Origin: an uncultured Opitutaceae bacterium
GTDB taxonomy: Bacteria; Verrucomicrobiota; Verrucomicrobiia; Opitutales; Opitutaceae
Assembly: GCA_903929355.1 (NCBI GenBank)
Contig: CAIYUN010000017.1
Coordinates: 1 to 64,000, forward strand
Direction of reading: 5' to 3'
DNA length: 64,000 bases
Each line of letters opens with the position of its first letter. The stretch's first letter is position 1. This document shows, in pieces, positions 1-64,000 of this stretch. The position numbers and the translations under genes were made by a program. Under the pieces are notes generated by a model. It made no database searches. It saw only the letters and a list, made by a program, of their open reading frames with translations, and was not told the origin of the DNA.

Positions 1-50
1 GCAGACTTGCTGCGCCCTGATGGGACCCGGGAAGGGCGCAGCAAGTCTGC
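1..50. repeat. Perfect 17-bp inverted repeat (REP-like hairpin or terminator)
   Basis: Bases 1-17 are exactly complementary to bases 34-50, with a 16-base loop between them. The hairpin lies about 85 bases past the stop of the DUF4175 gene, so it may end that transcript. The left arm begins at the window edge and could be longer. There is no clear T-tract on the minus strand, so a REP-like element is as likely as a terminator. Confidence 0.7.
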
Positions 51-134
51 GCCCCTGCAAAACCAAGAATCTCCGGCGCGGTCACGCGCGCCGTGGGAGT
101 GGGGACGACAAAAAACACGGACATGATGTGTGGC

Positions 135-3100
135 TCACTTGCCCCCAAGCAGCTCGTAATAGCTGCGGACCGAGTCCGCGTATTTTTCGGGGACCGGATC
201 GCGGTCGGCCGGTTGCAGCGAGTCGGGCTGCTCCTTGCGTGCGAGCTCGGCGCGCAGCTCGGCCTGGACGGAAATGAGCGGGGCGAGCACCTTGTTCTGC
301 ACCTCGTTCCACTGGGGCGGGACCGTGTGGCGTTGGAACTGACGGCGCATGTCCTCGGCCTGGGCGCGGGCGTCGGCGAGTTGCTGGCGGAGCGTGGGGT
401 CGTCCACCAACTGCTCCACCGTGCGCAGCCGGTCGGCCCACGTCGCGAAATCCTGGCCGGTGAGCGGCCCGTTGGGCGCGCCCCCGTTGTTCAATTCCTG
501 CGCCAGTTGGGCGATGCCGTCCAGCGCACCCACGGGTCCGCCTCCGCCGCCGCCCCCTGCTCCCCCGCCGCCACCAGCCCGGCCACCCTCGCCGGCCCGA
601 CCTCCGTTTTGGGCCACTTGGCCGCCTCGGCCTTGGCCCTGTCCCTGACCTTGGCCCTGTCCAGGTTGCTGATCGCTGCTTTGCGCCAGCGCAGGCTGGG
701 CACCGTTGCCCTGACCTTGGCCCTGACCAGCACCTTGGCCGCCCCGGCCTTGGCCGCCGGGTTGTCCGGCCCCGGCCCGTTGACCGGCGCCACCGCGTTG
801 GCCCTGGCCCTGACCCTGGCCGTTGGGATCGTTTTGCGCGAGATCGCCGGGCTGTCCGCCTTGACCCTGACCTTGACCACGGCCCTGGCCTTGGCCGCCA
901 CGTTGTCCAGCCCCGGCCCGCTGGCCGGAGCCCTGACCCTGACCGTTTTGGGCGAGGTCCCCGGGCTGGCCACCCTGACCCTGTCCGCCGCGCTGCCCGG
1001 CCCCGGCCCGTTGGCCGGGGGCTCCGCGCTGGCCACCCGGAGCATTGCCCGGCTGGCCGTCACCTTGGGCGAATTCACCGCTATTGGCATCTGCCTGGCC
1101 ACCACGCTGACCCTGGCCGCCGCGTTGTCCGGGTTGACCGCCCTGGCCGCGCGGGCCGGCGTCGTTTTGGGCGAGATTGCCACCGGTGCCGGTGGGCTGG
1201 TCCTGGGTGCGAAAATCTTCCGAGGTGCCGGCGGGCTGTTGACCCGCGCCGGGCTGGGTGCCGGCCGGCTGGTCGTTGCCGTTTTGGGCGATGTCTCCGG
1301 GTTGTCCGGCCTGGGCACCCTGCCCGCCGCGCTGGCCCGGCTGGGCGCCGTTCTGCCCGGGCTGGCCGGCGGCATTTTGATCGGTGCCATCAGGGTTGGC
1401 TCCGGCAATGTCGCCGGGCTGGCCGTTTTGGGCCAGGGGTTGACCCCCACGCTGGCCACCCGGAGTGGCGTCGGCCGGGTTGGGCGTGGGCTGGCCGCTG
1501 CGGGGATTGGCCTTGTCCTGCTGCAACTGGCGGGCCAGGTCACCCAGCTCGTTTTGGACGAACTGCAGGGTTTGCGTCTCGTCGCCGAGGACGGAGTCGG
1601 CCGCTTTTTCGACCCCTTGGCGGAGCTGGTCGAGATCCTTTGCGACGCCGGTCTGCGCGTCGCGCGACTGGTCCACGAAGCCGCGGCGGAGGAGCTCGGA
1701 GGCGCTCTGGAGGCGGTTGTTGGCCTCGTTCTGGTTTTCCGTCTGGTCGCGGAGGAGGTTGTAAAGCTGGCGGTGCAGGGTCGGCTCGGTGGCCTCGCTG
1801 TCGGTGGTGACCTGTTGAAGGTTGTTCATCAGGTTGGTCAGGTTGGTGCGCTGCTGGTCGAGGTTCTGCGCGAGGGCGGTGCGCTGGGCTGAGTCGTCGA
1901 GCTGGCCTGCGCCGGCCTGGCCGCTCTTGGCGAGCTGCTGCTCGATCGACTGCTGTGAGGTCGCGAGGTCGCGCGCCTGCTGGCGCGCCGTGCGCATCTG
2001 CTCGGCGAACTGGCTGGACGAGTCGCGCTGGAGGCTCTGGCGGGTGTCGTCGAGCTGCTGCTGGGTGCGGGTGCCGGCCGCGAGCGCCTGTTGGACGTTG
2101 CCCTGGGCGAGCTGGTCGCCGGCGCGGCGCATGTCCTCGCGGGCCTGGTCCAGCTGTTGCCGCGCCTGCTGGGTCTGGTCGGTGGCGGGCAGATTGTTGG
2201 CGTTCTGGCGGGTCTCGTCGAGCTGGGCCAGCATGTTGTTCTGCTCGTCCTCCAGGCGCTTCAACTCGCGGGTGATGTCCTGCTTCTGCTGCTCGTCCTG
2301 CGCGGCCTTGAGCGCGGTCTGGAGCTCCTGCAGGCGCTGGTTCACGTCGGTCTGGCGGCGGGAAAGTTCGTCGAGCCGACTCTGCACCTGCAGCTGCTGG
2401 CGCTGCTCGGGCGTCATCGGCGCCTGGGCCTGCGTCTGATCCTGATAGGCCTGGTCCTGCTGCTGGCGCATGTCGAGCTGGTCGAGCTGCTGCTGGTTGC
2501 GGTTGCGCGGCTGCGCTTGCGGCTGGCCCGCGCCCCGCTGGGTCTGCGCGATGTTGAAATTGCGGGCCTGCAGGCGCAGCAGCGCCTGGTAGGCGCCCTG
2601 GGCTCCCGTCCACGCGGGGTTGAGGGGCGCCAGCGAGTTCTTGTCCCCGGCGGCGGCGAGATTCTCGGCGGACTGCTGCATGAAGCGCTTCGCCTGGTCG
2701 GCGGCGGCCAGCTGGCGGGAGTTCGTCAGGTTGGCCTGCGCGTCCTGCAGCAGGGTCATCGCCTGTGCCTGCTCGTCCTGAAGCGTCTTCACATCCGTGG
2801 GGTAGTCCTTGCCGGGCGTGGCCTGCTCGCGGAGCTTGAAGATCGCGACGGAGATTTTCTGCTGGAGGTCGAGCAGGGGGTTGTCCTGGGGCTGCTGGCC
2901 GTTTTGCTGCTGCTGTTGTTGCTGCTGCTGGAGGGCCTGGGACTGCGCCGCCGACGCCTGACGGTAGGCCTCCTCAAACGGCCGCACCTCGGCAAACTTC
3001 AGGTCGCTGGTCACCCGGCGGGGCTGGCCGTCGTCCCCCGGGGAGTCGGCCCAGGCGAACAGGGTCACCAAGTCGTCGGGCTGAACCCCCTTGGTTTCAA

Positions 3101-4532
3101 GCGCCAGCTGCTCGCCAAATTTGGCCTGCAAGGTGGCCTTCGTCGCAGCTGCGGTCACGACCGGGGTCGCCGGGGTTTTGGCCGGGGCGGTGATCGGAGT
3201 TGGGGCGGCGGTCGGTTTCAGGGAAACATACTGCGGATCCTGGTTGCCGATGCTGATGGCGACGCCGTAGTCGAGGAGGCCGAAGTCATCCGTGGCGGAC
3301 GCCTGCAGGTTCATCTCCTCAATGGCTGAGACCCGGGTGTCGCTCCGGGGGAACACGAAGGAGACCTGCGCGGGCTTGTGGGGGACCGCGGTCACCTTGA
3401 TGTTCGCCGGGGCCGGGTTCACGCGTTTTTGGTCGTCGGCGAGGTGGAGGGCGTAGGTGTGCGTGGCCTGGATGGCGATGTGGGTGGTGAACTTGGTGTG
3501 CTCGGGGTTGGAGGGGGTGAGCTTGATCTCGGCGCCGGTCTCGTCGGTCAGGGTGGCGCTGGCGAGCGGCTTGTTGACGGTGAAGTCATACTGGAGTTTG
3601 GTGCCGGTGACGGCACTGACCACGTAGGTGTTCAGGATGGTTTTGTCGGGCAGGCCGGTGAACTTGGGGTAGTTGAGGGTGGCATCGGGCCGGACGAGCG
3701 CGGGCTGGTCGAAGACCGTGAGCTTGAATTTGTCCGTCTCGCCGTCGTCGTGGGCGATGGCGTAGGTCACGTCCCCGCTCACGCGCGGCAGCGTGAAGAC
3801 ATACACCGGGTCGTTGAGACTGCGCACCATTGGGGCGCGGTTGGTCTTGCCGTCGGGCGACTGCCAAACGAGCTCCACGCGGTGGGAAAACTTTTTACTG
3901 AAGCGCGCGGCGACCACGACGTTGTGGCCGCGCTCGATCTCCTCGTTCCCCGGCGTGACCTCGATGTGCATCCCCGGCATCGACCACGGGAGGACGACGG
4001 GTCCCCGGTGCAGCACCAGCGCGGCCAGCGCGACGGAGGCGGCCGCCACGGCGGTGTGGGCCGACAGCATCCAGCGCGACTGGCGCTCGGTGCGGAGGGT
4101 CCACGGGTTGCGCCGGGCATGGCGGAGCGTGTCGTCAATGACGCGGCGCTGGAGGAAGTGGAACCGGCCGCCCTCTTCCCCGGGTTGCTGCTCGGCGGCG
4201 GTGTGGAGGGCGAGACGGAGGTCGGGAAACTCCGCCTCCACGATGCGCGCCGCAGCGGTGTAATCATACGCGGTGCGGCGGCGGACGAGGATTTCGGCCA
4301 GGGCGGCCGCGGTGAAGAGGACGGCGAGCGCGCCGGCGGTGAGGGAGGTGAGTTCCTCGTACGACGCGCGCAGTTGCAGCAGGCCGAGGGTGAGGATGGC
4401 GACGCCGAGCCACCGCCACATGCCAAGGCGGTGGAGGCGGGTGGCGCGGAGGCGGGCCGCGACCGTGTGCAGGTGCGCCGCCAGCTGGGGGTCCATGCGG
4501 TTCGGATCGGGGGCGGCGGCGGATGTTTTCAT
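135..4532 (-). CDS. Giant DUF4175-family membrane protein with Gln-rich and Gly/Gln-rich regions
   Basis: 1465 residues. The N-terminus has hydrophobic segments near residues 43-60, 65-85 and 150-170, followed by a beta-rich, probably periplasmic region to about 520. A poly-Gln run lies near residue 530, and a long Gln-rich region with coiled-coil character follows to about 1000. Residues about 1005-1330 are almost entirely Gly, Gln, Asn, Ala and Arg, with a motif like LAQN or IAQN recurring about eight times. The C-terminal 130 residues are again helical. It is the last gene of the MoxR/DUF58/BatA operon, a usual place for DUF4175 proteins. The biochemical role of the family is unknown; a scaffold or stress role in the envelope is inference. 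Long open frames on the opposite strand here are shadows of the biased composition. Confidence 0.88.
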   Translation of the reverse strand: MKTSAAAPDPNRMDPQLAAHLHTVAARLRATRLHRLGMWRWLGVAILTLGLLQLRASYEELTSLTAGALAVLFTAAALAEILVRRRTAYDYTAAARIVEAEFPDLRLALHTAAEQQPGEEGGRFHFLQRRVIDDTLRHARRNPWTLRTERQSRWMLSAHTAVAAASVALAALVLHRGPVVLPWSMPGMHIEVTPGNEEIERGHNVVVAARFSKKFSHRVELVWQSPDGKTNRAPMVRSLNDPVYVFTLPRVSGDVTYAIAHDDGETDKFKLTVFDQPALVRPDATLNYPKFTGLPDKTILNTYVVSAVTGTKLQYDFTVNKPLASATLTDETGAEIKLTPSNPEHTKFTTHIAIQATHTYALHLADDQKRVNPAPANIKVTAVPHKPAQVSFVFPRSDTRVSAIEEMNLQASATDDFGLLDYGVAISIGNQDPQYVSLKPTAAPTPITAPAKTPATPVVTAAATKATLQAKFGEQLALETKGVQPDDLVTLFAWADSPGDDGQPRRVTSDLKFAEVRPFEEAYRQASAAQSQALQQQQQQQQQNGQQPQDNPLLDLQQKISVAIFKLREQATPGKDYPTDVKTLQDEQAQAMTLLQDAQANLTNSRQLAAADQAKRFMQQSAENLAAAGDKNSLAPLNPAWTGAQGAYQALLRLQARNFNIAQTQRGAGQPQAQPRNRNQQQLDQLDMRQQQDQAYQDQTQAQAPMTPEQRQQLQVQSRLDELSRRQTDVNQRLQELQTALKAAQDEQQKQDITRELKRLEDEQNNMLAQLDETRQNANNLPATDQTQQARQQLDQAREDMRRAGDQLAQGNVQQALAAGTRTQQQLDDTRQSLQRDSSSQFAEQMRTARQQARDLATSQQSIEQQLAKSGQAGAGQLDDSAQRTALAQNLDQQRTNLTNLMNNLQQVTTDSEATEPTLHRQLYNLLRDQTENQNEANNRLQSASELLRRGFVDQSRDAQTGVAKDLDQLRQGVEKAADSVLGDETQTLQFVQNELGDLARQLQQDKANPRSGQPTPNPADATPGGQRGGQPLAQNGQPGDIAGANPDGTDQNAAGQPGQNGAQPGQRGGQGAQAGQPGDIAQNGNDQPAGTQPGAGQQPAGTSEDFRTQDQPTGTGGNLAQNDAGPRGQGGQPGQRGGQGQRGGQADANSGEFAQGDGQPGNAPGGQRGAPGQRAGAGQRGGQGQGGQPGDLAQNGQGQGSGQRAGAGQRGGQGQGRGQGQGQGGQPGDLAQNDPNGQGQGQGQRGGAGQRAGAGQPGGQGRGGQGAGQGQGQGNGAQPALAQSSDQQPGQGQGQGQGQGRGGQVAQNGGRAGEGGRAGGGGGAGGGGGGGPVGALDGIAQLAQELNNGGAPNGPLTGQDFATWADRLRTVEQLVDDPTLRQQLADARAQAEDMRRQFQRHTVPPQWNEVQNKVLAPLISVQAELRAELARKEQPDSLQPADRDPVPEKYADSVRSYYELLGGK

Positions 4533-4585
4533 GGCCTGGTTGGGTTGGGCGCGGGTACCGTTGGAGACGTTGAGAAGGGGGTGGC

Positions 4586-4598
4586 GGTTAACGCTTAT
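4586..4598. repeat. Single copy of the GGTTAACGCTTAT intergenic word
   Basis: This 13-mer is identical to one found inside the inverted-pair elements at 16722-16734 and 28358-28370. Here it overlaps the stop codon of the BatA-like gene, so the TAA at 4597-4595 is part of the repeat. It suggests that a fragment of the repeat family landed at the gene end. Confidence 0.6.
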
Positions 4599-6712
4599 TT
4601 GGCCCCCGCCGGGGCGGCCGCGCGGCGGGCGAGGGTGTAGGAGAAGAGGCTCTCGCAGGCCAGCAGCACGGCGGCGGCCGCGAGGAGCCAGCGCCAGAGT
4701 TTCTGCCGGCCCTCGAGGACGGTCGCCGTCTGCGTCCCGGGGGAGGGTTTGGGCGGCGTCAGGGCGGCGGCGGCGGCGGAGTCGGCCGGGTTGGCGTGGA
4801 GCGGCACGCCCAGCTTCTCAAAGTCGTCCAGCGGGATCGGTTCAACCCGGCTTTCGGATGCGGGCACCTGCACGGCGACCAGGCGCGTCGTGCCGCCCTC
4901 GACCAGCTCATAGACGCCGGGTGACATGGGTGGAGCGTTGACGAAGGTGGCATTGATGTCCAGTGCCGCGCGCCATTGCGCTGGGCCGGAGACGAGGCGG
5001 CCGGTGTCCCCGATCTCAGCGACAGCGGCATGGGACGCGCCCCCCAGCGAGCGCTCGACCAGCGACTCGAGCCAGGGGACGAATTTCGTGGAGATCACCC
5101 ACTGCCCGGCCGCGTTGGACCAGTCGCCGCCCCAGACGATGAGGCGGCCCTTCCCGATCGGGACCTCGAGGACGGCGGGAGTGTTGTCGTCGAAGCGCGC
5201 GACCACGGCGGCCTTCGTGGCGGCGGGCAGCGCCACCGGCTGTGGCTTCCAAAAATGGATGGTGGCAAAGTTGCTGTAGTGCGGGTCCGCGAACAGCGCG
5301 AAGAGCGGGTGCTGGAAATCAATGGTGCCGAAGAGCGCGTCGGGCCGCGCGGTGGTGGCGGGGGCCCAGCCGGTCTCGCCGGCCAGCGCGGCCGCCGTGT
5401 CCACCATCGCCGGGTCATTGAGCAGCACGAGCGCAAACCCGCCAGCCGTCAGACGGTCGCGCAGGGCTTTCGCGTCGGCGGCAGCGAGCGGCTCGGCCAC
5501 GACGTCAAACTGGCTGGCGGGTGTCTGGCCGGCCCCGGCGGCGGGGGCGTCCGTGGCGCCGCGAACGGTCACCACCGGGTCTTTCCAGCCGGCGACCGCG
5601 CGCTCGAGATAAAACCGGGCGTGCTTCAGGTCGTCGCCGGAGTGGGGACCGTGATAGACGAGCGCGACACTGCGCGGCGTCGGGCGGATCAGCCAGAGTT
5701 TGTTGTCGTAGGTTTCGGTGTCGCCGGTCAGCTCCACTCGCAGGGGGCCGTTGGCGGCGTCGGCGGGCACCGGTACGAGCGCGACCTGTTCATCTCCGGC
5801 GGGCACGGTGAGGTCCTGCCCGGGACCAAGGATGTTCCCGGTGCGGTCGTCATAAAGCTGCAGATGGAGGTCCCGCGCGGGGTTGGTGATGCCCTGGGTG
5901 ACACTCACCCGGGCGACCGCCGCCGGGGGCGGGGCGCCGGCGGTCGTCGCGGCGGCGGTGTCGGCGGCCCAGCCGAGCCAGTGGAGGCCGGCGTCTCCGG
6001 TGTGGTCGGGGTCGAGCTGGGTGAGGACCACTTCGCAGTTTTTCGGCCAGGCCAGGCCCGCCAGCCCGGCGATGCGCGTGCCGGCGGTGAAGTCGGAGAC
6101 CACCACGAGCTTTTTGTGCGCGGTGCTGTCGGTCGCCTCGGCCATCTGCTCCCATTGGGCGACAGCCGTCTCGATGGCGGCGTCCAAATGCATGGGGCCC
6201 CAGCCGGGCGTGACACTGGCGAGCACGTTTTTGACGAGGCCTGCGCGCCCGTCGGGTGGGGTCTGGGCCCAGCGTTCGCGGCTGATGAGTTCGGTGACTC
6301 CGGCGGAGGCGGAGAAGAGGACGAACTGGTCCCCGTCCTTCAGGGTGGCGGCGAGGTCGGCGATCTTCTGCCGCGCGGCGGGCCAGAGCCCGGCGCGCTG
6401 CATCGAGGCGCTCACGTTGACGATGGCGACGACGCTCTGGGGCGCGCCGTTCACGGGCGCCAGGGGCAGGTCGCGCCGGAGAAACGGCCGCGCGAAGCCC
6501 GCGGCGAGGACCGCGACGATGAGGCACCGGAGCAGTAGAAGCAGCGGGTGCTGGATGCGGCTGCGCTTGCTGAGGCGCGGAGGCGACTCCTTGAGGAATC
6601 GCATCGCGCTGAACGAAAACCGGTCGCGCGTCACCCGGCGGATCAGGTGCGCGATGACCGGACCGGCGATGAGCGCAAAGCCCGCGAGAAACCAGGGGGA
6701 GAGGAAGTTCAT
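4595..6712 (-). CDS. BatA-like membrane protein with von Willebrand A domain
   Basis: 705 residues. The N-terminus is a typical BatA leader: a first membrane segment at residues 4-25, a basic stretch, and a second hydrophobic segment around 55-75. A vWA-like domain follows from about residue 92. Its metal-binding DxSxS motif reads N-V-S-A-S, so the first Asp is Asn99. A C-terminal membrane anchor lies about 675-695. It sits between the 44-residue membrane protein (4-base ATGA overlap) and the DUF4175 gene, in a MoxR/DUF58 operon. Related Bat proteins act with MoxR ATPases in envelope or aerotolerance functions; the exact role here is not known. The Asp-to-Asn change may weaken metal binding. 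Confidence 0.87.
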   Translation of the reverse strand: MNFLSPWFLAGFALIAGPVIAHLIRRVTRDRFSFSAMRFLKESPPRLSKRSRIQHPLLLLLRCLIVAVLAAGFARPFLRRDLPLAPVNGAPQSVVAIVNVSASMQRAGLWPAARQKIADLAATLKDGDQFVLFSASAGVTELISRERWAQTPPDGRAGLVKNVLASVTPGWGPMHLDAAIETAVAQWEQMAEATDSTAHKKLVVVSDFTAGTRIAGLAGLAWPKNCEVVLTQLDPDHTGDAGLHWLGWAADTAAATTAGAPPPAAVARVSVTQGITNPARDLHLQLYDDRTGNILGPGQDLTVPAGDEQVALVPVPADAANGPLRVELTGDTETYDNKLWLIRPTPRSVALVYHGPHSGDDLKHARFYLERAVAGWKDPVVTVRGATDAPAAGAGQTPASQFDVVAEPLAAADAKALRDRLTAGGFALVLLNDPAMVDTAAALAGETGWAPATTARPDALFGTIDFQHPLFALFADPHYSNFATIHFWKPQPVALPAATKAAVVARFDDNTPAVLEVPIGKGRLIVWGGDWSNAAGQWVISTKFVPWLESLVERSLGGASHAAVAEIGDTGRLVSGPAQWRAALDINATFVNAPPMSPGVYELVEGGTTRLVAVQVPASESRVEPIPLDDFEKLGVPLHANPADSAAAAALTPPKPSPGTQTATVLEGRQKLWRWLLAAAAVLLACESLFSYTLARRAAAPAGAK

Positions 6713-6843
6713 GGTTTAACGTGGGGCGATTTTCGCCTGGCCTGGCGCCCTTTCCACCATGACTTGACCCCGATCTTGGTGAAGCGGTAGGCCACCATGA
6801 TGAGCATCAAAACGGCGATCCGGAATAGTAGTTCGGTGGTCAT
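6709..6843 (-). CDS. 44-residue single-pass membrane protein, coupled to neighbours
   Basis: A short frame of 44 residues begins with ATG at 6843. That A is also the last base of the stop codon of the DUF58 gene. Its own TGA overlaps the start codon of the BatA-like gene in an ATGA. Such overlap on both sides strongly suggests translation. The protein has one hydrophobic helix (about residues 5-20) followed by a very basic tail rich in Lys and Arg, so the tail should face the cytoplasm. I do not recognise a family. A small accessory subunit of the DUF58/BatA complex is the simplest idea. Confidence 0.7.
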   Translation of the reverse strand: MTTELLFRIAVLMLIMVAYRFTKIGVKSWWKGRQARRKSPHVKP

Positions 6844-7775
6844 CACTGGTTCCTCCGGCGGACGAGGCGGCGGGCGGCGCCGCGGGGTTGGATCAGCTCC
6901 AGCAGCGCGAGGTCGAGCGGCTGGTCGGTGGTGATCACCTGGTGGGCGACTCCGCGCTGGTCGAAGGCCGCGTTCAGCTCCCGCTGGTGCGCGGCGAAAT
7001 TCTCCTGGTAGCCGGCGCGGGCCTCGACGGGGTCCACATAGACCCGGCGGCCGGTCTCCATGTCCTCCCAGACGGCGGCGCTGCCGGCTTCGAGCGTCTG
7101 TTCGGCCGGGTCGAGCATCTGCACGACCCGCACGTCGTGACGCGCGGCGGTGAGCCGGCCGAGTTCGGCCTCCCATTCGGCGACGGGGGAGAGAAAATCG
7201 GAGAGGATGAAGATGAGGCTGCGTTTGCGGCAGAGCAGCGCGGCCTGCTCCAGGGCATGGCCCAGGCGGGTGTCGCGGCCCGCTGGCTCGCGCTCCAGGG
7301 CGGCGATGAGCCGGCGCAGGTGCCCGGGCTTCCAGCGCGGCGGGATGTAGTCCACCAGCTCGTCGGCGAAAAGTCCGAGGCCGACGACATCGCGCTGCTG
7401 GTGAAGAAAGAACGCGAAGGTGGCGGCGAGGGTGCGGGCGTAGTCGGCCTTGGTCCAGCCCTGGGAGCCGAAGAGCATCGAGCGGCTGACGTCCACGAGG
7501 AAAAGGCAGCGCAGGTTGGTCTCGTCCTCGTATTTCTTGATGAACTCGCGGTCGGTGCGGGCGAGGACCTTCCAGTCGAGGTAGCGCAGGTCATCGCCGG
7601 GGGAGTATTGCCGGTATTCAGTGAACTCGACCGAGAACCCGGAGTAGGGCGAGCGGTGGAGCCCGGCCCAGAGCCCCTCGACCACCACGCGCGCGCGCAG
7701 CTCCAGGTCGCGGATGGCGAGCAGCGAGCGCGGGTCAATGCCGCGGGCGGGGGGCGTGGGGGCTTCGGCGGGCAT
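6843..7775 (-). CDS. DUF58 domain protein
   Basis: 310 residues, full length for the family. The DUF58 signature is clear around residues 55-80, with the RQYSPGDDLRYLDW block, followed by a vWA-like core starting with DVSRSM at 95-100, where the DxSxS metal motif is intact. DUF58 proteins nearly always sit beside a MoxR ATPase, as here (44 bases downstream of it). They are thought to be partners or clients of the ATPase. The stop codon shares one base with the start of the 44-residue gene, so the two should be translated together. Confidence 0.92.
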   Translation of the reverse strand: MPAEAPTPPARGIDPRSLLAIRDLELRARVVVEGLWAGLHRSPYSGFSVEFTEYRQYSPGDDLRYLDWKVLARTDREFIKKYEDETNLRCLFLVDVSRSMLFGSQGWTKADYARTLAATFAFFLHQQRDVVGLGLFADELVDYIPPRWKPGHLRRLIAALEREPAGRDTRLGHALEQAALLCRKRSLIFILSDFLSPVAEWEAELGRLTAARHDVRVVQMLDPAEQTLEAGSAAVWEDMETGRRVYVDPVEARAGYQENFAAHQRELNAAFDQRGVAHQVITTDQPLDLALLELIQPRGAARRLVRRRNQ

Positions 7776-7786
7776 GTTGGTTGGTG

Positions 7787-7809
7787 AGGGCCGGTCGGAG
7801 ACCGGCCCT
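7787..7809. repeat. REP-like hairpin between moxR and DUF58 genes
   Basis: A 10-bp perfect stem (7787-7796 with 7800-7809) closes a 3-base loop. It lies inside the operon, in the 43-base gap between the MoxR and DUF58 genes, so it could pause transcription or protect the upstream messenger. It has no T-tract. Confidence 0.6.
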
Positions 7810-7818
7810 ACTGGCGGC

Positions 7819-8850
<1,032 letters not shown>

Positions 8851-8865
8851 GGTGGGTTGGGGAAA

Positions 8866-8949
8866 TGCGGATTGCGGATTGGGGATTGCGGAAGGTCAGA
8901 AGGAAGAATGTGGATTTTTTAACACGGAGGGCACGGAGGACACAGAGGG
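8866..8949. repeat. Two short word arrays: TGCGGAT x4 and CACGGAG type
   Basis: Bases 8866-8893 are four 7-bp units of the type TGCGGAT with few changes. Bases 8921-8949 form a second array with the words ACACGGAGG, GCACGGAGG and ACACAGAGG. Both lie between the DUF4159 gene and moxR, in the presumed promoter region of moxR. Confidence 0.75.
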
Positions 8950-9020
8950 GGGGGCGGAAGTGTGGAGGGAGTGGTGCGGGGTTCTTGGTGCTATGGCAAT
9001 GGGGAGGGGGATCGATTATC

Positions 9021-9120
9021 ATTCTCTTTCCTCTTTATCTTAATCTTTCTCTTGGTCGCGCCTAAAGCCGGAACAGGACCGGCGGGGGGAAGGAGAAAGA
9101 TAAAGAAGAAGGAGAAAGAG
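9021..9120. repeat. Imperfect inverted pair of pyrimidine/purine word arrays
   Basis: The left arm (9021-9053) is built of words like CTCTTTC and TTAATC. The right arm (9090-9120) is its approximate complement, with words like AGAAAGATAAAG. The spacer is 36 bases. The right arm ends 7 bases before the stop of the DUF4159 gene, so it could fold in the 3' end of that messenger. Confidence 0.6.
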
Positions 9121-9127
9121 TCGGAGG

Positions 9128-9988
9128 CTAGTGGGTCATGGAATAGAACAGGATGTTGATGAACATGGGGTAGGCCTGGGCCATGGAAAAGCGGTCGAAG
9201 TAGTCGCGGTTCTCGCCCTCGTGCTCCCAGCCGTCGCCGGAGTGGTTGTTGCGGCAGAGGATCGCCATCATGCGGTTCCTTTTGTCGAAGATGCCGTAAT
9301 AGTGGGCGTCGTGGTCGCCCGCGTAGTCGGCGGCATCCCAGGACGTCCCGCGGTAGCCGTAGCCGGCGCTCGGAATCTGCGGCGCATACTTGAAGTTAAA
9401 TACGGCATGGTAGACCGGGTGGTTGAGCGGCAGCTCGACCGGGTTTAGGTCCGGAAAGATCAGCTTGAACTCTGCGCGCACGTGCATCCACGACAGGTCC
9501 CCCCAAAAATCATCCGCCATCACAAAGCCGCCGTTCAGCATGTAATTGCGCAGGGCCGTGCACTCCTCGGTGGAGAGGGCCAGGTTGTCCGTCGCGGTCA
9601 TGTAGGCGAAGGGATACTCCGCCAGCTCGCTCGGCGTGATGTTGATGTATTTGTAGCCGACCCCCGCCCCGACTTTCAGGCTCGTCACCTGAAACAACCG
9701 CCAGCGAAGGTTGAGGTCGGAGTCCGGTGTGTCGTCCTGCCAGCCCCGTCCGCCGCGGCCATACCCGGACGATTGATAGATCAGCCGGGCAAAGGTGAAT
9801 ACGTCGTCCTTGAAGGCCGGTTTGATCGCATTGTTCATCTGTTCAAGAAAACCCAGCTCAGCCGGGTCGCGGATGGTCGTGGTGCGCAGGCCGCCGCGCC
9901 CGCCGTATTGGGCGCGCGCTGCGGCCGGCAGTAGCACGACGGCCAGCAGCAGAGACCAGATTGGGCGGGAGGAGAGGAGAGTCTTCAT
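9128..9988 (-). CDS. DUF4159 domain protein, exported
   Basis: 286 residues. I chose the ATG at 9988 because it is followed by a clear signal peptide ending in AARAQ near residue 27. A longer open frame upstream overlaps the TPR-peptidase gene and is not needed. A Gly/Arg-rich patch follows the signal, then the DUF4159 domain, which resembles glutamine-amidotransferase-like folds. A strand-loop with MADDFWGD is typical of the family. Only 4 bases separate it from the upstream TPR-peptidase gene, so the two form one unit. DUF4159 proteins often sit in MoxR/DUF58/BatA loci, as here. Function is unknown. Confidence 0.85.
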   Translation of the reverse strand: MKTLLSSRPIWSLLLAVVLLPAAARAQYGGRGGLRTTTIRDPAELGFLEQMNNAIKPAFKDDVFTFARLIYQSSGYGRGGRGWQDDTPDSDLNLRWRLFQVTSLKVGAGVGYKYINITPSELAEYPFAYMTATDNLALSTEECTALRNYMLNGGFVMADDFWGDLSWMHVRAEFKLIFPDLNPVELPLNHPVYHAVFNFKYAPQIPSAGYGYRGTSWDAADYAGDHDAHYYGIFDKRNRMMAILCRNNHSGDGWEHEGENRDYFDRFSMAQAYPMFINILFYSMTH

Positions 9989-9992
9989 GGCC

Positions 9993-12749
9993 TTAGAGGG
10001 TTGGTGGTTTGTCGGCGGTCGGAGCGGCCGGCGGATTCCGGGGCGGGGTCGCCCCGGCTCCAGGGTCGGAGGCGGCGTTGCCAATCGAAGGGGCGGCGGC
10101 GCCATCGGCCGCTGCGGCGGGCGGCGGCGGCAGGGTGGCGAGCAGGTCGTAGGCGGCGCGGAAACGGGGCGCGTCCTCCAACGCCTGCAGCACATGACGG
10201 CGCGCCCCCTCGGTGTCGCCGGCCATTTGCAGCTGTTTGGCCAGCCGGTAATGGATGTTCGGCTCGTCGGGCGGGTCGAGTTGGAGCAGCACGCGTGCGG
10301 CTTGGATGGCGTCGGGGCCTTCCTTCTGTTGCTCATGGGTGCTTAGCAGCGCGCGCCAGGGCGCGGCCGCGAGAGGGTTGATCGCCAGCCAGGCCTCGGC
10401 CCAGCGCGACACCGCCGTCCAGTCCTTGTCCGCAGTCGCGAGCGTCAGCAGGCGCGTGACCGGGTCCATCGCATCGGCCTCGTGCTCGACCACGGTGGTC
10501 AGCGCTGCCTTCTCCCCGGCCGTGTCGCCCAGCTTCCGGCAGCAGGTGGCCAGGAGCACCTGGGGGTTTTCCGGCCCGCGCAGGTACAGCCCGGAGGCGG
10601 TCAGTTCGGTGAGCTTCGCTTTGGCCCCGGCCCAGTCCTCCTTTTGCATCAACCCTTGGATTTCCTGCACGCGGGTGTAAAAGTTGCGCGGGTCAAGCTG
10701 CGCCAGCGCGGTCGCCGCCACCCCGGCCGCCGGGTCGGGACGGGTGAGGTCGAAGTCCCCCCCGAGCTTTTTGGCCTCGGCGCGGGCGTACTCGGCGAAG
10801 CCCTTGTCCAGCTCGTCGAGTGGCCCGAAATTCTTCTGCAGCGCCGCGTTGATTTCCATGCCCGTGCCGAGCGCGCGGAGCGTGGCCGTGAGGTGGTCGA
10901 AGCCATAGTGCCCGATGAGGAACTTCACGACCAGCATGGACTGGAAGTAGGCGAAGCCGATCTGGCGCGGGTCCGTCGCAGTGAGGAAGGCGGAGCTCAT
11001 CTTGCTCATCGGCTGCATCTTCCCCTCGGTGATGCTGTCGCGGTAGGTGAGGGACATCATCTGGCCCCAGCCGGGGTTGGCCTGCGCCTCCTCATACACC
11101 GAGATGCCCTCGCTCAGCCAGCGCGGCATCTTGTTCTGCGTGAGCGTGAGCGTGATGACATGGGTGAACTCATGCCAGAGGACGGACTCCCAGTTCGCGC
11201 TTGAGGTGGCGGGGCTGTTGACGGTGATGACCGAGCCGAAGCAAACCCCGAGGAACCCGACCACGCCCGGCACGCCGAAGGTGCGCACCGCGAAGTCGCT
11301 GGGGCTGGAGTAGATCTCGATGGTGGTCTTCTGGGTGAGGTCGAGGCCGTACTTGGCGGTGAGTTTGGCCCGGGCCCGCTCCAGCAGCGCGAGCGCGCGC
11401 TGGCCGTAGATCGGCGCCTCGTTGCCGGCCATGCGCACGAGAAAATGGTCGTCCTCGACGCTGGTGTAGGTGTCGAGGTGGTCGTGCAGGGTCACGAGGT
11501 TGAAGGCCTCCACATCGTAGCCGTCGGCCTTGTGGGCCTGGGCGGCGAGGTCCCAGCCCTCATTGGTCTGGCCGAGGCGGAGGAGATCCTGCGCCAGCTG
11601 GATGCGGGCTGGGGTGAAGTTGTCGGCAAAGACCAGCGCCTGCCGCTGCGCGGCCGCGCCGTCGCGGAACCGGTAGTTCTGCGAGAGCTTCCGGCCCATG
11701 GTGTAATCCACCTTTGGGTTGGCCTTCCAGGTCGAGAGGGCCTTGGTGCGGAGGTCGGCGGCCTGGTCGGGGTGGTTCTCGAGGTCGGCGAGCACGGCGA
11801 GCAGGGCGAGGGCGTCGGGCTGCAGTGGATTGATGGCGAGGATTTTTTGGAGGGTGTCGCGCGCGAGGGCGTGCTCCTCGGTGTCGATCAGGTGTTCGGC
11901 GAGCAGGAGGAGGGTGGGGATGTGCCGGGGGTTGAAGTCGAGCGCGCGCGCGGCGTTGGTCAGGAACGGCTCGCTGTCGCCGCTGCCCTCATACGCCGCC
12001 GCCAGGCCCCAATACATGTCCGGGTCGGAGGTGTAGAGCTTGGTGCCGTCGTTGAAGTTGCGGGCGGCGAGGGCGTAGTCGTGCTTGTCGAGGGCGAGCT
12101 GGCCGATGTCGAACGCCGCCTCCCGCAGGGGCGGCTGGTGGTTGAGGCCGGGCTTGAGGAAGTTTTCCAGCACCAGCTTGGGCTCCGCGCCGATGACGAG
12201 CGCGGCCTCGCCGACGGAGACGAGAAAAGCCGCGTCGGCGACCGCCGTGCGCGTGCGGTTGCCGAGGATGTTGTTGATCTGCTGCATGGCGGCCTCGGCC
12301 CCGTCGGCATGGTCGGTGTCGAGGGAGGCCTCGCGCAGCAGCAGGAGGAGGCGGATGCTCTCGGGCACATACCGGACGCCGCGGGCGAGCTGGGTGTGGG
12401 CGTCCTCGTAATGCCCGAGCGTGAGCAGGGCCCGGCCGCGCAGGCGCCACCATTCCTCGTTGAAGACATCGCCGGTGCAGCCCTGCTCGGCGGCGGCAAG
12501 TGCGCCCTCGTAGTCGCCCTGGCGGAACTTGTCCTGGGCGGCGGTGAGCGGGTCGGCGGGTGCGGCCGGCGTCGCGGCCGCGACCAAGGTGGTGCCCGGG
12601 CTCGCGAAGGGGTCAGCGGGGGCGGGGGCGGCCGGTTGTGCCTGGACATGGGCGGGCCACAGCAGTAGCGAAGCGACTGCCAGGCCGGCGGCCAGAAGGC
12701 TGCGGCACAGGCGGGGCGGAGCGGGGCGGCTCAGGCGCAAGAAAGCCAT
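9993..12749 (-). CDS. TPR protein with gluzincin metallopeptidase (peptidase MA-like) domain
   Basis: 918 residues from the ATG at 12749, where a signal peptide ends around residue 38; upstream Met codons give an unlikely Pro/Ala-rich extension. Repeated TPR-like helices fill residues about 60-460. A zinc-peptidase motif HEFTH lies at 526-530, with the downstream WLSEG supplying the third ligand Glu. TPR-like repeats resume in the C-terminal 200 residues. The protein is probably periplasmic. Being directly upstream of the DUF4159 gene, it probably belongs to the same envelope module. Substrate is unknown. Confidence 0.85.
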   Translation of the reverse strand: MAFLRLSRPAPPRLCRSLLAAGLAVASLLLWPAHVQAQPAAPAPADPFASPGTTLVAAATPAAPADPLTAAQDKFRQGDYEGALAAAEQGCTGDVFNEEWWRLRGRALLTLGHYEDAHTQLARGVRYVPESIRLLLLLREASLDTDHADGAEAAMQQINNILGNRTRTAVADAAFLVSVGEAALVIGAEPKLVLENFLKPGLNHQPPLREAAFDIGQLALDKHDYALAARNFNDGTKLYTSDPDMYWGLAAAYEGSGDSEPFLTNAARALDFNPRHIPTLLLLAEHLIDTEEHALARDTLQKILAINPLQPDALALLAVLADLENHPDQAADLRTKALSTWKANPKVDYTMGRKLSQNYRFRDGAAAQRQALVFADNFTPARIQLAQDLLRLGQTNEGWDLAAQAHKADGYDVEAFNLVTLHDHLDTYTSVEDDHFLVRMAGNEAPIYGQRALALLERARAKLTAKYGLDLTQKTTIEIYSSPSDFAVRTFGVPGVVGFLGVCFGSVITVNSPATSSANWESVLWHEFTHVITLTLTQNKMPRWLSEGISVYEEAQANPGWGQMMSLTYRDSITEGKMQPMSKMSSAFLTATDPRQIGFAYFQSMLVVKFLIGHYGFDHLTATLRALGTGMEINAALQKNFGPLDELDKGFAEYARAEAKKLGGDFDLTRPDPAAGVAATALAQLDPRNFYTRVQEIQGLMQKEDWAGAKAKLTELTASGLYLRGPENPQVLLATCCRKLGDTAGEKAALTTVVEHEADAMDPVTRLLTLATADKDWTAVSRWAEAWLAINPLAAAPWRALLSTHEQQKEGPDAIQAARVLLQLDPPDEPNIHYRLAKQLQMAGDTEGARRHVLQALEDAPRFRAAYDLLATLPPPPAAAADGAAAPSIGNAASDPGAGATPPRNPPAAPTADKPPTL

Positions 12750-12882
12750 CAGGACACTAAGAGGGGGCGGAATGGCGCTGGCAAGGGGCTTGCGCGGAAA
12801 TATGTAAAAAGCGGCGGGACCGGCGGGCATCGTCCCTATTGACGCGCGCCGGGGGTAAGAGGTTGCGGGGGATTGGAGGAAG

Positions 12883-12910
12883 AGTTCTTGGTTCTTCGTG
12901 CTTGGCTTGG
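12883..12910. repeat. CTTGG-word array
   Basis: A short run of TTCTTGG and TGCTTGG words lies in the 234-base gap between the lectin-domain gene and the TPR-peptidase gene. The same word type recurs at 21983-22016. Confidence 0.5.
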
Positions 12911-12983
12911 CCGCTGCTGCGGCTGCCGGCGGTGGTGGGATCGGAGCGGAAACCCCGGGTCTTGCCCGGCAGCCTGGTCCCAC

Positions 12984-14432
12984 TCAGCCGGAGGGGTGGG
13001 TGGCGTACATCACCAGCAGTTGGTAGCTGAGGAGGTCGCCTTCGCGGACGTTCACCGCATTCATCTCACCCCGGTAAAGGTATTTGATCACGATGTCCTT
13101 GACGACGTTGGGCGCAGGATCGCCCTTGAGGGGGCCATTCCCCACCACCATGGCGATGCTCTGGGGACCGACCATTTCAGTCACGAGCAGAGTGAGATCC
13201 TTCCGGCGGGTGTCCACCCCGTAAGCCGCCGAGAGAAGGGCGAGGTCGGTCGGCAAACCATCTGGTCCGCGCACGACGATGGGAACGGCGGGCGCCGACT
13301 GGACTTTGGCGACATCAATCCCGGCGCCAAGGTTGGCCAGGACCAGCTCCAGTTGGCCGACGAGGCGATTGCGGGCTCCGCCTTCGTCACCCGCCGGCAA
13401 CAGCTCCAGTTGGGCCACCGCAGTTTGAAGTTCATGAAGCGCCCGCGAGATCTTCGGTGCGGTCCTCAGATAAGAGTGGTCCTTCCCCAGCCGGTCGCCA
13501 ATCTGGTTCTGGAGTGCTATCAGGCGGGCTGAAGGGCTGGAGGGCATCGGGCCGGGGTCGGTTTCCGCCCGGGCTATCGCCAGACACCGGGCGATGGCAA
13601 CCAGAGCGTCGTTCATAGAGGCGCGGGATTTTTCGAGGTAACCACCCGGGCCAGCCTCCACGGCATTCTGGAGCGCAACGTCAACCGCGAGGAGCGCGGT
13701 TTGGACGGCGACCAGACGTGTGGTCGCCGGCGTGGGCACCGGATACACGGTCTGGCCGGCGAGATACGGCTGGTCGCCGGTGCCGGTGGAAGCATCGGCG
13801 GGGAATTCCACCACAAAACCGAGCGTGGTTTGCCCATGGTCGAGGACGTTCCAAGTTGGCTGGCGGTGGTTTGCGCCGGAGCCCATAAAATGCACGCGAT
13901 CCTCGCCCCCGCTGCCCCGGCCGTTGTCCGGCTGGCCGGGCACCCAAGCAGTGTAGTTGAACGAGCCGTTGCCCTCGAGCCACTGCCAACTTCCCCCCTC
14001 CTTCGTTGAGTTCGGCTTTTTGACTCCACCCAGCCAAGGGCCCATGCTGCTGGGGCGGCTGGCATAAGATGTGTTCTGCCAGAATTTCGGTTCGTCGATC
14101 AGGTGGAAGACAAAGTTGTTTTCCGCCGCCGAGGTGATGGCCGCGAGGTGGCCACCATGGGCAACCGCCAGGGCCTCCGCGTCAGCCCAATTGATGCCTT
14201 TGGGAGCGCAAACCGCCTGGAAATAACGGTTGTTGCCGCCGGCTGAGGCGGACCATTGGACGAGCGGTCCGGCCTCAAGCGGCTGGGCCGGGATGGGGCC
14301 CGCTCCCAAACCGAGCTGGTTGGTGGGGGATGTGGCCACGGGTGCGTCCGCTCCGCGAACGAACGCGGCGGACAGCAGCAGCGCGGCGAAGACGAACGTC
14401 GTTGGCCGGCTTGAGGCGGGTTGGAATTTCAT
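12984..14432 (-). CDS. Exported protein with C-type lectin-like domain
   Basis: 482 residues with a signal peptide cleaved near residue 27. A C-type lectin-like domain covers about 68-212: it has the WLGG strand (133-136), a QPD motif in the long-loop position (167-169) and a WNV triplet (194-196) where calcium-binding lectins have WND. QPD in animal lectins goes with galactose binding; here that is only a hint. A helical region follows to about 370, then a domain I do not recognise. The protein probably works outside the cell or in the periplasm. It is upstream of the TPR-peptidase gene but separated by 234 bases. Confidence 0.8.
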   Translation of the reverse strand: MKFQPASSRPTTFVFAALLLSAAFVRGADAPVATSPTNQLGLGAGPIPAQPLEAGPLVQWSASAGGNNRYFQAVCAPKGINWADAEALAVAHGGHLAAITSAAENNFVFHLIDEPKFWQNTSYASRPSSMGPWLGGVKKPNSTKEGGSWQWLEGNGSFNYTAWVPGQPDNGRGSGGEDRVHFMGSGANHRQPTWNVLDHGQTTLGFVVEFPADASTGTGDQPYLAGQTVYPVPTPATTRLVAVQTALLAVDVALQNAVEAGPGGYLEKSRASMNDALVAIARCLAIARAETDPGPMPSSPSARLIALQNQIGDRLGKDHSYLRTAPKISRALHELQTAVAQLELLPAGDEGGARNRLVGQLELVLANLGAGIDVAKVQSAPAVPIVVRGPDGLPTDLALLSAAYGVDTRRKDLTLLVTEMVGPQSIAMVVGNGPLKGDPAPNVVKDIVIKYLYRGEMNAVNVREGDLLSYQLLVMYATHPSG

Positions 14433-14530
14433 GGGGGCTGGAGAGGGGAAAGCCAGTGTTATTGGAGTTCAGATGGGTGGGGCTTGCCAGCCGGATTCGT
14501 CGGGTACGTCCGATCCGTCGGATGTCAGAT

Positions 14531-14557
14531 TTGTAGGAGCCTGCTTGCAGGCGATGG
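14531..14557. repeat. REP-like hairpin, resembles Pseudomonas REP core
   Basis: The sequence TGTAGGAGCCTGCTTGCAGG contains a GCCTGC/GCAGGC stem with a two-base loop, followed by CGATGG. The pattern (TGTAGGAG, a short palindrome, then CGATGG) is like REP units of Pseudomonas. It lies just past the serpin stop codon, in the 138-base gap before the lectin gene. Confidence 0.6.
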
Positions 14558-14570
14558 ATTGGGGGCACAC

Positions 14571-15833
14571 TCACCGCGGGTCGGTCACCCGGCCGAGGAA
14601 GAGGCACAAGCCGCTTTCCCGGTGCTGGATGGCGAAGAGGAAGGGGTGGTCGACATGGACGTCGATGGGCGGTGCAGGGGGGAGTTGGGGCCGGGCTCCG
14701 CCCATCATGCCCACGGCGGTGGCCGCAGCGGCCTCGGTGCCGTTCTCATCCAGCGCGAGAAAAGTTTTGTGGAAGACCGCGCCGATGGAGAGGTTTCCGT
14801 CCGGCTGGCGGGGGGCCATCCGGTCAAAATTGGCGGAGCCCGGGGGAGAATCGAAGGCCGAGTGAAGGCCGAGCGCGAGCAACCCGGTCTTGAGCGGCAT
14901 GGTTGGTGGTTCCAGGCGGAATTTTGGCAGGAACAGATTTACCTTCTGGGTGGGCGCCGTCAGCGTGGCGCAATCCTTCAGCAGTGCCGGGGTGACCATG
15001 GCGACGAGGGCGTCCAGTCCGGTCGGATTGTCCGGCAGCAGGATGAGGAACTGCAGCTCACTGCCAAGATAGGGGAGCGTCACGGCCGTATAGCCGTCGT
15101 GTTTGGCGTAGCCGAACAACGCCGCGTTTTTGCGCATGGTGGGCAGATTGGTGGTCGTGGTGCCATGCACCAGGAAGGGACGATTCGAGGTCTGGGTGGG
15201 GAGGAAGGAGTACTCCCACGCACTTTTGAAATAGAGGGCGTTGACCAGCACCAGGCGCGTGCTGCTGTCCAAGCCATTGGGGGGAATGAGATCGCGGATT
15301 TTTTGGTGGGTCTGCTCCTCCACCCAGCCGTTGATCCGCAACCGCGCCGGCTCGGCGGCGGTCTTGAAATTCGCCAGCTCCAACGGCGCCCCATAACTGT
15401 CACTTACCTGGGAAAGGAAGGACGGGCGAAATGCATACCCGGTCTGGCCGAAGAGCCGGTTCGCCAGATGCCACTCCAGCGGGCTCATGTTCCGGCCGTC
15501 GTGGGTGCGGGCTTCGGAAGCTTTCACGGCGACATCCATGGCGTCGAGAAAGGCGTGAAACGACGCGGCCAGCGGCGTGTCGTCGGCCGGGAAATGCAGC
15601 ACGCGGGCCATCTCGGCGCGGGTGTCGCCGCCGGCCCCGGCATAGGTCATGGCCAGGGCGCTTTGGATGGAGAGGGGTGAGAGCAGGACGTTTTCACCAT
15701 TCGAGGTAACTGCGACCTGGCGAAACAGCTCGATCCCCAGTTGATTGGTGGCGGTGGCGGCGGGCTCGAAGTCGGAGGCGGCGAACACCGCGGCGGGGAG
15801 GAGGGCGACCAGGGAGAGTACGGGGAATTTCAT
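14571..15833 (-). CDS. Serpin family protease inhibitor, exported
   Basis: 420 residues from the ATG at 15833, which opens a signal peptide of about 20 residues. The serpin fold is present over the full length. The hinge of the reactive loop is canonical for an inhibitory serpin: E363-N-G-T-E followed by four Ala and T-A. Standard numbering puts the cleaved bond near Gly379-Ala380, with Met376-Met377 and Arg381 close by, so the target protease class cannot be assigned. The C-terminal signature DHPFLFAI and FLGRV are present. Bacterial serpins usually protect against host, prey or own proteases. The long intergenic stretch upstream (225 bases) holds word repeats. Confidence 0.93.
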   Translation of the reverse strand: MKFPVLSLVALLPAAVFAASDFEPAATATNQLGIELFRQVAVTSNGENVLLSPLSIQSALAMTYAGAGGDTRAEMARVLHFPADDTPLAASFHAFLDAMDVAVKASEARTHDGRNMSPLEWHLANRLFGQTGYAFRPSFLSQVSDSYGAPLELANFKTAAEPARLRINGWVEEQTHQKIRDLIPPNGLDSSTRLVLVNALYFKSAWEYSFLPTQTSNRPFLVHGTTTTNLPTMRKNAALFGYAKHDGYTAVTLPYLGSELQFLILLPDNPTGLDALVAMVTPALLKDCATLTAPTQKVNLFLPKFRLEPPTMPLKTGLLALGLHSAFDSPPGSANFDRMAPRQPDGNLSIGAVFHKTFLALDENGTEAAAATAVGMMGGARPQLPPAPPIDVHVDHPFLFAIQHRESGLCLFLGRVTDPR

Positions 15834-16000
15834 GGAACTAGGAGGCGTAGGCCAGAGATGTGACGGATGAGGGGAGGGTTTGTTTCCCGGGAAAAACAGG
15901 AGAAGGTCTGATGGCGAGCGGGCACCGGGCGTATGACGCTCAACCCTATAACAAGCGAAACGGGGATTTCTTAGAAGAAAAAGAATTTTTCCCATCCTCG

Positions 16001-16037
16001 CCCCTCAACCTTTCAACCCTTCAACCCCTCAACCTTC
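16001..16037. repeat. TCAACCC-word array
   Basis: Repeated words CCTCAACC, TTTCAACCC and TTCAACCCC with a period near 9 bases. It lies between the 210-residue protein gene and the serpin gene. Next to it, 15968-15979 is a small AT-rich hairpin (TTCTT/AAGAA). Confidence 0.7.
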
Positions 16038-16058
16038 AGTCATCAGCCTTATTCCACA

Positions 16059-16691
16059 TCACCGCACCACCAGCGGCCATTGTTGCGAGCGGCCGGAGGC
16101 GGGGAGGATGACAAGGTAGCGGCCGGGCTTGAGGGTGCCGGCGGGCACGGTGAGCAGCACGAGGCTCTCGGTGGTCCGGGCGAGCAGGTTGCCTTCAATT
16201 GGCTCGAACTGAGGCACAAGGACGAGGCTGCCCGGCCGTACATATAGCAACGCACCGGTGAGCTGTTTCCTGACATCAGGGAGTGTGCAGTTGAACAACA
16301 CGGGGTAGGGCAGCAGTCCCCCCGCCTCCCCGGAGGCGGTGATGGTGGAATAGCCCTTGGGCAGCAGCGGCGCCTCCACCAACGTGTCCCCCAGGGCGGG
16401 GGGCAGTCCAGGGATGGTTTCGGAAACTGTGGCCGTGGCGTCGATGACGCTGCGCCAGTGCTTCGGGTCATCCGGACGGTCAATGCGGGCCTCAAGGCGC
16501 TGCCAGCCGGCCGTCAGTAGGCGGGTGGTGTTGGCCCGGTCCTTGGCCTCGGCATAGGGCTCGTAGGCCGGACCAGGCCGTCGATACTTGAGCGTCAGCC
16601 ATGTGTAGGGCACGATGAAGAGGAAGATCGCGAGCACGATCCATTTCATCTGCCAGGGAGTGCGGTTTTTGGACAGGCGCAGCTTTCTCAT
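16059..16691 (-). CDS. Hypothetical single-pass membrane protein
   Basis: 210 residues. A basic N-terminus is followed by one membrane helix at about residues 16-34, then a soluble part that is presumably periplasmic. The last half is beta-rich, ending in a strand-rich RYLVILPASG region. I do not recognise a family. It is divergent from proS and lies upstream of the serpin on the same strand, separated by a repeat-rich gap. Confidence 0.7.
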   Translation of the reverse strand: MRKLRLSKNRTPWQMKWIVLAIFLFIVPYTWLTLKYRRPGPAYEPYAEAKDRANTTRLLTAGWQRLEARIDRPDDPKHWRSVIDATATVSETIPGLPPALGDTLVEAPLLPKGYSTITASGEAGGLLPYPVLFNCTLPDVRKQLTGALLYVRPGSLVLVPQFEPIEGNLLARTTESLVLLTVPAGTLKPGRYLVILPASGRSQQWPLVVR

Positions 16692-17021
16692 GGAGGGCGG
16701 GAAAATTTCTTATTGGTTATTGGTTAACGCTTATGTGGCCAAGTTCCGAACCCCGGCTTCGGATAAGATCGCAGGAGTCGGACGACGATACCCGATCCAC
16801 CATCTGCTGCGAGCGCAATACTATGGCCCCCTCACCGCCGACGAGAGCTTCACCACTCGACGGCATACAAACGCAGACTCCCGGTGTTCCTGCTGCTTCC
16901 GAAATAACCCAATAAGCGATAGCCAATAAGCAATAAGCCATCCAGCCGCCCGCTTGGCAGGCAGCTGGTCCGCACAATACGGTTGCCCACACCCGCCCCC
17001 CCGGCTTCGCTGACCGGCTGC
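16692..17021. other. 330-base divergent gap holding an inverted repeat pair
   Basis: This gap lies between the divergent 210-residue gene and proS, so it must contain promoters for both. Most of it is taken by the CAATAAG-type inverted pair (16705-16939). I see no open frame or known RNA in the 167-base spacer between the arms. Confidence 0.6.
16705..16939. repeat. Inverted pair of CAATAAG/TTATTGG arrays around a 167-base spacer
   Basis: The left arm (16705-16738) contains CTTATTGG, TTATTGG and GGTTAACGCTTAT. The right arm (16906-16939) carries the inverted words CCAATAAG, GATAGCC, CAATAAG and CAATAAGC. The arms are imperfectly complementary. A close relative with better arms lies at 28341-28591. 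The spacers of the two copies do not look alike. Confidence 0.75.
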
Positions 17022-18788
17022 ATGAAACTCTGGTCCCAATTCTTCATCCCGACCCTCAAGGAGAGCCCCGCCGACGCGGACATCACCTCCCACAAGCTGC
17101 TCGTGCGTGCCGGCCTGGTGCGCAAACTGGCCGGCGGACTCTACACCTACCTGCCCCTCGGCCTGCGGGTCATGCGGAAGATCACGCAGATCTGCCGCGA
17201 GGAGATCGAGCGGGGTGGCGGGATCGAGCTCGAGATGCCCCACCTGCACCCGGTGGAGAACTGGCAGCACGGGCCGCGCTGGCCGGCGGCGCGCGAGATC
17301 ATGTTCCGTGCCGACAGCGCGGGCGACGGCAAGCGCCCGTCGCGTGAGCCGGAGTTTGTCCTCGGGCCGACCCACGAGGAGGTCATCACCCCGCTGGTGA
17401 AGGCCGAGATCACCAGCTACCGCGACCTGCCGAAAAACTTTTACCAGATTGCGACCAAGTTTCGCAACGAGATCCGCCCACGCTACGGCCTGATGCGCGC
17501 CCGGGAGTTCGTGATGATGGACGCCTACTCGTTCGACGTGGACGACCCCCACGCCATCGTGAGCTACCAGAGGATGAAGGCGGCCTACGAGGCGTTTTTC
17601 CGCCGCATCGGCGCGCACGCCATCGCGGTCGAGGCCGACACCGGCGTGATGGGCGGCAGCTTCTCGCACGAGTTCATGGTGCCCGCCGAGGTCGGCGACG
17701 ACGATGTGATCTACTGCGAGGCCAGCGGCTACGCGGCCAACCGCGAGAAGGCCACCAGCGCCCTGGTGCCGAAGGACCTGGCCGACGCGGCGCCCGTCGG
17801 CGCGACAGAGCTATTTCCCACCCCCGGCATCGTGACCATCGCGGCGTTGGAGGCCGCGCCCTATTCCGTACCCGCGGACCAGCAGTTTAAGACCCTCGTC
17901 TTCATGGGCGACGGCAAGCCGTTTGTGGTCATCCTGCGCGGCGGCGACGAGCTGGAGGAGGCGAAGCTCGGGTCGCTCGGGTTCACGCTGTTCCGCCCGG
18001 CGACGCCGGAGGAGATCGAGCCGGTCATGGGCGCCCGGCCGGGCAGCCTCGGCGCGGTGCGCGGGACGATCAAAAACGCCGGCGCGCTCGCGGGGGTGTT
18101 TGCCGATTACGCCATCCGCCTGATCGGCAACGGCGTGACGGGGGCGAACCAGGATGGACACCATTTGCGGAATGTGAACGTGGCGCGCGACCTCGCGGTC
18201 ACCAAATTTGGCGACTTCCGTCGCGTGCGGCCGGGTGAGCCGTGTCCGCTGTCGGGTCAGCCGCTGCAGGTGCGGCGCGGCATCGAGGTCGGGCACATCT
18301 TCAAGCTCGGCACCAAATACTCGGAGAAATACGGCGCGGCCTACACCGACGACCAGAAGCAGTCGCACCCGATGGTGATGGGCTGCTATGGCATCGGCAT
18401 CGGCCGGACCATGCAGGCGGTGATCGAGCAGAGCCATGATGCCGACGGCATCGTTTGGCCGTGGGCCATCGCGCCGTATCAAGTGCTGGTCTGCGTGCTC
18501 GACCCGCAACTGCCGGAGGCGATGGAGCTGGCGACGCGGCTGGCGGCGGCGGCGGAGGCCGCCGGGGCCGACGTGCTGGTGGACGACCGGGCCGAGCGGC
18601 CCGGGGTGAAGTTCAAGGACGCCGACCTGATCGGGATCCCGTTGCGCGTGACCATCGGTGGCAAAGGTCTGAAGGAAGGCATCATCGAGCTGAAGGCGCG
18701 GACGAGCAAGGACGTGAGGAAAGTCCCGCTGGCGGAGGCGGAGACCCAACTCGCCGCGGCGGTGCATTCCTGTAGGGGCGTTGCTTGA
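17022..18788 (+). CDS. proS: Proline--tRNA ligase
   Basis: 588 residues from the ATG at 17022, where the usual start MKLWSQFF is found. It is the bacterial long type: a class II synthetase core, an editing (YbaK-like) insert in the middle (about residues 225-400), and an anticodon-binding domain at the C-terminus. Class II motif 2 is visible in KFRNEIRPRYGLMRAREF and motif 3 in YGIGIGRTMQA. It attaches proline to tRNA in the cytoplasm. It stands alone, convergent with the DUF1080 gene. Confidence 0.97.
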   Translation: MKLWSQFFIPTLKESPADADITSHKLLVRAGLVRKLAGGLYTYLPLGLRVMRKITQICREEIERGGGIELEMPHLHPVENWQHGPRWPAAREIMFRADSAGDGKRPSREPEFVLGPTHEEVITPLVKAEITSYRDLPKNFYQIATKFRNEIRPRYGLMRAREFVMMDAYSFDVDDPHAIVSYQRMKAAYEAFFRRIGAHAIAVEADTGVMGGSFSHEFMVPAEVGDDDVIYCEASGYAANREKATSALVPKDLADAAPVGATELFPTPGIVTIAALEAAPYSVPADQQFKTLVFMGDGKPFVVILRGGDELEEAKLGSLGFTLFRPATPEEIEPVMGARPGSLGAVRGTIKNAGALAGVFADYAIRLIGNGVTGANQDGHHLRNVNVARDLAVTKFGDFRRVRPGEPCPLSGQPLQVRRGIEVGHIFKLGTKYSEKYGAAYTDDQKQSHPMVMGCYGIGIGRTMQAVIEQSHDADGIVWPWAIAPYQVLVCVLDPQLPEAMELATRLAAAAEAAGADVLVDDRAERPGVKFKDADLIGIPLRVTIGGKGLKEGIIELKARTSKDVRKVPLAEAETQLAAAVHSCRGVA

Positions 18789-18808
18789 CGACACCAAGCA
18801 TTACATCC

Positions 18809-18833
18809 GTCCGATTGGTCGGAGCTGTCGGAC
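18809..18833. terminator. Possible shared hairpin between convergent proS and DUF1080 genes
   Basis: GTCCGA (18809-18814) can pair with TCGGAC (18828-18833); a TCCGA/TCGGA alternative is also possible. It lies in the 54-base gap where two genes converge. There is no T-tract, so the call is weak. Confidence 0.3.
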
Positions 18834-18842
18834 AGGCCGCCC

Positions 18843-19505
18843 TTAATGCAGCGGCGCGAGGGTGATGTTGCGCATCTCGAAGGGGAAACCCTCAAACTGG
18901 AAGCCCACTTTGCCGGTGCTCGGGACACACTTGGTTACCGTGTTTTGCACCACGCCGTTGATCGTGACCGTGATGGTGTCGCCGCGGACCACGATGTCGG
19001 TGGTGTTCCACTCGCCAACGGGTTTCTCGCTGTCGGTCTTTTGCTTGGTGACCGTGGGCACGGCCTGCGGCGGTTTGGGCAGCTCGGCGCAGAGGGCGCC
19101 CGCCATCGGGAGCACGTCGCCGACAAACTTGAGCTTGGTCTGGATCTGAAAACTGAGCGGCCAGGCCCGGTCCTTGGGGCCGGAACTGATGTGGAGGAGC
19201 ACGCCGCCGTTGGTGTTTGCGGCGGTGCCGACCGGCCAGCGCCATTCGGCGTGCAGGGTATAGCCTTGGCTATAGGTGGCGGTGGTGGTGAGGAAGCCGA
19301 CCGGCTTGCCCGCGCAGGCGATGACCCCGTCGGCGGTGTAGTGGCAGACCTTCGTGATGTCGGTCGCGGGGACGGTCACAAACTCCCAGCCGGCAAAATC
19401 CTTGCCGTTGAAGAGCGGGGAGCCGGCGGGCGTGGCCACCGGGGACGCCGGGTCGGCGGCCCGGGCCAGGGCGAGAGTGAGCAACAGGCAGGGGAGGTAA
19501 CGCAT
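18843..19505 (-). CDS. DUF1080 (3-keto-disaccharide hydrolase-like) exported protein
   Basis: 220 residues from the ATG at 19505, which begins a signal peptide ending about residue 18. The domain start LFNGKDFAGWEF is the hallmark of DUF1080, a concanavalin-like beta-jelly-roll. The pattern NGGVLLHI and the final strand FEMRNITL fit the family. Members act on, or bind, oligosaccharides outside the cytoplasm, and some cleave 3-keto-glycosides. No partner genes are close, so the substrate is unknown. Confidence 0.9.
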   Translation of the reverse strand: MRYLPCLLLTLALARAADPASPVATPAGSPLFNGKDFAGWEFVTVPATDITKVCHYTADGVIACAGKPVGFLTTTATYSQGYTLHAEWRWPVGTAANTNGGVLLHISSGPKDRAWPLSFQIQTKLKFVGDVLPMAGALCAELPKPPQAVPTVTKQKTDSEKPVGEWNTTDIVVRGDTITVTINGVVQNTVTKCVPSTGKVGFQFEGFPFEMRNITLAPLH

Positions 19506-19586
19506 GGGGAGGGTGAAGGAAGGCTGGGCCAAGGCAGGCCTGAAGGCAAGCGTCCGGGAAACTGACCCGGCCAAGCAAAAACCTGT

Positions 19587-19658
19587 AACCACTAATGCAC
19601 ACTAATCTGCACTAATCCGATCCTTCGAATTAGTGTCCATCAGTGTCCATTAGTGGTT
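19587..19658. repeat. Near-perfect 30-bp inverted repeat of CACTAAT words
   Basis: Bases 19587-19616 and 19629-19658 are inverted copies with 25 of 30 positions matching and a 12-base loop. Each arm starts AACCACTAATG and repeats the word ACACTAAT. The whole is an intergenic hairpin upstream of the outer-membrane barrel gene. A related half-site, ATTCGTGGTTTAAA, lies about 40 bases downstream. Confidence 0.85.
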
Positions 19659-19731
19659 CAATTCTGGCGGCTCGAAAAGTCATGCTTCCAATTCCTGTAA
19701 TTCGTGGTTTAAACCCCCGTTTTCCTTCCCC

Positions 19732-20388
19732 ATGAAAAACTCCCTCCGCCTCCTCGCCTTCGTCCTCGCGGCCGCGTTTGCCGCCGTTCTCCCCGCCCGC
19801 GCCAGCGGTATTTACTTCAAGGCCGCCGGTCTCTACTCCAGCCCGCAGGACCTCAAGGTGGGCAGCGCCACCGCGTTCAAGGGTTCGCTCAAGAACGACA
19901 CCGGCCTCAGCGGAGCGATCGGCTACAAGATCCCCTTCATCCCGATCCGCGCCGAGGCCGAGCTCCAGTGGCTGAAGAGCGGCTTCGAGGGCGGCTCGAC
20001 CTCGCTCGGCCCCGTCACGAGCACCTCGGGGGATTACCGGCAGTTCACCGGCTTCGTCAACGGCTACTACGACCTGCCCACGTATTATGGTTTCGGGGCC
20101 TACCTCGGGGCGGGTCTGGGCATGGCGCGCATTGATCTCAACCACCTCAGTGTCTTCCAGGGCGCGACCAATGTGGTGAGCTTCTCCGGCAAGGAAAACG
20201 CCTTCGCCTACCAGCTCATGGTCGGCCTGTCGTTCCACCTCCTTGGCCAGGCCTCGCTCAATGCCGGCTACCGGCTGGTGAAGCAGGAGAGCATCGCCCT
20301 CACCAACTCCGCCGCCGCGAGCGCGCTCCAAAGCATCCGTCCCGGTGACAACCGGATATTCGAGCTGGGCGTGACCATCGGTTTCTGA
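19732..20388 (+). CDS. Outer-membrane beta-barrel protein
   Basis: 218 residues with a signal peptide ending about ARAS at 25. The mature part alternates polar and hydrophobic residues in eight or so strands and ends in Phe (TIGF), the classic outer-membrane assembly signal. It fits the small OmpA-like/OMP_b-brl type of barrel. No enzymatic motifs are visible. The exact role is unknown. The upstream gap carries a long hairpin of CACTAAT words. Confidence 0.82.
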   Translation: MKNSLRLLAFVLAAAFAAVLPARASGIYFKAAGLYSSPQDLKVGSATAFKGSLKNDTGLSGAIGYKIPFIPIRAEAELQWLKSGFEGGSTSLGPVTSTSGDYRQFTGFVNGYYDLPTYYGFGAYLGAGLGMARIDLNHLSVFQGATNVVSFSGKENAFAYQLMVGLSFHLLGQASLNAGYRLVKQESIALTNSAAASALQSIRPGDNRIFELGVTIGF

Positions 20389-20710
20389 ACCAGCCGCAGG
20401 ATGAGGACCGGAGCGCCTGAGTTACAGGCACTGATTTGATGGGGAAATCAGGAAATCAAGAACGGAGGAGGACGCGGAGCGTACGGAGGGCAACCAGATC
20501 CGTCTCAGTCGTGTAACCGTGTCCTACGACTGTGTCTTCCGACTTGTCCTCCATAGCTTCAGCGACGGAGGAAGCCTTGGCGGAGGAGCATCCGTGGTTA
20601 AATCCGATTCCGCCATTAGTGTTCATCAGTGTCCATCCGTGGTTAAAAACTCCGGTCTCCGTGTCCCAACTACGATTCCGTCACTTCCGTGTCTTCCATG
20701 GGGAGCCTGT
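20389..20710. repeat. 322-base intergenic stretch packed with word repeats
   Basis: No gene is visible. Bases 20431-20451 hold a CTGATTT/AAATCAG hairpin. Bases 20461-20495 contain CGGAG words. Bases 20589-20650 contain two copies of TCCGTGGTTAAA around ATTAGTGTTCATCAGTGTCC words. More TTCCGT and CTTCCGTG words run to 20700. These are relatives of the arrays at 23798-24054. Confidence 0.7.
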
Positions 20711-21973
20711 TCAAATGAAACCCAGCGACGGATACGCCTGCCCGAGGATTTTGTCGGCGGGGCTGTTCAGCCACCGGTCGAGGACCGTGGCGTAGATCTG
20801 GCGGAAATCGGTGCTGTAGGTGATGTCCTGGTTTTTCGGGAGGTTGGCGAGCACGGGCGACGTGCCGAACAGGGTGCCCTTGAGCTTCGAACCCATCACG
20901 AAGAGCGGCGCGGCGGTGCCGTGGTCGGTTCCGCGACTGGCGTTTTCGCTCGGGCGGCGGCCGAACTCGGAAAACGTCATCGTGAGCACCTGCCCGTCGA
21001 GCTTTTTGGCCGCGAGGTCCAGCTGGAACGCGGCGAGAGCCTCGGACAAAGTGCGGAGGTTGTTGATGTGGGTGTTGAGCTGGTTCTGGTGGTTGTCAAA
21101 ACCGCCTAGTTGCACAAAATACACGCGGGTGGGGAGGCCGGAGGCGATGAGCGCGGCGACGCTGCGGAGGGAGTTGGCGAACGGGCTGGCGGGATAGGTC
21201 GATCCCGGTTTGTAGGCCCCGAGCACGGTCTGGACCTTCTGCTCCGTCACCAGCGCGTCCATGAGCGTGGCCTTGAGGAAGGACGCGTTGGGATTCTCGT
21301 CGTGGTGGTCCTGCTGGGAGAGCTGCCGGAGCAACGCGAGGTTCTCGCGCTGCTGCCGCTGGTTGCCGGCGGCGGCACCCAAACCGAGGCCGAAGGTGGG
21401 ATGGGCCGAGGCGGCCGCGAAGGACTGCGGCGTCTCGCCGGTGGAGTGGATCGCGACGGGGTCGTCGGTGGAGCTGGCCGGCTGGCCGGCGCAGGCGTTG
21501 TCGAGGTAGCGGCCGACCCAGCCGGTGGCGAGGCTCGCGTTGCTGTCGCTGGCGGTCTCCCAAATCTCGGTGGAGCGGAAGTGGCTGTGGTTGGGATTGG
21601 GATAGCCGACATTCTGCACGATGCCCAGCCGGCCCTCCTTGAAGAGGGAGGCCATCGCGGCACAACCGGGGTTGAAGCCGAGCGTGTCGGTGACCGGCAC
21701 AACCTGGGCCTTGGGGATGCCGAGGGTCGGGCGCAGGCGGTAGTAATTGGCGTCTTCGTAGGGGATGACGGTGTTCAGGCCGTCATTGCCCCCGGCGAGC
21801 TGGACGAGCACGAGGATACTGCGGTCCTTCTCCGGCGCCTGCGTGGCGGCGAGCGCGGACTCAACCAGGAACGAGGGCGCGAAACGGCTGAAGGCGAGGA
21901 GCCCGACGCCGCGGCCGCCCCAGCGGAGAAACTCGCGGCGGGTGACAGGAAGGGTGGTGAAGGGCGTGTTCAT
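20711..21973 (-). CDS. DUF1501 family protein, Tat-exported
   Basis: 420 residues. The N-terminus carries a twin-arginine signal (RREFLRWGG near residue 12). The DUF1501 core begins with ILVLVQLAGGNDGLNT, a metal-binding sulfatase-like strand, and contains the conserved TEFGRR-like block as TFSEFGRRPSENASRGTDHG. DUF1501 proteins are nearly always next to a DUF1800 gene, as here (71 bases downstream of it). The function is not settled; export and surface roles have been suggested. A CTTGG repeat lies in the gap upstream. Confidence 0.94.
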   Translation of the reverse strand: MNTPFTTLPVTRREFLRWGGRGVGLLAFSRFAPSFLVESALAATQAPEKDRSILVLVQLAGGNDGLNTVIPYEDANYYRLRPTLGIPKAQVVPVTDTLGFNPGCAAMASLFKEGRLGIVQNVGYPNPNHSHFRSTEIWETASDSNASLATGWVGRYLDNACAGQPASSTDDPVAIHSTGETPQSFAAASAHPTFGLGLGAAAGNQRQQRENLALLRQLSQQDHHDENPNASFLKATLMDALVTEQKVQTVLGAYKPGSTYPASPFANSLRSVAALIASGLPTRVYFVQLGGFDNHQNQLNTHINNLRTLSEALAAFQLDLAAKKLDGQVLTMTFSEFGRRPSENASRGTDHGTAAPLFVMGSKLKGTLFGTSPVLANLPKNQDITYSTDFRQIYATVLDRWLNSPADKILGQAYPSLGFI

Positions 21974-21982
21974 GGGGGGATT

Positions 21983-22016
21983 CCGTTCTTGGTGCTTGGT
22001 TCTGAGTACTTGGTTC
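21983..22016. repeat. CTTGG-word array between DUF1800 and DUF1501 genes
   Basis: Words GTTCTTGG, TGCTTGG and GTACTTGG are repeated within the 71-base gap of the DUF1800-DUF1501 unit. A loosely complementary GAACAAG/AGAACG run follows at 22019-22036. Confidence 0.55.
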
Positions 22017-22044
22017 GGGGAACAAGTAGGAGAACGAGGGCGGA

Positions 22045-23691
22045 CTAGCAGAGCTGGTACTCAGGGGACTGGAGGAGGGTGATGATGGTGTTGCGCAGGC
22101 GCTGGAGGCGGCGCTGGTCGGGGCCGGCGGCGGCGAGGTTGGCGCCGCCGCGGCGCGCGCCGGGGGCGTTGTTGGCGGGAAGGTCCTCGGCGAGGAAATC
22201 GCGGACGCTGGCATGGTAGGCGGCGTCCACCGGCATGGGCAGGAGGGCGTCGATGAGCCAGTTGGCGGCGGTGTCGGGCGGCAGATCGGCCAGCTCGGCG
22301 AGGCGGTCGGGGGTGAAATTGAAATGGGTGCGGCCCTCGGCGCGGGCCTCGTCGAGGGCGGCGATCTCGTCGGCGTTGAGGTTGGCCTCGATGAGCGGGG
22401 CGAAAAGCGTCTCGACCGCCTGGCGGCGCGCGGCCAGGGTGCCCGAGTTGATCCAGTTGCGGCCGCCCACCCAGCCGCGCACGTTGGGCGGGCGGAAGGG
22501 GATCTGGTCCATGAGGCGGAGCGGGGCGATCGTGCGGCGCGGGATCGGCGCGACATCGAGGTTGAGGTCCTCCACGAGGCCGAGTAGGTATTGGACCGGG
22601 CTCTTGATGTAGGCGCCGCGAAAGGCGGGGTCGAAAAACAGCCGGCTGCCGAAGAAACGCTGCGCGACCCGGCGCAGATCGTAGTTGGCGGTCGTGCGCC
22701 ACCAGTCGCCCAAGGCGGCGAGTTGCTCCTTGGGCAGCGGGTCGTCGGTCAGGTAGAAGCGGGCGAGTTTGTGCGCCATATACCGGCCGGCGGCGGGTTG
22801 GGCGTAGGCGAGATCGATGACATCGTCTCCGGCGAAGCTGCCCGTGCGGCCGAAGATGGTCTTGGGTGTCGGGTCGTGCTGGCCCGGTGCGAAGCGGAAC
22901 ACGCCCCCGTTCTGCCGGTACCCGGTGAAGGCCCGCGCCGACTCCTTGATGTCCTGCTCGGTGTAGTTGCCCTCGCCGAGCAGGAAGAGCTCAAACAGCT
23001 CGCGGGCGAAGTTCTCGTTGGGCGCGGTGCGCAGGCTCTGCTGCAGGTCGAGATACATGACCATGGCTGGCGAACGTGAGACCGCCTTGGCCAGCGTGGG
23101 CGCGCTGCCGAACCCCCCGGTGCGGAGCAAATCCTGATGCGCGAGGATGAGGGCCGGATTTTTGACCTTTTCCTGGCTGACCACGAAGATGTCGCTGAGG
23201 AACAGGGTCCATTTTTCCGTCACGGCATTCTCCGGCCGGCCGGCAAACTCGAGCCAATGCACCGTGAGGTCCTGCTCGGCCTGGTTGGTGGCGACGTTGA
23301 TCTGGTTCCGGATCTGTCGTTGCTGGATCTCCTGCGGGTTGGCGGCGGCCGCGGAGCTGGCGGCGGCGACGCCAGCGCCCCCCGCCCGGTTCGCGACGAG
23401 TTGGGCTTGGAGACCGGCGGTCTTGGCCTCAAGCGTGGCAAGGGAGCGGGGGGCGGGAAAAGGGGGGGCCTTGGAGGGAAAGAGCCGGTCGAGGCTGGCG
23501 GCAAGACCATCTTTCAGCAACCGGTCAACCTCGGGGGGCTTGGCGGTCCAGCCGGCGCGGCGGAGCAGATGGCGCGCGGCGGGGGCATCAAATTCAGCGT
23601 CGGGGAGCGGCTCCCAAGCCTCGCCGGGCTTTAGGTCAAACGGGAGCTGCGCGACGGTCTCCGGTGCCGGATTGGAAGGGGTGGCCGACAT
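22045..23691 (-). CDS. DUF1800 family protein
   Basis: 548 residues. The DUF1800 features are a helical N-terminal part with HLLRRAGW and the central block ENFARELFELFLLGEGNYTEQD. The GRTGSFAGDD loop is also typical. Near the C-terminus is a Gly/Arg/Ala-rich patch. There is no obvious signal peptide at the chosen start. It is transcribed just before the DUF1501 gene and is presumably its partner. Function is unknown. Confidence 0.94.
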   Translation of the reverse strand: MSATPSNPAPETVAQLPFDLKPGEAWEPLPDAEFDAPAARHLLRRAGWTAKPPEVDRLLKDGLAASLDRLFPSKAPPFPAPRSLATLEAKTAGLQAQLVANRAGGAGVAAASSAAAANPQEIQQRQIRNQINVATNQAEQDLTVHWLEFAGRPENAVTEKWTLFLSDIFVVSQEKVKNPALILAHQDLLRTGGFGSAPTLAKAVSRSPAMVMYLDLQQSLRTAPNENFARELFELFLLGEGNYTEQDIKESARAFTGYRQNGGVFRFAPGQHDPTPKTIFGRTGSFAGDDVIDLAYAQPAAGRYMAHKLARFYLTDDPLPKEQLAALGDWWRTTANYDLRRVAQRFFGSRLFFDPAFRGAYIKSPVQYLLGLVEDLNLDVAPIPRRTIAPLRLMDQIPFRPPNVRGWVGGRNWINSGTLAARRQAVETLFAPLIEANLNADEIAALDEARAEGRTHFNFTPDRLAELADLPPDTAANWLIDALLPMPVDAAYHASVRDFLAEDLPANNAPGARRGGANLAAAGPDQRRLQRLRNTIITLLQSPEYQLC

Positions 23692-24103
23692 GGCAGAAAT
23701 ATAACTGAAGGTCGGGCCAATGCAAGCGGCCGGAGCCTGGTTCAGGTGGAACGCGACGCCCCCGGCGCGCTCGCCCCGACCGAACCGAGCAACCGGAGTT
23801 AACCACGGATTACACGGATGAACACGGATCTATTCAGAAGCCATGAAGCCATGAACCGGAGTTTTAACACGCAGGACACGGGGCGCACGGAGGGAACAAT
23901 CCGAGGACACAGAAGGGGAGGGGGACGGAGGGAGGACCAAGGCAGAAAGTTTGGTCCAGCCTGAGTTCCTGAGTTCCAGATTCGAATTTAATTTGGAAAT
24001 CAGGATATCAGGAACGGATGGGGCAGAGTTTTAACCACGGATGACACGGATCCACAGGGGTAAGGCAGGCTCCTGCCTCGGCAGAGGAATGGTCGGCCCT
24101 CGC
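23692..24103. repeat. 412-base gap with several word arrays
   Basis: No gene is visible. Bases 23798-23829 hold three CACGGAT-type words after GTTAACC. Bases 23833-23857 repeat GAAGCCAT. Bases 23860-23897 hold CACGG-type words. Bases 23965-24014 form an inverted pair (GTTCCTGAGTTCC against GGAAATCAGG...GGAAC). Bases 24028-24054 repeat CACGGAT after TTTTAACC. A small GGCAG/CTGCC hairpin lies near 24063-24077. All of this is upstream of the DUF1800 gene and past the end of alr. Confidence 0.75.
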
Positions 24104-25252
24104 TCACAGACCCAGGCCGCTTTGGTAAAAACGTGGGACGCGCTTGGTGATCGCGCAGAGGGTGTCCCAGGGGATGGTGCCGGCCCACTGGCTGAACTCG
24201 GCGAGCGAAATCTCCGCCCCATCCTGCCGGCCCACGAGCACGGCCTCGTCGTTGACGGCCACACCGGGGGCATCGGTCACGTCGATGACCGTCTGGTCCA
24301 TGGTCACGCGGCCGAGCACGGGGCAGCGCCGGCCGCGCACGAGCACCTGGGCGCGGTTGCTGGCGGCCCGCGGGACACCATCGCCGTAGCCGGCGGTGAG
24401 CACGGCCACGAGGGAGTCGCGCCGCAGCGTGTGCGTGCGGCCGTAGCTCACCGTGGCACCTGCGGGCAGGCGTTTCACCAGTCCCACGCGCGCGCGGAAG
24501 GCCAGCACCGGCTCGGTGCGCACCGCGACGAGCAGGGAGCCTGGGTGCGGCAGAACCCCGAACTGCAGCAGCCCGACGCGCACGGCGTTGAACGGGCCGT
24601 CACCCGCAAAGGTCTCCAGCCCGGCACTGTTGTCGGCGTGGACCAGCAGGCGGGCGGGGTCGAGGCCGGGGCAGCGCGCGAGCGCGGCGAGAAACCGGCG
24701 GCGCTGCTCGGTGGTGAAGGCGGCGTCCTCGTCGGGGCTGGCGAAATGGGTGAACACCCCCGCCAGCCGCAGCCGGGGTGCGCGGGTGATTTTTTCCCAC
24801 AGCGCGGGCGCCTCCTCGTGCCAGACGCCCAGCCGGCCCATGCCGGTGTCGATTTTGAGGTGGACCGTGACGGGCTGGCCGGTGGCCACGCCGGCGGCAT
24901 CGAGCCGGTCCACTTCGCCAGGAGACGACACGGTGGCGGCAAAGCCATGCTCGGCGGCGCGGCGGTCCTCGCCGGGCAGCAGCGGGCTGAGGAGCAGCAC
25001 GGGCCAGTCGGTGCCGGTCTCGCGCAACGCGAGCGCCTCGGCGAGGGTGGCAACCCCGAACAGGTCCACGCCCGCATGCACCAGGCGCCCGGCGATCTGG
25101 GGCAGGCCGTGCCCGTAGGCGTCGGCCTTCACCACGGCGACATAGCTCATCCCGGCCGGCAGCGAGGCGCGAATGAGGCGCACGTTGCGCTCGAGCGCGG
25201 CGAGATCCACGTCGGCCCAGCAGCGGGCGGAGGCTCGGTCGCCGGCACTCAT
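24104..25252 (-). CDS. alr: Alanine racemase
   Basis: 382 residues. The PLP lysine is K42 in VVKADAYGHG, and the second-domain catalytic Tyr lies in the TAGYGDGVPR block. The MDQTVIDV strand near the C-terminus is conserved. The enzyme makes D-alanine for peptidoglycan in the cytoplasm. Its start codon overlaps the stop of tsaB by 4 bases (ATGA), so the two are translated together. Confidence 0.97.
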   Translation of the reverse strand: MSAGDRASARCWADVDLAALERNVRLIRASLPAGMSYVAVVKADAYGHGLPQIAGRLVHAGVDLFGVATLAEALALRETGTDWPVLLLSPLLPGEDRRAAEHGFAATVSSPGEVDRLDAAGVATGQPVTVHLKIDTGMGRLGVWHEEAPALWEKITRAPRLRLAGVFTHFASPDEDAAFTTEQRRRFLAALARCPGLDPARLLVHADNSAGLETFAGDGPFNAVRVGLLQFGVLPHPGSLLVAVRTEPVLAFRARVGLVKRLPAGATVSYGRTHTLRRDSLVAVLTAGYGDGVPRAASNRAQVLVRGRRCPVLGRVTMDQTVIDVTDAPGVAVNDEAVLVGRQDGAEISLAEFSQWAGTIPWDTLCAITKRVPRFYQSGLGL

Positions 25253-26013
25253 GGTCCCGCTCCTGTAGGGGCGTTGCTCGCCGATGCCCTTTCCGGTTTT
25301 TCGCCGGTCTTAGTCTTGTTTCCTCCTCCTTCTGACGTCTGACCTCTGACATCTGAATTCTGCTTTCCACCTTCCGGCTTCTGATGCACCTGCGGCGTCC
25401 AGGTCGCGTAGGCCGGCTCCTCATGCAGAAAGGCATCGGGAGCATCGGTGAGGTGAAAGAGGTCCACGTCAGCCACGCGCGGGAGCAGCGCCGCGAGGTC
25501 ATAGGGGGTGCGGCGGACGTGGCCGGGCAGGGAGGTCCAGTGCCGGAAATGCTCCGGCATCACGAGGTTGTCGGCGAGCTCTGCGGTGGGCACCCGGTGA
25601 AGCGGGGCCCCGGGCCGCGCCACGTGCCAGGAGTCGCGGCGCGCGTCGGCGATCACCGTTGCGGCCGGGTCCCCGAGCGCGTGGGCGACGAGGGCGAGGC
25701 TCTGGTAGGCGAATACGGGGGCGGGGTTGAGCACCTGCCAGACCCGTAGCGCCATCGCGGCGCTGCGCACCCCGAGCACGGAGCCCGGGCCCTCGCAGAA
25801 CACAAAGGCCTTTACGTCGGCGATCTGCCGCCCGCCAGCGGCCAGCAGCTCCTCCGCGCAGACGAAAAGACCGGTGCCGGCCTCGTCGTCGCGGGCGCGC
25901 CAGAGCGGGGCCGCGCCGGCGTCCGGCCACAGGGCGACTTGCACGCGCGCCGAGGCTGAGTCGAGCAGAAGCACGACAGGATGCGCGGCGAGCAGTTGGG
26001 TGAGGCTGGGCAC
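25249..26013 (-). CDS. tsaB: tRNA threonylcarbamoyladenosine protein TsaB, with repeat-derived tail
   Basis: 254 residues from a GTG at 26013. This start places the first strand VVLLLDSAS near the N-terminus, as in other TsaB; a longer frame from 26139 would add 42 unusual residues. The GPGSVLGVRSA motif is the TsaB signature. TsaB is a non-catalytic partner of TsaD in making t6A in tRNA. The family normally ends just after the PAYATW-like segment. Here about 40 more residues follow, rich in Gly, Ser, Thr and Lys, encoded by the CTGACGT repeat (25332-25362) and flanking DNA. The stop overlaps alr. Confidence 0.87.
   Translation of the reverse strand: MPSLTQLLAAHPVVLLLDSASARVQVALWPDAGAAPLWRARDDEAGTGLFVCAEELLAAGGRQIADVKAFVFCEGPGSVLGVRSAAMALRVWQVLNPAPVFAYQSLALVAHALGDPAATVIADARRDSWHVARPGAPLHRVPTAELADNLVMPEHFRHWTSLPGHVRRTPYDLAALLPRVADVDLFHLTDAPDAFLHEEPAYATWTPQVHQKPEGGKQNSDVRGQTSEGGGNKTKTGEKPERASASNAPTGAGP
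25332..25362. repeat. CTGACGT 7-bp array inside the tsaB 3' end
   Basis: Four 7-bp units (CTGACGT, CTGACCT, CTGACAT, CTGAATT) plus a partial fifth. They are translated on the minus strand as part of the TsaB tail. It looks like an intergenic repeat that became coding. Confidence 0.8.
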
Positions 26014-26152
26014 GACGCCGCCACGAAACGCCGGCGGCCCGCGGCGCGCAAGCGCGCAGAAGAAGTTGCGGGCATCCCCAACTTCCGGCGAGGTCAAGAC
26101 GACCCAGATCGCCGCCCTCCCCATGACGCCAGCCTCCATCCGCCTTACCTGC

Positions 26153-26183
26153 CTACAATGTCAACTAATAGTTGACATCGTAG
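26153..26183. promoter_or_regulatory. 31-base palindrome, candidate operator between tsaB and tig
   Basis: Arms of 14 bases (26153-26166 and 26170-26183) match at 13 positions around the centre AAT. The core is ATGTCAACT and AGTTGACAT. Both arms contain TTGACA on one strand, like a -35 box. It lies in the 311-base divergent gap between tsaB (GTG at 26013) and tig (26325). I see nothing else of note in this gap. A dimeric repressor site is the likely reading; the regulator is unknown. Confidence 0.65.
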
Positions 26184-26324
26184 GCGCGGGCAGGGCGACG
26201 GGTGCGGCGGTGGGGTCAACCGGTTGTCGCCGGGGAACGAGTGGAATCCATCATTGACCGTCGGGCGGCGCGGCATTTAGCCTGACCCTTCCATCCAACC
26301 CTCCCTGTCAACTCCGACCCTGTT

Positions 26325-27656
26325 GTGAACCTCGAAATCAAAGACATCTCACCCACCCGCAAGAGCCTGGTCGTCACCCTCGATCCCGCCGAGGTGGACT
26401 CCGAGCACCAAGTGGTGGTGGCCGAGTTTTCCCGGATGGCCCGGCTGCCCGGCTTCCGGCCCGGCAAGGCCCCGGCGGCCATGGTCGCGAAGCGTTTCGC
26501 CAAGGAAATCGCCGAGGAGTTCAAGCAGAAGGTACTGGCCAAGGCCTACCGCGAGGGCAACGCCCAGGCCAAGCTCGATGTCGTGCACATCACCAACGCC
26601 GAGGAGGGCGTGATCGCGCCGGGTGCGGCTGCCACCATCACGATCACGGTGGACATCCGCCCGGAGTTCAAGCTGCCGGAGCTGGCGGGCCTTATCACCG
26701 AAGTGCTCCCGGCCGAGGCCACGGAGGCCGAGGTGGACGCGATGATTAACGCCCTCCGGGCCGAGAAAGCCGATTTCAAGGTGGTAACCCGCGCGTCCGC
26801 CAAGGGCGACTATGTAAAGCTCGCCTTCGAAGGCCGGGTGGGGGACCGGCCGATCTTGGAGATCGCGCCCGATAACCGGATTTACGGCCAAGTCCCGCAG
26901 ACGTGGGAGGAAGTCGAGGGGGCGAACGAAGGCGTGATCCCCGGGCTGGGCAAGCAGATCGGCGGCCTTGCGGCCGGCGACAAGCGCGAGGTGACCATCA
27001 CGTTTCCGGTCGAGTTTCCGGCGGTGCCCGCACTGGCCGGGCTGGTCGCGACCTATGCGGTCGAGGTGCAGGAGGTGCGCGAACGCGCGCTGCCCCCGCT
27101 CGACGAGGCGTTTCTCCAGGCCCACCAGGCCGACAGCCTCGACACGCTCAAAACCAACGTCCGCAACCAGCTCAAGCTCCGTCGGGCGCAGGAAAACCAC
27201 CGGGCGCAGCGCAGCCAGGTGCTGCGGCAGCTGGCCGAGCGCGCGGGGGAGTTCCCGGTGCCGGACAGCCTCGTCGAGGAGGAGACGCAGGGCGTGCTCC
27301 GCAATTTCATCGAGCAGAACATGCGGCGCGGCGTGCCGGCCGACCAATTTGAGAAGGACAAGAAGGAGATCTACGAAGGGGCGCGCAAGACCGCCGCCAG
27401 CCAGGTGCGGAACCGTTTCCTCCTCACCTCGGTGGCCACACAGGAAAAGCTCACTGTGACTGAGGATGACATGAACACTTTTCTCTACCAGGAGGCGGTC
27501 GCGGCGGGGGTGCGCCCGGAGAAGCTGGCGAAGGATTTGTCCAAGGACCGCGGCCGCGGGCAGGCGGCGCAGTTGTCCATCCTTTTCGACAAGGCCCTTG
27601 ATTTGTTGGTGTCCAAGGCTACGGTGCAGGAAGTCGCGCCCAAGCCCCCGGCCTGA
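26325..27656 (+). CDS. tig: Trigger factor
   Basis: 443 residues starting with GTG at 26325. The ribosome-binding N-terminal domain has the signature [10 protein letters not shown] (near residues 41-50). The PPIase (FKBP-like) domain covers about 155-245, and the helical C-terminal chaperone domain the rest. Trigger factor binds nascent chains at the ribosome exit. clpP follows 40 bases later, the common tig-clpP order, though clpX is not next. Confidence 0.96.
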
Positions 27657-27696
27657 GCGCCCGTTCCGCCCTCCCAACCACGCCCTCCCTCCGCCC

Positions 27697-28317
27697 ATGA
27701 GCTACTACATGCCCACCGTTTATGAGAACACCGGCCGCGGTGAGAAGAGCTGGGATGTGTTCAGCCGCCTGCTCAAGGACCGGATCGTGTTCCTCGGCTC
27801 GCCGATCGACGACATGGTGGCCAACCTCGTGATCGCGCAGATGCTCTACCTCCAGATGGAGGATGCGAAAAAGGACATCCACATCTACATCAATTCGCCC
27901 GGTGGCATTGTGACCGGTGGCATGGCGATCTACGACACAATGAACTTTCTCCAGTGCGACATCGTCACCTACTGCATCGGCCAGGCGGCCAGCATGGCGA
28001 CGGTGCTGCTGGCGGCGGGCACCAAGGGCAAGCGGTTCGCGCTGCCCAACTGCCGCGTGATGCTGCACCAGCCCAGCGGCGGCGCGGGCGGCCAGGCCTC
28101 CGACATCGCCATCGCCGCGCGGGAGATCCTGCGCTGGCGCCAGACGCTCAACGGCGCCATCTCCCGCCATACGGGCAAGACCCCCGAGCAGGTCGAGAAG
28201 GATTCTGACCGCGACTACTACATGAGCGCGCACGAGGCCAAGGATTACGGACTGGTGGACCACGTGGTCGAGTCCACCCGCGAGGCGCAGAAGTCGCTCG
28301 CCGTGGTGGCGGCGTGA
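27697..28317 (+). CDS. clpP: ATP-dependent Clp protease proteolytic subunit
   Basis: 206 residues from the ATG at 27697. The catalytic triad is Ser99 (GQAASMA), His124 (MLHQPSGG) and Asp173 (DRDYYMSA). The length and spacing match standard ClpP. It degrades proteins in the cytoplasm with a Clp ATPase. The usual clpX is not downstream; a strong hairpin follows the stop at once, so transcription should end here. Confidence 0.97.
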
Positions 28318-28340
28318 CGCGCCGCGCCCGGCGCGGCGCG
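28318..28340 (+). terminator. Terminator hairpin after clpP
   Basis: Eleven-base perfect GC arms begin directly after the clpP stop codon (28318-28328 and 28330-28340). They are followed by ATTTCTTATT, which belongs to the next repeat arm. The stem is very strong; the T-tract is short. Confidence 0.7.
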
Positions 28341-28591
28341 ATTTCTTATTGGTGATTGGTTAACGCTTATTGGGGTATTGGTCTGAGCGGTAGCCAAGTG
28401 GCATGCCCGTGGAACAGCGTGAGGCAGCTGGATTGAGCGATTTTCCTCAAAACTCCATTGACCCCAAATGGCTCGGGTCGCAGCTTGGGGGGACCCCTCG
28501 GAATTTTCGCCCAGAATCCCGTAAATTGATTTACCGGCTGGATGGCTCCGTAAATTCCCCAATAAGCATTAACCAATAGCCAATAAGCAAT
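28341..28591. repeat. Inverted pair of TTATTGG arrays around a 181-base spacer
   Basis: The left arm 28341-28375 and right arm 28557-28591 are inverted copies of each other, matching at about 30 of 35 positions. They contain CTTATTGG, ATTGGTTAA and GCTTATTGGGG. The 181-base spacer has a small GTAAAT/ATTTAC hairpin (28521-28534) but no open frame I trust. The arms look like terminal inverted repeats, yet no transposase and no target duplication are visible. It fills nearly all the gap between clpP and the carbonic anhydrase gene. Confidence 0.8.
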
Positions 28592-28609
28592 GGCTCCCCT
28601 TCCCGCCCC

Positions 28610-29179
28610 ATGGACAACACCCCTCCCGTCCAGCAGCTCCTGAACCGCCATCTCGGCACGGCCCCGTCCACCGCGCGGGCGATGTTCGTCGCGCCCAACG
28701 CGACGGTGGTCGGGGATGTGACCCTGGGCGCGCGTTCCAGCGTATTTTATGGCGCGGTGCTGCGTGGCGACATCGCCCGCATCATCGTCGGCGAGGGCAG
28801 CAACATCCAGGACAAGGCGGTGGTCCATCTGGCGGACGGGATCGACGCGGTGATCGGCGCGTGGTGCACCATCGGCCACTCAGCGATCATCCACGCCTGC
28901 ACCATCGGTGACGAGTGCCTGGTCGGGATGGGCGCGACCGTGCTCGACGGCGCCAACATCGGGGCGCGCAGCATCGTGGGCGCCAACGCGCTCGTGCCCC
29001 AGCGCTTCACCTGCCCGCCAGGCTCGATGGTCTATGGCTCGCCAGCCAAAGTCGTCCGCCCACTCACGGAGGCCGAGCAGCGCGGTCTGAAACCCTGGGC
29101 GGAGAAGTATATCGAGGTGGCCAAGGCCCACGCGGCCCTCGCCCGCTCCACCCAGCCGCCGTTTGCGATCGCGAAATAG
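28610..29179 (+). CDS. Gamma carbonic anhydrase family protein
   Basis: 189 residues forming a left-handed beta-helix of hexapeptide repeats, with a C-terminal helix. The three metal-ligand His of the family are seen in VVHLADG and in IGHSAIIHACTIG. Members are zinc or iron carbonic anhydrases or related acyltransferase-like proteins (YrdA/PaaY group). The exact activity is not provable from sequence. It follows clpP but is separated by a terminator and a repeat element. Confidence 0.92.
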   Translation: MDNTPPVQQLLNRHLGTAPSTARAMFVAPNATVVGDVTLGARSSVFYGAVLRGDIARIIVGEGSNIQDKAVVHLADGIDAVIGAWCTIGHSAIIHACTIGDECLVGMGATVLDGANIGARSIVGANALVPQRFTCPPGSMVYGSPAKVVRPLTEAEQRGLKPWAEKYIEVAKAHAALARSTQPPFAIAK

Positions 29180-29205
29180 GTCCGGGGTATCCCATGGCGA
29201 AATTT

Positions 29206-29290
29206 AGCCACGGATTGCACGGATTGACACGGATCAAACCTTGGCCAGCCGAACCGAAGATTGATCCGGGCAAGTCGCCAAGGCGCAAGG
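29206..29290. repeat. CACGGAT array and CGCCAAGGCGCAAG word
   Basis: Bases 29206-29240 repeat CACGGATT, CACGGATTG and ACACGGATC. Bases 29271-29290 hold the word AAGTCGCCAAGGCGCAAGG. Both lie in the 220-base gap between two convergent genes. No terminator is clear. Confidence 0.65.
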
Positions 29291-29399
29291 GGCTGGGATC
29301 TCTCCAGACGATCGCCATGTTACTTTCCCGGTAGGACGCCTCCACCTGCGCGCCGCCGCCACCACCTCGCCGATGCTTCTCCGACAGGACAGCGGATCT

Positions 29400-30359
29400 T
29401 CACCTCGTCCGGATGACGTGATCCCAATAGGCCGCGCGGCTCAGGAAGAACCATTTTCTCCGGTAGCAAAAATACAAGCCCACGACGAATACGCCCACCG
29501 CTCCGACCCCAAGCATCCAAGCGTGCATGGTGCGCCTGAATAGCGCCCGTTGGTAGCTTTCTTCCTGGGCCGCGATCACCTCGGCCGAGGCGAATCCGTA
29601 TTCCTTCGCCAGCTCGTCCAATTCAAGGGCGGACTCCACGACGTCCCGGTGGGCTTCCACCAGTCCGTAGGTGAAAAGCAGATCGGCCACGACCGCATCC
29701 GCTGGTTTCACAAACAACATCCTTTCCATCAACTGGTGGTGGAGGGCGAGGCGGATGTCTTCGACGGAATAGGCGTGCCCGTCTAACTGATACCGATAAG
29801 TCGGGACATCAATCTGCTGCTCGTCCAGTTCGAGAACCCGATGGCGTTGCAACCAGGCGGGGTCCTGCGCAAGCAGGAGTTTCACTTCCAGAATGCGTTG
29901 GTGCAACCATTCGGTGCCGTCATGAGAAGCTGGGTTTCGCCGGATATCTTCCGTAATCCATTGCAGAGCCCTTTGATTGTCGCCCTTGAGTTCGTAGGTG
30001 GTGCCGAGGTTGGCCGCGACACTATAACTTCCCGGATGCTGCGCCTCCAATTGTTCCAATGTGGCGATGCCCGTGTCGTAATCGCCCGCGACCACTGCTT
30101 CAACTGCCTTCAGTTCATCTGGAGACGAGGCACCTGGGTTCAAAATCGCCCCATGAGTCGCCCGGGCAAATCCCTGGAGCCGCATAAAGGCATTCCACGG
30201 TTGGTCCGTCATCGCTGTCCTTAACTGCGCCGCCGGGCTCCGCCCGCCCGCCCATCGGGAGCTGCCCGACAGTGTGGTGCCGTCAATATTGAAGCAGGCC
30301 AGCAAACCCAGGGGGATGAGTACAGCCGTAACCACAGCGGCGCGGGCGGACTTTTTCAT
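29400..30359 (-). CDS. Predicted lipoprotein with TPR-like repeats and a C-terminal membrane helix
   Basis: 319 residues. The N-terminus has a hydrophobic stretch ending in LLAC, a fair lipobox at about residues 19-22. TPR-like helices lie around 85-155. A second membrane helix is near residues 280-300, followed by a basic tail. I do not recognise a named family. It starts 22 bases after the GH2 gene and on the same strand, so the two may be co-transcribed. Confidence 0.7.
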   Translation of the reverse strand: MKKSARAAVVTAVLIPLGLLACFNIDGTTLSGSSRWAGGRSPAAQLRTAMTDQPWNAFMRLQGFARATHGAILNPGASSPDELKAVEAVVAGDYDTGIATLEQLEAQHPGSYSVAANLGTTYELKGDNQRALQWITEDIRRNPASHDGTEWLHQRILEVKLLLAQDPAWLQRHRVLELDEQQIDVPTYRYQLDGHAYSVEDIRLALHHQLMERMLFVKPADAVVADLLFTYGLVEAHRDVVESALELDELAKEYGFASAEVIAAQEESYQRALFRRTMHAWMLGVGAVGVFVVGLYFCYRRKWFFLSRAAYWDHVIRTR

Positions 30360-30381
30360 GTCGGTGGGTGTGGTCCCGTGC

Positions 30382-32922
30382 TTACCGGCTGGAGAGGGCG
30401 ACCGACGCGGTTGTCAGGCCGTCGGACTTGGCGGTGAGCGTCATGGCGCCGGGGGTGCCGGACTTGGAGCGCACGACGACAAGCGCCAGACCGTAAAAAG
30501 CGTCCATCTCGCTGCCTTTGAAGGAGAGGAAGCTGGTGGCATCGCCGTTGCCGACGGCGACAATCTCCCCGGGGCCGGTGAGCTCGAATTTGACCCGGTT
30601 CGCGGCGGTCGGAACCATGAGACCGTCCTTGTCCGTGACTTTCACGGTGACATAGGAGAGGTCCTGGCCGTCGGCCTGGATGGACGCGCGATCAGGCGTG
30701 AGGGTCACGTTGGCGGCCGCCCCGGTTGTCTTCATGGTGTCCTCGGCCCAATGGGCGCCGTGCTTGTAGGCCACCACTTTGAGCTCGCCGGGCTGGTAGA
30801 CCACGTCGTCGAACCGGATGCGGTATTCAAGCGGGCCCTTCATCTTGCGGCCGAGCGACTGGCCGTTGAGGAAGAGCTCCGCCTCGTCGCCCGAGGTGTA
30901 AATATGCACCGGGGTGACTTGGCCGACGCGGTCCGGCCAGTTCCAATTCTGAGGGACGAGGTGGGCCATCGGGAGGTCGGGCCGCCAGTGCGCCTGATAG
31001 AGGTAGAACCGGTCTTTCTTGAACCCCATCAAATCCATGATGCCAAAGTAGGAACTGCGGGAGTGGTCGCTGGGATTCTGGCCGGTGGAGCCCGTGGGCT
31101 CGCCGAGATAATCGAAGCCGGTCCAGACAAACTCGCCACCGACCTCCGGGTTTTGATCCTGGCCCTTGAACTCGGTGTCGGGAGTCTGCGCCCAGGGCGG
31201 GGCGTAAAGGTCATAGGAACTCACCTGACCCTTGGCATCGCCCGCGCCCTTGGTATTCGAGACGGGATAGAGGTAAAAGCCGTAGCTGCTCACCGTCGAG
31301 GCCGTCTCGCTGCCGAAAATGAAGGTGGCAGGGTTGCGGCTGTGGTAGCCGGTGTACTGGGTGGGCTTGTAGTTGAAGCCGTAGGCATATTCCGCCGGCG
31401 AGAACCCGGTGAACCCGCCGCCGTTGTTGGCCGTGGTGGTTGGGCGCGTGGGATCCTCCTCGTGGGCGATCTTGGTCAGCTCGGCCAGGATTTCATTGCC
31501 CCGGGGCGTGCCCTGTTCCGGAATCTCGTTGCCTACGCTCCAGAGGATCACCGACGGGTGGTCGCGGTCACGGCGCACGAGCATCCGGGTGTCCTTTTCA
31601 TGCCAGTCGGCATAGAGGATGTTGTAGCCCTGGTTGTCCCCCTTGGCTTTCTGCCAGCAGTCAAAGGTTTCGTCCATCACCAGCATCCCCATGCGGTCGC
31701 ACAAATCCAGCAGCTCGGGTGACGGCGGGTTGTGGCTCGTGCGGATGGCGTTGCCGCCCATGGCCTGGAGCAGTTCGATCTGCCGCTGCAAGCCCCGGAC
31801 ATTGATGGCGGAGCCCAGCGGCCCAAGATCCGAGTGGTCGCAAACGCCGTTGAGGCGGATATGCTCCCCGTTCAGGAAAAAGCCGGCGTTGGGGTCGAAC
31901 TTGATCGCGCGGATGCCGAAACTATTGGTCACTTGGTCCACCTCGCGGCCATTTTGGGTCACCGTGGTGACGGCGGCATAGAGGTTCGGAGTCTTGAGCC
32001 CCCACAGCTTCGGACTGGTCACCGTGGCGGTCAGCGCGGCGGTCTGGGTGCCATTCGGGTCGAGGGTAACGGTCTGTTCGCCGCTGGTGGCGAGGGCCCT
32101 TCCTGCGATTTGACCGCTGGCGTCCTCCGCGAAAATCTGGGTGCGCACGGTGGCAGTCGTGCCGGTTGAGGCCAGGTTGTCCACCCCCACCCTTACACTC
32201 ACCGTTGCCGATGTGGGGGAGATTTCAGGGGTGGTGATGTAGACGCCCCAATGGGCGACATGGACCTCGCCTGCGGCCTCCAGCCAGACATTGCGGTAAA
32301 GGCCGCCGCCGGGATACCAGCGCGAGGAATTGGGCGGGTCATTGAGACGGATGGCGATCACGTTGTCGCCGTCGGCCTTGAGGTAGGGTGTCAGGTCAAC
32401 CTGGAACGAGGAATAGCCATAGGGCCAGCCACCGGCGTAATGGCCGTTCAGCCAGATGTTGGCGTAGGCCATCGCCCCGTCCACATCGAGATAGACATGC
32501 TGACCGGCGAAGCCGGCGGGGAGGCGGAAGGTCTTACGATACCAGGCTGCGCCGACCCAGGCGAGCTTGCCGGTGCCGGCATCACGATTGGCCATTGAAA
32601 AATCGGTTTCGATGCCCCAGTCGTGCGGCAGATCCAGCGTGCGCCAAGCCGTGTCGTTGAACCCGGGCTGGGTGTAGGGGATATTCGTCCCCAAGGCGGC
32701 GGCGGGGTCGGCCTTCACGACGAGTTCAGGGCTCGTGGCTCCGGCCAGCAGAATCTCGCGGGTGGGAGCGTAGCGCAGGCTCTCGCCCACTTCGGTCGGA
32801 TCGTTGCGGGTGAACCGCCAGCCGGCGTCGAAGTTTATCTTCGCGCGGGAGGAGACCGGCTGGGCGGTGAGCACGTGGACGGTGGCGATAAGGCCGGCCA
32901 CCAGGGGAAAGGCGAAGCGCAT
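30382..32922 (-). CDS. Glycoside hydrolase family 2 enzyme (beta-galactosidase-like), exported
   Basis: 846 residues with a signal peptide of about 20. A sugar-binding jelly-roll (about 30-200) and Ig-like domain precede the TIM barrel. The acid/base is Glu466 in SVGNEIPEQ, and the nucleophile is Glu597 in GGEFVWTGFDY. Further Ig-like domains follow at the C-terminus. GH2 enzymes release beta-galactose, beta-glucuronic acid or similar units; the exact sugar is unknown. It is exported, which fits use of plant or algal glycans. Confidence 0.93.
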   Translation of the reverse strand: MRFAFPLVAGLIATVHVLTAQPVSSRAKINFDAGWRFTRNDPTEVGESLRYAPTREILLAGATSPELVVKADPAAALGTNIPYTQPGFNDTAWRTLDLPHDWGIETDFSMANRDAGTGKLAWVGAAWYRKTFRLPAGFAGQHVYLDVDGAMAYANIWLNGHYAGGWPYGYSSFQVDLTPYLKADGDNVIAIRLNDPPNSSRWYPGGGLYRNVWLEAAGEVHVAHWGVYITTPEISPTSATVSVRVGVDNLASTGTTATVRTQIFAEDASGQIAGRALATSGEQTVTLDPNGTQTAALTATVTSPKLWGLKTPNLYAAVTTVTQNGREVDQVTNSFGIRAIKFDPNAGFFLNGEHIRLNGVCDHSDLGPLGSAINVRGLQRQIELLQAMGGNAIRTSHNPPSPELLDLCDRMGMLVMDETFDCWQKAKGDNQGYNILYADWHEKDTRMLVRRDRDHPSVILWSVGNEIPEQGTPRGNEILAELTKIAHEEDPTRPTTTANNGGGFTGFSPAEYAYGFNYKPTQYTGYHSRNPATFIFGSETASTVSSYGFYLYPVSNTKGAGDAKGQVSSYDLYAPPWAQTPDTEFKGQDQNPEVGGEFVWTGFDYLGEPTGSTGQNPSDHSRSSYFGIMDLMGFKKDRFYLYQAHWRPDLPMAHLVPQNWNWPDRVGQVTPVHIYTSGDEAELFLNGQSLGRKMKGPLEYRIRFDDVVYQPGELKVVAYKHGAHWAEDTMKTTGAAANVTLTPDRASIQADGQDLSYVTVKVTDKDGLMVPTAANRVKFELTGPGEIVAVGNGDATSFLSFKGSEMDAFYGLALVVVRSKSGTPGAMTLTAKSDGLTTASVALSSR

Positions 32923-33046
32923 GGGGTGAGGGGGTTGTTACCCTGATTCTGGAACCTCTCCGCCGGCTTGGCAAGGGTTGTCTGGTCCGGGCTGACGAGA
33001 CCATTTCCGCTTATACGCAAAATCAGAACCCGGACCGGCGGACCCT

Positions 33047-36000
33047 TCAGGCTGTCGCCGGCGTGCGCCATTTTGCCCAGCGCAGGGCGAGGGTGGGGAG
33101 CACCAGAAGGTTCAGGATCGTCGAGCTGATCAGCCCGCCCAAGATCACCTGGGCCATCGGGCCCTCGATCTCCCGGCCCGCCTCGCCGCTGCCGAGCGCC
33201 AGGGGCAGCAGGCCGAGCGCGGTGACCAGCGCCGTCATCAGGATGGGGATGAGCCGTTCGGAAGCGCCGTGGATGGAGGTCTCCAAATTCCACGACCGGC
33301 CCTCCTCGGTCACGAGATGCTCGTAGTGGGAGATCATCATCACGGCGTTGCGCGTCGTGATGCCGAACAGCGTCACGAAGCCCACCCGCACGCCCATTGA
33401 GAGATCACCCGCGCCGAACAGTTTGGCGACAAACACCGCCAGCACGCCGCCGGCCAGCGCCAGAGGCAGGTTGATGACCACCAGCACCACGTTGCGCCAG
33501 TGGCCGAGCACAACCGAGAGCAGCATCAGGATGCCGATGGCCGCGATGCCGCTGTGCCACCACAACTCGCGCGACGCCGCCTCGTCGGCCTGCGCCGTGC
33601 CGGTGAACTCGAAATGCATGCCGGCCGGCAACTTGACCTTCTTGTCCAGCGCCTCGCGCATGCCCGCCACAAAGGTCTGCACATCCATCCCGGCGGGAGG
33701 GCTGCAGGACACCTTCTTCAGCCGTTGCGCACCTTCGTGCGAGATGATGGCGCGGCCGCTGTCGAGATACACATCGGCCACTTGGCCCAGCGCCACCCGC
33801 TGGCCGGTGGCGCTCATGAGCAACAGCCGACCCACCTCTTCCGGGTTGCGCCGGCTGGCGGTGTCGAGGATCACCGCGACATCCGTCGTCTGGCTGTCCC
33901 GGAAAATCTGCGCCACGGTCTCGCCCTCGTAGGCGGCCTGCACCGCCTCCAGCACCTCCACCGGGCGGAAGCCCAGCTCGGTCAGCCGGTCGGAGCGCAG
34001 GCGGACGCCGATCCGAGGGATGCCGGCGGTGGGGTTGGCATTGACGTCCTGGCCCTTGAGATCGGTGAGCACCGACTTCACGTCGTCGGCAAATTTGTCC
34101 AGCGCATCCAGGTCCGGGCCGAAGATGTTCACGACCACCGGCAGCTTGTCGCCACCCGAGACGGTTTCGTGGATGCGGTCGCCCAGAAAGGTCAGGACCT
34201 CCTGCTGGATGCCGGGGATGCTGTCCAGGAGGGAATGGATCTGCTCCTCGATCTCGGCCTGCCGTCGGCCGGAGAGGTGGGGTGCCAGCTCGACGTGAAA
34301 CTCGCTCTTGTCCGGGCCAAACGGATCCTCGCCTTTCTCGGCGCGGCCCACCTGTTGCTCGTAGGTGACGACGCCCTCGATTTTGGCCAACCCGTCGGAG
34401 ACTTGCTTGCCGATGCGGAGCGTTTCCTCCAGCGAGTCGCCGGGTGCGGTGTTCACCGTCAGCACGAAATGGCCCTCGCGGAATTCCGGCAGCAAATCGC
34501 CGCCGAGGTAATACAGCTTGGACAGCGCCAGTCCGCACAGGGCGAACACGATGAGGACCACCGTCCAAGGCATCGTGTTCACCCCGCGCAGGATTTTTTC
34601 ATAGCCGGCGCGCAACTGGCGTTGCAGCCACGGCGTCTCGGCCTCGCGCGCGCCTTGGGCGAAGAAAATCAGCGTCAGGGCGGGCGTCACCGTCAGCGCG
34701 ACCAGCAGCGAGGTCATGATCGCCAGGATGTAACATTGCGCGAGCGGGGCGAAAAAGCTGCCCGACAAACCCGTGAGCGTGAGCACGGGCAGGAAGACGA
34801 GCGCGACGATGAAGGTCGCATAGACGACGGCTTTGCGCACTTCGAGGGAGGCGGCGAGGATGACGGCGACCACCGACTTGGGCCGGGCGAGGCTCCGGTT
34901 TTCCCGCAGTCGGCGCAGGATGTTCTCCACGTCAATGATCGAGTCATCCACCACCTCGCCGAGCGCAATCGCCAGGCCACCCAGCGTGATGGTGTTGAGC
35001 GTGACTCCGAGCCGGTCGAGCACGGTGATCGCGGTGAAGAGTGAAAGCGGGATCGCCGTGAGCGAGATCAGCGCCGTGCGGAAATTGCCCAGAAACAACA
35101 CGAGCACCACGGCCACGAGCCCTGCGCCCACCAGGAGGGAATGCTCAATGTTGGCCAGCGACGATTCGATGAACGTCGCCGGCCGGTGCAGGGCGGGATA
35201 AAGGGTGATGCCTTCACGGGCGAACACCGGCTTCAGGTCGTCCAGCGCGGCCTCCAGGCCCTTGGTCACGTCCATGGTGTTGGAACCGTACTGGCTGAGC
35301 ATCGTCAGGAGCACGCCGGAGCGGCCCATGATGAGCGTGTCGCCAAACTTCGGCTCGGCTCCCTGCTCCACGGTCGCCACGTCGCGCAACCGCACCGGCA
35401 CGACCCCCGCGCCAGTGGCGAGGACAATGTTGCCCAGCGCCTCGAGGGTCAGCGTCTGCCCGTCGGTTTGGATCACCATGCGCTGGTTGGGGGTGTCAAT
35501 GAAGCCCGCCCCGCGGACGCCGCTGGCGAGCCGCGCGGCGGCGAGCACGTCAGTCAGTGCGACGTTGTGCGCCACGAGCAGATCGGGGTGCACCTGCACC
35601 TGCCACTGCCGGATCTCGCCCCCGAAAATGCTGCATTGGGCCACGCCGGACACTGCCAGCAGGCGCGGTTTGAGGGTCCAGTCGGCAAACGTCCGCAGTT
35701 CCATCGGGGTGAGTTTGTCGCTGACGATGCCAATCTTCAGGAGATCCATGGTCGCCGAGGTGAGCGACTCCATCTTCGGATCCTTCACCCCCGCCGGCAG
35801 CCCCCCGGCGGTCTCGCCGAGTTTTTCCGCGAGCATCTGGCGGGCCTGAAGGATGTCCGTGCCCTCCTTGAAAACGATGGTGATAACCGAGAGGCCCTGG
35901 ATGGAATCAGAGCGCAGCGATTCCTGATGGCCGAGGCCGTTGAGCGCGCTTTCGACCGGGCGGGTGACCAGGGTCTCCACCTGTTCGGCCGTCAGGCCGG

Positions 36001-36160
36001 GGCACTCGGTCTGCACGACGACCTCGGGCGGCACGAAATTGGGAAACACATCGAGCTTGGCCCGCGAATAGACATAGATCCCGTAGCCGAGCAGCAGGCA
36101 CGCGAGGGCGACGACGATGCCGCGAAAGCGCAGCGAGAACTGGACGATGGCCTGGAGCAT
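33047..36160 (-). CDS. Heavy-metal RND efflux pump, CusA/CzcA type
   Basis: 1037 residues, full length for an RND pump. The family pattern is clear: two halves with large periplasmic loops and twelve membrane segments. The proton-relay helix contains GEVVDDSIIDVENILRRL, like the Asp/Asp/Glu relay of CzcA. It is probably an inner-membrane pump working with the adaptor and outer-membrane genes just upstream (operon order TolC, adaptor, pump). The nearby two-component system and multicopper oxidase suggest copper or silver, but the ion is not proved. Confidence 0.95.
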   Translation of the reverse strand: MLQAIVQFSLRFRGIVVALACLLLGYGIYVYSRAKLDVFPNFVPPEVVVQTECPGLTAEQVETLVTRPVESALNGLGHQESLRSDSIQGLSVITIVFKEGTDILQARQMLAEKLGETAGGLPAGVKDPKMESLTSATMDLLKIGIVSDKLTPMELRTFADWTLKPRLLAVSGVAQCSIFGGEIRQWQVQVHPDLLVAHNVALTDVLAAARLASGVRGAGFIDTPNQRMVIQTDGQTLTLEALGNIVLATGAGVVPVRLRDVATVEQGAEPKFGDTLIMGRSGVLLTMLSQYGSNTMDVTKGLEAALDDLKPVFAREGITLYPALHRPATFIESSLANIEHSLLVGAGLVAVVLVLFLGNFRTALISLTAIPLSLFTAITVLDRLGVTLNTITLGGLAIALGEVVDDSIIDVENILRRLRENRSLARPKSVVAVILAASLEVRKAVVYATFIVALVFLPVLTLTGLSGSFFAPLAQCYILAIMTSLLVALTVTPALTLIFFAQGAREAETPWLQRQLRAGYEKILRGVNTMPWTVVLIVFALCGLALSKLYYLGGDLLPEFREGHFVLTVNTAPGDSLEETLRIGKQVSDGLAKIEGVVTYEQQVGRAEKGEDPFGPDKSEFHVELAPHLSGRRQAEIEEQIHSLLDSIPGIQQEVLTFLGDRIHETVSGGDKLPVVVNIFGPDLDALDKFADDVKSVLTDLKGQDVNANPTAGIPRIGVRLRSDRLTELGFRPVEVLEAVQAAYEGETVAQIFRDSQTTDVAVILDTASRRNPEEVGRLLLMSATGQRVALGQVADVYLDSGRAIISHEGAQRLKKVSCSPPAGMDVQTFVAGMREALDKKVKLPAGMHFEFTGTAQADEAASRELWWHSGIAAIGILMLLSVVLGHWRNVVLVVINLPLALAGGVLAVFVAKLFGAGDLSMGVRVGFVTLFGITTRNAVMMISHYEHLVTEEGRSWNLETSIHGASERLIPILMTALVTALGLLPLALGSGEAGREIEGPMAQVILGGLISSTILNLLVLPTLALRWAKWRTPATA

Positions 36161-36165
36161 CGCGG

Positions 36166-37119
36166 TCAGGGTTCGCCGCCGAGCGCGCTGAGGATCTCGT
36201 TGGCGAGCAACTGCTGCGCGCCCGTCACGACGACCTTGTCGTTCTCATCCACCACGGTCCCGGCCAGCGCGACGCCGTCCGGCAGGTTGCGCACGACCTC
36301 GACGAGGCGGCGCTCGTAGCCGCCGTCGGGCGTCTTCACATAAAGCTGCACCCCGCCCTCGTTGCGCACGAGCGCGCTGCCCGGGACCACCATGACTTTC
36401 ACCGGCTCGGCCCCCGTCGCGAGCGTCGCACGCAACGCCGTGCCGGGCGGCAGCGGCGCGCCCCGCCAGAGCGCGAGGTAGCTGACGCCCTGGGTCTGCG
36501 CGTCCACGGCGGGCGCGGCACCAAGCATCTCGGCGTCGTGGGGGGACGCGTCGCTCAGCAGCGGGCCGACCTGCGCGGTGGCGGGCATTTTTTCCGGCGC
36601 ATCGCCGGGCAGCAGGTCAAGGCGCACCAGCGCCACCTCGCCCTGCGTGAGCGCGTGGACCAGCTCGGGGAAATCCGCCCGCTCGACGAGCGGGCGGCCC
36701 CACGCGGTGGCCAGCTTGGCACGCGCGGCGTCGCGCAACGCGTCGTCGCGGAGCATCGCGGCCTCGGCGGTTTCCACGGCCTGGAGGGTGGCGTTTTCGC
36801 CGTTGTCGTGCAGCGCCTTCGTGCGCGCAAACTCCTTTTCGGATGCGGTGGCCGCGACCAGGGCGACCCTGAGGTCGGAGGCCGTCGCAATGAGCGGCGC
36901 GGGGTCAAGCACGCGGCCATAGGCCTTCACCTCGGCGGTGAGCAGGGTGGACACGGGCAGCTTGGTGGTGAACTGGGCCGGAAGTTTGGCCGCCTCGATC
37001 TTCGGCGCGGTGTCGGGCGGCGGGGGCGGCGTTTCGGTGACGGGGTGCTTGAGGGCGAGCCAGGTCGCCCCGCCACCGAGGATGAGGCCGGCCAGGAGGC
37101 TGGGAATGACTTTGTTCAT
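36166..37119 (-). CDS. RND efflux periplasmic adaptor (HlyD/CusB-like), short
   Basis: 317 residues, shorter than the usual 380-450. An N-terminal membrane anchor (about 5-22) is followed by a helical hairpin near 110-150 and a beta-barrel region, ending with VTGAQQLLANEILSA, typical of adaptors. It connects the pump to the outer-membrane channel. Its start overlaps the TolC stop by 4 bases, and only 5 bases separate it from the pump gene. Confidence 0.85.
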   Translation of the reverse strand: MNKVIPSLLAGLILGGGATWLALKHPVTETPPPPPDTAPKIEAAKLPAQFTTKLPVSTLLTAEVKAYGRVLDPAPLIATASDLRVALVAATASEKEFARTKALHDNGENATLQAVETAEAAMLRDDALRDAARAKLATAWGRPLVERADFPELVHALTQGEVALVRLDLLPGDAPEKMPATAQVGPLLSDASPHDAEMLGAAPAVDAQTQGVSYLALWRGAPLPPGTALRATLATGAEPVKVMVVPGSALVRNEGGVQLYVKTPDGGYERRLVEVVRNLPDGVALAGTVVDENDKVVVTGAQQLLANEILSALGGEP

Positions 37120-38591
37120 GGCGATTTTTTGGAAACGGTGAGGGCCGGCACGCGCTCCGCCGGAGCGAGAGCATCGGGGCGCGCGAGGGAAATTTGCAGG
37201 GCGTCTTCCAACTGGCCCGCGGCCTGGTCGGCCTGGATCGTGAGGTCGGCGAGGGCCTGTTCCTCGGCGGCCAGCTCGAGCCGCGCGGTGAGCACCTCGA
37301 GCTGGTCCGCCGCGCCGGCTTGGAGACGGGCCTCGGTGAGTGCGACCTGCTTTTGGAGCTCGTCGCGCACCGGGAGCCGGCCCGGGATTTGCCGGGTCGC
37401 GGCCTCGAGGGCAGCGGTGGCCCCGTCAATTTCCGCCAGCACCTGCGCCTGGGCGGCGGCCAGTTGGGCGGCCGCCTCGTGGCGGTGCGCCTCGGCCTCG
37501 GCGAGCGGACCCTGGTTGTGGTCGTAGAGCGGCAGCTCAAATGTGAATGCGACAGTCCATTTGCTCTCGCCTTCGTCAAATTGGTAGCCCGGACCAACCT
37601 GGATCCCGGGATGTTGCCGTTCCACTTCAAGGGCCACCGCCCCTTCGGCCACGGCGTAATGGGCGAGCGCGGCCAAAACTTCGGTCCGGCTGAGGAGGGC
37701 CTGGCGGCGCGCGGCGGGGAGGGCACCAAGCGCGGCGGGCGAGAGGCCGGCGTCGGGGGCGGGTAGGGTTCCGATGGCCACCAGCGCCGAGACCGGGAGG
37801 CCGAGCGCCTGCGCGAGCCGCGGGCGGGCGGGGGCGGCCTGGCTTTCGGCCTCGGCGACGGCGGTTTCCGACCGGATCAGCGCGAGACGCGCGGCTCCCA
37901 CCTCGGTCGCGGTGGCGGCACCGGCGGCGCGGCGCTGCTCGAGCAGCGCGAGAATCTGCCGATTGGCCTCCACTTGGGGGCGCAGGTGCTCCGCCCGGCT
38001 GTCGGCGGCCTTGAGGTCGAGCAGCGCGCGCCGCAGATCGGCGCGCACCTGCCAGGCGGCCCCCAGCACGGCCTGCCGGGCGGCCTCGGCATTGAGGCGC
38101 GCGATCTCGGCGCGGCGGTCGCGCTGGGCGGCGGGTTCGAGCGGCAGGTTGAGATTGATGGCCGGAATCCAGGGCGAAGTCCCGGTGGGGTTGGCGCTGA
38201 AGCCGGGGGTGATCGAGAGCGAGGGGTTGACCCGGGCGCCCGCCGTCGTCTGCGCGGCGCGGGTGCCCTCCCACTGCGCCCGGGCCACGTCCAGCGCCGG
38301 GTTGAAATAGAACGCGACCCAGCACAGCGTCGCAAAATCCCAGGTGACGGTCCGACCCGCCGAAAAATCCTGATGCAGGTTTTCGGTCAAAAACTTCCTC
38401 AGACCCGGATCGTCCAGCGAACGGGCCTCAAGGGCGGCGGCGGTTTGGTCCGGGGCGAGGGGATTCGCGCGGTAATGCGCATAGTCATAGTGCGCGCAAC
38501 CGGCGAGCCCGAGACCCAGCAGGAGCAGGCCGGCCGCCACGCCCGGGTGCCGGCGGAGGGGGGCGGGACTGGCGGGGGCGGGGGGACGCAT
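37116..38591 (-). CDS. TolC-family outer-membrane efflux lipoprotein
   Basis: 491 residues from the ATG at 38591. The signal ends in a lipobox LGLAGC, so the channel should be lipid-anchored. Two long helical repeats with internal duplication are typical of TolC/CusC. This is the first gene of the RND operon. Upstream is a divergent gap with inverted TTACCAGA sites, where control probably occurs. Confidence 0.93.
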   Translation of the reverse strand: MRPPAPASPAPLRRHPGVAAGLLLLGLGLAGCAHYDYAHYRANPLAPDQTAAALEARSLDDPGLRKFLTENLHQDFSAGRTVTWDFATLCWVAFYFNPALDVARAQWEGTRAAQTTAGARVNPSLSITPGFSANPTGTSPWIPAINLNLPLEPAAQRDRRAEIARLNAEAARQAVLGAAWQVRADLRRALLDLKAADSRAEHLRPQVEANRQILALLEQRRAAGAATATEVGAARLALIRSETAVAEAESQAAPARPRLAQALGLPVSALVAIGTLPAPDAGLSPAALGALPAARRQALLSRTEVLAALAHYAVAEGAVALEVERQHPGIQVGPGYQFDEGESKWTVAFTFELPLYDHNQGPLAEAEAHRHEAAAQLAAAQAQVLAEIDGATAALEAATRQIPGRLPVRDELQKQVALTEARLQAGAADQLEVLTARLELAAEEQALADLTIQADQAAGQLEDALQISLARPDALAPAERVPALTVSKKSP

Positions 38592-38903
38592 GGGGGCGAG
38601 GTTGGGTGATGACGCTCCGGCTGTCACGCCGTTACACCGGGCGGGTGCGTTCCGCCGGTGGGTGGCGCGGGGCTCGGTCATTTTACGCCTCTCCAGTTGC
38701 ATGCCAATCGCCCGCGGCGGACCACGCGGCGGGTGGGAAAAAGGGAGGGGGACAACGATGGTGGAAGCATGACGGACAATCGGCTTGATCGGGTTGGAAA
38801 TCTTACCAGAGAATGAATTACCGGAACATTACGCCCACGCATCATCTTCTGGTAATGTCCCACCCGCTAGATTCCCCCTTCCTTGTTCCCCTCCCTTCCC
38901 TCC
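38592..38903. promoter_or_regulatory. 312-base divergent control region between efflux operon and YncE-like gene
   Basis: The gap holds promoters for both directions. TTACCAGA (38803-38810) and TCTGGTAA (38848-38855) form an 8-bp inverted pair, and ACATTAC (38826-38832) with GTAATGT (38852-38858) a second overlapping one. The rest of the gap shows no gene. A response-regulator or metalloregulator site is a reasonable guess, given the two-component system 1.3 kb away. Confidence 0.45.
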
Positions 38904-39965
38904 ATGAAAACCTCCCTTCGCCGGCTTCCCGGCTTTGCACTGCCAGTGTTTATCGCCCTTGCGGCCTCCCCCGGTTTTGGCGCCGACGCGGCTTCCCCCG
39001 GCTATCATCTGCTGAAAGAAATCCCGGTTCCAACCGACGGCAGTTGGGATTATCTCTCGGTGGATTCAGCCAACCACCGCCTGTATGTTTCGCACAACAC
39101 GACGTTTGTCGTGATTGACACCGAGAAGGACGCCGTCGTGGGCGAGATCGCCGCCACCCCCGGCGCCCACGGCATGGCGCTCGTGCCGAAGCTGGGGCGC
39201 GGTTTCACCAGCAACGGCAAGGAAAACAAGGTCAGCATCGTGGACCTGAAAACCTTGGCGACGCTCTCGAAGGTGGACACCGCCGGCAATCCCGACTGGA
39301 TCATGTACGAGCCGAACCAGGGTGAGATTTACACCTTCAACGGCTCCGGCCAGTCCTCCACCGTGATCGCGGCGGACACCGGCAAGGTGGTCACCACCAT
39401 CCCGCTGGGCGGCAAGCCCGAGACGGCGCAGGAAGACCCTTCGTTGGGTCGCATCTATGATAATCTCGAGGACAAGGATGAGGTCGCGGTCATTGACATC
39501 AAGACCCACACCGTGGTGGACCGCTGGCCGATCGCGCCCGGCAAGGCCGCCTCGGGCAATGCCATTGACCTCGCGCACAAGCGGCTTTTCCTCGGCGCGG
39601 CCGACACGAATCTCATGGTGATGATGGATTACACCTCCGGCAAAGTCGTCGCCACCGTGCCCATCGGGGCGAACGTGGACGCCTGCTCCTTCGATCCCGG
39701 CACCCAGCTTGCGTTCAGCTCCTGCGGGGGCACGACCACGGGGCCGGGCTCTGTGACCATCGCCCACGAGGACGCGCCTGGCAAACTCACGGTCGTACAG
39801 ACGCTCACCACCGAGCACGGTGCGAAGACGATGACGCTCGACCCGGCGACCCACAAAATCTACCTGGGTGCCGTCAAATACGCCGGCGCGGCCACGGGGG
39901 CGCGCGGCCGCCAGACCCCGGTCCCCGGCACCTTCCGCGTCCTCGTTTACGGGCCCGGCCAGTAA
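38904..39965 (+). CDS. YncE-family beta-propeller protein, exported
   Basis: 353 residues from the ATG at 38904, with a signal peptide ending about residue 25. Seven-bladed propeller repeats are visible, with recurring DT-K-V and HGMAL blocks typical of the YncE/surface-layer type. It is probably periplasmic. It is divergent from the RND operon and upstream of the two-component genes. Function is unknown; YncE in E. coli is iron- and copper-linked only loosely. Confidence 0.85.
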   Translation: MKTSLRRLPGFALPVFIALAASPGFGADAASPGYHLLKEIPVPTDGSWDYLSVDSANHRLYVSHNTTFVVIDTEKDAVVGEIAATPGAHGMALVPKLGRGFTSNGKENKVSIVDLKTLATLSKVDTAGNPDWIMYEPNQGEIYTFNGSGQSSTVIAADTGKVVTTIPLGGKPETAQEDPSLGRIYDNLEDKDEVAVIDIKTHTVVDRWPIAPGKAASGNAIDLAHKRLFLGAADTNLMVMMDYTSGKVVATVPIGANVDACSFDPGTQLAFSSCGGTTTGPGSVTIAHEDAPGKLTVVQTLTTEHGAKTMTLDPATHKIYLGAVKYAGAATGARGRQTPVPGTFRVLVYGPGQ

Positions 39966-40005
39966 TCCGGGGCCGGACCGGTGGTGCCGCAGTCCGCCTT
40001 ATTTG

Positions 40006-40059
40006 GGTAGGGACGCCACTCCGTGGCGTCCGCGGACGGCTCGGAGAGCCGCCCCTACC
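40006..40059. repeat. REP-like element with two nested hairpins
   Basis: The element starts GGTAGGGACGCC and ends GCCGCCCCTACC. Inside are the stems GGACGCCAC/TGGCGTCC and CGGCTC/GAGCCG. The ends are also complementary, so the whole could fold as a cloverleaf-like form. It lies past the end of the YncE-like gene, 95 bases before the response regulator. Confidence 0.7.
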
Positions 40060-40154
40060 TTAGGGGGTGCCATTTCAAAATTTGTCCCTGCGGACGGTCC
40101 GCCACGGTTGATTTCCTCCCAGCTCCGGACAAGATTCCCGGAGCCCTTTTTTCC

Positions 40155-40847
40155 ATGCGTGTCCTGCTCGTCGAAGACTCCGCCCGCCTCCAGCGCTCGC
40201 TCGCCACCGCGTTGCGCAAGTCCGGCTACGCCGTCGACCTGGCGGCCGACGGCGAGGCGGGCCAGTGGCTCGCGGAGTCCCACGACTACGACGTGATTGT
40301 GCTCGACGTCATGCTGCCGAAGCGGGACGGCCTGGCCGTCCTCGCCAACCTGCGCCGCTCGGGTCGCCGCACCCATGTCCTCCTGCTCACCGCCCGCGAC
40401 ACGGTGGCGGACCGGATCCAGGGCCTGCGGGCCGGTGCCGACGACTACCTCGTCAAACCTTTCGCGCTCGAGGAGCTGCTGGCCCGGGTCGAGGCACTCT
40501 GCCGCCGGGCCTACGGCACCAAGCAGCCGCGCCTCGTGGTCGGGGACCTGGAGGTGGATACGCTCGCCCGCCGGGCGTACCGGGCCGGCCAGCCGGTCGA
40601 CCTCACCGCCCGGGAGTTCCTGCTGCTCGAGTATCTCGTGCGCCGTCGCGGCCAGGTCGTGGCGCGGACCGAAATTGAGGAGCACATTTACGACGAGCAG
40701 GTGGACCCGTTGAGCAATGTCGTGGACTCCGCCGTGTGCAGTCTGCGCAAGAAGCTGGCCGCCGCCAACGACACCCCACTGATCCACACCCGCCGCGGTC
40801 TCGGCTACCTGCTGGAGGAGCCCGCCGCCGCGGGCGCCGCGCCATGA
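40155..40847 (+). CDS. OmpR-family response regulator (CusR-like)
   Basis: 230 residues from the ATG at 40155. The receiver has the phospho-acceptor Asp51 in IVLDVMLPK and the switch Lys in LVKPF. A winged-helix DNA-binding domain follows (about 130-225). Its stop overlaps the start of the histidine kinase gene by 4 bases. Location near an RND pump and a multicopper oxidase suggests control of metal efflux. Confidence 0.95.
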   Translation: MRVLLVEDSARLQRSLATALRKSGYAVDLAADGEAGQWLAESHDYDVIVLDVMLPKRDGLAVLANLRRSGRRTHVLLLTARDTVADRIQGLRAGADDYLVKPFALEELLARVEALCRRAYGTKQPRLVVGDLEVDTLARRAYRAGQPVDLTAREFLLLEYLVRRRGQVVARTEIEEHIYDEQVDPLSNVVDSAVCSLRKKLAAANDTPLIHTRRGLGYLLEEPAAAGAAP

Positions 40848-42244
40848 ACTCCATTCGCCGGCGCCTGACGCGGGACGTGCTGATTGTCTCCGCCCTCCTG
40901 CTGGGGGGCAGCCTCGCGGCGCTCTATTTCGCCGCCCGCGCGGAGCTGGTGGAGCAGTTCGACGTGGCGCTCGAGGCCCGGGCTCTGGCGTTTGGGGCGG
41001 TGACGGGGGCCGATGACGGCCACCTCCACCTCGCGGAGGCCGTCAATGGTTTGCCCGGTTCCGGGAAGGGGAAAGCGGATGAGTATTATGAGTTGTGGGA
41101 CGCGAATGCCAGGGTGCTCGCCCGTTCGTCCTCGCTCGGCGCCACTGACTTGCCGCGTCGCACCGGCAGCCTCGAGCGACCCAGGTTTTGGAATCTTCCG
41201 TTGCCGGACGGCCGTCCCGGCCGGGCCATCGGCGTCGAGTTCAAGCCGCGGACGGATGCGGGCGGACGCGGGCGCAACCCGCCCTGGTCGGCCGTCCTGA
41301 TGGTCGTGGCCGGCGACCGGGGGAACCTCGACGAGGCCCTCTCCGAGTTGCTCGCCATTGGCGGGGTCTGCGGCGTCCTGCTCCTCGCGGCCACGCTGGG
41401 AACGGTGCCGCGCGTGCTCCGGCGTGGCCTGGCGCCGCTCGCCCGCCTCGGCGAGCAGGCCGCGCAGATCGACGCCGACACGCTCGCGGCGCGTTTTCCG
41501 GCCACCGGCCTGCCGGACGAGCTCCTGCCGATCTGCGCCCGGCTCAACGCCCTGCTCGCGCGGCTGGAGGAATCGTTCGCCCGCGAGCGCCGGTTCAGCG
41601 CCGACCTGGCGCATGAGCTGCGCACGCCCCTCGCCGAGCTGCGCAGCCTGGCCGAATGCGCCCTCAAGTGGCCCGAGACCCGGGACACCACGACCGACCG
41701 TGACACCCTCGCGGCGGCCCGGCAGATGGAGTCGCTGGTCACCAACCTGCTCGCCCTCGCCCGCGGGGAACATGGCCAGCTGGCCGCCCATCGCGAGCCG
41801 GTGGCGGTGGACGCGCTGGTGCGGGATGGGTGGCGGCCCTTTGCCGCCCGGGCGGAAACCCGCGGGCTGCGGGCGGACTTGGTCGTGGCACCCGCGAGCG
41901 CCCTCGCCGATCCCGTGCTCTTGCGCTCCATCCTCGCGAACCTTTTCGACAACGCCGTGGACTATGCCCCGGCGGGGGGCACGATCACGATCACGGGCGA
42001 GGCCGGTCCGGCGGGCGTGACCCTGCGGGTCGCCAACGCCACCCACGACCTCGATCCCGCCGATGTGGGCCGGCTGTTCGACCGCTTCTGGCGCAAGGAG
42101 GCCGCGCGCAGCGGCGGTCAGCACACCGGCCTCGGCCTGCCGCTCGCCCGGATGTTTGCCAGCGCGATGGACTGGACCCTGACCGCGGCCCTTGATGCCG
42201 AGCACCGGCTGGTCTTTACCCTCCAGGGACCGGTTGCCAGTTGA
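40844..42244 (+). CDS. Sensor histidine kinase
   Basis: 466 residues from the ATG at 40844. Two membrane helices (about 12-30 and 165-190) flank a periplasmic sensor. The phospho-acceptor is His257 in DLAHELRTP. The N-box is LFDNAVDYAP and the G2 region GGQHTGLGLPLA. The G1 DxGxG is replaced by a short NATHD, as in some CusS-like kinases. It pairs with the overlapping response regulator. Confidence 0.93.
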   Translation: MNSIRRRLTRDVLIVSALLLGGSLAALYFAARAELVEQFDVALEARALAFGAVTGADDGHLHLAEAVNGLPGSGKGKADEYYELWDANARVLARSSSLGATDLPRRTGSLERPRFWNLPLPDGRPGRAIGVEFKPRTDAGGRGRNPPWSAVLMVVAGDRGNLDEALSELLAIGGVCGVLLLAATLGTVPRVLRRGLAPLARLGEQAAQIDADTLAARFPATGLPDELLPICARLNALLARLEESFARERRFSADLAHELRTPLAELRSLAECALKWPETRDTTTDRDTLAAARQMESLVTNLLALARGEHGQLAAHREPVAVDALVRDGWRPFAARAETRGLRADLVVAPASALADPVLLRSILANLFDNAVDYAPAGGTITITGEAGPAGVTLRVANATHDLDPADVGRLFDRFWRKEAARSGGQHTGLGLPLARMFASAMDWTLTAALDAEHRLVFTLQGPVAS

Positions 42245-42279
42245 GGCCGGGCTGCCCTCCAACCGTCCGGTGATGGCTC

Positions 42280-43470
42280 TCAGAAAGTCGTCACCCACCG
42301 CAGGGTGCCGACCACGGCATCACGCCGGGAGGCATCCCCTCCGGGATGGCGGAAGAACTGGAGATCGGCCTTCACCGTGAGAAACGCCGTGAGGTGCCAA
42401 CCATAGTAGCCTTCCCAGACCGCTTCATTCGCCGGGGTATGCGTCGGGTCATCGCGGGTGGGGGTGGCGATCGAGCACAGCAGCCCGCAGACGTCCTGGT
42501 CGCGGCCCGGGATGAGGCCGGTCGCACTGAGGCCCACACTGGTGTGCCGACGAATGGCGCTGACCGCCTCGGAGGCTGTCCCAAATTGTGCGAAGACTTG
42601 CACGCCGCGAGGGTCGTCCTTCGCCGCCGGATTTTTTCGCCAGAGGGATCGCTCGGCCAACGCGTAAAAGCCGCCCGTCCCCGGCCGCGTGCCGCCCACG
42701 AGGCCGGGCAGGGTCGTGTTCACGCGCCAGACGCCGGCCGCGATCCGCCCCAACGGGTTGGTGGTGACCCCGATTTCCCCGATCAGGAAAGGCCGGCTGA
42801 AATCGAGCCGTTGCGGCTGCGTGCCGGCATAGACACCAAATCCCGCGCTGATCTGGTCCGTGGCCTGCACGAACACATTGGCGCTGGGCGCGGGATCCGG
42901 GTAGGTGGGGAATCCGACAATCGTGGGGCTGTAACCGGCGGACGCGTTGAGGAATTCGGCTGCCGCATGCACGTTGTCGAATTCCGTGTTGGCGTCGAGT
43001 TGGCCGAGCTTCAGCCGCAGCCGCCCGTCGCCTAACACCTGCTGCACGGACAGTTCGCCCCAGTGGGCGAACGGTGCGGCATCGATGTTGGAATAGTTCA
43101 TGAGCGCGCCGAGGTCATCGGCGGCATCGCGGCCGCGCAGCAGCAGGTATTGTGCGGTGAACGTCGTGCCGGAGGGGAGGGCCAGCGCCGCCGTAAAATT
43201 AAACAGCCCGCGCGCCGTGGTCCGGTTATTCAGCCCGCCCTGCCACGGGTCCGACCAGTCGGTCGTGTTGGTGGCAGTGAGGCTCAAACCCGAGCGCTCA
43301 CCGGCGGTGCGCAGGCCATCCCAGTTGCCGGTGAGCCGCGTCCAGTCGGCCCAGCCCAGCCCGGTGCCAAACCATTCCTTGGTGTTGGGGGTGTCGTCTG
43401 CGGCCCAAGTTTCAAGCGGGGCGAATGCCAGCGCCAAGGCACAAAAGAGCAGTACGGGGGCAGGTTTCAT
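42280..43470 (-). CDS. OprB-type carbohydrate porin
   Basis: 396 residues from the ATG at 43470, with a signal peptide ending about AWAA at 24. The start of the mature part has LTGNWDGLRTAGERSG, the OprB hallmark. The rest alternates strands, ending in VTTF, with a final Phe for outer-membrane assembly. It should pass sugars or small solutes. It is convergent with the histidine kinase gene. Confidence 0.9.
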   Translation of the reverse strand: MKPAPVLLFCALALAFAPLETWAADDTPNTKEWFGTGLGWADWTRLTGNWDGLRTAGERSGLSLTATNTTDWSDPWQGGLNNRTTARGLFNFTAALALPSGTTFTAQYLLLRGRDAADDLGALMNYSNIDAAPFAHWGELSVQQVLGDGRLRLKLGQLDANTEFDNVHAAAEFLNASAGYSPTIVGFPTYPDPAPSANVFVQATDQISAGFGVYAGTQPQRLDFSRPFLIGEIGVTTNPLGRIAAGVWRVNTTLPGLVGGTRPGTGGFYALAERSLWRKNPAAKDDPRGVQVFAQFGTASEAVSAIRRHTSVGLSATGLIPGRDQDVCGLLCSIATPTRDDPTHTPANEAVWEGYYGWHLTAFLTVKADLQFFRHPGGDASRRDAVVGTLRWVTTF

Positions 43471-43792
43471 TTTGCTGCGGTTATGGGGTAAAAAAACGTG
43501 GGCGGAAGATGGAACGACCATTCGCCGGCGCGCAATGCAAATTCATGGGTGGGTCAAGCACTTCTTCCCCGCGGCTCCGACCTGGAGCTTTCGCCAAGCC
43601 GGGAGGCATCGCGAAGTCCGCCAGCGTTCCCTGGTCAGCCTGGCACACTTGACGGTCCCTCCCATCACCCGTCATCCTCCTGCCACGCCCGTTTCCCATG
43701 ACGCTCCGCCCAGCCTCGCCGGGCCGGCCCTTCGCGGGGAAGCTTGCGTTTTGGGTGAACTCCTTCGACAGTGAAACCACACCATTGCGGAC
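43471..43792. promoter_or_regulatory. 322-base divergent gap, no clear site
   Basis: The gap lies between the divergent OprB porin gene and the His/Cys-rich gene, so it should hold both promoters. I see no strong palindrome, repeat or RNA. A T/A-rich patch just upstream of the porin start is the best promoter area. Confidence 0.35.
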
Positions 43793-44209
43793 ATGATGTT
43801 TCAACCACGAGCCAAACTTTGCTGCGGCAGCATCCTGCTCGCAACGGTCGGGCTCTGGTTGGCCGAAGTCACGTTGTGCGCAAATGGCGCGATGGCAGAG
43901 GGCTCCCATCATCATCACGGTGTCGCCGGTCACGAACAGGATGTTCCCGGGGGAGACCACCCCACCGGTGGTTGCTGCGAATCCCTCCAGGCCTTTGCGC
44001 CGCCCGCGTTGATCTCCGTTTCGGCCAAGGCGCCGTCCACCGGCTCCATCGTCACCCTGGCGTTCAATTCGTGGCGCGATTCCAATCCAACAAGTGACGG
44101 CCCGGTCTTGCAGGATATTCAGGGGCCCGGTCCACCGGCGCGATTAGCGTTGGCCTCATTGGTTTTGAGACGATGGAGCCGGAGTCAGGCGCCGCCGGGC
44201 GCAGCCTGA
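43793..44209 (+). CDS. Small exported His/Cys-rich protein in metal region
   Basis: 138 residues. A signal-like segment (about 8-30) is followed by a short metal-binding-like stretch: four His in GSHHHHG, a further GHEQD, DHP, and a CC pair. The C-terminal half has small-residue-rich strands and ends in a basic Arg/Ser-rich tail. I do not recognise the family with certainty. Location before DUF3347 and multicopper oxidase genes suggests copper handling. A 206-base gap separates it from the next gene. Confidence 0.6.
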   Translation: MMFQPRAKLCCGSILLATVGLWLAEVTLCANGAMAEGSHHHHGVAGHEQDVPGGDHPTGGCCESLQAFAPPALISVSAKAPSTGSIVTLAFNSWRDSNPTSDGPVLQDIQGPGPPARLALASLVLRRWSRSQAPPGAA

Positions 44210-44415
44210 GGCTTGCAGGATTCGCGGGCTCGCGCGGCCCGGTGTCTTGCGCCCTTTTGGGACGCCCAAGCCCACTCCCCTTTGCGGCGCTTGCGTCAGG
44301 GCGTGTTCGGATGCCCGCCCGACGGATCACGCCTTTGTTCCCACCCTGTGAATTACCTTGTCCGGGGGTTGCACCCGGCCCCAAACCAGATTATCAAGAT
44401 CCCACCATCAACAAC

Positions 44416-44856
44416 ATGAAACGACATCTGCTTCCCACCACCTTGCTTTTCCTCGCCAGCGTGACCCTGGGTTCCGCTCTTTTTGCCGCGGGCGAACCCG
44501 CCGGTCCGAAACTCGACCTGCTTGCGGCCTACGTCAAGATTTCCGCCGCGCTCGCGGCGGACAATTTGGCCGACGCAAAGTCGGCCGCCGCCGCGCTGGC
44601 CGGCACCGCCGGTGCCGCCAAGAATCAGGCGGTGGCCGATCAAGCCTCGGTCGTGGCCAAGGCGGCGGACCTGGCCGGCGCCCGCGGCGGCTACAAGACC
44701 CTGAGCCTGACCATCGAGCCGCTGGCCGCCGGCGCCAAGGGGTACACCGTTATGTTTTGTCCGATGGCCAACGCTGACTGGGTGCAAACTTCGGGCGGGA
44801 CGATGAACCCCTTTTTTGGCCGGGCCATGCTGACCTGCGGTGTGCCGAAAAAGTGA
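44416..44856 (+). CDS. DUF3347 domain protein, exported
   Basis: 146 residues from the ATG at 44416, which opens a signal peptide ending about residue 25. The DUF3347 end is visible in MFCPMANADWVQ and MNPFFGRAMLTCG, with two Cys. The family occurs in copper-efflux contexts, often fused to adaptors, and may bind copper. The multicopper oxidase follows 10 bases later. Confidence 0.85.
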   Translation: MKRHLLPTTLLFLASVTLGSALFAAGEPAGPKLDLLAAYVKISAALAADNLADAKSAAAALAGTAGAAKNQAVADQASVVAKAADLAGARGGYKTLSLTIEPLAAGAKGYTVMFCPMANADWVQTSGGTMNPFFGRAMLTCGVPKK

Positions 44857-44866
44857 GGGCCTGCCC

Positions 44867-46384
44867 ATGGAAAAATATCCCATGAATCCTGTCCGGACAC
44901 TAGCCGGTTTGGTGCTGCTGGCGTTGGCCGCGGACGTCTCCCTGCATGGCAGTGAGGCGACCCCGCCCGTCGCGGCGTCCCCCTTGGTCGAGCTCAAAAA
45001 TGGCGACACGTTCAACCTCACGGCCACCATCGTGAAGCGCACGCTGGCAGGGCATGAGGCCAGGATGCTGGCCTACAATGGCACGATCCCCGGTCCGACG
45101 ATCAAGGTCACCCAAGGCGCGGAGATCACCATCCATTTCACCAACCAGACCGACATTCCCACGACCCTCCACTCCCATGGCGTTCGCCTCGACAACCGCT
45201 ACGACGGCGTGCCGGGCGACTCGCAGAAGCCCGTGGCGGTCGGCGAGTCCTTCGACTACAAGATAAAATTCCCGGATGCCGGGGTGTTTTGGTATCACCC
45301 CCATGTGCGCGAGGACTACGCCCAGCCGCTTGGCCTCTACGGCAATTACCTCGTCGAGCCCATCAGCCCGGGTTACTGGGTACCGGTGAACCAGCAGGTT
45401 CCGCTCATGGTGGGCGACCTCCTCCTCGAAAACGGCGAAATCGCCCCCTCCGGCCCGGTGGCCGATCACGCGCTCATGGGCCGCTTCGGCAACACCATGC
45501 TCGCGAATGGTTCTGACCATTACACGCTGGCGGTGAAACCGGGGGAGGTGGTCCGTTTTTACCTCACCAACGTCGCGAGCACCCGGGTTTTCAACCTCGC
45601 CATCCCCGGCGTCAAACTCAAGCGCGTGGGCGGCGACAACGGCCGCTACGAACGGGAGACCTGGGTGGACCGGATCCTGTTGGCGCCGTCCGAGCGCACG
45701 GTCGTGGATGTCCTGTTCGACGCGCCCGGCACCTTTCCCCTCCAGCACGTGACGCCGCAGCACACGTACACGATTGGCACCATCAACGTTGCCGGCGCCA
45801 AGGCGGAGGTTTCGTATGCCGCGCAGTTTCAGCAGTTGCGCGTCAACCGCGAGGTGACGGCTGAACTGGACCGGTTCCGACCCCAATTCGACCGGCCTGC
45901 CGACCAGAGCCTGCGGCTCACCATGACCATGGCCGGCATGACCGGCGGCATGGGCATGGGCGGGGGTATGATGGGTGCCGATGCCGACAAGATCGAATGG
46001 GAGGACACGATGGCGATGATGAACCAGATGGCCACCGCCGGCAACATCCAGTGGAAAATCGTTGATACCGCCACCGGCAAATCCGGCATGGACATAGCCT
46101 GGCGGTTCAAGGTCGGTGACTTGGTGAAGATCAAGATCTTCAACGACCCGGCCTCCATGCATGCGATGCAGCATCCCATCCATTTTCACGGCCAGCGCTT
46201 TCTCGTGCTCACCACCAACGGCGTGAGGAACGACAATCTCGTCTGGAAGGACACCGCCCTCATCCAGAAAGGCGACACGGTCGAGATCCTGGTGGCGATG
46301 GAGAATCCCGGCCTGTGGATGGCCCACTGCCACATCCCCGAGCACCTCGAATCGGGCATGATGTTCAATTTTCGCGTGAATTGA
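44867..46384 (+). CDS. Multicopper oxidase, probably copper-tolerance type
   Basis: 505 residues if it starts at 44867; a second ATG 15 bases later is also possible. A signal peptide follows. The copper ligands are in HSHG (His102, 104), WYHPH (144, 146), HPIHFHG (436, 439, 441) and HCHIPEH (Cys488 with His489, His493), with Met498 as the likely axial ligand. A Met-rich segment with MGMGGGMMG near residues 360-370 resembles the Met-rich region of CueO. It probably oxidises Cu(I) in the periplasm. It is the last gene of the copper set. Confidence 0.93.
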   Translation: MEKYPMNPVRTLAGLVLLALAADVSLHGSEATPPVAASPLVELKNGDTFNLTATIVKRTLAGHEARMLAYNGTIPGPTIKVTQGAEITIHFTNQTDIPTTLHSHGVRLDNRYDGVPGDSQKPVAVGESFDYKIKFPDAGVFWYHPHVREDYAQPLGLYGNYLVEPISPGYWVPVNQQVPLMVGDLLLENGEIAPSGPVADHALMGRFGNTMLANGSDHYTLAVKPGEVVRFYLTNVASTRVFNLAIPGVKLKRVGGDNGRYERETWVDRILLAPSERTVVDVLFDAPGTFPLQHVTPQHTYTIGTINVAGAKAEVSYAAQFQQLRVNREVTAELDRFRPQFDRPADQSLRLTMTMAGMTGGMGMGGGMMGADADKIEWEDTMAMMNQMATAGNIQWKIVDTATGKSGMDIAWRFKVGDLVKIKIFNDPASMHAMQHPIHFHGQRFLVLTTNGVRNDNLVWKDTALIQKGDTVEILVAMENPGLWMAHCHIPEHLESGMMFNFRVN

Positions 46385-46433
46385 GCGCTGACCGGTCGCC
46401 TGGCCCCGGGCTGGTTGCACCGGGTTGTCGGGC

Positions 46434-47147
46434 TTACTGTAGGATCGGTGCGTCCAGTGGCGCCGGCGCGGCGGAAGGTGGCGTCGTCACTGGGGCTGCG
46501 GGCACGGGACTCGCGGCGGCCGCCGTGGCCGAATTAGGGACTGCGGGGGTGAATGAAAGGGAGAAAGTGTCACCTTGCGGACTGCCGGTGCTGATTTCCC
46601 ACGGTTTGGCGGGAGCAGCGACAATGGTGGGCTGGCTGATGATGGCCCCGGGCTGGCCGTCGGGGCCGGGCTTGCCCGCGACGGAAACCTCATAGCGGAG
46701 GTCGCCGCTGGGGAGCGGGCGCAGGGTGACTTTGAGGCTGGTGCCGTCGTCCAACGCAATGACCGATTCCTTGTCCGCTTCCAGCGAGAGGGCACGGGTG
46801 ATGGATTTGTCGCCGACCTTGATCACCACGGAGCCCTCGATCTTTGAGGGCGCGGAATCCTTGATCACGGCGTCCTTGAGGTGCAGGAGCAGCGGCTTGG
46901 CCGCGTCATTGGTCAGCAGCAGGGTCTGGCGCATTTCATCGTAGGTGGTGACGGTCCAACCCTGGAAGAGCTGGCCGGTTTTCACCCATTTGACCGTTTT
47001 GGTCTCAGTGTCATCCAGCCCGAAGGTGGAGTTGCCCCCGGCTTCAATGATGCCGCTAAACTCGATGTCCGCCCGGGCCGCCGGGCGGGCAAGTACGGCG
47101 GTCAAGAGCAGGAGGGAAGGCAGGCGGCGGGCGAGGGTGGGGCGCAT
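46434..47147 (-). CDS. Hypothetical exported protein
   Basis: 237 residues from the ATG at 47147, with a signal peptide ending near residue 27 (ARAD). An early start 30 bases upstream is possible. The core is beta-rich and ends in a Pro/Ala/Thr-rich tail. I do not recognise it. It lies 26 bases past the esterase gene on the same strand, so it is likely in the same transcript. Confidence 0.7.
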   Translation of the reverse strand: MRPTLARRLPSLLLLTAVLARPAARADIEFSGIIEAGGNSTFGLDDTETKTVKWVKTGQLFQGWTVTTYDEMRQTLLLTNDAAKPLLLHLKDAVIKDSAPSKIEGSVVIKVGDKSITRALSLEADKESVIALDDGTSLKVTLRPLPSGDLRYEVSVAGKPGPDGQPGAIISQPTIVAAPAKPWEISTGSPQGDTFSLSFTPAVPNSATAAAASPVPAAPVTTPPSAAPAPLDAPILQ

Positions 47148-47173
47148 GGGTGATGGAGACGGGATTTCGTCCT

Positions 47174-48229
47174 TCATGGTTTCAGCCATCGCACAAACCA
47201 ATCGAGGACGGCCTGGTGCGACGCCGGTGTGACTTGGTGGGCGGTGTGGAGCTGCACCCGGACGTCAAATTTCTCCGGCACGCCCGCCGCCGCGTAGGCC
47301 GAACGCCCGGCGGCGGTGCATTCCTCGAGGCCGGGGAGCGGGGTGTGCGGGTCGGTGTCGCTGTTGATGGCGAGGAGCGGGCGCGGCGCGATGAGGGCGA
47401 CCATCGCCGGGCCGTCGAACTCGCCGTCAATGCCCGGCACGACACGGTCATAGAACTTTTTCACGAAGTCCGCGCCAGGCGCGGTGACGCCACCGTCCCG
47501 GGCCGCGCCGTCGAAGGCGACCTGGATGGTGCTGATGCGCACCTGCCAGTCGTTGTTGGCCAGGGCCCAGCGGAAGCTTTCCAACCCGATGCACGGCACG
47601 GCGACCGCGATGCGGGGATCGACGGCGGCGGTAAGGTAGGTCTCGATGCCCCCCTTGGAGATGCCGAAAAGGCCGAGGCGTTTGGCGTCCACGTCATCCC
47701 GGGTCGCCAGCCAGTCGACGAGGCGCATCACGTCCCAGACCGTGTCGTAATAAAAGGGGTGCTCGCCCGAGCCCTGCCAGGCGCGCAGGATGGCGTCGGG
47801 GTAGGCGGATTGGCCGGTGGGGGCGCGTCCGCCGTGGTAGGGAGCGTCAATGGCCACCCCGATGAAACCGGCGGCGGCGGCCCGGCGCAGATCGGCGCTC
47901 ATATTCTCCTTTTTTTCGCCGGTGCCGTGGAGCGCGATGATCACCGGACGTCGTCCGGTGGAGCCGGATTTTTTCAACATGAGGCCCGGCACCCGCTGGC
48001 CAGCTGCGGTGGCGTAGGTGAAGGCCTGGGTGACGAGGCCGCCGGTCTCCGTCGCGGGCTGCAGCTCGGCGGCGGGAGGAACCCGGGGGCGGTCAATGAT
48101 TTTCAAGAAATCAGCGCGGGCCTTGACGGGAGGGGAAGGTGCGTCAGCGGCGCGGAGGAGGGGCGCGAGCAAGAGCGCCGGAGTGAGCACGGCGCGCGCG
48201 AACAGACGGGCGGGGAGGAGGCGTTTCAT
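47174..48229 (-). CDS. Alpha/beta-hydrolase (acetyl-xylan-esterase/dienelactone-like), exported
   Basis: 351 residues with a signal peptide ending about residue 28. The oxyanion strand is IIALHGTGEKKE, the nucleophile is the Ser of GISKGG, and the His lies near the end in HTAHQVTP. The layout is that of secreted esterases in Bacteroidetes-like and Verrucomicrobial glycan loci. Substrate is unknown. It follows the 394-residue paralog. Confidence 0.85.
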   Translation of the reverse strand: MKRLLPARLFARAVLTPALLLAPLLRAADAPSPPVKARADFLKIIDRPRVPPAAELQPATETGGLVTQAFTYATAAGQRVPGLMLKKSGSTGRRPVIIALHGTGEKKENMSADLRRAAAAGFIGVAIDAPYHGGRAPTGQSAYPDAILRAWQGSGEHPFYYDTVWDVMRLVDWLATRDDVDAKRLGLFGISKGGIETYLTAAVDPRIAVAVPCIGLESFRWALANNDWQVRISTIQVAFDGAARDGGVTAPGADFVKKFYDRVVPGIDGEFDGPAMVALIAPRPLLAINSDTDPHTPLPGLEECTAAGRSAYAAAGVPEKFDVRVQLHTAHQVTPASHQAVLDWFVRWLKP

Positions 48230-48265
48230 GGCGGGTGGGCGGGGGCTAACGCTGTTCCGTCACGG

Positions 48266-49450
48266 TCATGGAAATCGCGGCAAGGGTGTGACGTCCGGGA
48301 TCGCCTTGGGCGCGAAGGTGACGGGGGTTGGCGGGCTGGGCACCTTTGGTCGCAACGCCACATGGGGGAAATTGATCAATTGAAAGGGCCGGACTTGGAG
48401 GCGGAATTCCATGACCTGGTCCACCTTCAACTCGTCGAAAACATAAGTGCCATGGGCAAAGGCACCGGTGTCGGCTTCGTCGGTCCGCTTGGTCGGCAGA
48501 CACTCCTTCCCGTTCAAATCCAAAGCAATCACCCGCACCTGCCAGTTTGCCGGCATCCTGGGGCCTTGCGTGTTCACGTTATGAATCACGGTAATTCTGG
48601 CACCGGTGGCGCGGCTGGGCTCGCTCGGCGAATACATGGATACACTCCACCATTGGCTACCGTGCACTAGGCTACCACTGATCCTTCCATCGGCCAGTCT
48701 CGTAAAACCTGGCAAGGGTTGGGCCGGTTTGGGATCGGTCCCCTTGGAAAAAATAAGGGAGGATCCTGAACCGTGATTCTCCATCAAGAGCTTGCCGATC
48801 GTCTCCCACTCGCCGCTGGCGATCCCCATCGTGAGGTCCACGAAGGTTTGCGGGGTGTCAAATAGGCTGTGGACGGACAAGATCCCGGCATTGGCAAAAA
48901 AACAAAGGTCGTCCGGAATAGGCTTGCCGTCGGGGGTGAGTCCGAAAGTACCGGGCAATTCGCCCTCTAAGTCCACGCCCGAAAGCATGCAGGTGGCGCC
49001 ATTGGGGAGATTCGACGTGTGAAAGTAGAACACATAGCCGATGCTGTCACTGACTGCCCGGCCCATGGAAATCAATCGCAGATTGGCCTCATCGGCCGGG
49101 GGATAAACCACCTCGGACGATCCGGAAAAGGAGTCCCCATTGGTGGGGAATGAAATCTTTCCTGCCGCGATGTAAGTCTCCGCACTGGCAGACGACCCCA
49201 TAACCTCCCGGTCCTTTGGGAACAAAAACTTGACCGAGGGCGAGCCATCGGGAGTCCACCAAGGTTGCGCGTCGGCCCAATCGAAGTTGATGCCCAGCAG
49301 CTCAAACTTGGGTGCGGGCCTGGCAGCAATGGCACTTACGGGCAGGGCAACAGTGGCGTCCGACTCGGCACCGCGCAGTGCCAGAGTGGGCATTACGACG
49401 AGCGCGAGAGAGGTGCGGGCGAAACAACGAGTGGGGTGGACGGGTATCAT
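48266..49450 (-). CDS. Exported paralog A of tandem pair
   Basis: 394 residues with a signal peptide ending about residue 27. Shared with the gene upstream are the blocks GEWETIGKL, SVSMYSP, ITVIHNVNT and FRLQVRPFQL..FPHVAL. The last block is like a region found with BlaR1/M56-type sensors in Verrucomicrobia and Planctomycetes, from memory. No peptidase motif is visible. A metal-free extracellular sensing or binding role is only a guess. Confidence 0.75.
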   Translation of the reverse strand: MIPVHPTRCFARTSLALVVMPTLALRGAESDATVALPVSAIAARPAPKFELLGINFDWADAQPWWTPDGSPSVKFLFPKDREVMGSSASAETYIAAGKISFPTNGDSFSGSSEVVYPPADEANLRLISMGRAVSDSIGYVFYFHTSNLPNGATCMLSGVDLEGELPGTFGLTPDGKPIPDDLCFFANAGILSVHSLFDTPQTFVDLTMGIASGEWETIGKLLMENHGSGSSLIFSKGTDPKPAQPLPGFTRLADGRISGSLVHGSQWWSVSMYSPSEPSRATGARITVIHNVNTQGPRMPANWQVRVIALDLNGKECLPTKRTDEADTGAFAHGTYVFDELKVDQVMEFRLQVRPFQLINFPHVALRPKVPSPPTPVTFAPKAIPDVTPLPRFP

Positions 49451-49525
49451 GGCTGGTGGTAGGCGTGCTATAGCCGTTCCGCGAGAGAAATTGCGATCGG
49501 GCTATGGACTGCCGGAGGGGCCCGC

Positions 49526-50521
49526 TTAACGCGCGACGGTGACCGAAGCCGGCGTGCCGGATGCCTTGGGCTTCAGCGCCACATGGGGAAATTCGGTCAA
49601 TTGAAAGGGCCGGACCTGGAGACGAAACTCCTTGGTTTGAGAAAACATCAACCCGCCGAAAACATAGGTGGCATGGACAAAGGCGCTGGTCTCCGTGTCC
49701 TCGGTGATCTCCTCCGGAAGAATTTCCTGACCCGCTTGGTCCACCGCGATCACGCGCACCGCCCAATTCTTGGGGGATTTGTTCCAGCTTCCGGTGTTCA
49801 CATTGTGCACAACGGTAATTTTGGCCTTTCCCGTGAGATGGGGTTCGGTGGGTGAATCGCCCGGCACAAACATGGATACACTCCAGATTTTCGTGCCGTG
49901 CGCCAGATTGCCGCTGACCCTGCCTTCGCCGACTTCCATCCCACCGGATAACTTGTAGTCGGTGGAGATCAGATTGGAGTAGTTGCCATGATTTGTCACC
50001 GACAGCTTCCCAATCGTCTCCCATTCACCGGTCGCGATCCCCACTGTCAGGTCGGCGAACTCGGTGCCATAGGACGCATCGGCCGCAAAAGCCATGGTGT
50101 CCGGGGCGGGCTTTCGATCGGATGTCGTCGCAAAGGGTTCAAGCTCACCTGAGTCCAGGCCGGAAAGCATCCAAGAGGTCCCGGCGGGGACGTTCGGCGC
50201 GCGAAAGTAGAGTTTAAAATTAGCGCTATCGGTTGTAAAACGGTCATTCAAGAAACCAAACTCCCCAACATCATACTTGTGGGCGGGCAAACCATCCGCA
50301 GTCCACCAGTCGCCGGAAGGAAACGCGTTGATGGCGAGCAATTCAATCGCGCCTTTGGGCAATGTCCCGGGCATGGCGACAGCCGGCTTGGCGGCGGCGG
50401 GACTCGTGGAGGTGGGGTCGATGGCCGCGTCGACGTTGAGCGAGAGCAACGCGACAAGGAACAGCAGGCGGACAAACCCGCATTGGGCAACGGCGGTGCG
50501 GGTACTTGTATTTGTAGTCAT
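49526..50521 (-). CDS. Exported paralog B of tandem pair
   Basis: 331 residues with a hydrophobic leader (about 14-32). It shares DLTVGIATGEWETIGKL, GRVSGNLAHG and the terminal LQVRPFQL block with paralog A; the DNA near the ends is also similar, so the pair arose by duplication. It is the first gene of a possible four-gene unit with paralog A, the esterase and the 237-residue protein. Upstream at 50559-50571 lies a TTCTC/GAGAA palindrome. Confidence 0.75.
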   Translation of the reverse strand: MTTNTSTRTAVAQCGFVRLLFLVALLSLNVDAAIDPTSTSPAAAKPAVAMPGTLPKGAIELLAINAFPSGDWWTADGLPAHKYDVGEFGFLNDRFTTDSANFKLYFRAPNVPAGTSWMLSGLDSGELEPFATTSDRKPAPDTMAFAADASYGTEFADLTVGIATGEWETIGKLSVTNHGNYSNLISTDYKLSGGMEVGEGRVSGNLAHGTKIWSVSMFVPGDSPTEPHLTGKAKITVVHNVNTGSWNKSPKNWAVRVIAVDQAGQEILPEEITEDTETSAFVHATYVFGGLMFSQTKEFRLQVRPFQLTEFPHVALKPKASGTPASVTVAR

Positions 50522-50696
50522 GGAGGGGAGCCGCTTGAGTAAGACACATGGTGACTACTTCTCTTAGAGAAAACCGCTGATTTCTTTGCCTCACATTTGC
50601 GGATCAGTCCGGGGGGCGCACGCGGAAGCGGGGAGAAAGAGCAACGGGTGGTTGAGGTTGGAACCCAGTTTGGCGACTTGGGCTACAACTCGGGGT

Positions 50697-52178
50697 TCAC
50701 AACTGCTCCGCGAGGGCCACGGCTTTCAGCAGGGCGGAGGCCTTGTTGACGGTCTCCTGGTACTCGGCCGCCGGATCGGAGTCGGCCACGACGCCGCCGC
50801 CAGCCTGGATGTGAATCTGGCCGTCCTTCAGCAGCGCGGTGCGGAGCATGATGCACGAGTCGTGGTTGCCGTCGTAGCCGAAATAGCCGAGGGCTCCGGC
50901 ATAGAATCCCCGCTGCACCGGTTCCTTCTCCGCGATGATCTGCATGGCGCGGATCTTGGGCGCGCCGCTCACGGTGCCGGCGGGGAAGGTGGCGCGCATT
51001 AGGTCGAAGGCGGTCTTGGCGGGATCGATCCGGCCCTCGACTTGGGACACAATGTGCATGACATGGGAATAGCGCTCCACGACCATCATTTCCGGCACGG
51101 TGACGCTGCCAAACTGGCAGACCCGGCCGATGTCGTTGCGCGCCAAATCCACCAGCATGAGGTGCTCGGCCTTCTCCTTGGCATCGGCCAGCAGTTCCTT
51201 CTCCAAGGCCAGATCCTCCTCATGCGTCGCGCCGCGCCGGCGTGTGCCGGCGATCGGGCGGATCTCCACCAAGCCGTCGGTCAGGCGCACATGCACCTCG
51301 GGCGAGGCCCCGACGAGGGCGAAGTCGCCGGTCTCCAGGATGAACATGTAGGGCGACGGGTTGACCGTGCGGAGCGCCCGGTAAAGGTCGAGCGGCGCGC
51401 GGGTGAAGGGCCGCGTGAAACGCTGCGACGGGACCACCTGGATGATGTCCCCGGCGCGGATATATTCCTTCACGTCATCCACCAGCTTCTCGTATTCCGG
51501 GCGGGTGAAGCTGCCCGGCGGGACCGCGACTGCCGTGGCGACACCCAGCAACGCGGGCTGGATCTCGCGCGGCTGGCGCAGGAGGTCGAGCAGGTGATGC
51601 AACTCGGTGACGGCGGCATCGTAGGCCGCATCCGGGTTTTCCCGGACATGGGCGTTGACGCACAGCCGCAGCGTTTGTTTTGCGCGGTCGAAGATCAGGA
51701 GGGAGTCCGACAGCATGAACCAAAGCAGCGGCGTGCCCAGGGGGTCGGCGGGGGCGGTCGGGACCGTGGGCTCAATGCGGGTGATGTATTCGTAGCCCAG
51801 GAAGCCGACTGCGCCGCCGGTGAAGCGGGGCAGGCCCGGCAACTGCACCGGTCGGTGGTCGCGGAGCTCGGCCTCGATGAGGGTGAGCGGGTCCGGCGGG
51901 GTGGGGATCGTCTCCACCGGCCGGCCCGGCACCCTGATTTCGGTCGTCTGCGGGCCGCAGGCGATGACTTTGCGCGGACGGCAGCCAATGAAGGTGTAGC
52001 GCGACAGGTTCTCCCCGCCCTCGACCGATTCGAGCAGGTAGGATGGACCGGCGGCCTTCAGCTTGGCGTAGGCTGAGACCGGAGTCTCGCAGTCCGCCAG
52101 CAGGTCGGTGCAGACGGGGATGACGTTGCCCTGGCGGGCGAGCGCGAGGAAATCCTCGCGGCACGGGAAAATGTTCAT
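50697..52178 (-). CDS. trpE: Anthranilate synthase component I
   Basis: 493 residues from the ATG at 52178. The feedback Trp-binding region is LLESVEGGENLSRYTFIG. The chorismate-binding core has the blocks RPIAGTRRRG, EHLMLVDLARND and the GTVSGAPK motif. It makes anthranilate with a glutamine amidotransferase (not in this window). No leader peptide with Trp codons was seen upstream, so attenuation is not supported. Confidence 0.96.
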   Translation of the reverse strand: MNIFPCREDFLALARQGNVIPVCTDLLADCETPVSAYAKLKAAGPSYLLESVEGGENLSRYTFIGCRPRKVIACGPQTTEIRVPGRPVETIPTPPDPLTLIEAELRDHRPVQLPGLPRFTGGAVGFLGYEYITRIEPTVPTAPADPLGTPLLWFMLSDSLLIFDRAKQTLRLCVNAHVRENPDAAYDAAVTELHHLLDLLRQPREIQPALLGVATAVAVPPGSFTRPEYEKLVDDVKEYIRAGDIIQVVPSQRFTRPFTRAPLDLYRALRTVNPSPYMFILETGDFALVGASPEVHVRLTDGLVEIRPIAGTRRRGATHEEDLALEKELLADAKEKAEHLMLVDLARNDIGRVCQFGSVTVPEMMVVERYSHVMHIVSQVEGRIDPAKTAFDLMRATFPAGTVSGAPKIRAMQIIAEKEPVQRGFYAGALGYFGYDGNHDSCIMLRTALLKDGQIHIQAGGGVVADSDPAAEYQETVNKASALLKAVALAEQL

Positions 52179-52293
52179 GGCGGAAAAGGCAAACCCGAGG
52201 GCATGACGGAAGCAGGGACGCGGAACAAACCCAAAAATGGATCGGGCTACTTTCTCCCCCGAGTTGGAGGAGGCAAAAGTTGGAAAAGAGAAA

Positions 52294-52321
52294 GCCGCGC
52301 CCGCGAAAACGCGGGCGCGGC
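52294..52321 (-). terminator. Strong hairpin terminator of the DUF1552 gene
   Basis: A 12-bp perfect GC stem (52294-52305 and 52310-52321) with a four-base loop. On the minus strand it is followed by TTTCTCTTTT. It starts 22 bases past the DUF1552 stop codon and 115 bases before trpE. Confidence 0.88.
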
Positions 52322-52343
52322 CGTAAAAACCAAGCAAGGACGA

Positions 52344-53720
52344 TTACGCCAGGGACAGACGGCCGGTGCTGTCGCCGAGGCTCGGGATGGAGGCCCCTAT
52401 GCTGTCGAGCATGGTCAGCCAGACATTGGTGATCGGCACATTGTCCACGCTGAGGTGGCGACCGCTGGTCACGGAGTGGCCGCCCTTGCCCATGAGGATG
52501 AACGGCAGGTTGTCGTGGTTGTGGCGGTTGCCGTCGCTATTGCCGCTGCCGTAGCCGATCAGGGTGTTGTCCAGAATGGACAGGCCGTTGGCCTCCTTGA
52601 TCGCATCCAGCTTGGAGCAAAGATACGCCAGTTGCTGGATGTGGAACATGTTGATCTTCTGCAGTAGTGCCTGTTTCGCCGGGTCGCTCATATGGTGCGA
52701 CGTCGGATGGTGCGGCACATCGGCGTCCGCCCATGGGTAATTCCGGCTGCTGCCCTCGTCGGCCAGCGGGAAGGTGATGACGCGGGTGAGGTCGGTCTGG
52801 AAGGCCAGCACCATCATGTCCATCATCAGCTTGGCGTGGTCCGGGTATTCGCGGGGCTTGCCCGTGGCGGGACGGACGGCACCGGCCGGCAAGGGAGCCA
52901 CGGGATCCAAGGCGGTGCGCGCCAGCCGCAGTTCAATCTCGCGGACGGAGGTGAGATATTCGTCCAGCTTTTGGCGGTCGGCCAAGGCCAAGTTTTTTTG
53001 CAGGGAGTTGGCGTCATTTATGACATAGTCGAGGACGCTCTTGCGGTCATTTTCGCGACGCGCACGCGCTTCCGCCGTCTCGTTCGGATTGCCGTTGGCG
53101 AAGAGCCGATCAAACACCGACTGGGGATTGATGTCCTTGGCGACCGGGGTGGTGCTGCTGCGCCAGGCCAGATTGTGCGAGTAGGCGCAGCTGTAGCCGC
53201 TGTCACAGCTGCCGGTGGCCGCACCACCCTCAATGCCGATTTCCAGCGAGGGCAGTTTGGTCAGGTGGCCGATCTTCTGGGCCGCAGCCTGGTCAGCCGA
53301 TATGCCAACATGGATGTTGGCGCCGCCGGTCTTGAAGGGCTGGGCCCCGGTCAGGTAGGAAGCCTGGGCGCGGGCGTGGTCGCCACCGCCGTCGCCGTGC
53401 GCGTTGGCCTTGTCGTCAACGAGGCCCGTGATAACCGTCAGCTTGTCGCGATAAGGGGCGAGGGGCGCGAGGGTGGGGGTCATCTCAAAGTCCTTGCCGG
53501 TGGTCTCCGGGGTCCAGGCAGGCATGTGGATGCCATTGGGGACATACAGCCAGGCGACGCGCCGCGGCACCGTGGCCGTGACGGCCTTCTTGGCCAGGCT
53601 GGCGGTGTCCTGGCCAAAGGCGCCACGGGGCACGAGGGATTCAAACAGGGGCAGGGTGACGGCAGTTCCGAGGCCGCGGAGCAAGGTCCGGCGGGTGATG
53701 GGTTGGTTGATGGCGTTCAT
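52344..53720 (-). CDS. DUF1552 family protein, Tat-exported (copy 1)
   Basis: 458 residues. The N-terminus has a twin-arginine-type signal (TRRTLLRGLG) ending about GAFGQ. The family marks are VAWLYVPNGIHMP, GDGGGDHARAQASYL, GCSGYSCAYS-like CDSGYSCAYSHN, and LIGYGSGNSDGNRHNHDNLP. The DUF1592 gene lies directly upstream. The pair occurs together in Planctomycetes and Verrucomicrobia. Function is unknown; the fold is like sulfatase-type hydrolases. Confidence 0.94.
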   Translation of the reverse strand: MNAINQPITRRTLLRGLGTAVTLPLFESLVPRGAFGQDTASLAKKAVTATVPRRVAWLYVPNGIHMPAWTPETTGKDFEMTPTLAPLAPYRDKLTVITGLVDDKANAHGDGGGDHARAQASYLTGAQPFKTGGANIHVGISADQAAAQKIGHLTKLPSLEIGIEGGAATGSCDSGYSCAYSHNLAWRSSTTPVAKDINPQSVFDRLFANGNPNETAEARARRENDRKSVLDYVINDANSLQKNLALADRQKLDEYLTSVREIELRLARTALDPVAPLPAGAVRPATGKPREYPDHAKLMMDMMVLAFQTDLTRVITFPLADEGSSRNYPWADADVPHHPTSHHMSDPAKQALLQKINMFHIQQLAYLCSKLDAIKEANGLSILDNTLIGYGSGNSDGNRHNHDNLPFILMGKGGHSVTSGRHLSVDNVPITNVWLTMLDSIGASIPSLGDSTGRLSLA

Positions 53721-53758
53721 AAATTTCCTTCGATTTTTGTTGGGCGGAACACTGGCCG

Positions 53759-56542
53759 TCAGAGGTTATGACGATCGGTGGGGTCCTCTAGTTTCGCCGT
53801 AACGGGGTCTTTCTTGGCGGCCGGCGCAGGGGCGGCGGCCCGTTTTTGAAAAGGATCACTGAGCACAATCATGGTGGCAAGCTCGGAAAACTTGTAATCA
53901 TGGTGGACGACATCGGTGGCGATGTCACGGACAAAGCGCCGGTCGGTGCGTTCCAGGCCGCGGCCCAGGGCATAGGTCATCATGCGGTCGGTCAGCGCAC
54001 GGATGAACTCATCCTTTTGGGAGACCAGCAACTGCCGCAGGCCGTCGGCGCCGACAAAGGTGTGGCCGTCGGGGAGCTTGCCGCTGGCGTCGATCTTGTC
54101 ACCGCTGAGGTCCTTGTCGCGCCAGGCACCGATGCCGTCAAAGTTCTCCAGGGCAAAGCCAATGACATCCATCCGCGCGTGGCAGCCTGCGCAAGTGGGG
54201 TCGGTGCGGTGCTGCTCCATGCGCTGCCGCATGGTGCCGGCCAGTTGGGCCTTGGCGTCCTCGGAGAGGAGCTTGACGCCCGGCGGGGGCGGGGGCGGGG
54301 CCGCGTTGAAGAGGTTTTCCAAGACCCATTTGCCCCGGAGCACCGGCGAGGTCCGGTTGGCGTACGAGGTGAGGGTCAGGATGCTCGCCTGCGTGAGGAT
54401 GCCGCCGCGTGGCTGGCCGGCAGGGATGGTGATGCGGCGAAAATCCTCCCCGGTGATGCCCGGAATACCATAGTGTTTCGCGAGCCGCTCGTTCACGAAC
54501 GTGTAGTTCGCGCTGATGAAGTCGACCACGCTGCGGTCCTCCTGCACGACCGCCTGGAAGAAATGCTTGGTCTCCCCGATCATCGCGTTGCGCAGCGACT
54601 CGTCAAACGCCGGAAACTTGTCGGGCAGCGGGCTGACCGTGTCGAGCAGCCGCAGCTGCAGCCATTGGCCGGTGAAGTTGTCCACCAAGCCCTGCGCCTT
54701 GGGATCCTGCAGCATGCGCCGGACCTGCGTAGAGAGATTGGCGCGCAGTTTCCCCTGCGTCGCGAGCGAGAACAATTCGTCGTCGGGCATGGAGCTCCAG
54801 AGGAAATAGGAAAGCCGGGTGGCGAGCTCATACTCAGTCAGGGTGTGGATGCCACCCTCCTGGGGGATCGGATCGGCCTCGATGCGGAACAGGAACTGCG
54901 GCGAGACCAGCACGGCCTGCAGGGTGAGATCGATGCTCTCATTGAAGGTATGCTGGTCGGCGTCCAGCTTGGTCCAGAAAGCCATGAGAGAGCTCATCTC
55001 CTCGTCCGTCGCCGGGCGGCGGAAGGCGCGGTTGGCGAAGTGACGGAGGACTTTCTCGGCCGCCTGGGTCTTCGTCACCGTGGTCGAGGGCTGGGCGACG
55101 AAGATCTTGTTGTAGTTCGCGGGCATCCGGTCCGGCGTGATCGCGGTGGGCCCGTCAATCGCAAGGTCCAACATGCCAAAAACCGGCTTGCCCGTGGTCG
55201 AGCCCGGCGGACCCCCGAATCCCCCACCCCCGCCTCCGCGCCGGCCGCCGACGACCGGCGGCGGTGGCGGCGGGGCGTTTTTGTATTCGACCTCGCTCGC
55301 GCCGTTCAGGAAGGCAATGGTCACCCGGTGCCGGCCGGCCGCGATGTGCATCGACGGCGTCTGATAGATCGTGGCATTGTTAAAGCTTTCCTTGATCTGC
55401 ATCGGCCTGGACGCAGGCATGGAGTCAATCTGGACCGTGACTTGGGGAAGGAGGTTCTGGCCCGCACCACCACCACGACGCTGGCCGGCGGCGGCGGGAG
55501 CGGCCGCGTTGCCGACAGCGGCCGCGTTGGCCGGAGCGGCCGCTGGGGCGGCGGTCGCGGCCACAGGCTGAACATTATACCCTTTGAAATGGATCACATA
55601 ATCGCCGTCCTGGGCAAAGACTGCGTCGCCATGAACTTCGCCAGAGTAGGCGAACACGCGGCCAAAGGCCTGCGCCCGTCCACCGCCGCGGTTGCCGCGG
55701 TTCGCGGCTGCCGCCGCCCCGGCCGCCCCGGGGGCGGCCACGGCCAGCGCGGGGCCGGCGGGAGGGGCCGCATTGGCCCGCGGTGCGGCAGGGGCGGTCT
55801 TGGGAATGCTGCCATCCAACGCCAGCACATCGAATGATTGAAGCAAAGGAACCCCTTTGACCGGGTCCACGTTGACCACCAGGTCGAGCGACTGCGTGGC
55901 TGCCGCCAGATATTTTTCCATCAACACGGGCGCGATCGAGAGCACGTCGCCGTTGTTGTCGAAGCCATAGCCCGCGTCGTCCGCCGGAAAAGCGTCACCA
56001 GGCCGGAAATCGGTCCCCAGCAGGTCGCGGATGGTGTTGCTGTACTCCGCCCGGTTCAGCCGGTGGATGGTCACACGCCCGGGCTTGGGCGCTCCAAGAT
56101 AGACCGAAGACTCGTCGTAATTGCTCAGCCAAGCCACCATCGTCGCCCTTTCCGCCTCCGGCGGTTGGGGTTGCTTGCCCGGCGGCATCTTGTGGCTGCT
56201 CAGCATGAGCAACGCCTTGGAGAGGGTGTCCGCATTGGTGTCGAGCGAGGCCTGATCCTTGAAAATATCGAGGCGGATACCAGCTTCAGCCGTATCCCCG
56301 CCATGGCAGTCGTAGCAGTTCTCGGCGAAGAAAGGCTGCACCTTCTTCTGGAACTCGGGCCAGCTGGTCGCGGATGATGCGGCCGGGGTGTTCCCAGCTG
56401 GTGTTGCGGTCGAACCAGCCCTGGCCCCCAAGGGGAGCAACAGGCTGGCGACCACCAGGCTGGCGGTCAACGCCATCACCGGATTTCGGCTTGATGGGGA
56501 GAGGGGCTTTTGAGCTCGGAGTAGGGAGGGGGTCACAGTCAT
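53759..56542 (-). CDS. DUF1592/1588/1585 cytochrome-like protein with Gly/Arg inserts (copy 1)
   Basis: About 927 residues from the ATG at 56542; starts at 56584 and 56476 are possible. A signal peptide lies just after. A haem-type CYDCHG motif is near the N-terminus and CAGCHARMD near the end. The domain string DUF1587, DUF1592, DUF1588 and DUF1585 fits, with the usual PPPPPP run. A 200-residue insert has repeated Gly/Arg runs (NRGNRGGG, RRGGGAG, GGRRGGGGGGFGG). It is divergent from copy 2, and the DUF1552 gene follows. The real chemistry is unknown; haem and CxxCH suggest a periplasmic redox role. Confidence 0.92.
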   Translation of the reverse strand: MTVTPSLLRAQKPLSPSSRNPVMALTASLVVASLLLPLGARAGSTATPAGNTPAASSATSWPEFQKKVQPFFAENCYDCHGGDTAEAGIRLDIFKDQASLDTNADTLSKALLMLSSHKMPPGKQPQPPEAERATMVAWLSNYDESSVYLGAPKPGRVTIHRLNRAEYSNTIRDLLGTDFRPGDAFPADDAGYGFDNNGDVLSIAPVLMEKYLAAATQSLDLVVNVDPVKGVPLLQSFDVLALDGSIPKTAPAAPRANAAPPAGPALAVAAPGAAGAAAAANRGNRGGGRAQAFGRVFAYSGEVHGDAVFAQDGDYVIHFKGYNVQPVAATAAPAAAPANAAAVGNAAAPAAAGQRRGGGAGQNLLPQVTVQIDSMPASRPMQIKESFNNATIYQTPSMHIAAGRHRVTIAFLNGASEVEYKNAPPPPPPVVGGRRGGGGGGFGGPPGSTTGKPVFGMLDLAIDGPTAITPDRMPANYNKIFVAQPSTTVTKTQAAEKVLRHFANRAFRRPATDEEMSSLMAFWTKLDADQHTFNESIDLTLQAVLVSPQFLFRIEADPIPQEGGIHTLTEYELATRLSYFLWSSMPDDELFSLATQGKLRANLSTQVRRMLQDPKAQGLVDNFTGQWLQLRLLDTVSPLPDKFPAFDESLRNAMIGETKHFFQAVVQEDRSVVDFISANYTFVNERLAKHYGIPGITGEDFRRITIPAGQPRGGILTQASILTLTSYANRTSPVLRGKWVLENLFNAAPPPPPPGVKLLSEDAKAQLAGTMRQRMEQHRTDPTCAGCHARMDVIGFALENFDGIGAWRDKDLSGDKIDASGKLPDGHTFVGADGLRQLLVSQKDEFIRALTDRMMTYALGRGLERTDRRFVRDIATDVVHHDYKFSELATMIVLSDPFQKRAAAPAPAAKKDPVTAKLEDPTDRHNL

Positions 56543-56584
56543 GGGGGTGGCTGGGTTGCCGTCACGGGTAGTTTGACGCAGCAT

Positions 56585-56896
56585 GGTTAACGGAGGCTAA
56601 AGAGCACCGCCACGTTGGCAACACCATTTTTCCCAAACGAAGACCACGAATGAATTATTAGCAAGATTTATTCCAAGAGGAGAAATGATGGGGTCCGGCG
56701 CTATTTCCCTCACGTTCCCGGACAGCGCGCCCGGCCCCCCCAAAAAAGCGCCGTGGCTCGCGCCAAAATGGGACCGCTGATAGGGGGTGCCCGGGCCACC
56801 CACGCACTTGCTCAAATCTTCTGCTTTGCTCTCTTGACCCGTGGTTTTCACCGAGATTTGGTCTCCTGCCCCGCCCCGCCTGGAGCAAATACCTCA
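56585..56896. promoter_or_regulatory. 312-base divergent gap between two DUF1592 copies
   Basis: The gap must hold promoters for both copies. An AT-rich stretch around 56648-56675 is the best promoter region. No repeat family or known RNA was seen. A run of C then A near 56736-56746 precedes the start of copy 2. Confidence 0.4.
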
Positions 56897-59371
56897 ATGA
56901 CTAGATTTACCCCCGGACACTGGTTGGCCGCCGCGCTGGCGCTGTCGTCACTGGCGGGCTGCCGTTTTGGGGCGATGACGGCCACGGACCAGCCGCCCCG
57001 ACCGGCCATGAGCGACGGCCTGCGGCCGGCCCCACCACTCGCTTCCTCCGCCCCGGCCGCCGCACCCCCGGCCGGAGCGGCGCGAACCGCCGACCGGGCG
57101 ACGGCATTTGCCACGTTGATCAAACCCTTTGTCGCCGAAAACTGTCTCGACTGCCATGATGCCGCGACGAAAAAGGCGGGCCTGAATCTGGAGGCGCTGG
57201 CCGATGTGGGGTCGGTGGACCGGGAGCGCGCCACTTGGGAGAATGTGTTCGACAAGCTGCGCCACGGCGAGATGCCACCGCCAACCGGGCCGCGCCCTCT
57301 GCCGGAGCAGGCGCACGCCGTTACCCAGTGGCTCGACCGTGAGTTCAGCCGCCTCGACCAGCTGGCCCCCGCCTACGTCGGCCGCGTCGCCCCGCGCCGG
57401 TTGAACCGCTCCGAATATGACAACACCGTGCGCGACCTGCTCGGTGTGAGCTTTCAGCCGGCGGACGATTTTCCGCCGGACGACTCCGGGTACGGTTTCG
57501 ACAACAACGGCGATGTGCTCTCCCTGTCGCCCTTGCTCATGGAAAAATACCTGAAGGCGGCCGAGCAGGTCGCCCGCACCGCAGTCTTTGGCGTCGCGCC
57601 GCTCTCGCCGAGTTCCTACACCCACCAGCCTTGGTACGTTGATTTCGAAACCACGAAGCAGGTGAAATCGGTCTATGATGAGACCGGCCTGAGCCTGCCT
57701 TACGCTCTGCATGTCACTCATCGGTTTCCGGTGGACGCGGACTACGATCTGGCCGCCACGGTGCGTGGTTTCAAGCCGGTGGGCTCCGAGCCCTGCCGTC
57801 TGGGATTTTGGATCGACGGCCGGCAGGTGCAGGAGGCCCGCGTTCCGGTGCCGGCGGACGGGGAAATGAACGGGCTGGGCCGGACCGTCCGCGTGCATGT
57901 GACGGCGGGCGAGCATTGGGTCGCGGTCACCCTGCTCAAGATTTACGAGGGGCTGCCCGCAGCTTATGGCGGGCCGAAGCCGGGCACGAGCCCGGGACGG
58001 GTGGGCAAGTCACCGACCGAGCATTTTGTCAACAATCTCACCGTGACCGGTCCCTTCGGCCAGACTCCGGGCCCCACGGCCGCGAGCCTGGCGAAACTTT
58101 ACCGGGGTGGGGTGCTGTCAGGCCGGGTTCCGCCCGCGCGGGCCCGCGCGATTGTCGCCGATCTCGCCCACCGGGCTTATCGCCGGCCGGTGTCCGCGGC
58201 TGAGGTGGACGGGCTGATGCGGTTCGTGGACCTTGGGCAGCAGGACGGCGGATCTTTCGCCGAGGGCCTGGCCGTGGCCCTGCAACGCTTGCTGGTTTCG
58301 CCCAGCTTTCTGTTTCGGGTCGAACGCGACCCTCCCGCCGGCCTGCCCCGACCGGTCAGCCAGCACGAGCTGGCCGCGCGGCTCTCTTTCTTCCTCTGGA
58401 GCTCGATCCCCGACGACGAACTCCTGGGCCTGGCCGACGCGGGCCGGCTGGTCGGGCCGGCGGTGGAGGCGCAGGTGCGCCGGATGATCGCGGATCCCAA
58501 GGCCTTTGCGCTCGTCGAAAATTTCGGCGGACAGTGGCTGCAGTTTCGCGCGCTCGAGTCCCACACGGTCGAACGGAAGGCCTTTCAAGGCTACACCGAT
58601 TACACGATCATGTCCATGCGCCAGGAAACGGAGAAATTCTTCGAGCACATCATGCTCGACGACCGCAGTGTGCTGGATTTTCTCGACGCCGACTACAGCT
58701 TTTTGAATGACCGGATGGCGGATTACTATGGCATCCCCGGCGTGCAGGGCGCGGAGTTCCGCCAGGTGAGCCTGCCGCCCGGGTCGCACCGGCGCGGGGT
58801 TATCACCCAGGCGAGTGTGCTCACCGTGTCGTCCTACGCCAACCGCACCTCCCCGGTCATCCGGGGCAAGTGGATTTTGGAGAACATCCTCAATTCCCCG
58901 CCGCCACCCCCGCCCGCCAATGTGCCCAGCCTCAAGGAGGAGGCGATCGGCGTCACCTCCTCCCTGCGCCAACAGCTCGAGGCGCACCGCGCCAACCCGG
59001 TCTGCGCCGGCTGCCACGCCCGCATGGACCCGCTTGGCTTCAGCCTGGAGAATTTCGACGCGGTCGGTGCCTGGCGCGAGCGGATCGGGAGTTTTCCCGT
59101 GGATGCCTCCGGCCGCCTGCCCGACGGCCGGACCTTCACCGGTCCGGCCGAGCTGTCCGCCATTCTTCGGCTGGACAAGGACGACTTTGCCGGGTGTATT
59201 GGCGACAAGCTGCTCACCTACGCTCTGGGCCGCGGTCTCACCCCCGCCGACCGGCCCGCCGTCCGGGCCATCGCCGCCTCGCTTGCCGCCAACGATTACC
59301 GCTTTTCCAGCCTCGTGCTCGCCGTCGTCCACACCCCGCAGTTCCAGCTCCGCGCCCCCTCCCCGCCATGA
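56897..59371 (+). CDS. DUF1592/1588/1585 cytochrome-like lipoprotein (copy 2)
   Basis: 824 residues from the ATG at 56897. The signal ends in LAGC, so it should be a lipoprotein, unlike copy 1. CLDCHD is near residue 85 and CAGCHARMD near the end. It lacks the long Gly/Arg insert of copy 1. The stop overlaps the DUF1552 start by 4 bases. The same domain order and PPPPPP run are present. Confidence 0.94.
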   Translation: MTRFTPGHWLAAALALSSLAGCRFGAMTATDQPPRPAMSDGLRPAPPLASSAPAAAPPAGAARTADRATAFATLIKPFVAENCLDCHDAATKKAGLNLEALADVGSVDRERATWENVFDKLRHGEMPPPTGPRPLPEQAHAVTQWLDREFSRLDQLAPAYVGRVAPRRLNRSEYDNTVRDLLGVSFQPADDFPPDDSGYGFDNNGDVLSLSPLLMEKYLKAAEQVARTAVFGVAPLSPSSYTHQPWYVDFETTKQVKSVYDETGLSLPYALHVTHRFPVDADYDLAATVRGFKPVGSEPCRLGFWIDGRQVQEARVPVPADGEMNGLGRTVRVHVTAGEHWVAVTLLKIYEGLPAAYGGPKPGTSPGRVGKSPTEHFVNNLTVTGPFGQTPGPTAASLAKLYRGGVLSGRVPPARARAIVADLAHRAYRRPVSAAEVDGLMRFVDLGQQDGGSFAEGLAVALQRLLVSPSFLFRVERDPPAGLPRPVSQHELAARLSFFLWSSIPDDELLGLADAGRLVGPAVEAQVRRMIADPKAFALVENFGGQWLQFRALESHTVERKAFQGYTDYTIMSMRQETEKFFEHIMLDDRSVLDFLDADYSFLNDRMADYYGIPGVQGAEFRQVSLPPGSHRRGVITQASVLTVSSYANRTSPVIRGKWILENILNSPPPPPPANVPSLKEEAIGVTSSLRQQLEAHRANPVCAGCHARMDPLGFSLENFDAVGAWRERIGSFPVDASGRLPDGRTFTGPAELSAILRLDKDDFAGCIGDKLLTYALGRGLTPADRPAVRAIAASLAANDYRFSSLVLAVVHTPQFQLRAPSPP

Positions 59372-60726
59372 TTCTTACCGGCAAACATCTCCCTCGCCGC
59401 CACTTCATCCGCGGTCTGGGTGCCGCCATCGCTCTTCCCATGCTTGACGCCATGGTGCCGTCCGCGTTTGGCCAGGCGGCGAAGGCCGCCGCTGCCGCAC
59501 GCAAGGTGCCGCCGCTGCGGCTCTCGTTTGTCTATGTTCCCAACGGCATCGTGATGGACCACTGGACGCCCGCCACCGAGGGGGCGGGTTTTGCGCTGCC
59601 CGCCATCCTTCAGCCGCTCGAGCCGTTCCGCAACCAGACCACGGTGATCACCGGTCTCATCAACAACCAGGCCAACGCGCTCGGCGACGGAGGCGGCGAC
59701 CACGCGCGCGCGGGCGCGAGTTTTCTGACCGGCAGCCATCCCAAGAAAACGGGTGGCTCCGACATTCACGCCGGCATCTCGGCCGACCAGGTGGCCGCCA
59801 GGCAGACGGGACGGGACACCCGCCTGCCCTCAATCGAGCTCGGCCTCGATGACAACCGCGTCGTCGGCCACTGCGACTCCGGCTACAGTTGCGCCTATAC
59901 CAACAGCATCGCCTGGAGCGGCCCCTCGACGCCGCTGCCGCCGGAGACGAATCCACGCCTGTTGTTTGAGCGGCTGTTTGGCGACTTCGATCCGGGCGTC
60001 AGCGCAGAGGCTCGCGCCCGCCGCGCGAACTACCGGAAGAGCATTCTCGACAGCGCTCTGGCGGAGACCCACCAACTGCTGGGTGCGGTCGCCCCGGCCG
60101 ACCGCCACAAGCTCGACGAATACCTCACCACCATCCGCGAGCTGGAGCAACGCATTGAGTCGGCCGAACGACTCGCGCCCGCCACTCCGCCGGACTTGGC
60201 CAAGCCGGCCGGCATCCCGGCGGATTTCGCCGAGCATGCGCGGCTGATGTATGAGTTGCAGGCGCTCGCGTTCCAGGCCGACCTCACGCGCGTTGCCACC
60301 ATGGTCGTCGGTCGCGAGGGAAGCGTCCGCACTTATGAGCAGATCGGCATCCCCGACCCGCACCATCCGCTCTCCCACCACCGTAACGTGCCTGAATCCC
60401 TCGCCAAGCTCACGAAGATCAACACCTATCATATGGAGCTGTTCGCACATTTCCTCGCCCGGCTTCGTGCCCTCCCCGACGGCGAGGGCACGTTGCTCGA
60501 CCATTCCATGATCCTCTACGGCTGCGGCATCTCCGACAGCGACCGGCACACCCATGAAAACCTTCCGATCCTGGTTGCCGGCGGCGGCAATGGCACGCTC
60601 AAGGGCGACCGTCATTTCACCGCGCCGGCCGGCACCCCGGTGACCAATCTCTACCTGTCCCTGCTCGACCGCATGGACGTCCGCCCCGACCGGCTCGGCG
60701 ACAGCACCGGCAAACTCGCGGTTTGA
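59368..60726 (+). CDS. DUF1552 family protein, Tat-exported (copy 2)
   Basis: 452 residues from the ATG at 59368. The signal is PRRHFIRGLGA. The family blocks are FVYVPNGIVMDHW, GDGGGDHARAGASFL, CDSGYSCAYTNS and GCGISDSDRHTHENLP, matching copy 1. It is coupled to the DUF1592 copy 2 gene by an ATGA overlap. The pair duplicates the unit on the other strand. Confidence 0.94.
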   Translation: MILTGKHLPRRHFIRGLGAAIALPMLDAMVPSAFGQAAKAAAAARKVPPLRLSFVYVPNGIVMDHWTPATEGAGFALPAILQPLEPFRNQTTVITGLINNQANALGDGGGDHARAGASFLTGSHPKKTGGSDIHAGISADQVAARQTGRDTRLPSIELGLDDNRVVGHCDSGYSCAYTNSIAWSGPSTPLPPETNPRLLFERLFGDFDPGVSAEARARRANYRKSILDSALAETHQLLGAVAPADRHKLDEYLTTIRELEQRIESAERLAPATPPDLAKPAGIPADFAEHARLMYELQALAFQADLTRVATMVVGREGSVRTYEQIGIPDPHHPLSHHRNVPESLAKLTKINTYHMELFAHFLARLRALPDGEGTLLDHSMILYGCGISDSDRHTHENLPILVAGGGNGTLKGDRHFTAPAGTPVTNLYLSLLDRMDVRPDRLGDSTGKLAV

Positions 60727-60736
60727 GCACCGCATC

Positions 60737-60823
60737 GGAGGGTGGGGCGCGTTGTCCCCAACGCGCCGCCTTCGGGCCTTCCTCCTCTGCGATGGCGGCT
60801 TGGGACAACCCGCCCCACCTTCC
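60737..60823. repeat. Long REP-like inverted repeat after the DUF1552 gene
   Basis: The left arm (60737-60770) and right arm (60794-60823) are largely complementary over about 30 bases; the left arm also contains an inner hairpin GGCGCGTTG/CAACGCGCC. It lies between the DUF1552 copy 2 and the esterase, and could act as a transcription or messenger-stability element. Confidence 0.75.
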
Positions 60824-60841
60824 AACCTCAACCCCCAAGTC

Positions 60842-62401
60842 ATGACCTCCCTCACCTCACTGAAACTTCTCCCGCTGCTCGCCGGCATCACGGTCGCGCT
60901 TGTGTCGCCGCCGGCCGCCCGCGCGCAGGAGGCCTCCGTGCCGGCTTCAGCTCCCGCCGCGGCGGCTTTCGCCCGCTCGCTCGCCCTCCGCTCCGACCGC
61001 GTCGTCGCCGACTCCACGCACGCCGCCTTCGGCTGGCTGGCGCAGACCAGTCCAGTCTCCTATGCGTCGAAAAGCGCGCTCCAGCTCAAGTTGACGCTGG
61101 CCCCGGAAACCGGCGCGTCGGCACCGGTGAAAGCCTTGGGCACCTTCACGATTTTCGGCACCAACCTGGCCGAAACCCCCTTCCCTTTTTCCGCCGATCT
61201 GGCGGGCGTGCCGGACGGGCCTTACCGCTACGTCGCCGAGGTGTGGGACGGCGACACCAGCCTCGCCAAGCTGGAGAAGCCCGTCGTCCTGGTCGCCGGC
61301 CTCGACGAGCAGCAGGCCGCGTTCACGCGGCGGCTGGCGGGAATCACCGGCCACGATGGCGCGAAGGCGGCCGTGCTCTATCCGTTCGACCTCGCGCGAG
61401 TCATCAACTTGGGCAAACGCGTCTATGGTTCGGGCACCACCAACCCCGAGTTCGGCCTGAACCAGGCAGGCGTGCAGGTGCCCTACGACTTCACCGCCGG
61501 GCTGAAAAAATCCGCCGACCTGCTCGCGGCGCTGGAGGGCGGCCGCGACCCGCTGTGGCGCGCGGGCGGCGAGACCGTGCAGTATTACCACATGGCCGAG
61601 GCGGACGAGATTTTGCCCTACCATGTTTTTGTGCCGTCCACGTGGGACGGGAAGTCGGCCCTGCCGCTGGTCTTCATCCTGCACGGCAACTCGCGCGACC
61701 AGGATTTCTATTTTGACCGCGACGAGCACCTCATCCCGAAAACAGCCGAAAAGCACGGCTTCATGCTCGTGGCGTCGCTGGGTTACGCGCCCAACGCCGG
61801 CTACAATTACGTGCCCTTCAACCGCGAGCGGGGGGAGCGCGGCGTGGCCGCCGCCGCGGTCGCGGCCCAAAATTTCGGACCGGCTCCCGCCGCCACGGTG
61901 GCCGGCGGCCGGCGTGGCGGTGGTGCGGGACGGGGCGGCGCGGCCGGCGGCTTTGGCGGGGTGAACGGTTCGACCACGCCCCAGCTCGTGCGCACGGAAT
62001 GGAGCGAGCAGGACGCGATGCACGTGTTTGACCTGATCAAGGCGGAATACCCGATCGACCCGAAACGCACCTTCCTCTTCGGCTACTCGGCCGGTGGGCA
62101 GGGCGCCCACTACCTCGGACCGAAATATGCGGAGAACTGGGCGGCCATCGCCATCGGCGGCTCCAACGCCCAGCCCGGCCCGGCTTACCAATTCGACCGC
62201 GTCAAAGCCGTCCCCTATTTCCTATACTACGGCACGGCCGATGCGGGCAACGGGCCGCCTGCGACCGCGATGGCCCAGGCCCTGAAGGAGCACGGCACCG
62301 AGGCCGTGCTCAAGGCCTATCCCGGCGCGGACCACGACCACGCGCCCTCCGCCGCCATCGGCGATGTGTTTGATTTCTTCGACGCCCACGCCCGCAAGTA
62401 G
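60842..62401 (+). CDS. Secreted alpha/beta-hydrolase with Gly/Arg linker
   Basis: 519 residues from the ATG at 60842, with a signal ending about ARAQ. An N-terminal beta domain (about 35-230) precedes the hydrolase core. The oxyanion strand is FILHGNSRDQDF, the nucleophile Ser416 in GYSAGGQG, and the His near the end in GADHDHAP. Near 360-380 a run of Gly/Arg (GGRRGGGAGRGG) is inserted, ending GFGG..GSTT, almost the same as in DUF1592 copy 1. It is an esterase or peptidase of unknown substrate. Confidence 0.87.
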   Translation: MTSLTSLKLLPLLAGITVALVSPPAARAQEASVPASAPAAAAFARSLALRSDRVVADSTHAAFGWLAQTSPVSYASKSALQLKLTLAPETGASAPVKALGTFTIFGTNLAETPFPFSADLAGVPDGPYRYVAEVWDGDTSLAKLEKPVVLVAGLDEQQAAFTRRLAGITGHDGAKAAVLYPFDLARVINLGKRVYGSGTTNPEFGLNQAGVQVPYDFTAGLKKSADLLAALEGGRDPLWRAGGETVQYYHMAEADEILPYHVFVPSTWDGKSALPLVFILHGNSRDQDFYFDRDEHLIPKTAEKHGFMLVASLGYAPNAGYNYVPFNRERGERGVAAAAVAAQNFGPAPAATVAGGRRGGGAGRGGAAGGFGGVNGSTTPQLVRTEWSEQDAMHVFDLIKAEYPIDPKRTFLFGYSAGGQGAHYLGPKYAENWAAIAIGGSNAQPGPAYQFDRVKAVPYFLYYGTADAGNGPPATAMAQALKEHGTEAVLKAYPGADHDHAPSAAIGDVFDFFDAHARK

Positions 62402-62411
62402 GGGACGACCC

Positions 62412-64000
<1,589 letters not shown>

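Follow-up and report, generated by a model that had tools for sequence, protein, structure and literature searches.

The window, the whole 64,000-nucleotide stretch of uncultured Opitutaceae DNA that was analysed, carries a palindromic element at 28341–28591 between clpP and a hexapeptide-repeat gene, and a second element of the same kind at 16705–16941. The features are as follows.

4586–4603, + strand: partial single-arm remnant, GGTTAACGCTTATTTGG (exact word; arm model R1, 14.2 bits, E 0.002)
16705–16739, + strand: left arm of the second, gene-less element (R1, 44.8 bits)
16740–16906, no strand: core of the second element, unlike that of 28341–28591 (all-against-all core comparison)
16907–16941, − strand: right arm of the second, gene-less element (R1, 49.1 bits)
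27598–28317, + strand: clpP, upstream neighbour of 28341–28591 (PF00574, 5e-81)
28341–28375, + strand: left arm of the first element, five tandem heptamers of TTATTGG/TTAACGC type (R1, 45.8 bits)
28376–28556, no strand: core of the first element, where the complete copy has its IVP gene; no related sequence found in its own genome or in five relatives
28557–28591, − strand: right arm of the first element, five tandem heptamers (R1, 47.0 bits)
28610–29179, + strand: hexapeptide-repeat (gamma-carbonic-anhydrase-like) gene, downstream neighbour (PF00132, 5.5e-13)

Elements in the window

The arms of the first element (28341–28375 and 28557–28591) match at 31 of 35 positions, close to the roughly 30 of 35 given by an earlier reading of the sequence only. 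A repeat search extends the inverted pair to 45 nt at 84% complementarity, around a core of 181 nt. Each window arm is exactly five tandem 7-mers of TTATTGG type. The word GGTTAACGCTTAT occurs five times in the window at up to two mismatches, against 0.26 expected. A second pair with the same word family and an unrelated core had been placed at 16705–16939; family and core hold, and the end is corrected to 16941.

The cores of the two elements do not align to each other. No further copy of core 28376–28556 was found in its own genome or in five relatives, and on that ground it was rejected as a second repeat family. An Rfam search of the window found no known RNA family. The predicted RNA hairpin of 28341–28591 is more stable than 200 of 200 shuffles (z −3.5), and that of 16705–16939 also beats all shuffles (z −4.5).

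A genome-wide arm family

The 3.8-Mb draft genome (G000; 91 contigs, 96% complete) contains GGTTAACGCTTAT 35 times at up to one mismatch, against two occurrences of the reversed word. Model R1 detects 79 arms. The 46-column arm alignment from which it was built has a near-invariant A at columns 2, 9, 16, 23, and 30, that is, every seventh position. The 35-nt arm is made of five heptamers (TTATTGG/TTATCGC/TTAACGC type) and is followed by an inner stretch. Pairing of arms yields 35 convergent elements of 92–456 bp and eight solos, about 43 copies in all and nearly all without a gene. No divergent pairs were seen among the 79 arms. G+C content is 36% in arms, 61% in cores, and 67% in flanks.

All-against-all comparison of cores returned a single pair with a clear common stretch (28 bp, 93%). 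The sequence-only reading had held that conserved outer arms with differing interiors are unlike a classical MITE, and had named alignable cores, or arms that fail to pair in other copies, as the outcomes that would speak against it. Genome-wide alignment bears the reading out: the cores cannot be aligned, and arms form pairs at 35 of 43 places. Its statement that no transposase is visible is also correct for the element. Short length, lack of autonomy, and inverted ends are shared with MITEs. MITEs differ in having an interior common to their copies and a transposase origin; here the cores are unrelated, no transposase-bearing relative was found, and the gene-bearing copy encodes an IVP.

The two arms of an element are not equivalent. 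Arms of one element differ more than arms of different elements (15.7 versus 13.7 ± 0.4 differences per 46 columns), in a set chosen by the arm model rather than by the word, which avoids selection bias. Within-element differences also point the same way: their first component accounts for 20.8%, against 14.3 ± 1.1% under random signs. Because paired arms differ more and do so in a consistent orientation, the arms fall into two types and the element is directional. Of 25 elements in co-directional gaps, 19 are oriented along transcription and six the opposite way (two-sided binomial p 0.015). The sign of the direction was set by the gene-bearing copy, each element was scored on a component computed without that element, and gene directions were taken from codon usage rather than annotation. 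Five further elements lie in convergent gaps and five in divergent gaps.

The gene-bearing copy

IVP/S23 proteins are poorly understood four-helix bundles, common in many phyla and long known from 23S rRNA IVSs. The only complete TTATTGG copy in the genome, C40:45326–45781, lies outside the window and has the order arm-gene-arm. Its 364-bp core encodes a 127-aa four-helix-bundle protein of PF05635/TIGR02436 ("23S rRNA IVP", S23). The protein scores 82.4 bits against TIGR02436 (2.4e-23; cut-off 24) and 54.7 bits against PF05635 (cut-off 33.8). Among its sequence relatives are 2gsc and 2rld, both five-chain structures. The gene starts and stops within the inner ends of its arms, with the ATG in the left one (TTGGGCCATGTCAGAA) and the TAA in the right one; gene-less copies have edges similar to these junctions (GGGCCATTTCC... 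and CTCCGAAAATAACCC). The word cassette, used in the sequence-only reading, thus fits the complete element and does not fit the window copies, which have no gene. The five-heptamer arms, the genome-wide family, its one gene-bearing member, and the direction of the element go beyond that reading.

A sister genus has a conserved counterpart of the C40 core, 72% alike across 353 aligned bases and with a score of 272 (shuffles, −5 ± 10). Gene-bearing TTATTGG copies are also present in G002 and in G028, the latter with one internal stop; the same gene lies inside the same arms in the genome itself, one congener, and one sister genus. In G004, the copy is internally deleted and its IVP truncated. 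A search of 57 genomes for IVPs that share 70% or more identity with the C40 protein found them in G000, G002, and G028 only, plus the truncated gene of G004. The same four, and no others of the 57, have at least nine arm-model matches; G001 has two matches and G005 one. Because the four are closely related, the co-occurrence of IVP and arms counts as one or a few independent events. Arms in relatives are probably undercounted, since the arm model was trained on G000.

No IVP remnants were detectable in the gene-less cores (window core z 1.2), so the loss of a gene from each copy is a presumed step. For the window copies, cores as decayed IVP genes were rejected, as no signal rose above shuffles. 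Three other cores (C21_11809, C22_34703, and C75_21721) reach z of about 3, a score that is a maximum over more comparisons than its null.

IVP genes between tandem-repeat arms

Convergent 7-mer arms enclose all five canonical PF05635 genes of the genome, and the unit is different at each: TCAGAGG, AGTGCGG, TTATTGG, ATTTACG, and AAGTAAC. One more match, below threshold and within a 487-aa frame, is not between such arms. Together with 29 loci from genomes of the same family, these five make a set of 34 IVP loci, of which 29 score at or above the 95th percentile of control windows. A second set of 80 loci was drawn from Cyanobacteria, Acidobacteriota, Bacteroidota, Planctomycetota, Nitrospirota, Chloroflexota, and others; it consists of best matches and represents one IVP subfamily. 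Shifted windows of the same loci served as controls, and 64 of the 80 loci reach the control 95th percentile and 59 the 99th. A period-7 match of at least 0.5 is found in 50% of this set and in 2.8% of control windows. In Bacteroidota the units are often longer, 8- to 11-mers. The same gene-between-heptamer-arms design is present around IVP genes in many bacterial phyla.

Clear 7-mers flank 15 of the 20 best matches to the C40 protein in relatives; this group shares members with the earlier sets, and three of its loci are TTATTGG gene copies. At loci with periodic arms, the arms lie close to the ORF: a median of 13 nt separates one arm from a start codon, and a median of 3 nt separates the stop codon from the other. 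No Rfam families were found within about 2 kb of 20 sampled named IVP loci, so no 23S rRNA lies near them.

Unrelated units are found even next to proteins that share about 50% identity with the C40 protein. Across 59 loci, protein similarity correlates with arm-word similarity (Mantel r 0.41; reached in 0 of 2000 permutations), a correlation that alone is no proof of binding because gene and arms descend together. Several of the statistics ignore phylogenetic relatedness.

The number of units is most often five. Five is the modal number of heptamers per arm in two locus sets (29 of 70 and 32 of 58 arms). In an alignment-free count, at least four heptamers occur in 50% of IVP flanks and 2.1% of control segments, and 57 flanks stop at five heptamers, followed by five flanks at six; the five-unit mode depends on the threshold, and at 6 of 7 matches the mode among arrays is four. 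An IVP-family protein of Xanthomonas is described as a toroidal homopentamer (PMC4990558). Because the modal number of units is five and relatives of the protein have five chains, one heptamer per subunit would be a natural reading.

Shared sites and a synteny junction

Arm-model matches identified 21 elements in relatives, and 17 of these are at sites also filled in G000. The family is therefore an old one, passed on mainly by inheritance, and the 21 gave no evidence of ongoing movement. Arms stay near the consensus and cores are unalignable, except where the core is the gene. Orthologous arms are hardly closer to each other than paralogous arms; with these distances nearly equal, arm homogenisation and descent were inseparable.

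Gaps of the ATP operon (G000:C65 and relatives) are empty (3–56 bp) in some relatives and filled in others. In filled gaps there are hairpins built alike from unrelated units, among them palindromes of AGTAGCG, ACAGAGACAC, and CACGAAATAC types. Because they are empty in some relatives and hold other hairpins elsewhere, these gaps have been used repeatedly. The sequence-only reading had pointed to sister strains as the place to look for empty sites; empty gaps do exist, in relatives diverged by 15–25% in DNA, and no strain-level pair of filled and empty sites was among them. No target duplication was seen, and the empty gaps are too diverged to judge one.

In relatives, clpP is followed by pyrE, and in G028 an element lies between these two genes. 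An arm of the same family stands directly before the hexapeptide-repeat gene in relatives, but the gene upstream is a different one. The window element marks a synteny junction between the clpP side and the hexapeptide-repeat-gene side, and relatives have same-family arms at both ancestral places. This suggests a rearrangement through two element copies, which would explain the junction.

Interpretation

The element at 28341–28591 is probably a gene-less, non-autonomous copy of a palindromic element that carries an IVP gene between arms of five 7-mers. Its derivation from an IVS-like element, here in gene gaps rather than in 23S rRNA, is well supported. The 23S rRNA IVSs of Coxiella and Leptospira likewise have terminal inverted repeats, a variable interior, and in some cases a PF05635-type ORF. 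The window element shares with them the long stem formed by terminal inverted repeats. It differs in location, between clpP and the hexapeptide-repeat gene rather than inside a 23S rRNA gene, and the elements here occur genome-wide in gaps between protein genes in about 40 gene-less copies. The Coxiella IVS encodes S23p, has terminal inverted repeats cut by RNase III, and has tandem heptamers (GACAGAT) upstream of S23p; its expression in E. coli caused no growth defect (PMC4990558).

The most likely reading is a selfish or formerly selfish palindrome whose IVP would bind the five-unit arms in RNA. Gene-less copies most likely depend, or once depended, on IVP supplied in trans. A mechanism can be proposed in three steps. 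A homopentameric IVP ring would recognise the tandem units, one per subunit. The arms would act in the transcript, where their long imperfect hairpin could be cut by RNase III, as in 23S rRNA IVSs. Gene-less copies would arise by gene loss and then spread, or be retained, with IVP acting in trans. Taken jointly, five-unit recognition, silencing by RNase III, and gene loss with IVP in trans form a tentative scheme, possible rather than probable. Insertion into operon gaps would be nearly silent or harmless under it, because the transcript hairpin would be cut by RNase III.

Spread by reverse transcription was also considered. No reverse transcriptase (RVT_1) was found in the 96% complete draft; spread driven by a host reverse transcriptase was rejected for this reason, and there is no known enzyme for the spread. 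IVPs belong to a fold family homologous with Avd/bAvd of diversity-generating retroelements, and three of 18 IVPs match the bAvd model; the IVP–Avd relation has been discussed (PMC10053308). The absence of RVT_1 from this genome sets the family apart from those retroelements. Intergenic 7-mers are also known as the TAACTGA heptamers of Beggiatoaceae, but these are direct rather than convergent (PMC4679880), and the paper does not mention IVP.

The best-surviving alternative is host regulation, in which the IVP would act as a regulator that binds nucleic acid. Its regulon would then be the gene-less hairpins, with the arms serving as operators or UTR sites. This reading would account for the many sites common to two genera (17 of 21), for arms near consensus beside unalignable cores, and for the bias toward the transcribed direction. 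It is nevertheless unlikely: close relatives have nothing, or unrelated hairpins of similar kind, in the corresponding ATP-operon gaps, the adjoining genes are by appearance functionally unrelated, and the C40-type IVP is absent from most relatives.

Mobilisation of a REPIN/BIME-like element by a Y1 (RAYT) transposase would likewise produce REP-like inverted arms with a variable spacer. The outline is alike, as REPINs are intergenic inverted doublets with a weakly conserved spacer (PMC3116915) and combine a non-autonomous family with a low-copy protein gene, and the genome has four Y1_Tnp genes. None of the four has TTATTGG arms nearby or is flanked by matching REPs; by eye, other repeats bracket them, e.g., GTAGGGACGCC... 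and GGGGTCAGGTTTTAA. The TTATTGG arms are 7-periodic tandem arrays with the gene between them, and that gene encodes a four-helix-bundle IVP, not a Y1 HUH transposase. This origin is highly improbable. Plain mRNA hairpins (terminators or stabilisers) kept solely for their stems are hardly credible, in spite of the strong predicted hairpins in operon gaps, because the two arms of one element are less alike than arms of different elements, the opposite of pairing-only selection, because sequence and not complementarity alone is conserved, and because one copy contains a gene.

The reading as a selfish palindrome can be extended to IVP genes at large, which would form a widespread class of selfish palindromes without transposase or reverse transcriptase, with a pentamer that reads five units at its own ends. 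In such a class, protein and unit would change together, units would be lineage-specific, and gene-less derivatives would multiply in gaps. This extension as a whole falls a little short of an even chance. If it is true, the IVSs of 23S rRNA are no more than the most familiar part of a class of IVP elements. The gene-specific arrays of about five 7-mers on both sides provide a concrete candidate ligand for the IVP pentamer. Such arrays would also account for intergenic palindromes of a kind that could pass for noise, and would make the old question of what IVSs are and how they spread one for binding and processing assays.

To our knowledge, IVS-like elements have been known until now from 23S rRNA genes. 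In the open-access literature on the IVP family, neither gene-less families nor IVP genes flanked by heptamer arms were found reported outside rRNA, and an exact-string literature search with six repeat units returned nothing relevant.

Other repeats

Elsewhere in the genome, the 350-bp core of the element at G000:C53:20913–21354 contains other repeat families (CGCAAAG-type 9-mers and GTGTTCATCCGTGG type) as nested elements. Two Y1 transposase genes, at G000:C65:70396 and G000:C24:1413, lie between GGGGTCAGGTTTTAA / GGGGTCATGTCTCAAAG inverted ends, which are unlike the GTAG type. A palindrome in the window at 40006–40059 (GGTAGGGACGCC...) resembles the GTAG REPs that flank the Y1 gene at G000:C39:12506 and belongs to a separate RAYT-REP family.

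Three further repeats lie in the window. An almost coreless intergenic hairpin at 19587–19660 has convergent tandem units of about 10 nt (CACTAATNNN), the same style in unrelated sequence. A short palindromic repeat with CCTGAGTT-type units is present in two copies that are 75% alike (20408–20471 and 23960–24023). Paired direct repeats at 48621–48844 and 49857–50059, about 1.2 kb apart and with 72–76% identity, look like tandemly duplicated genes.
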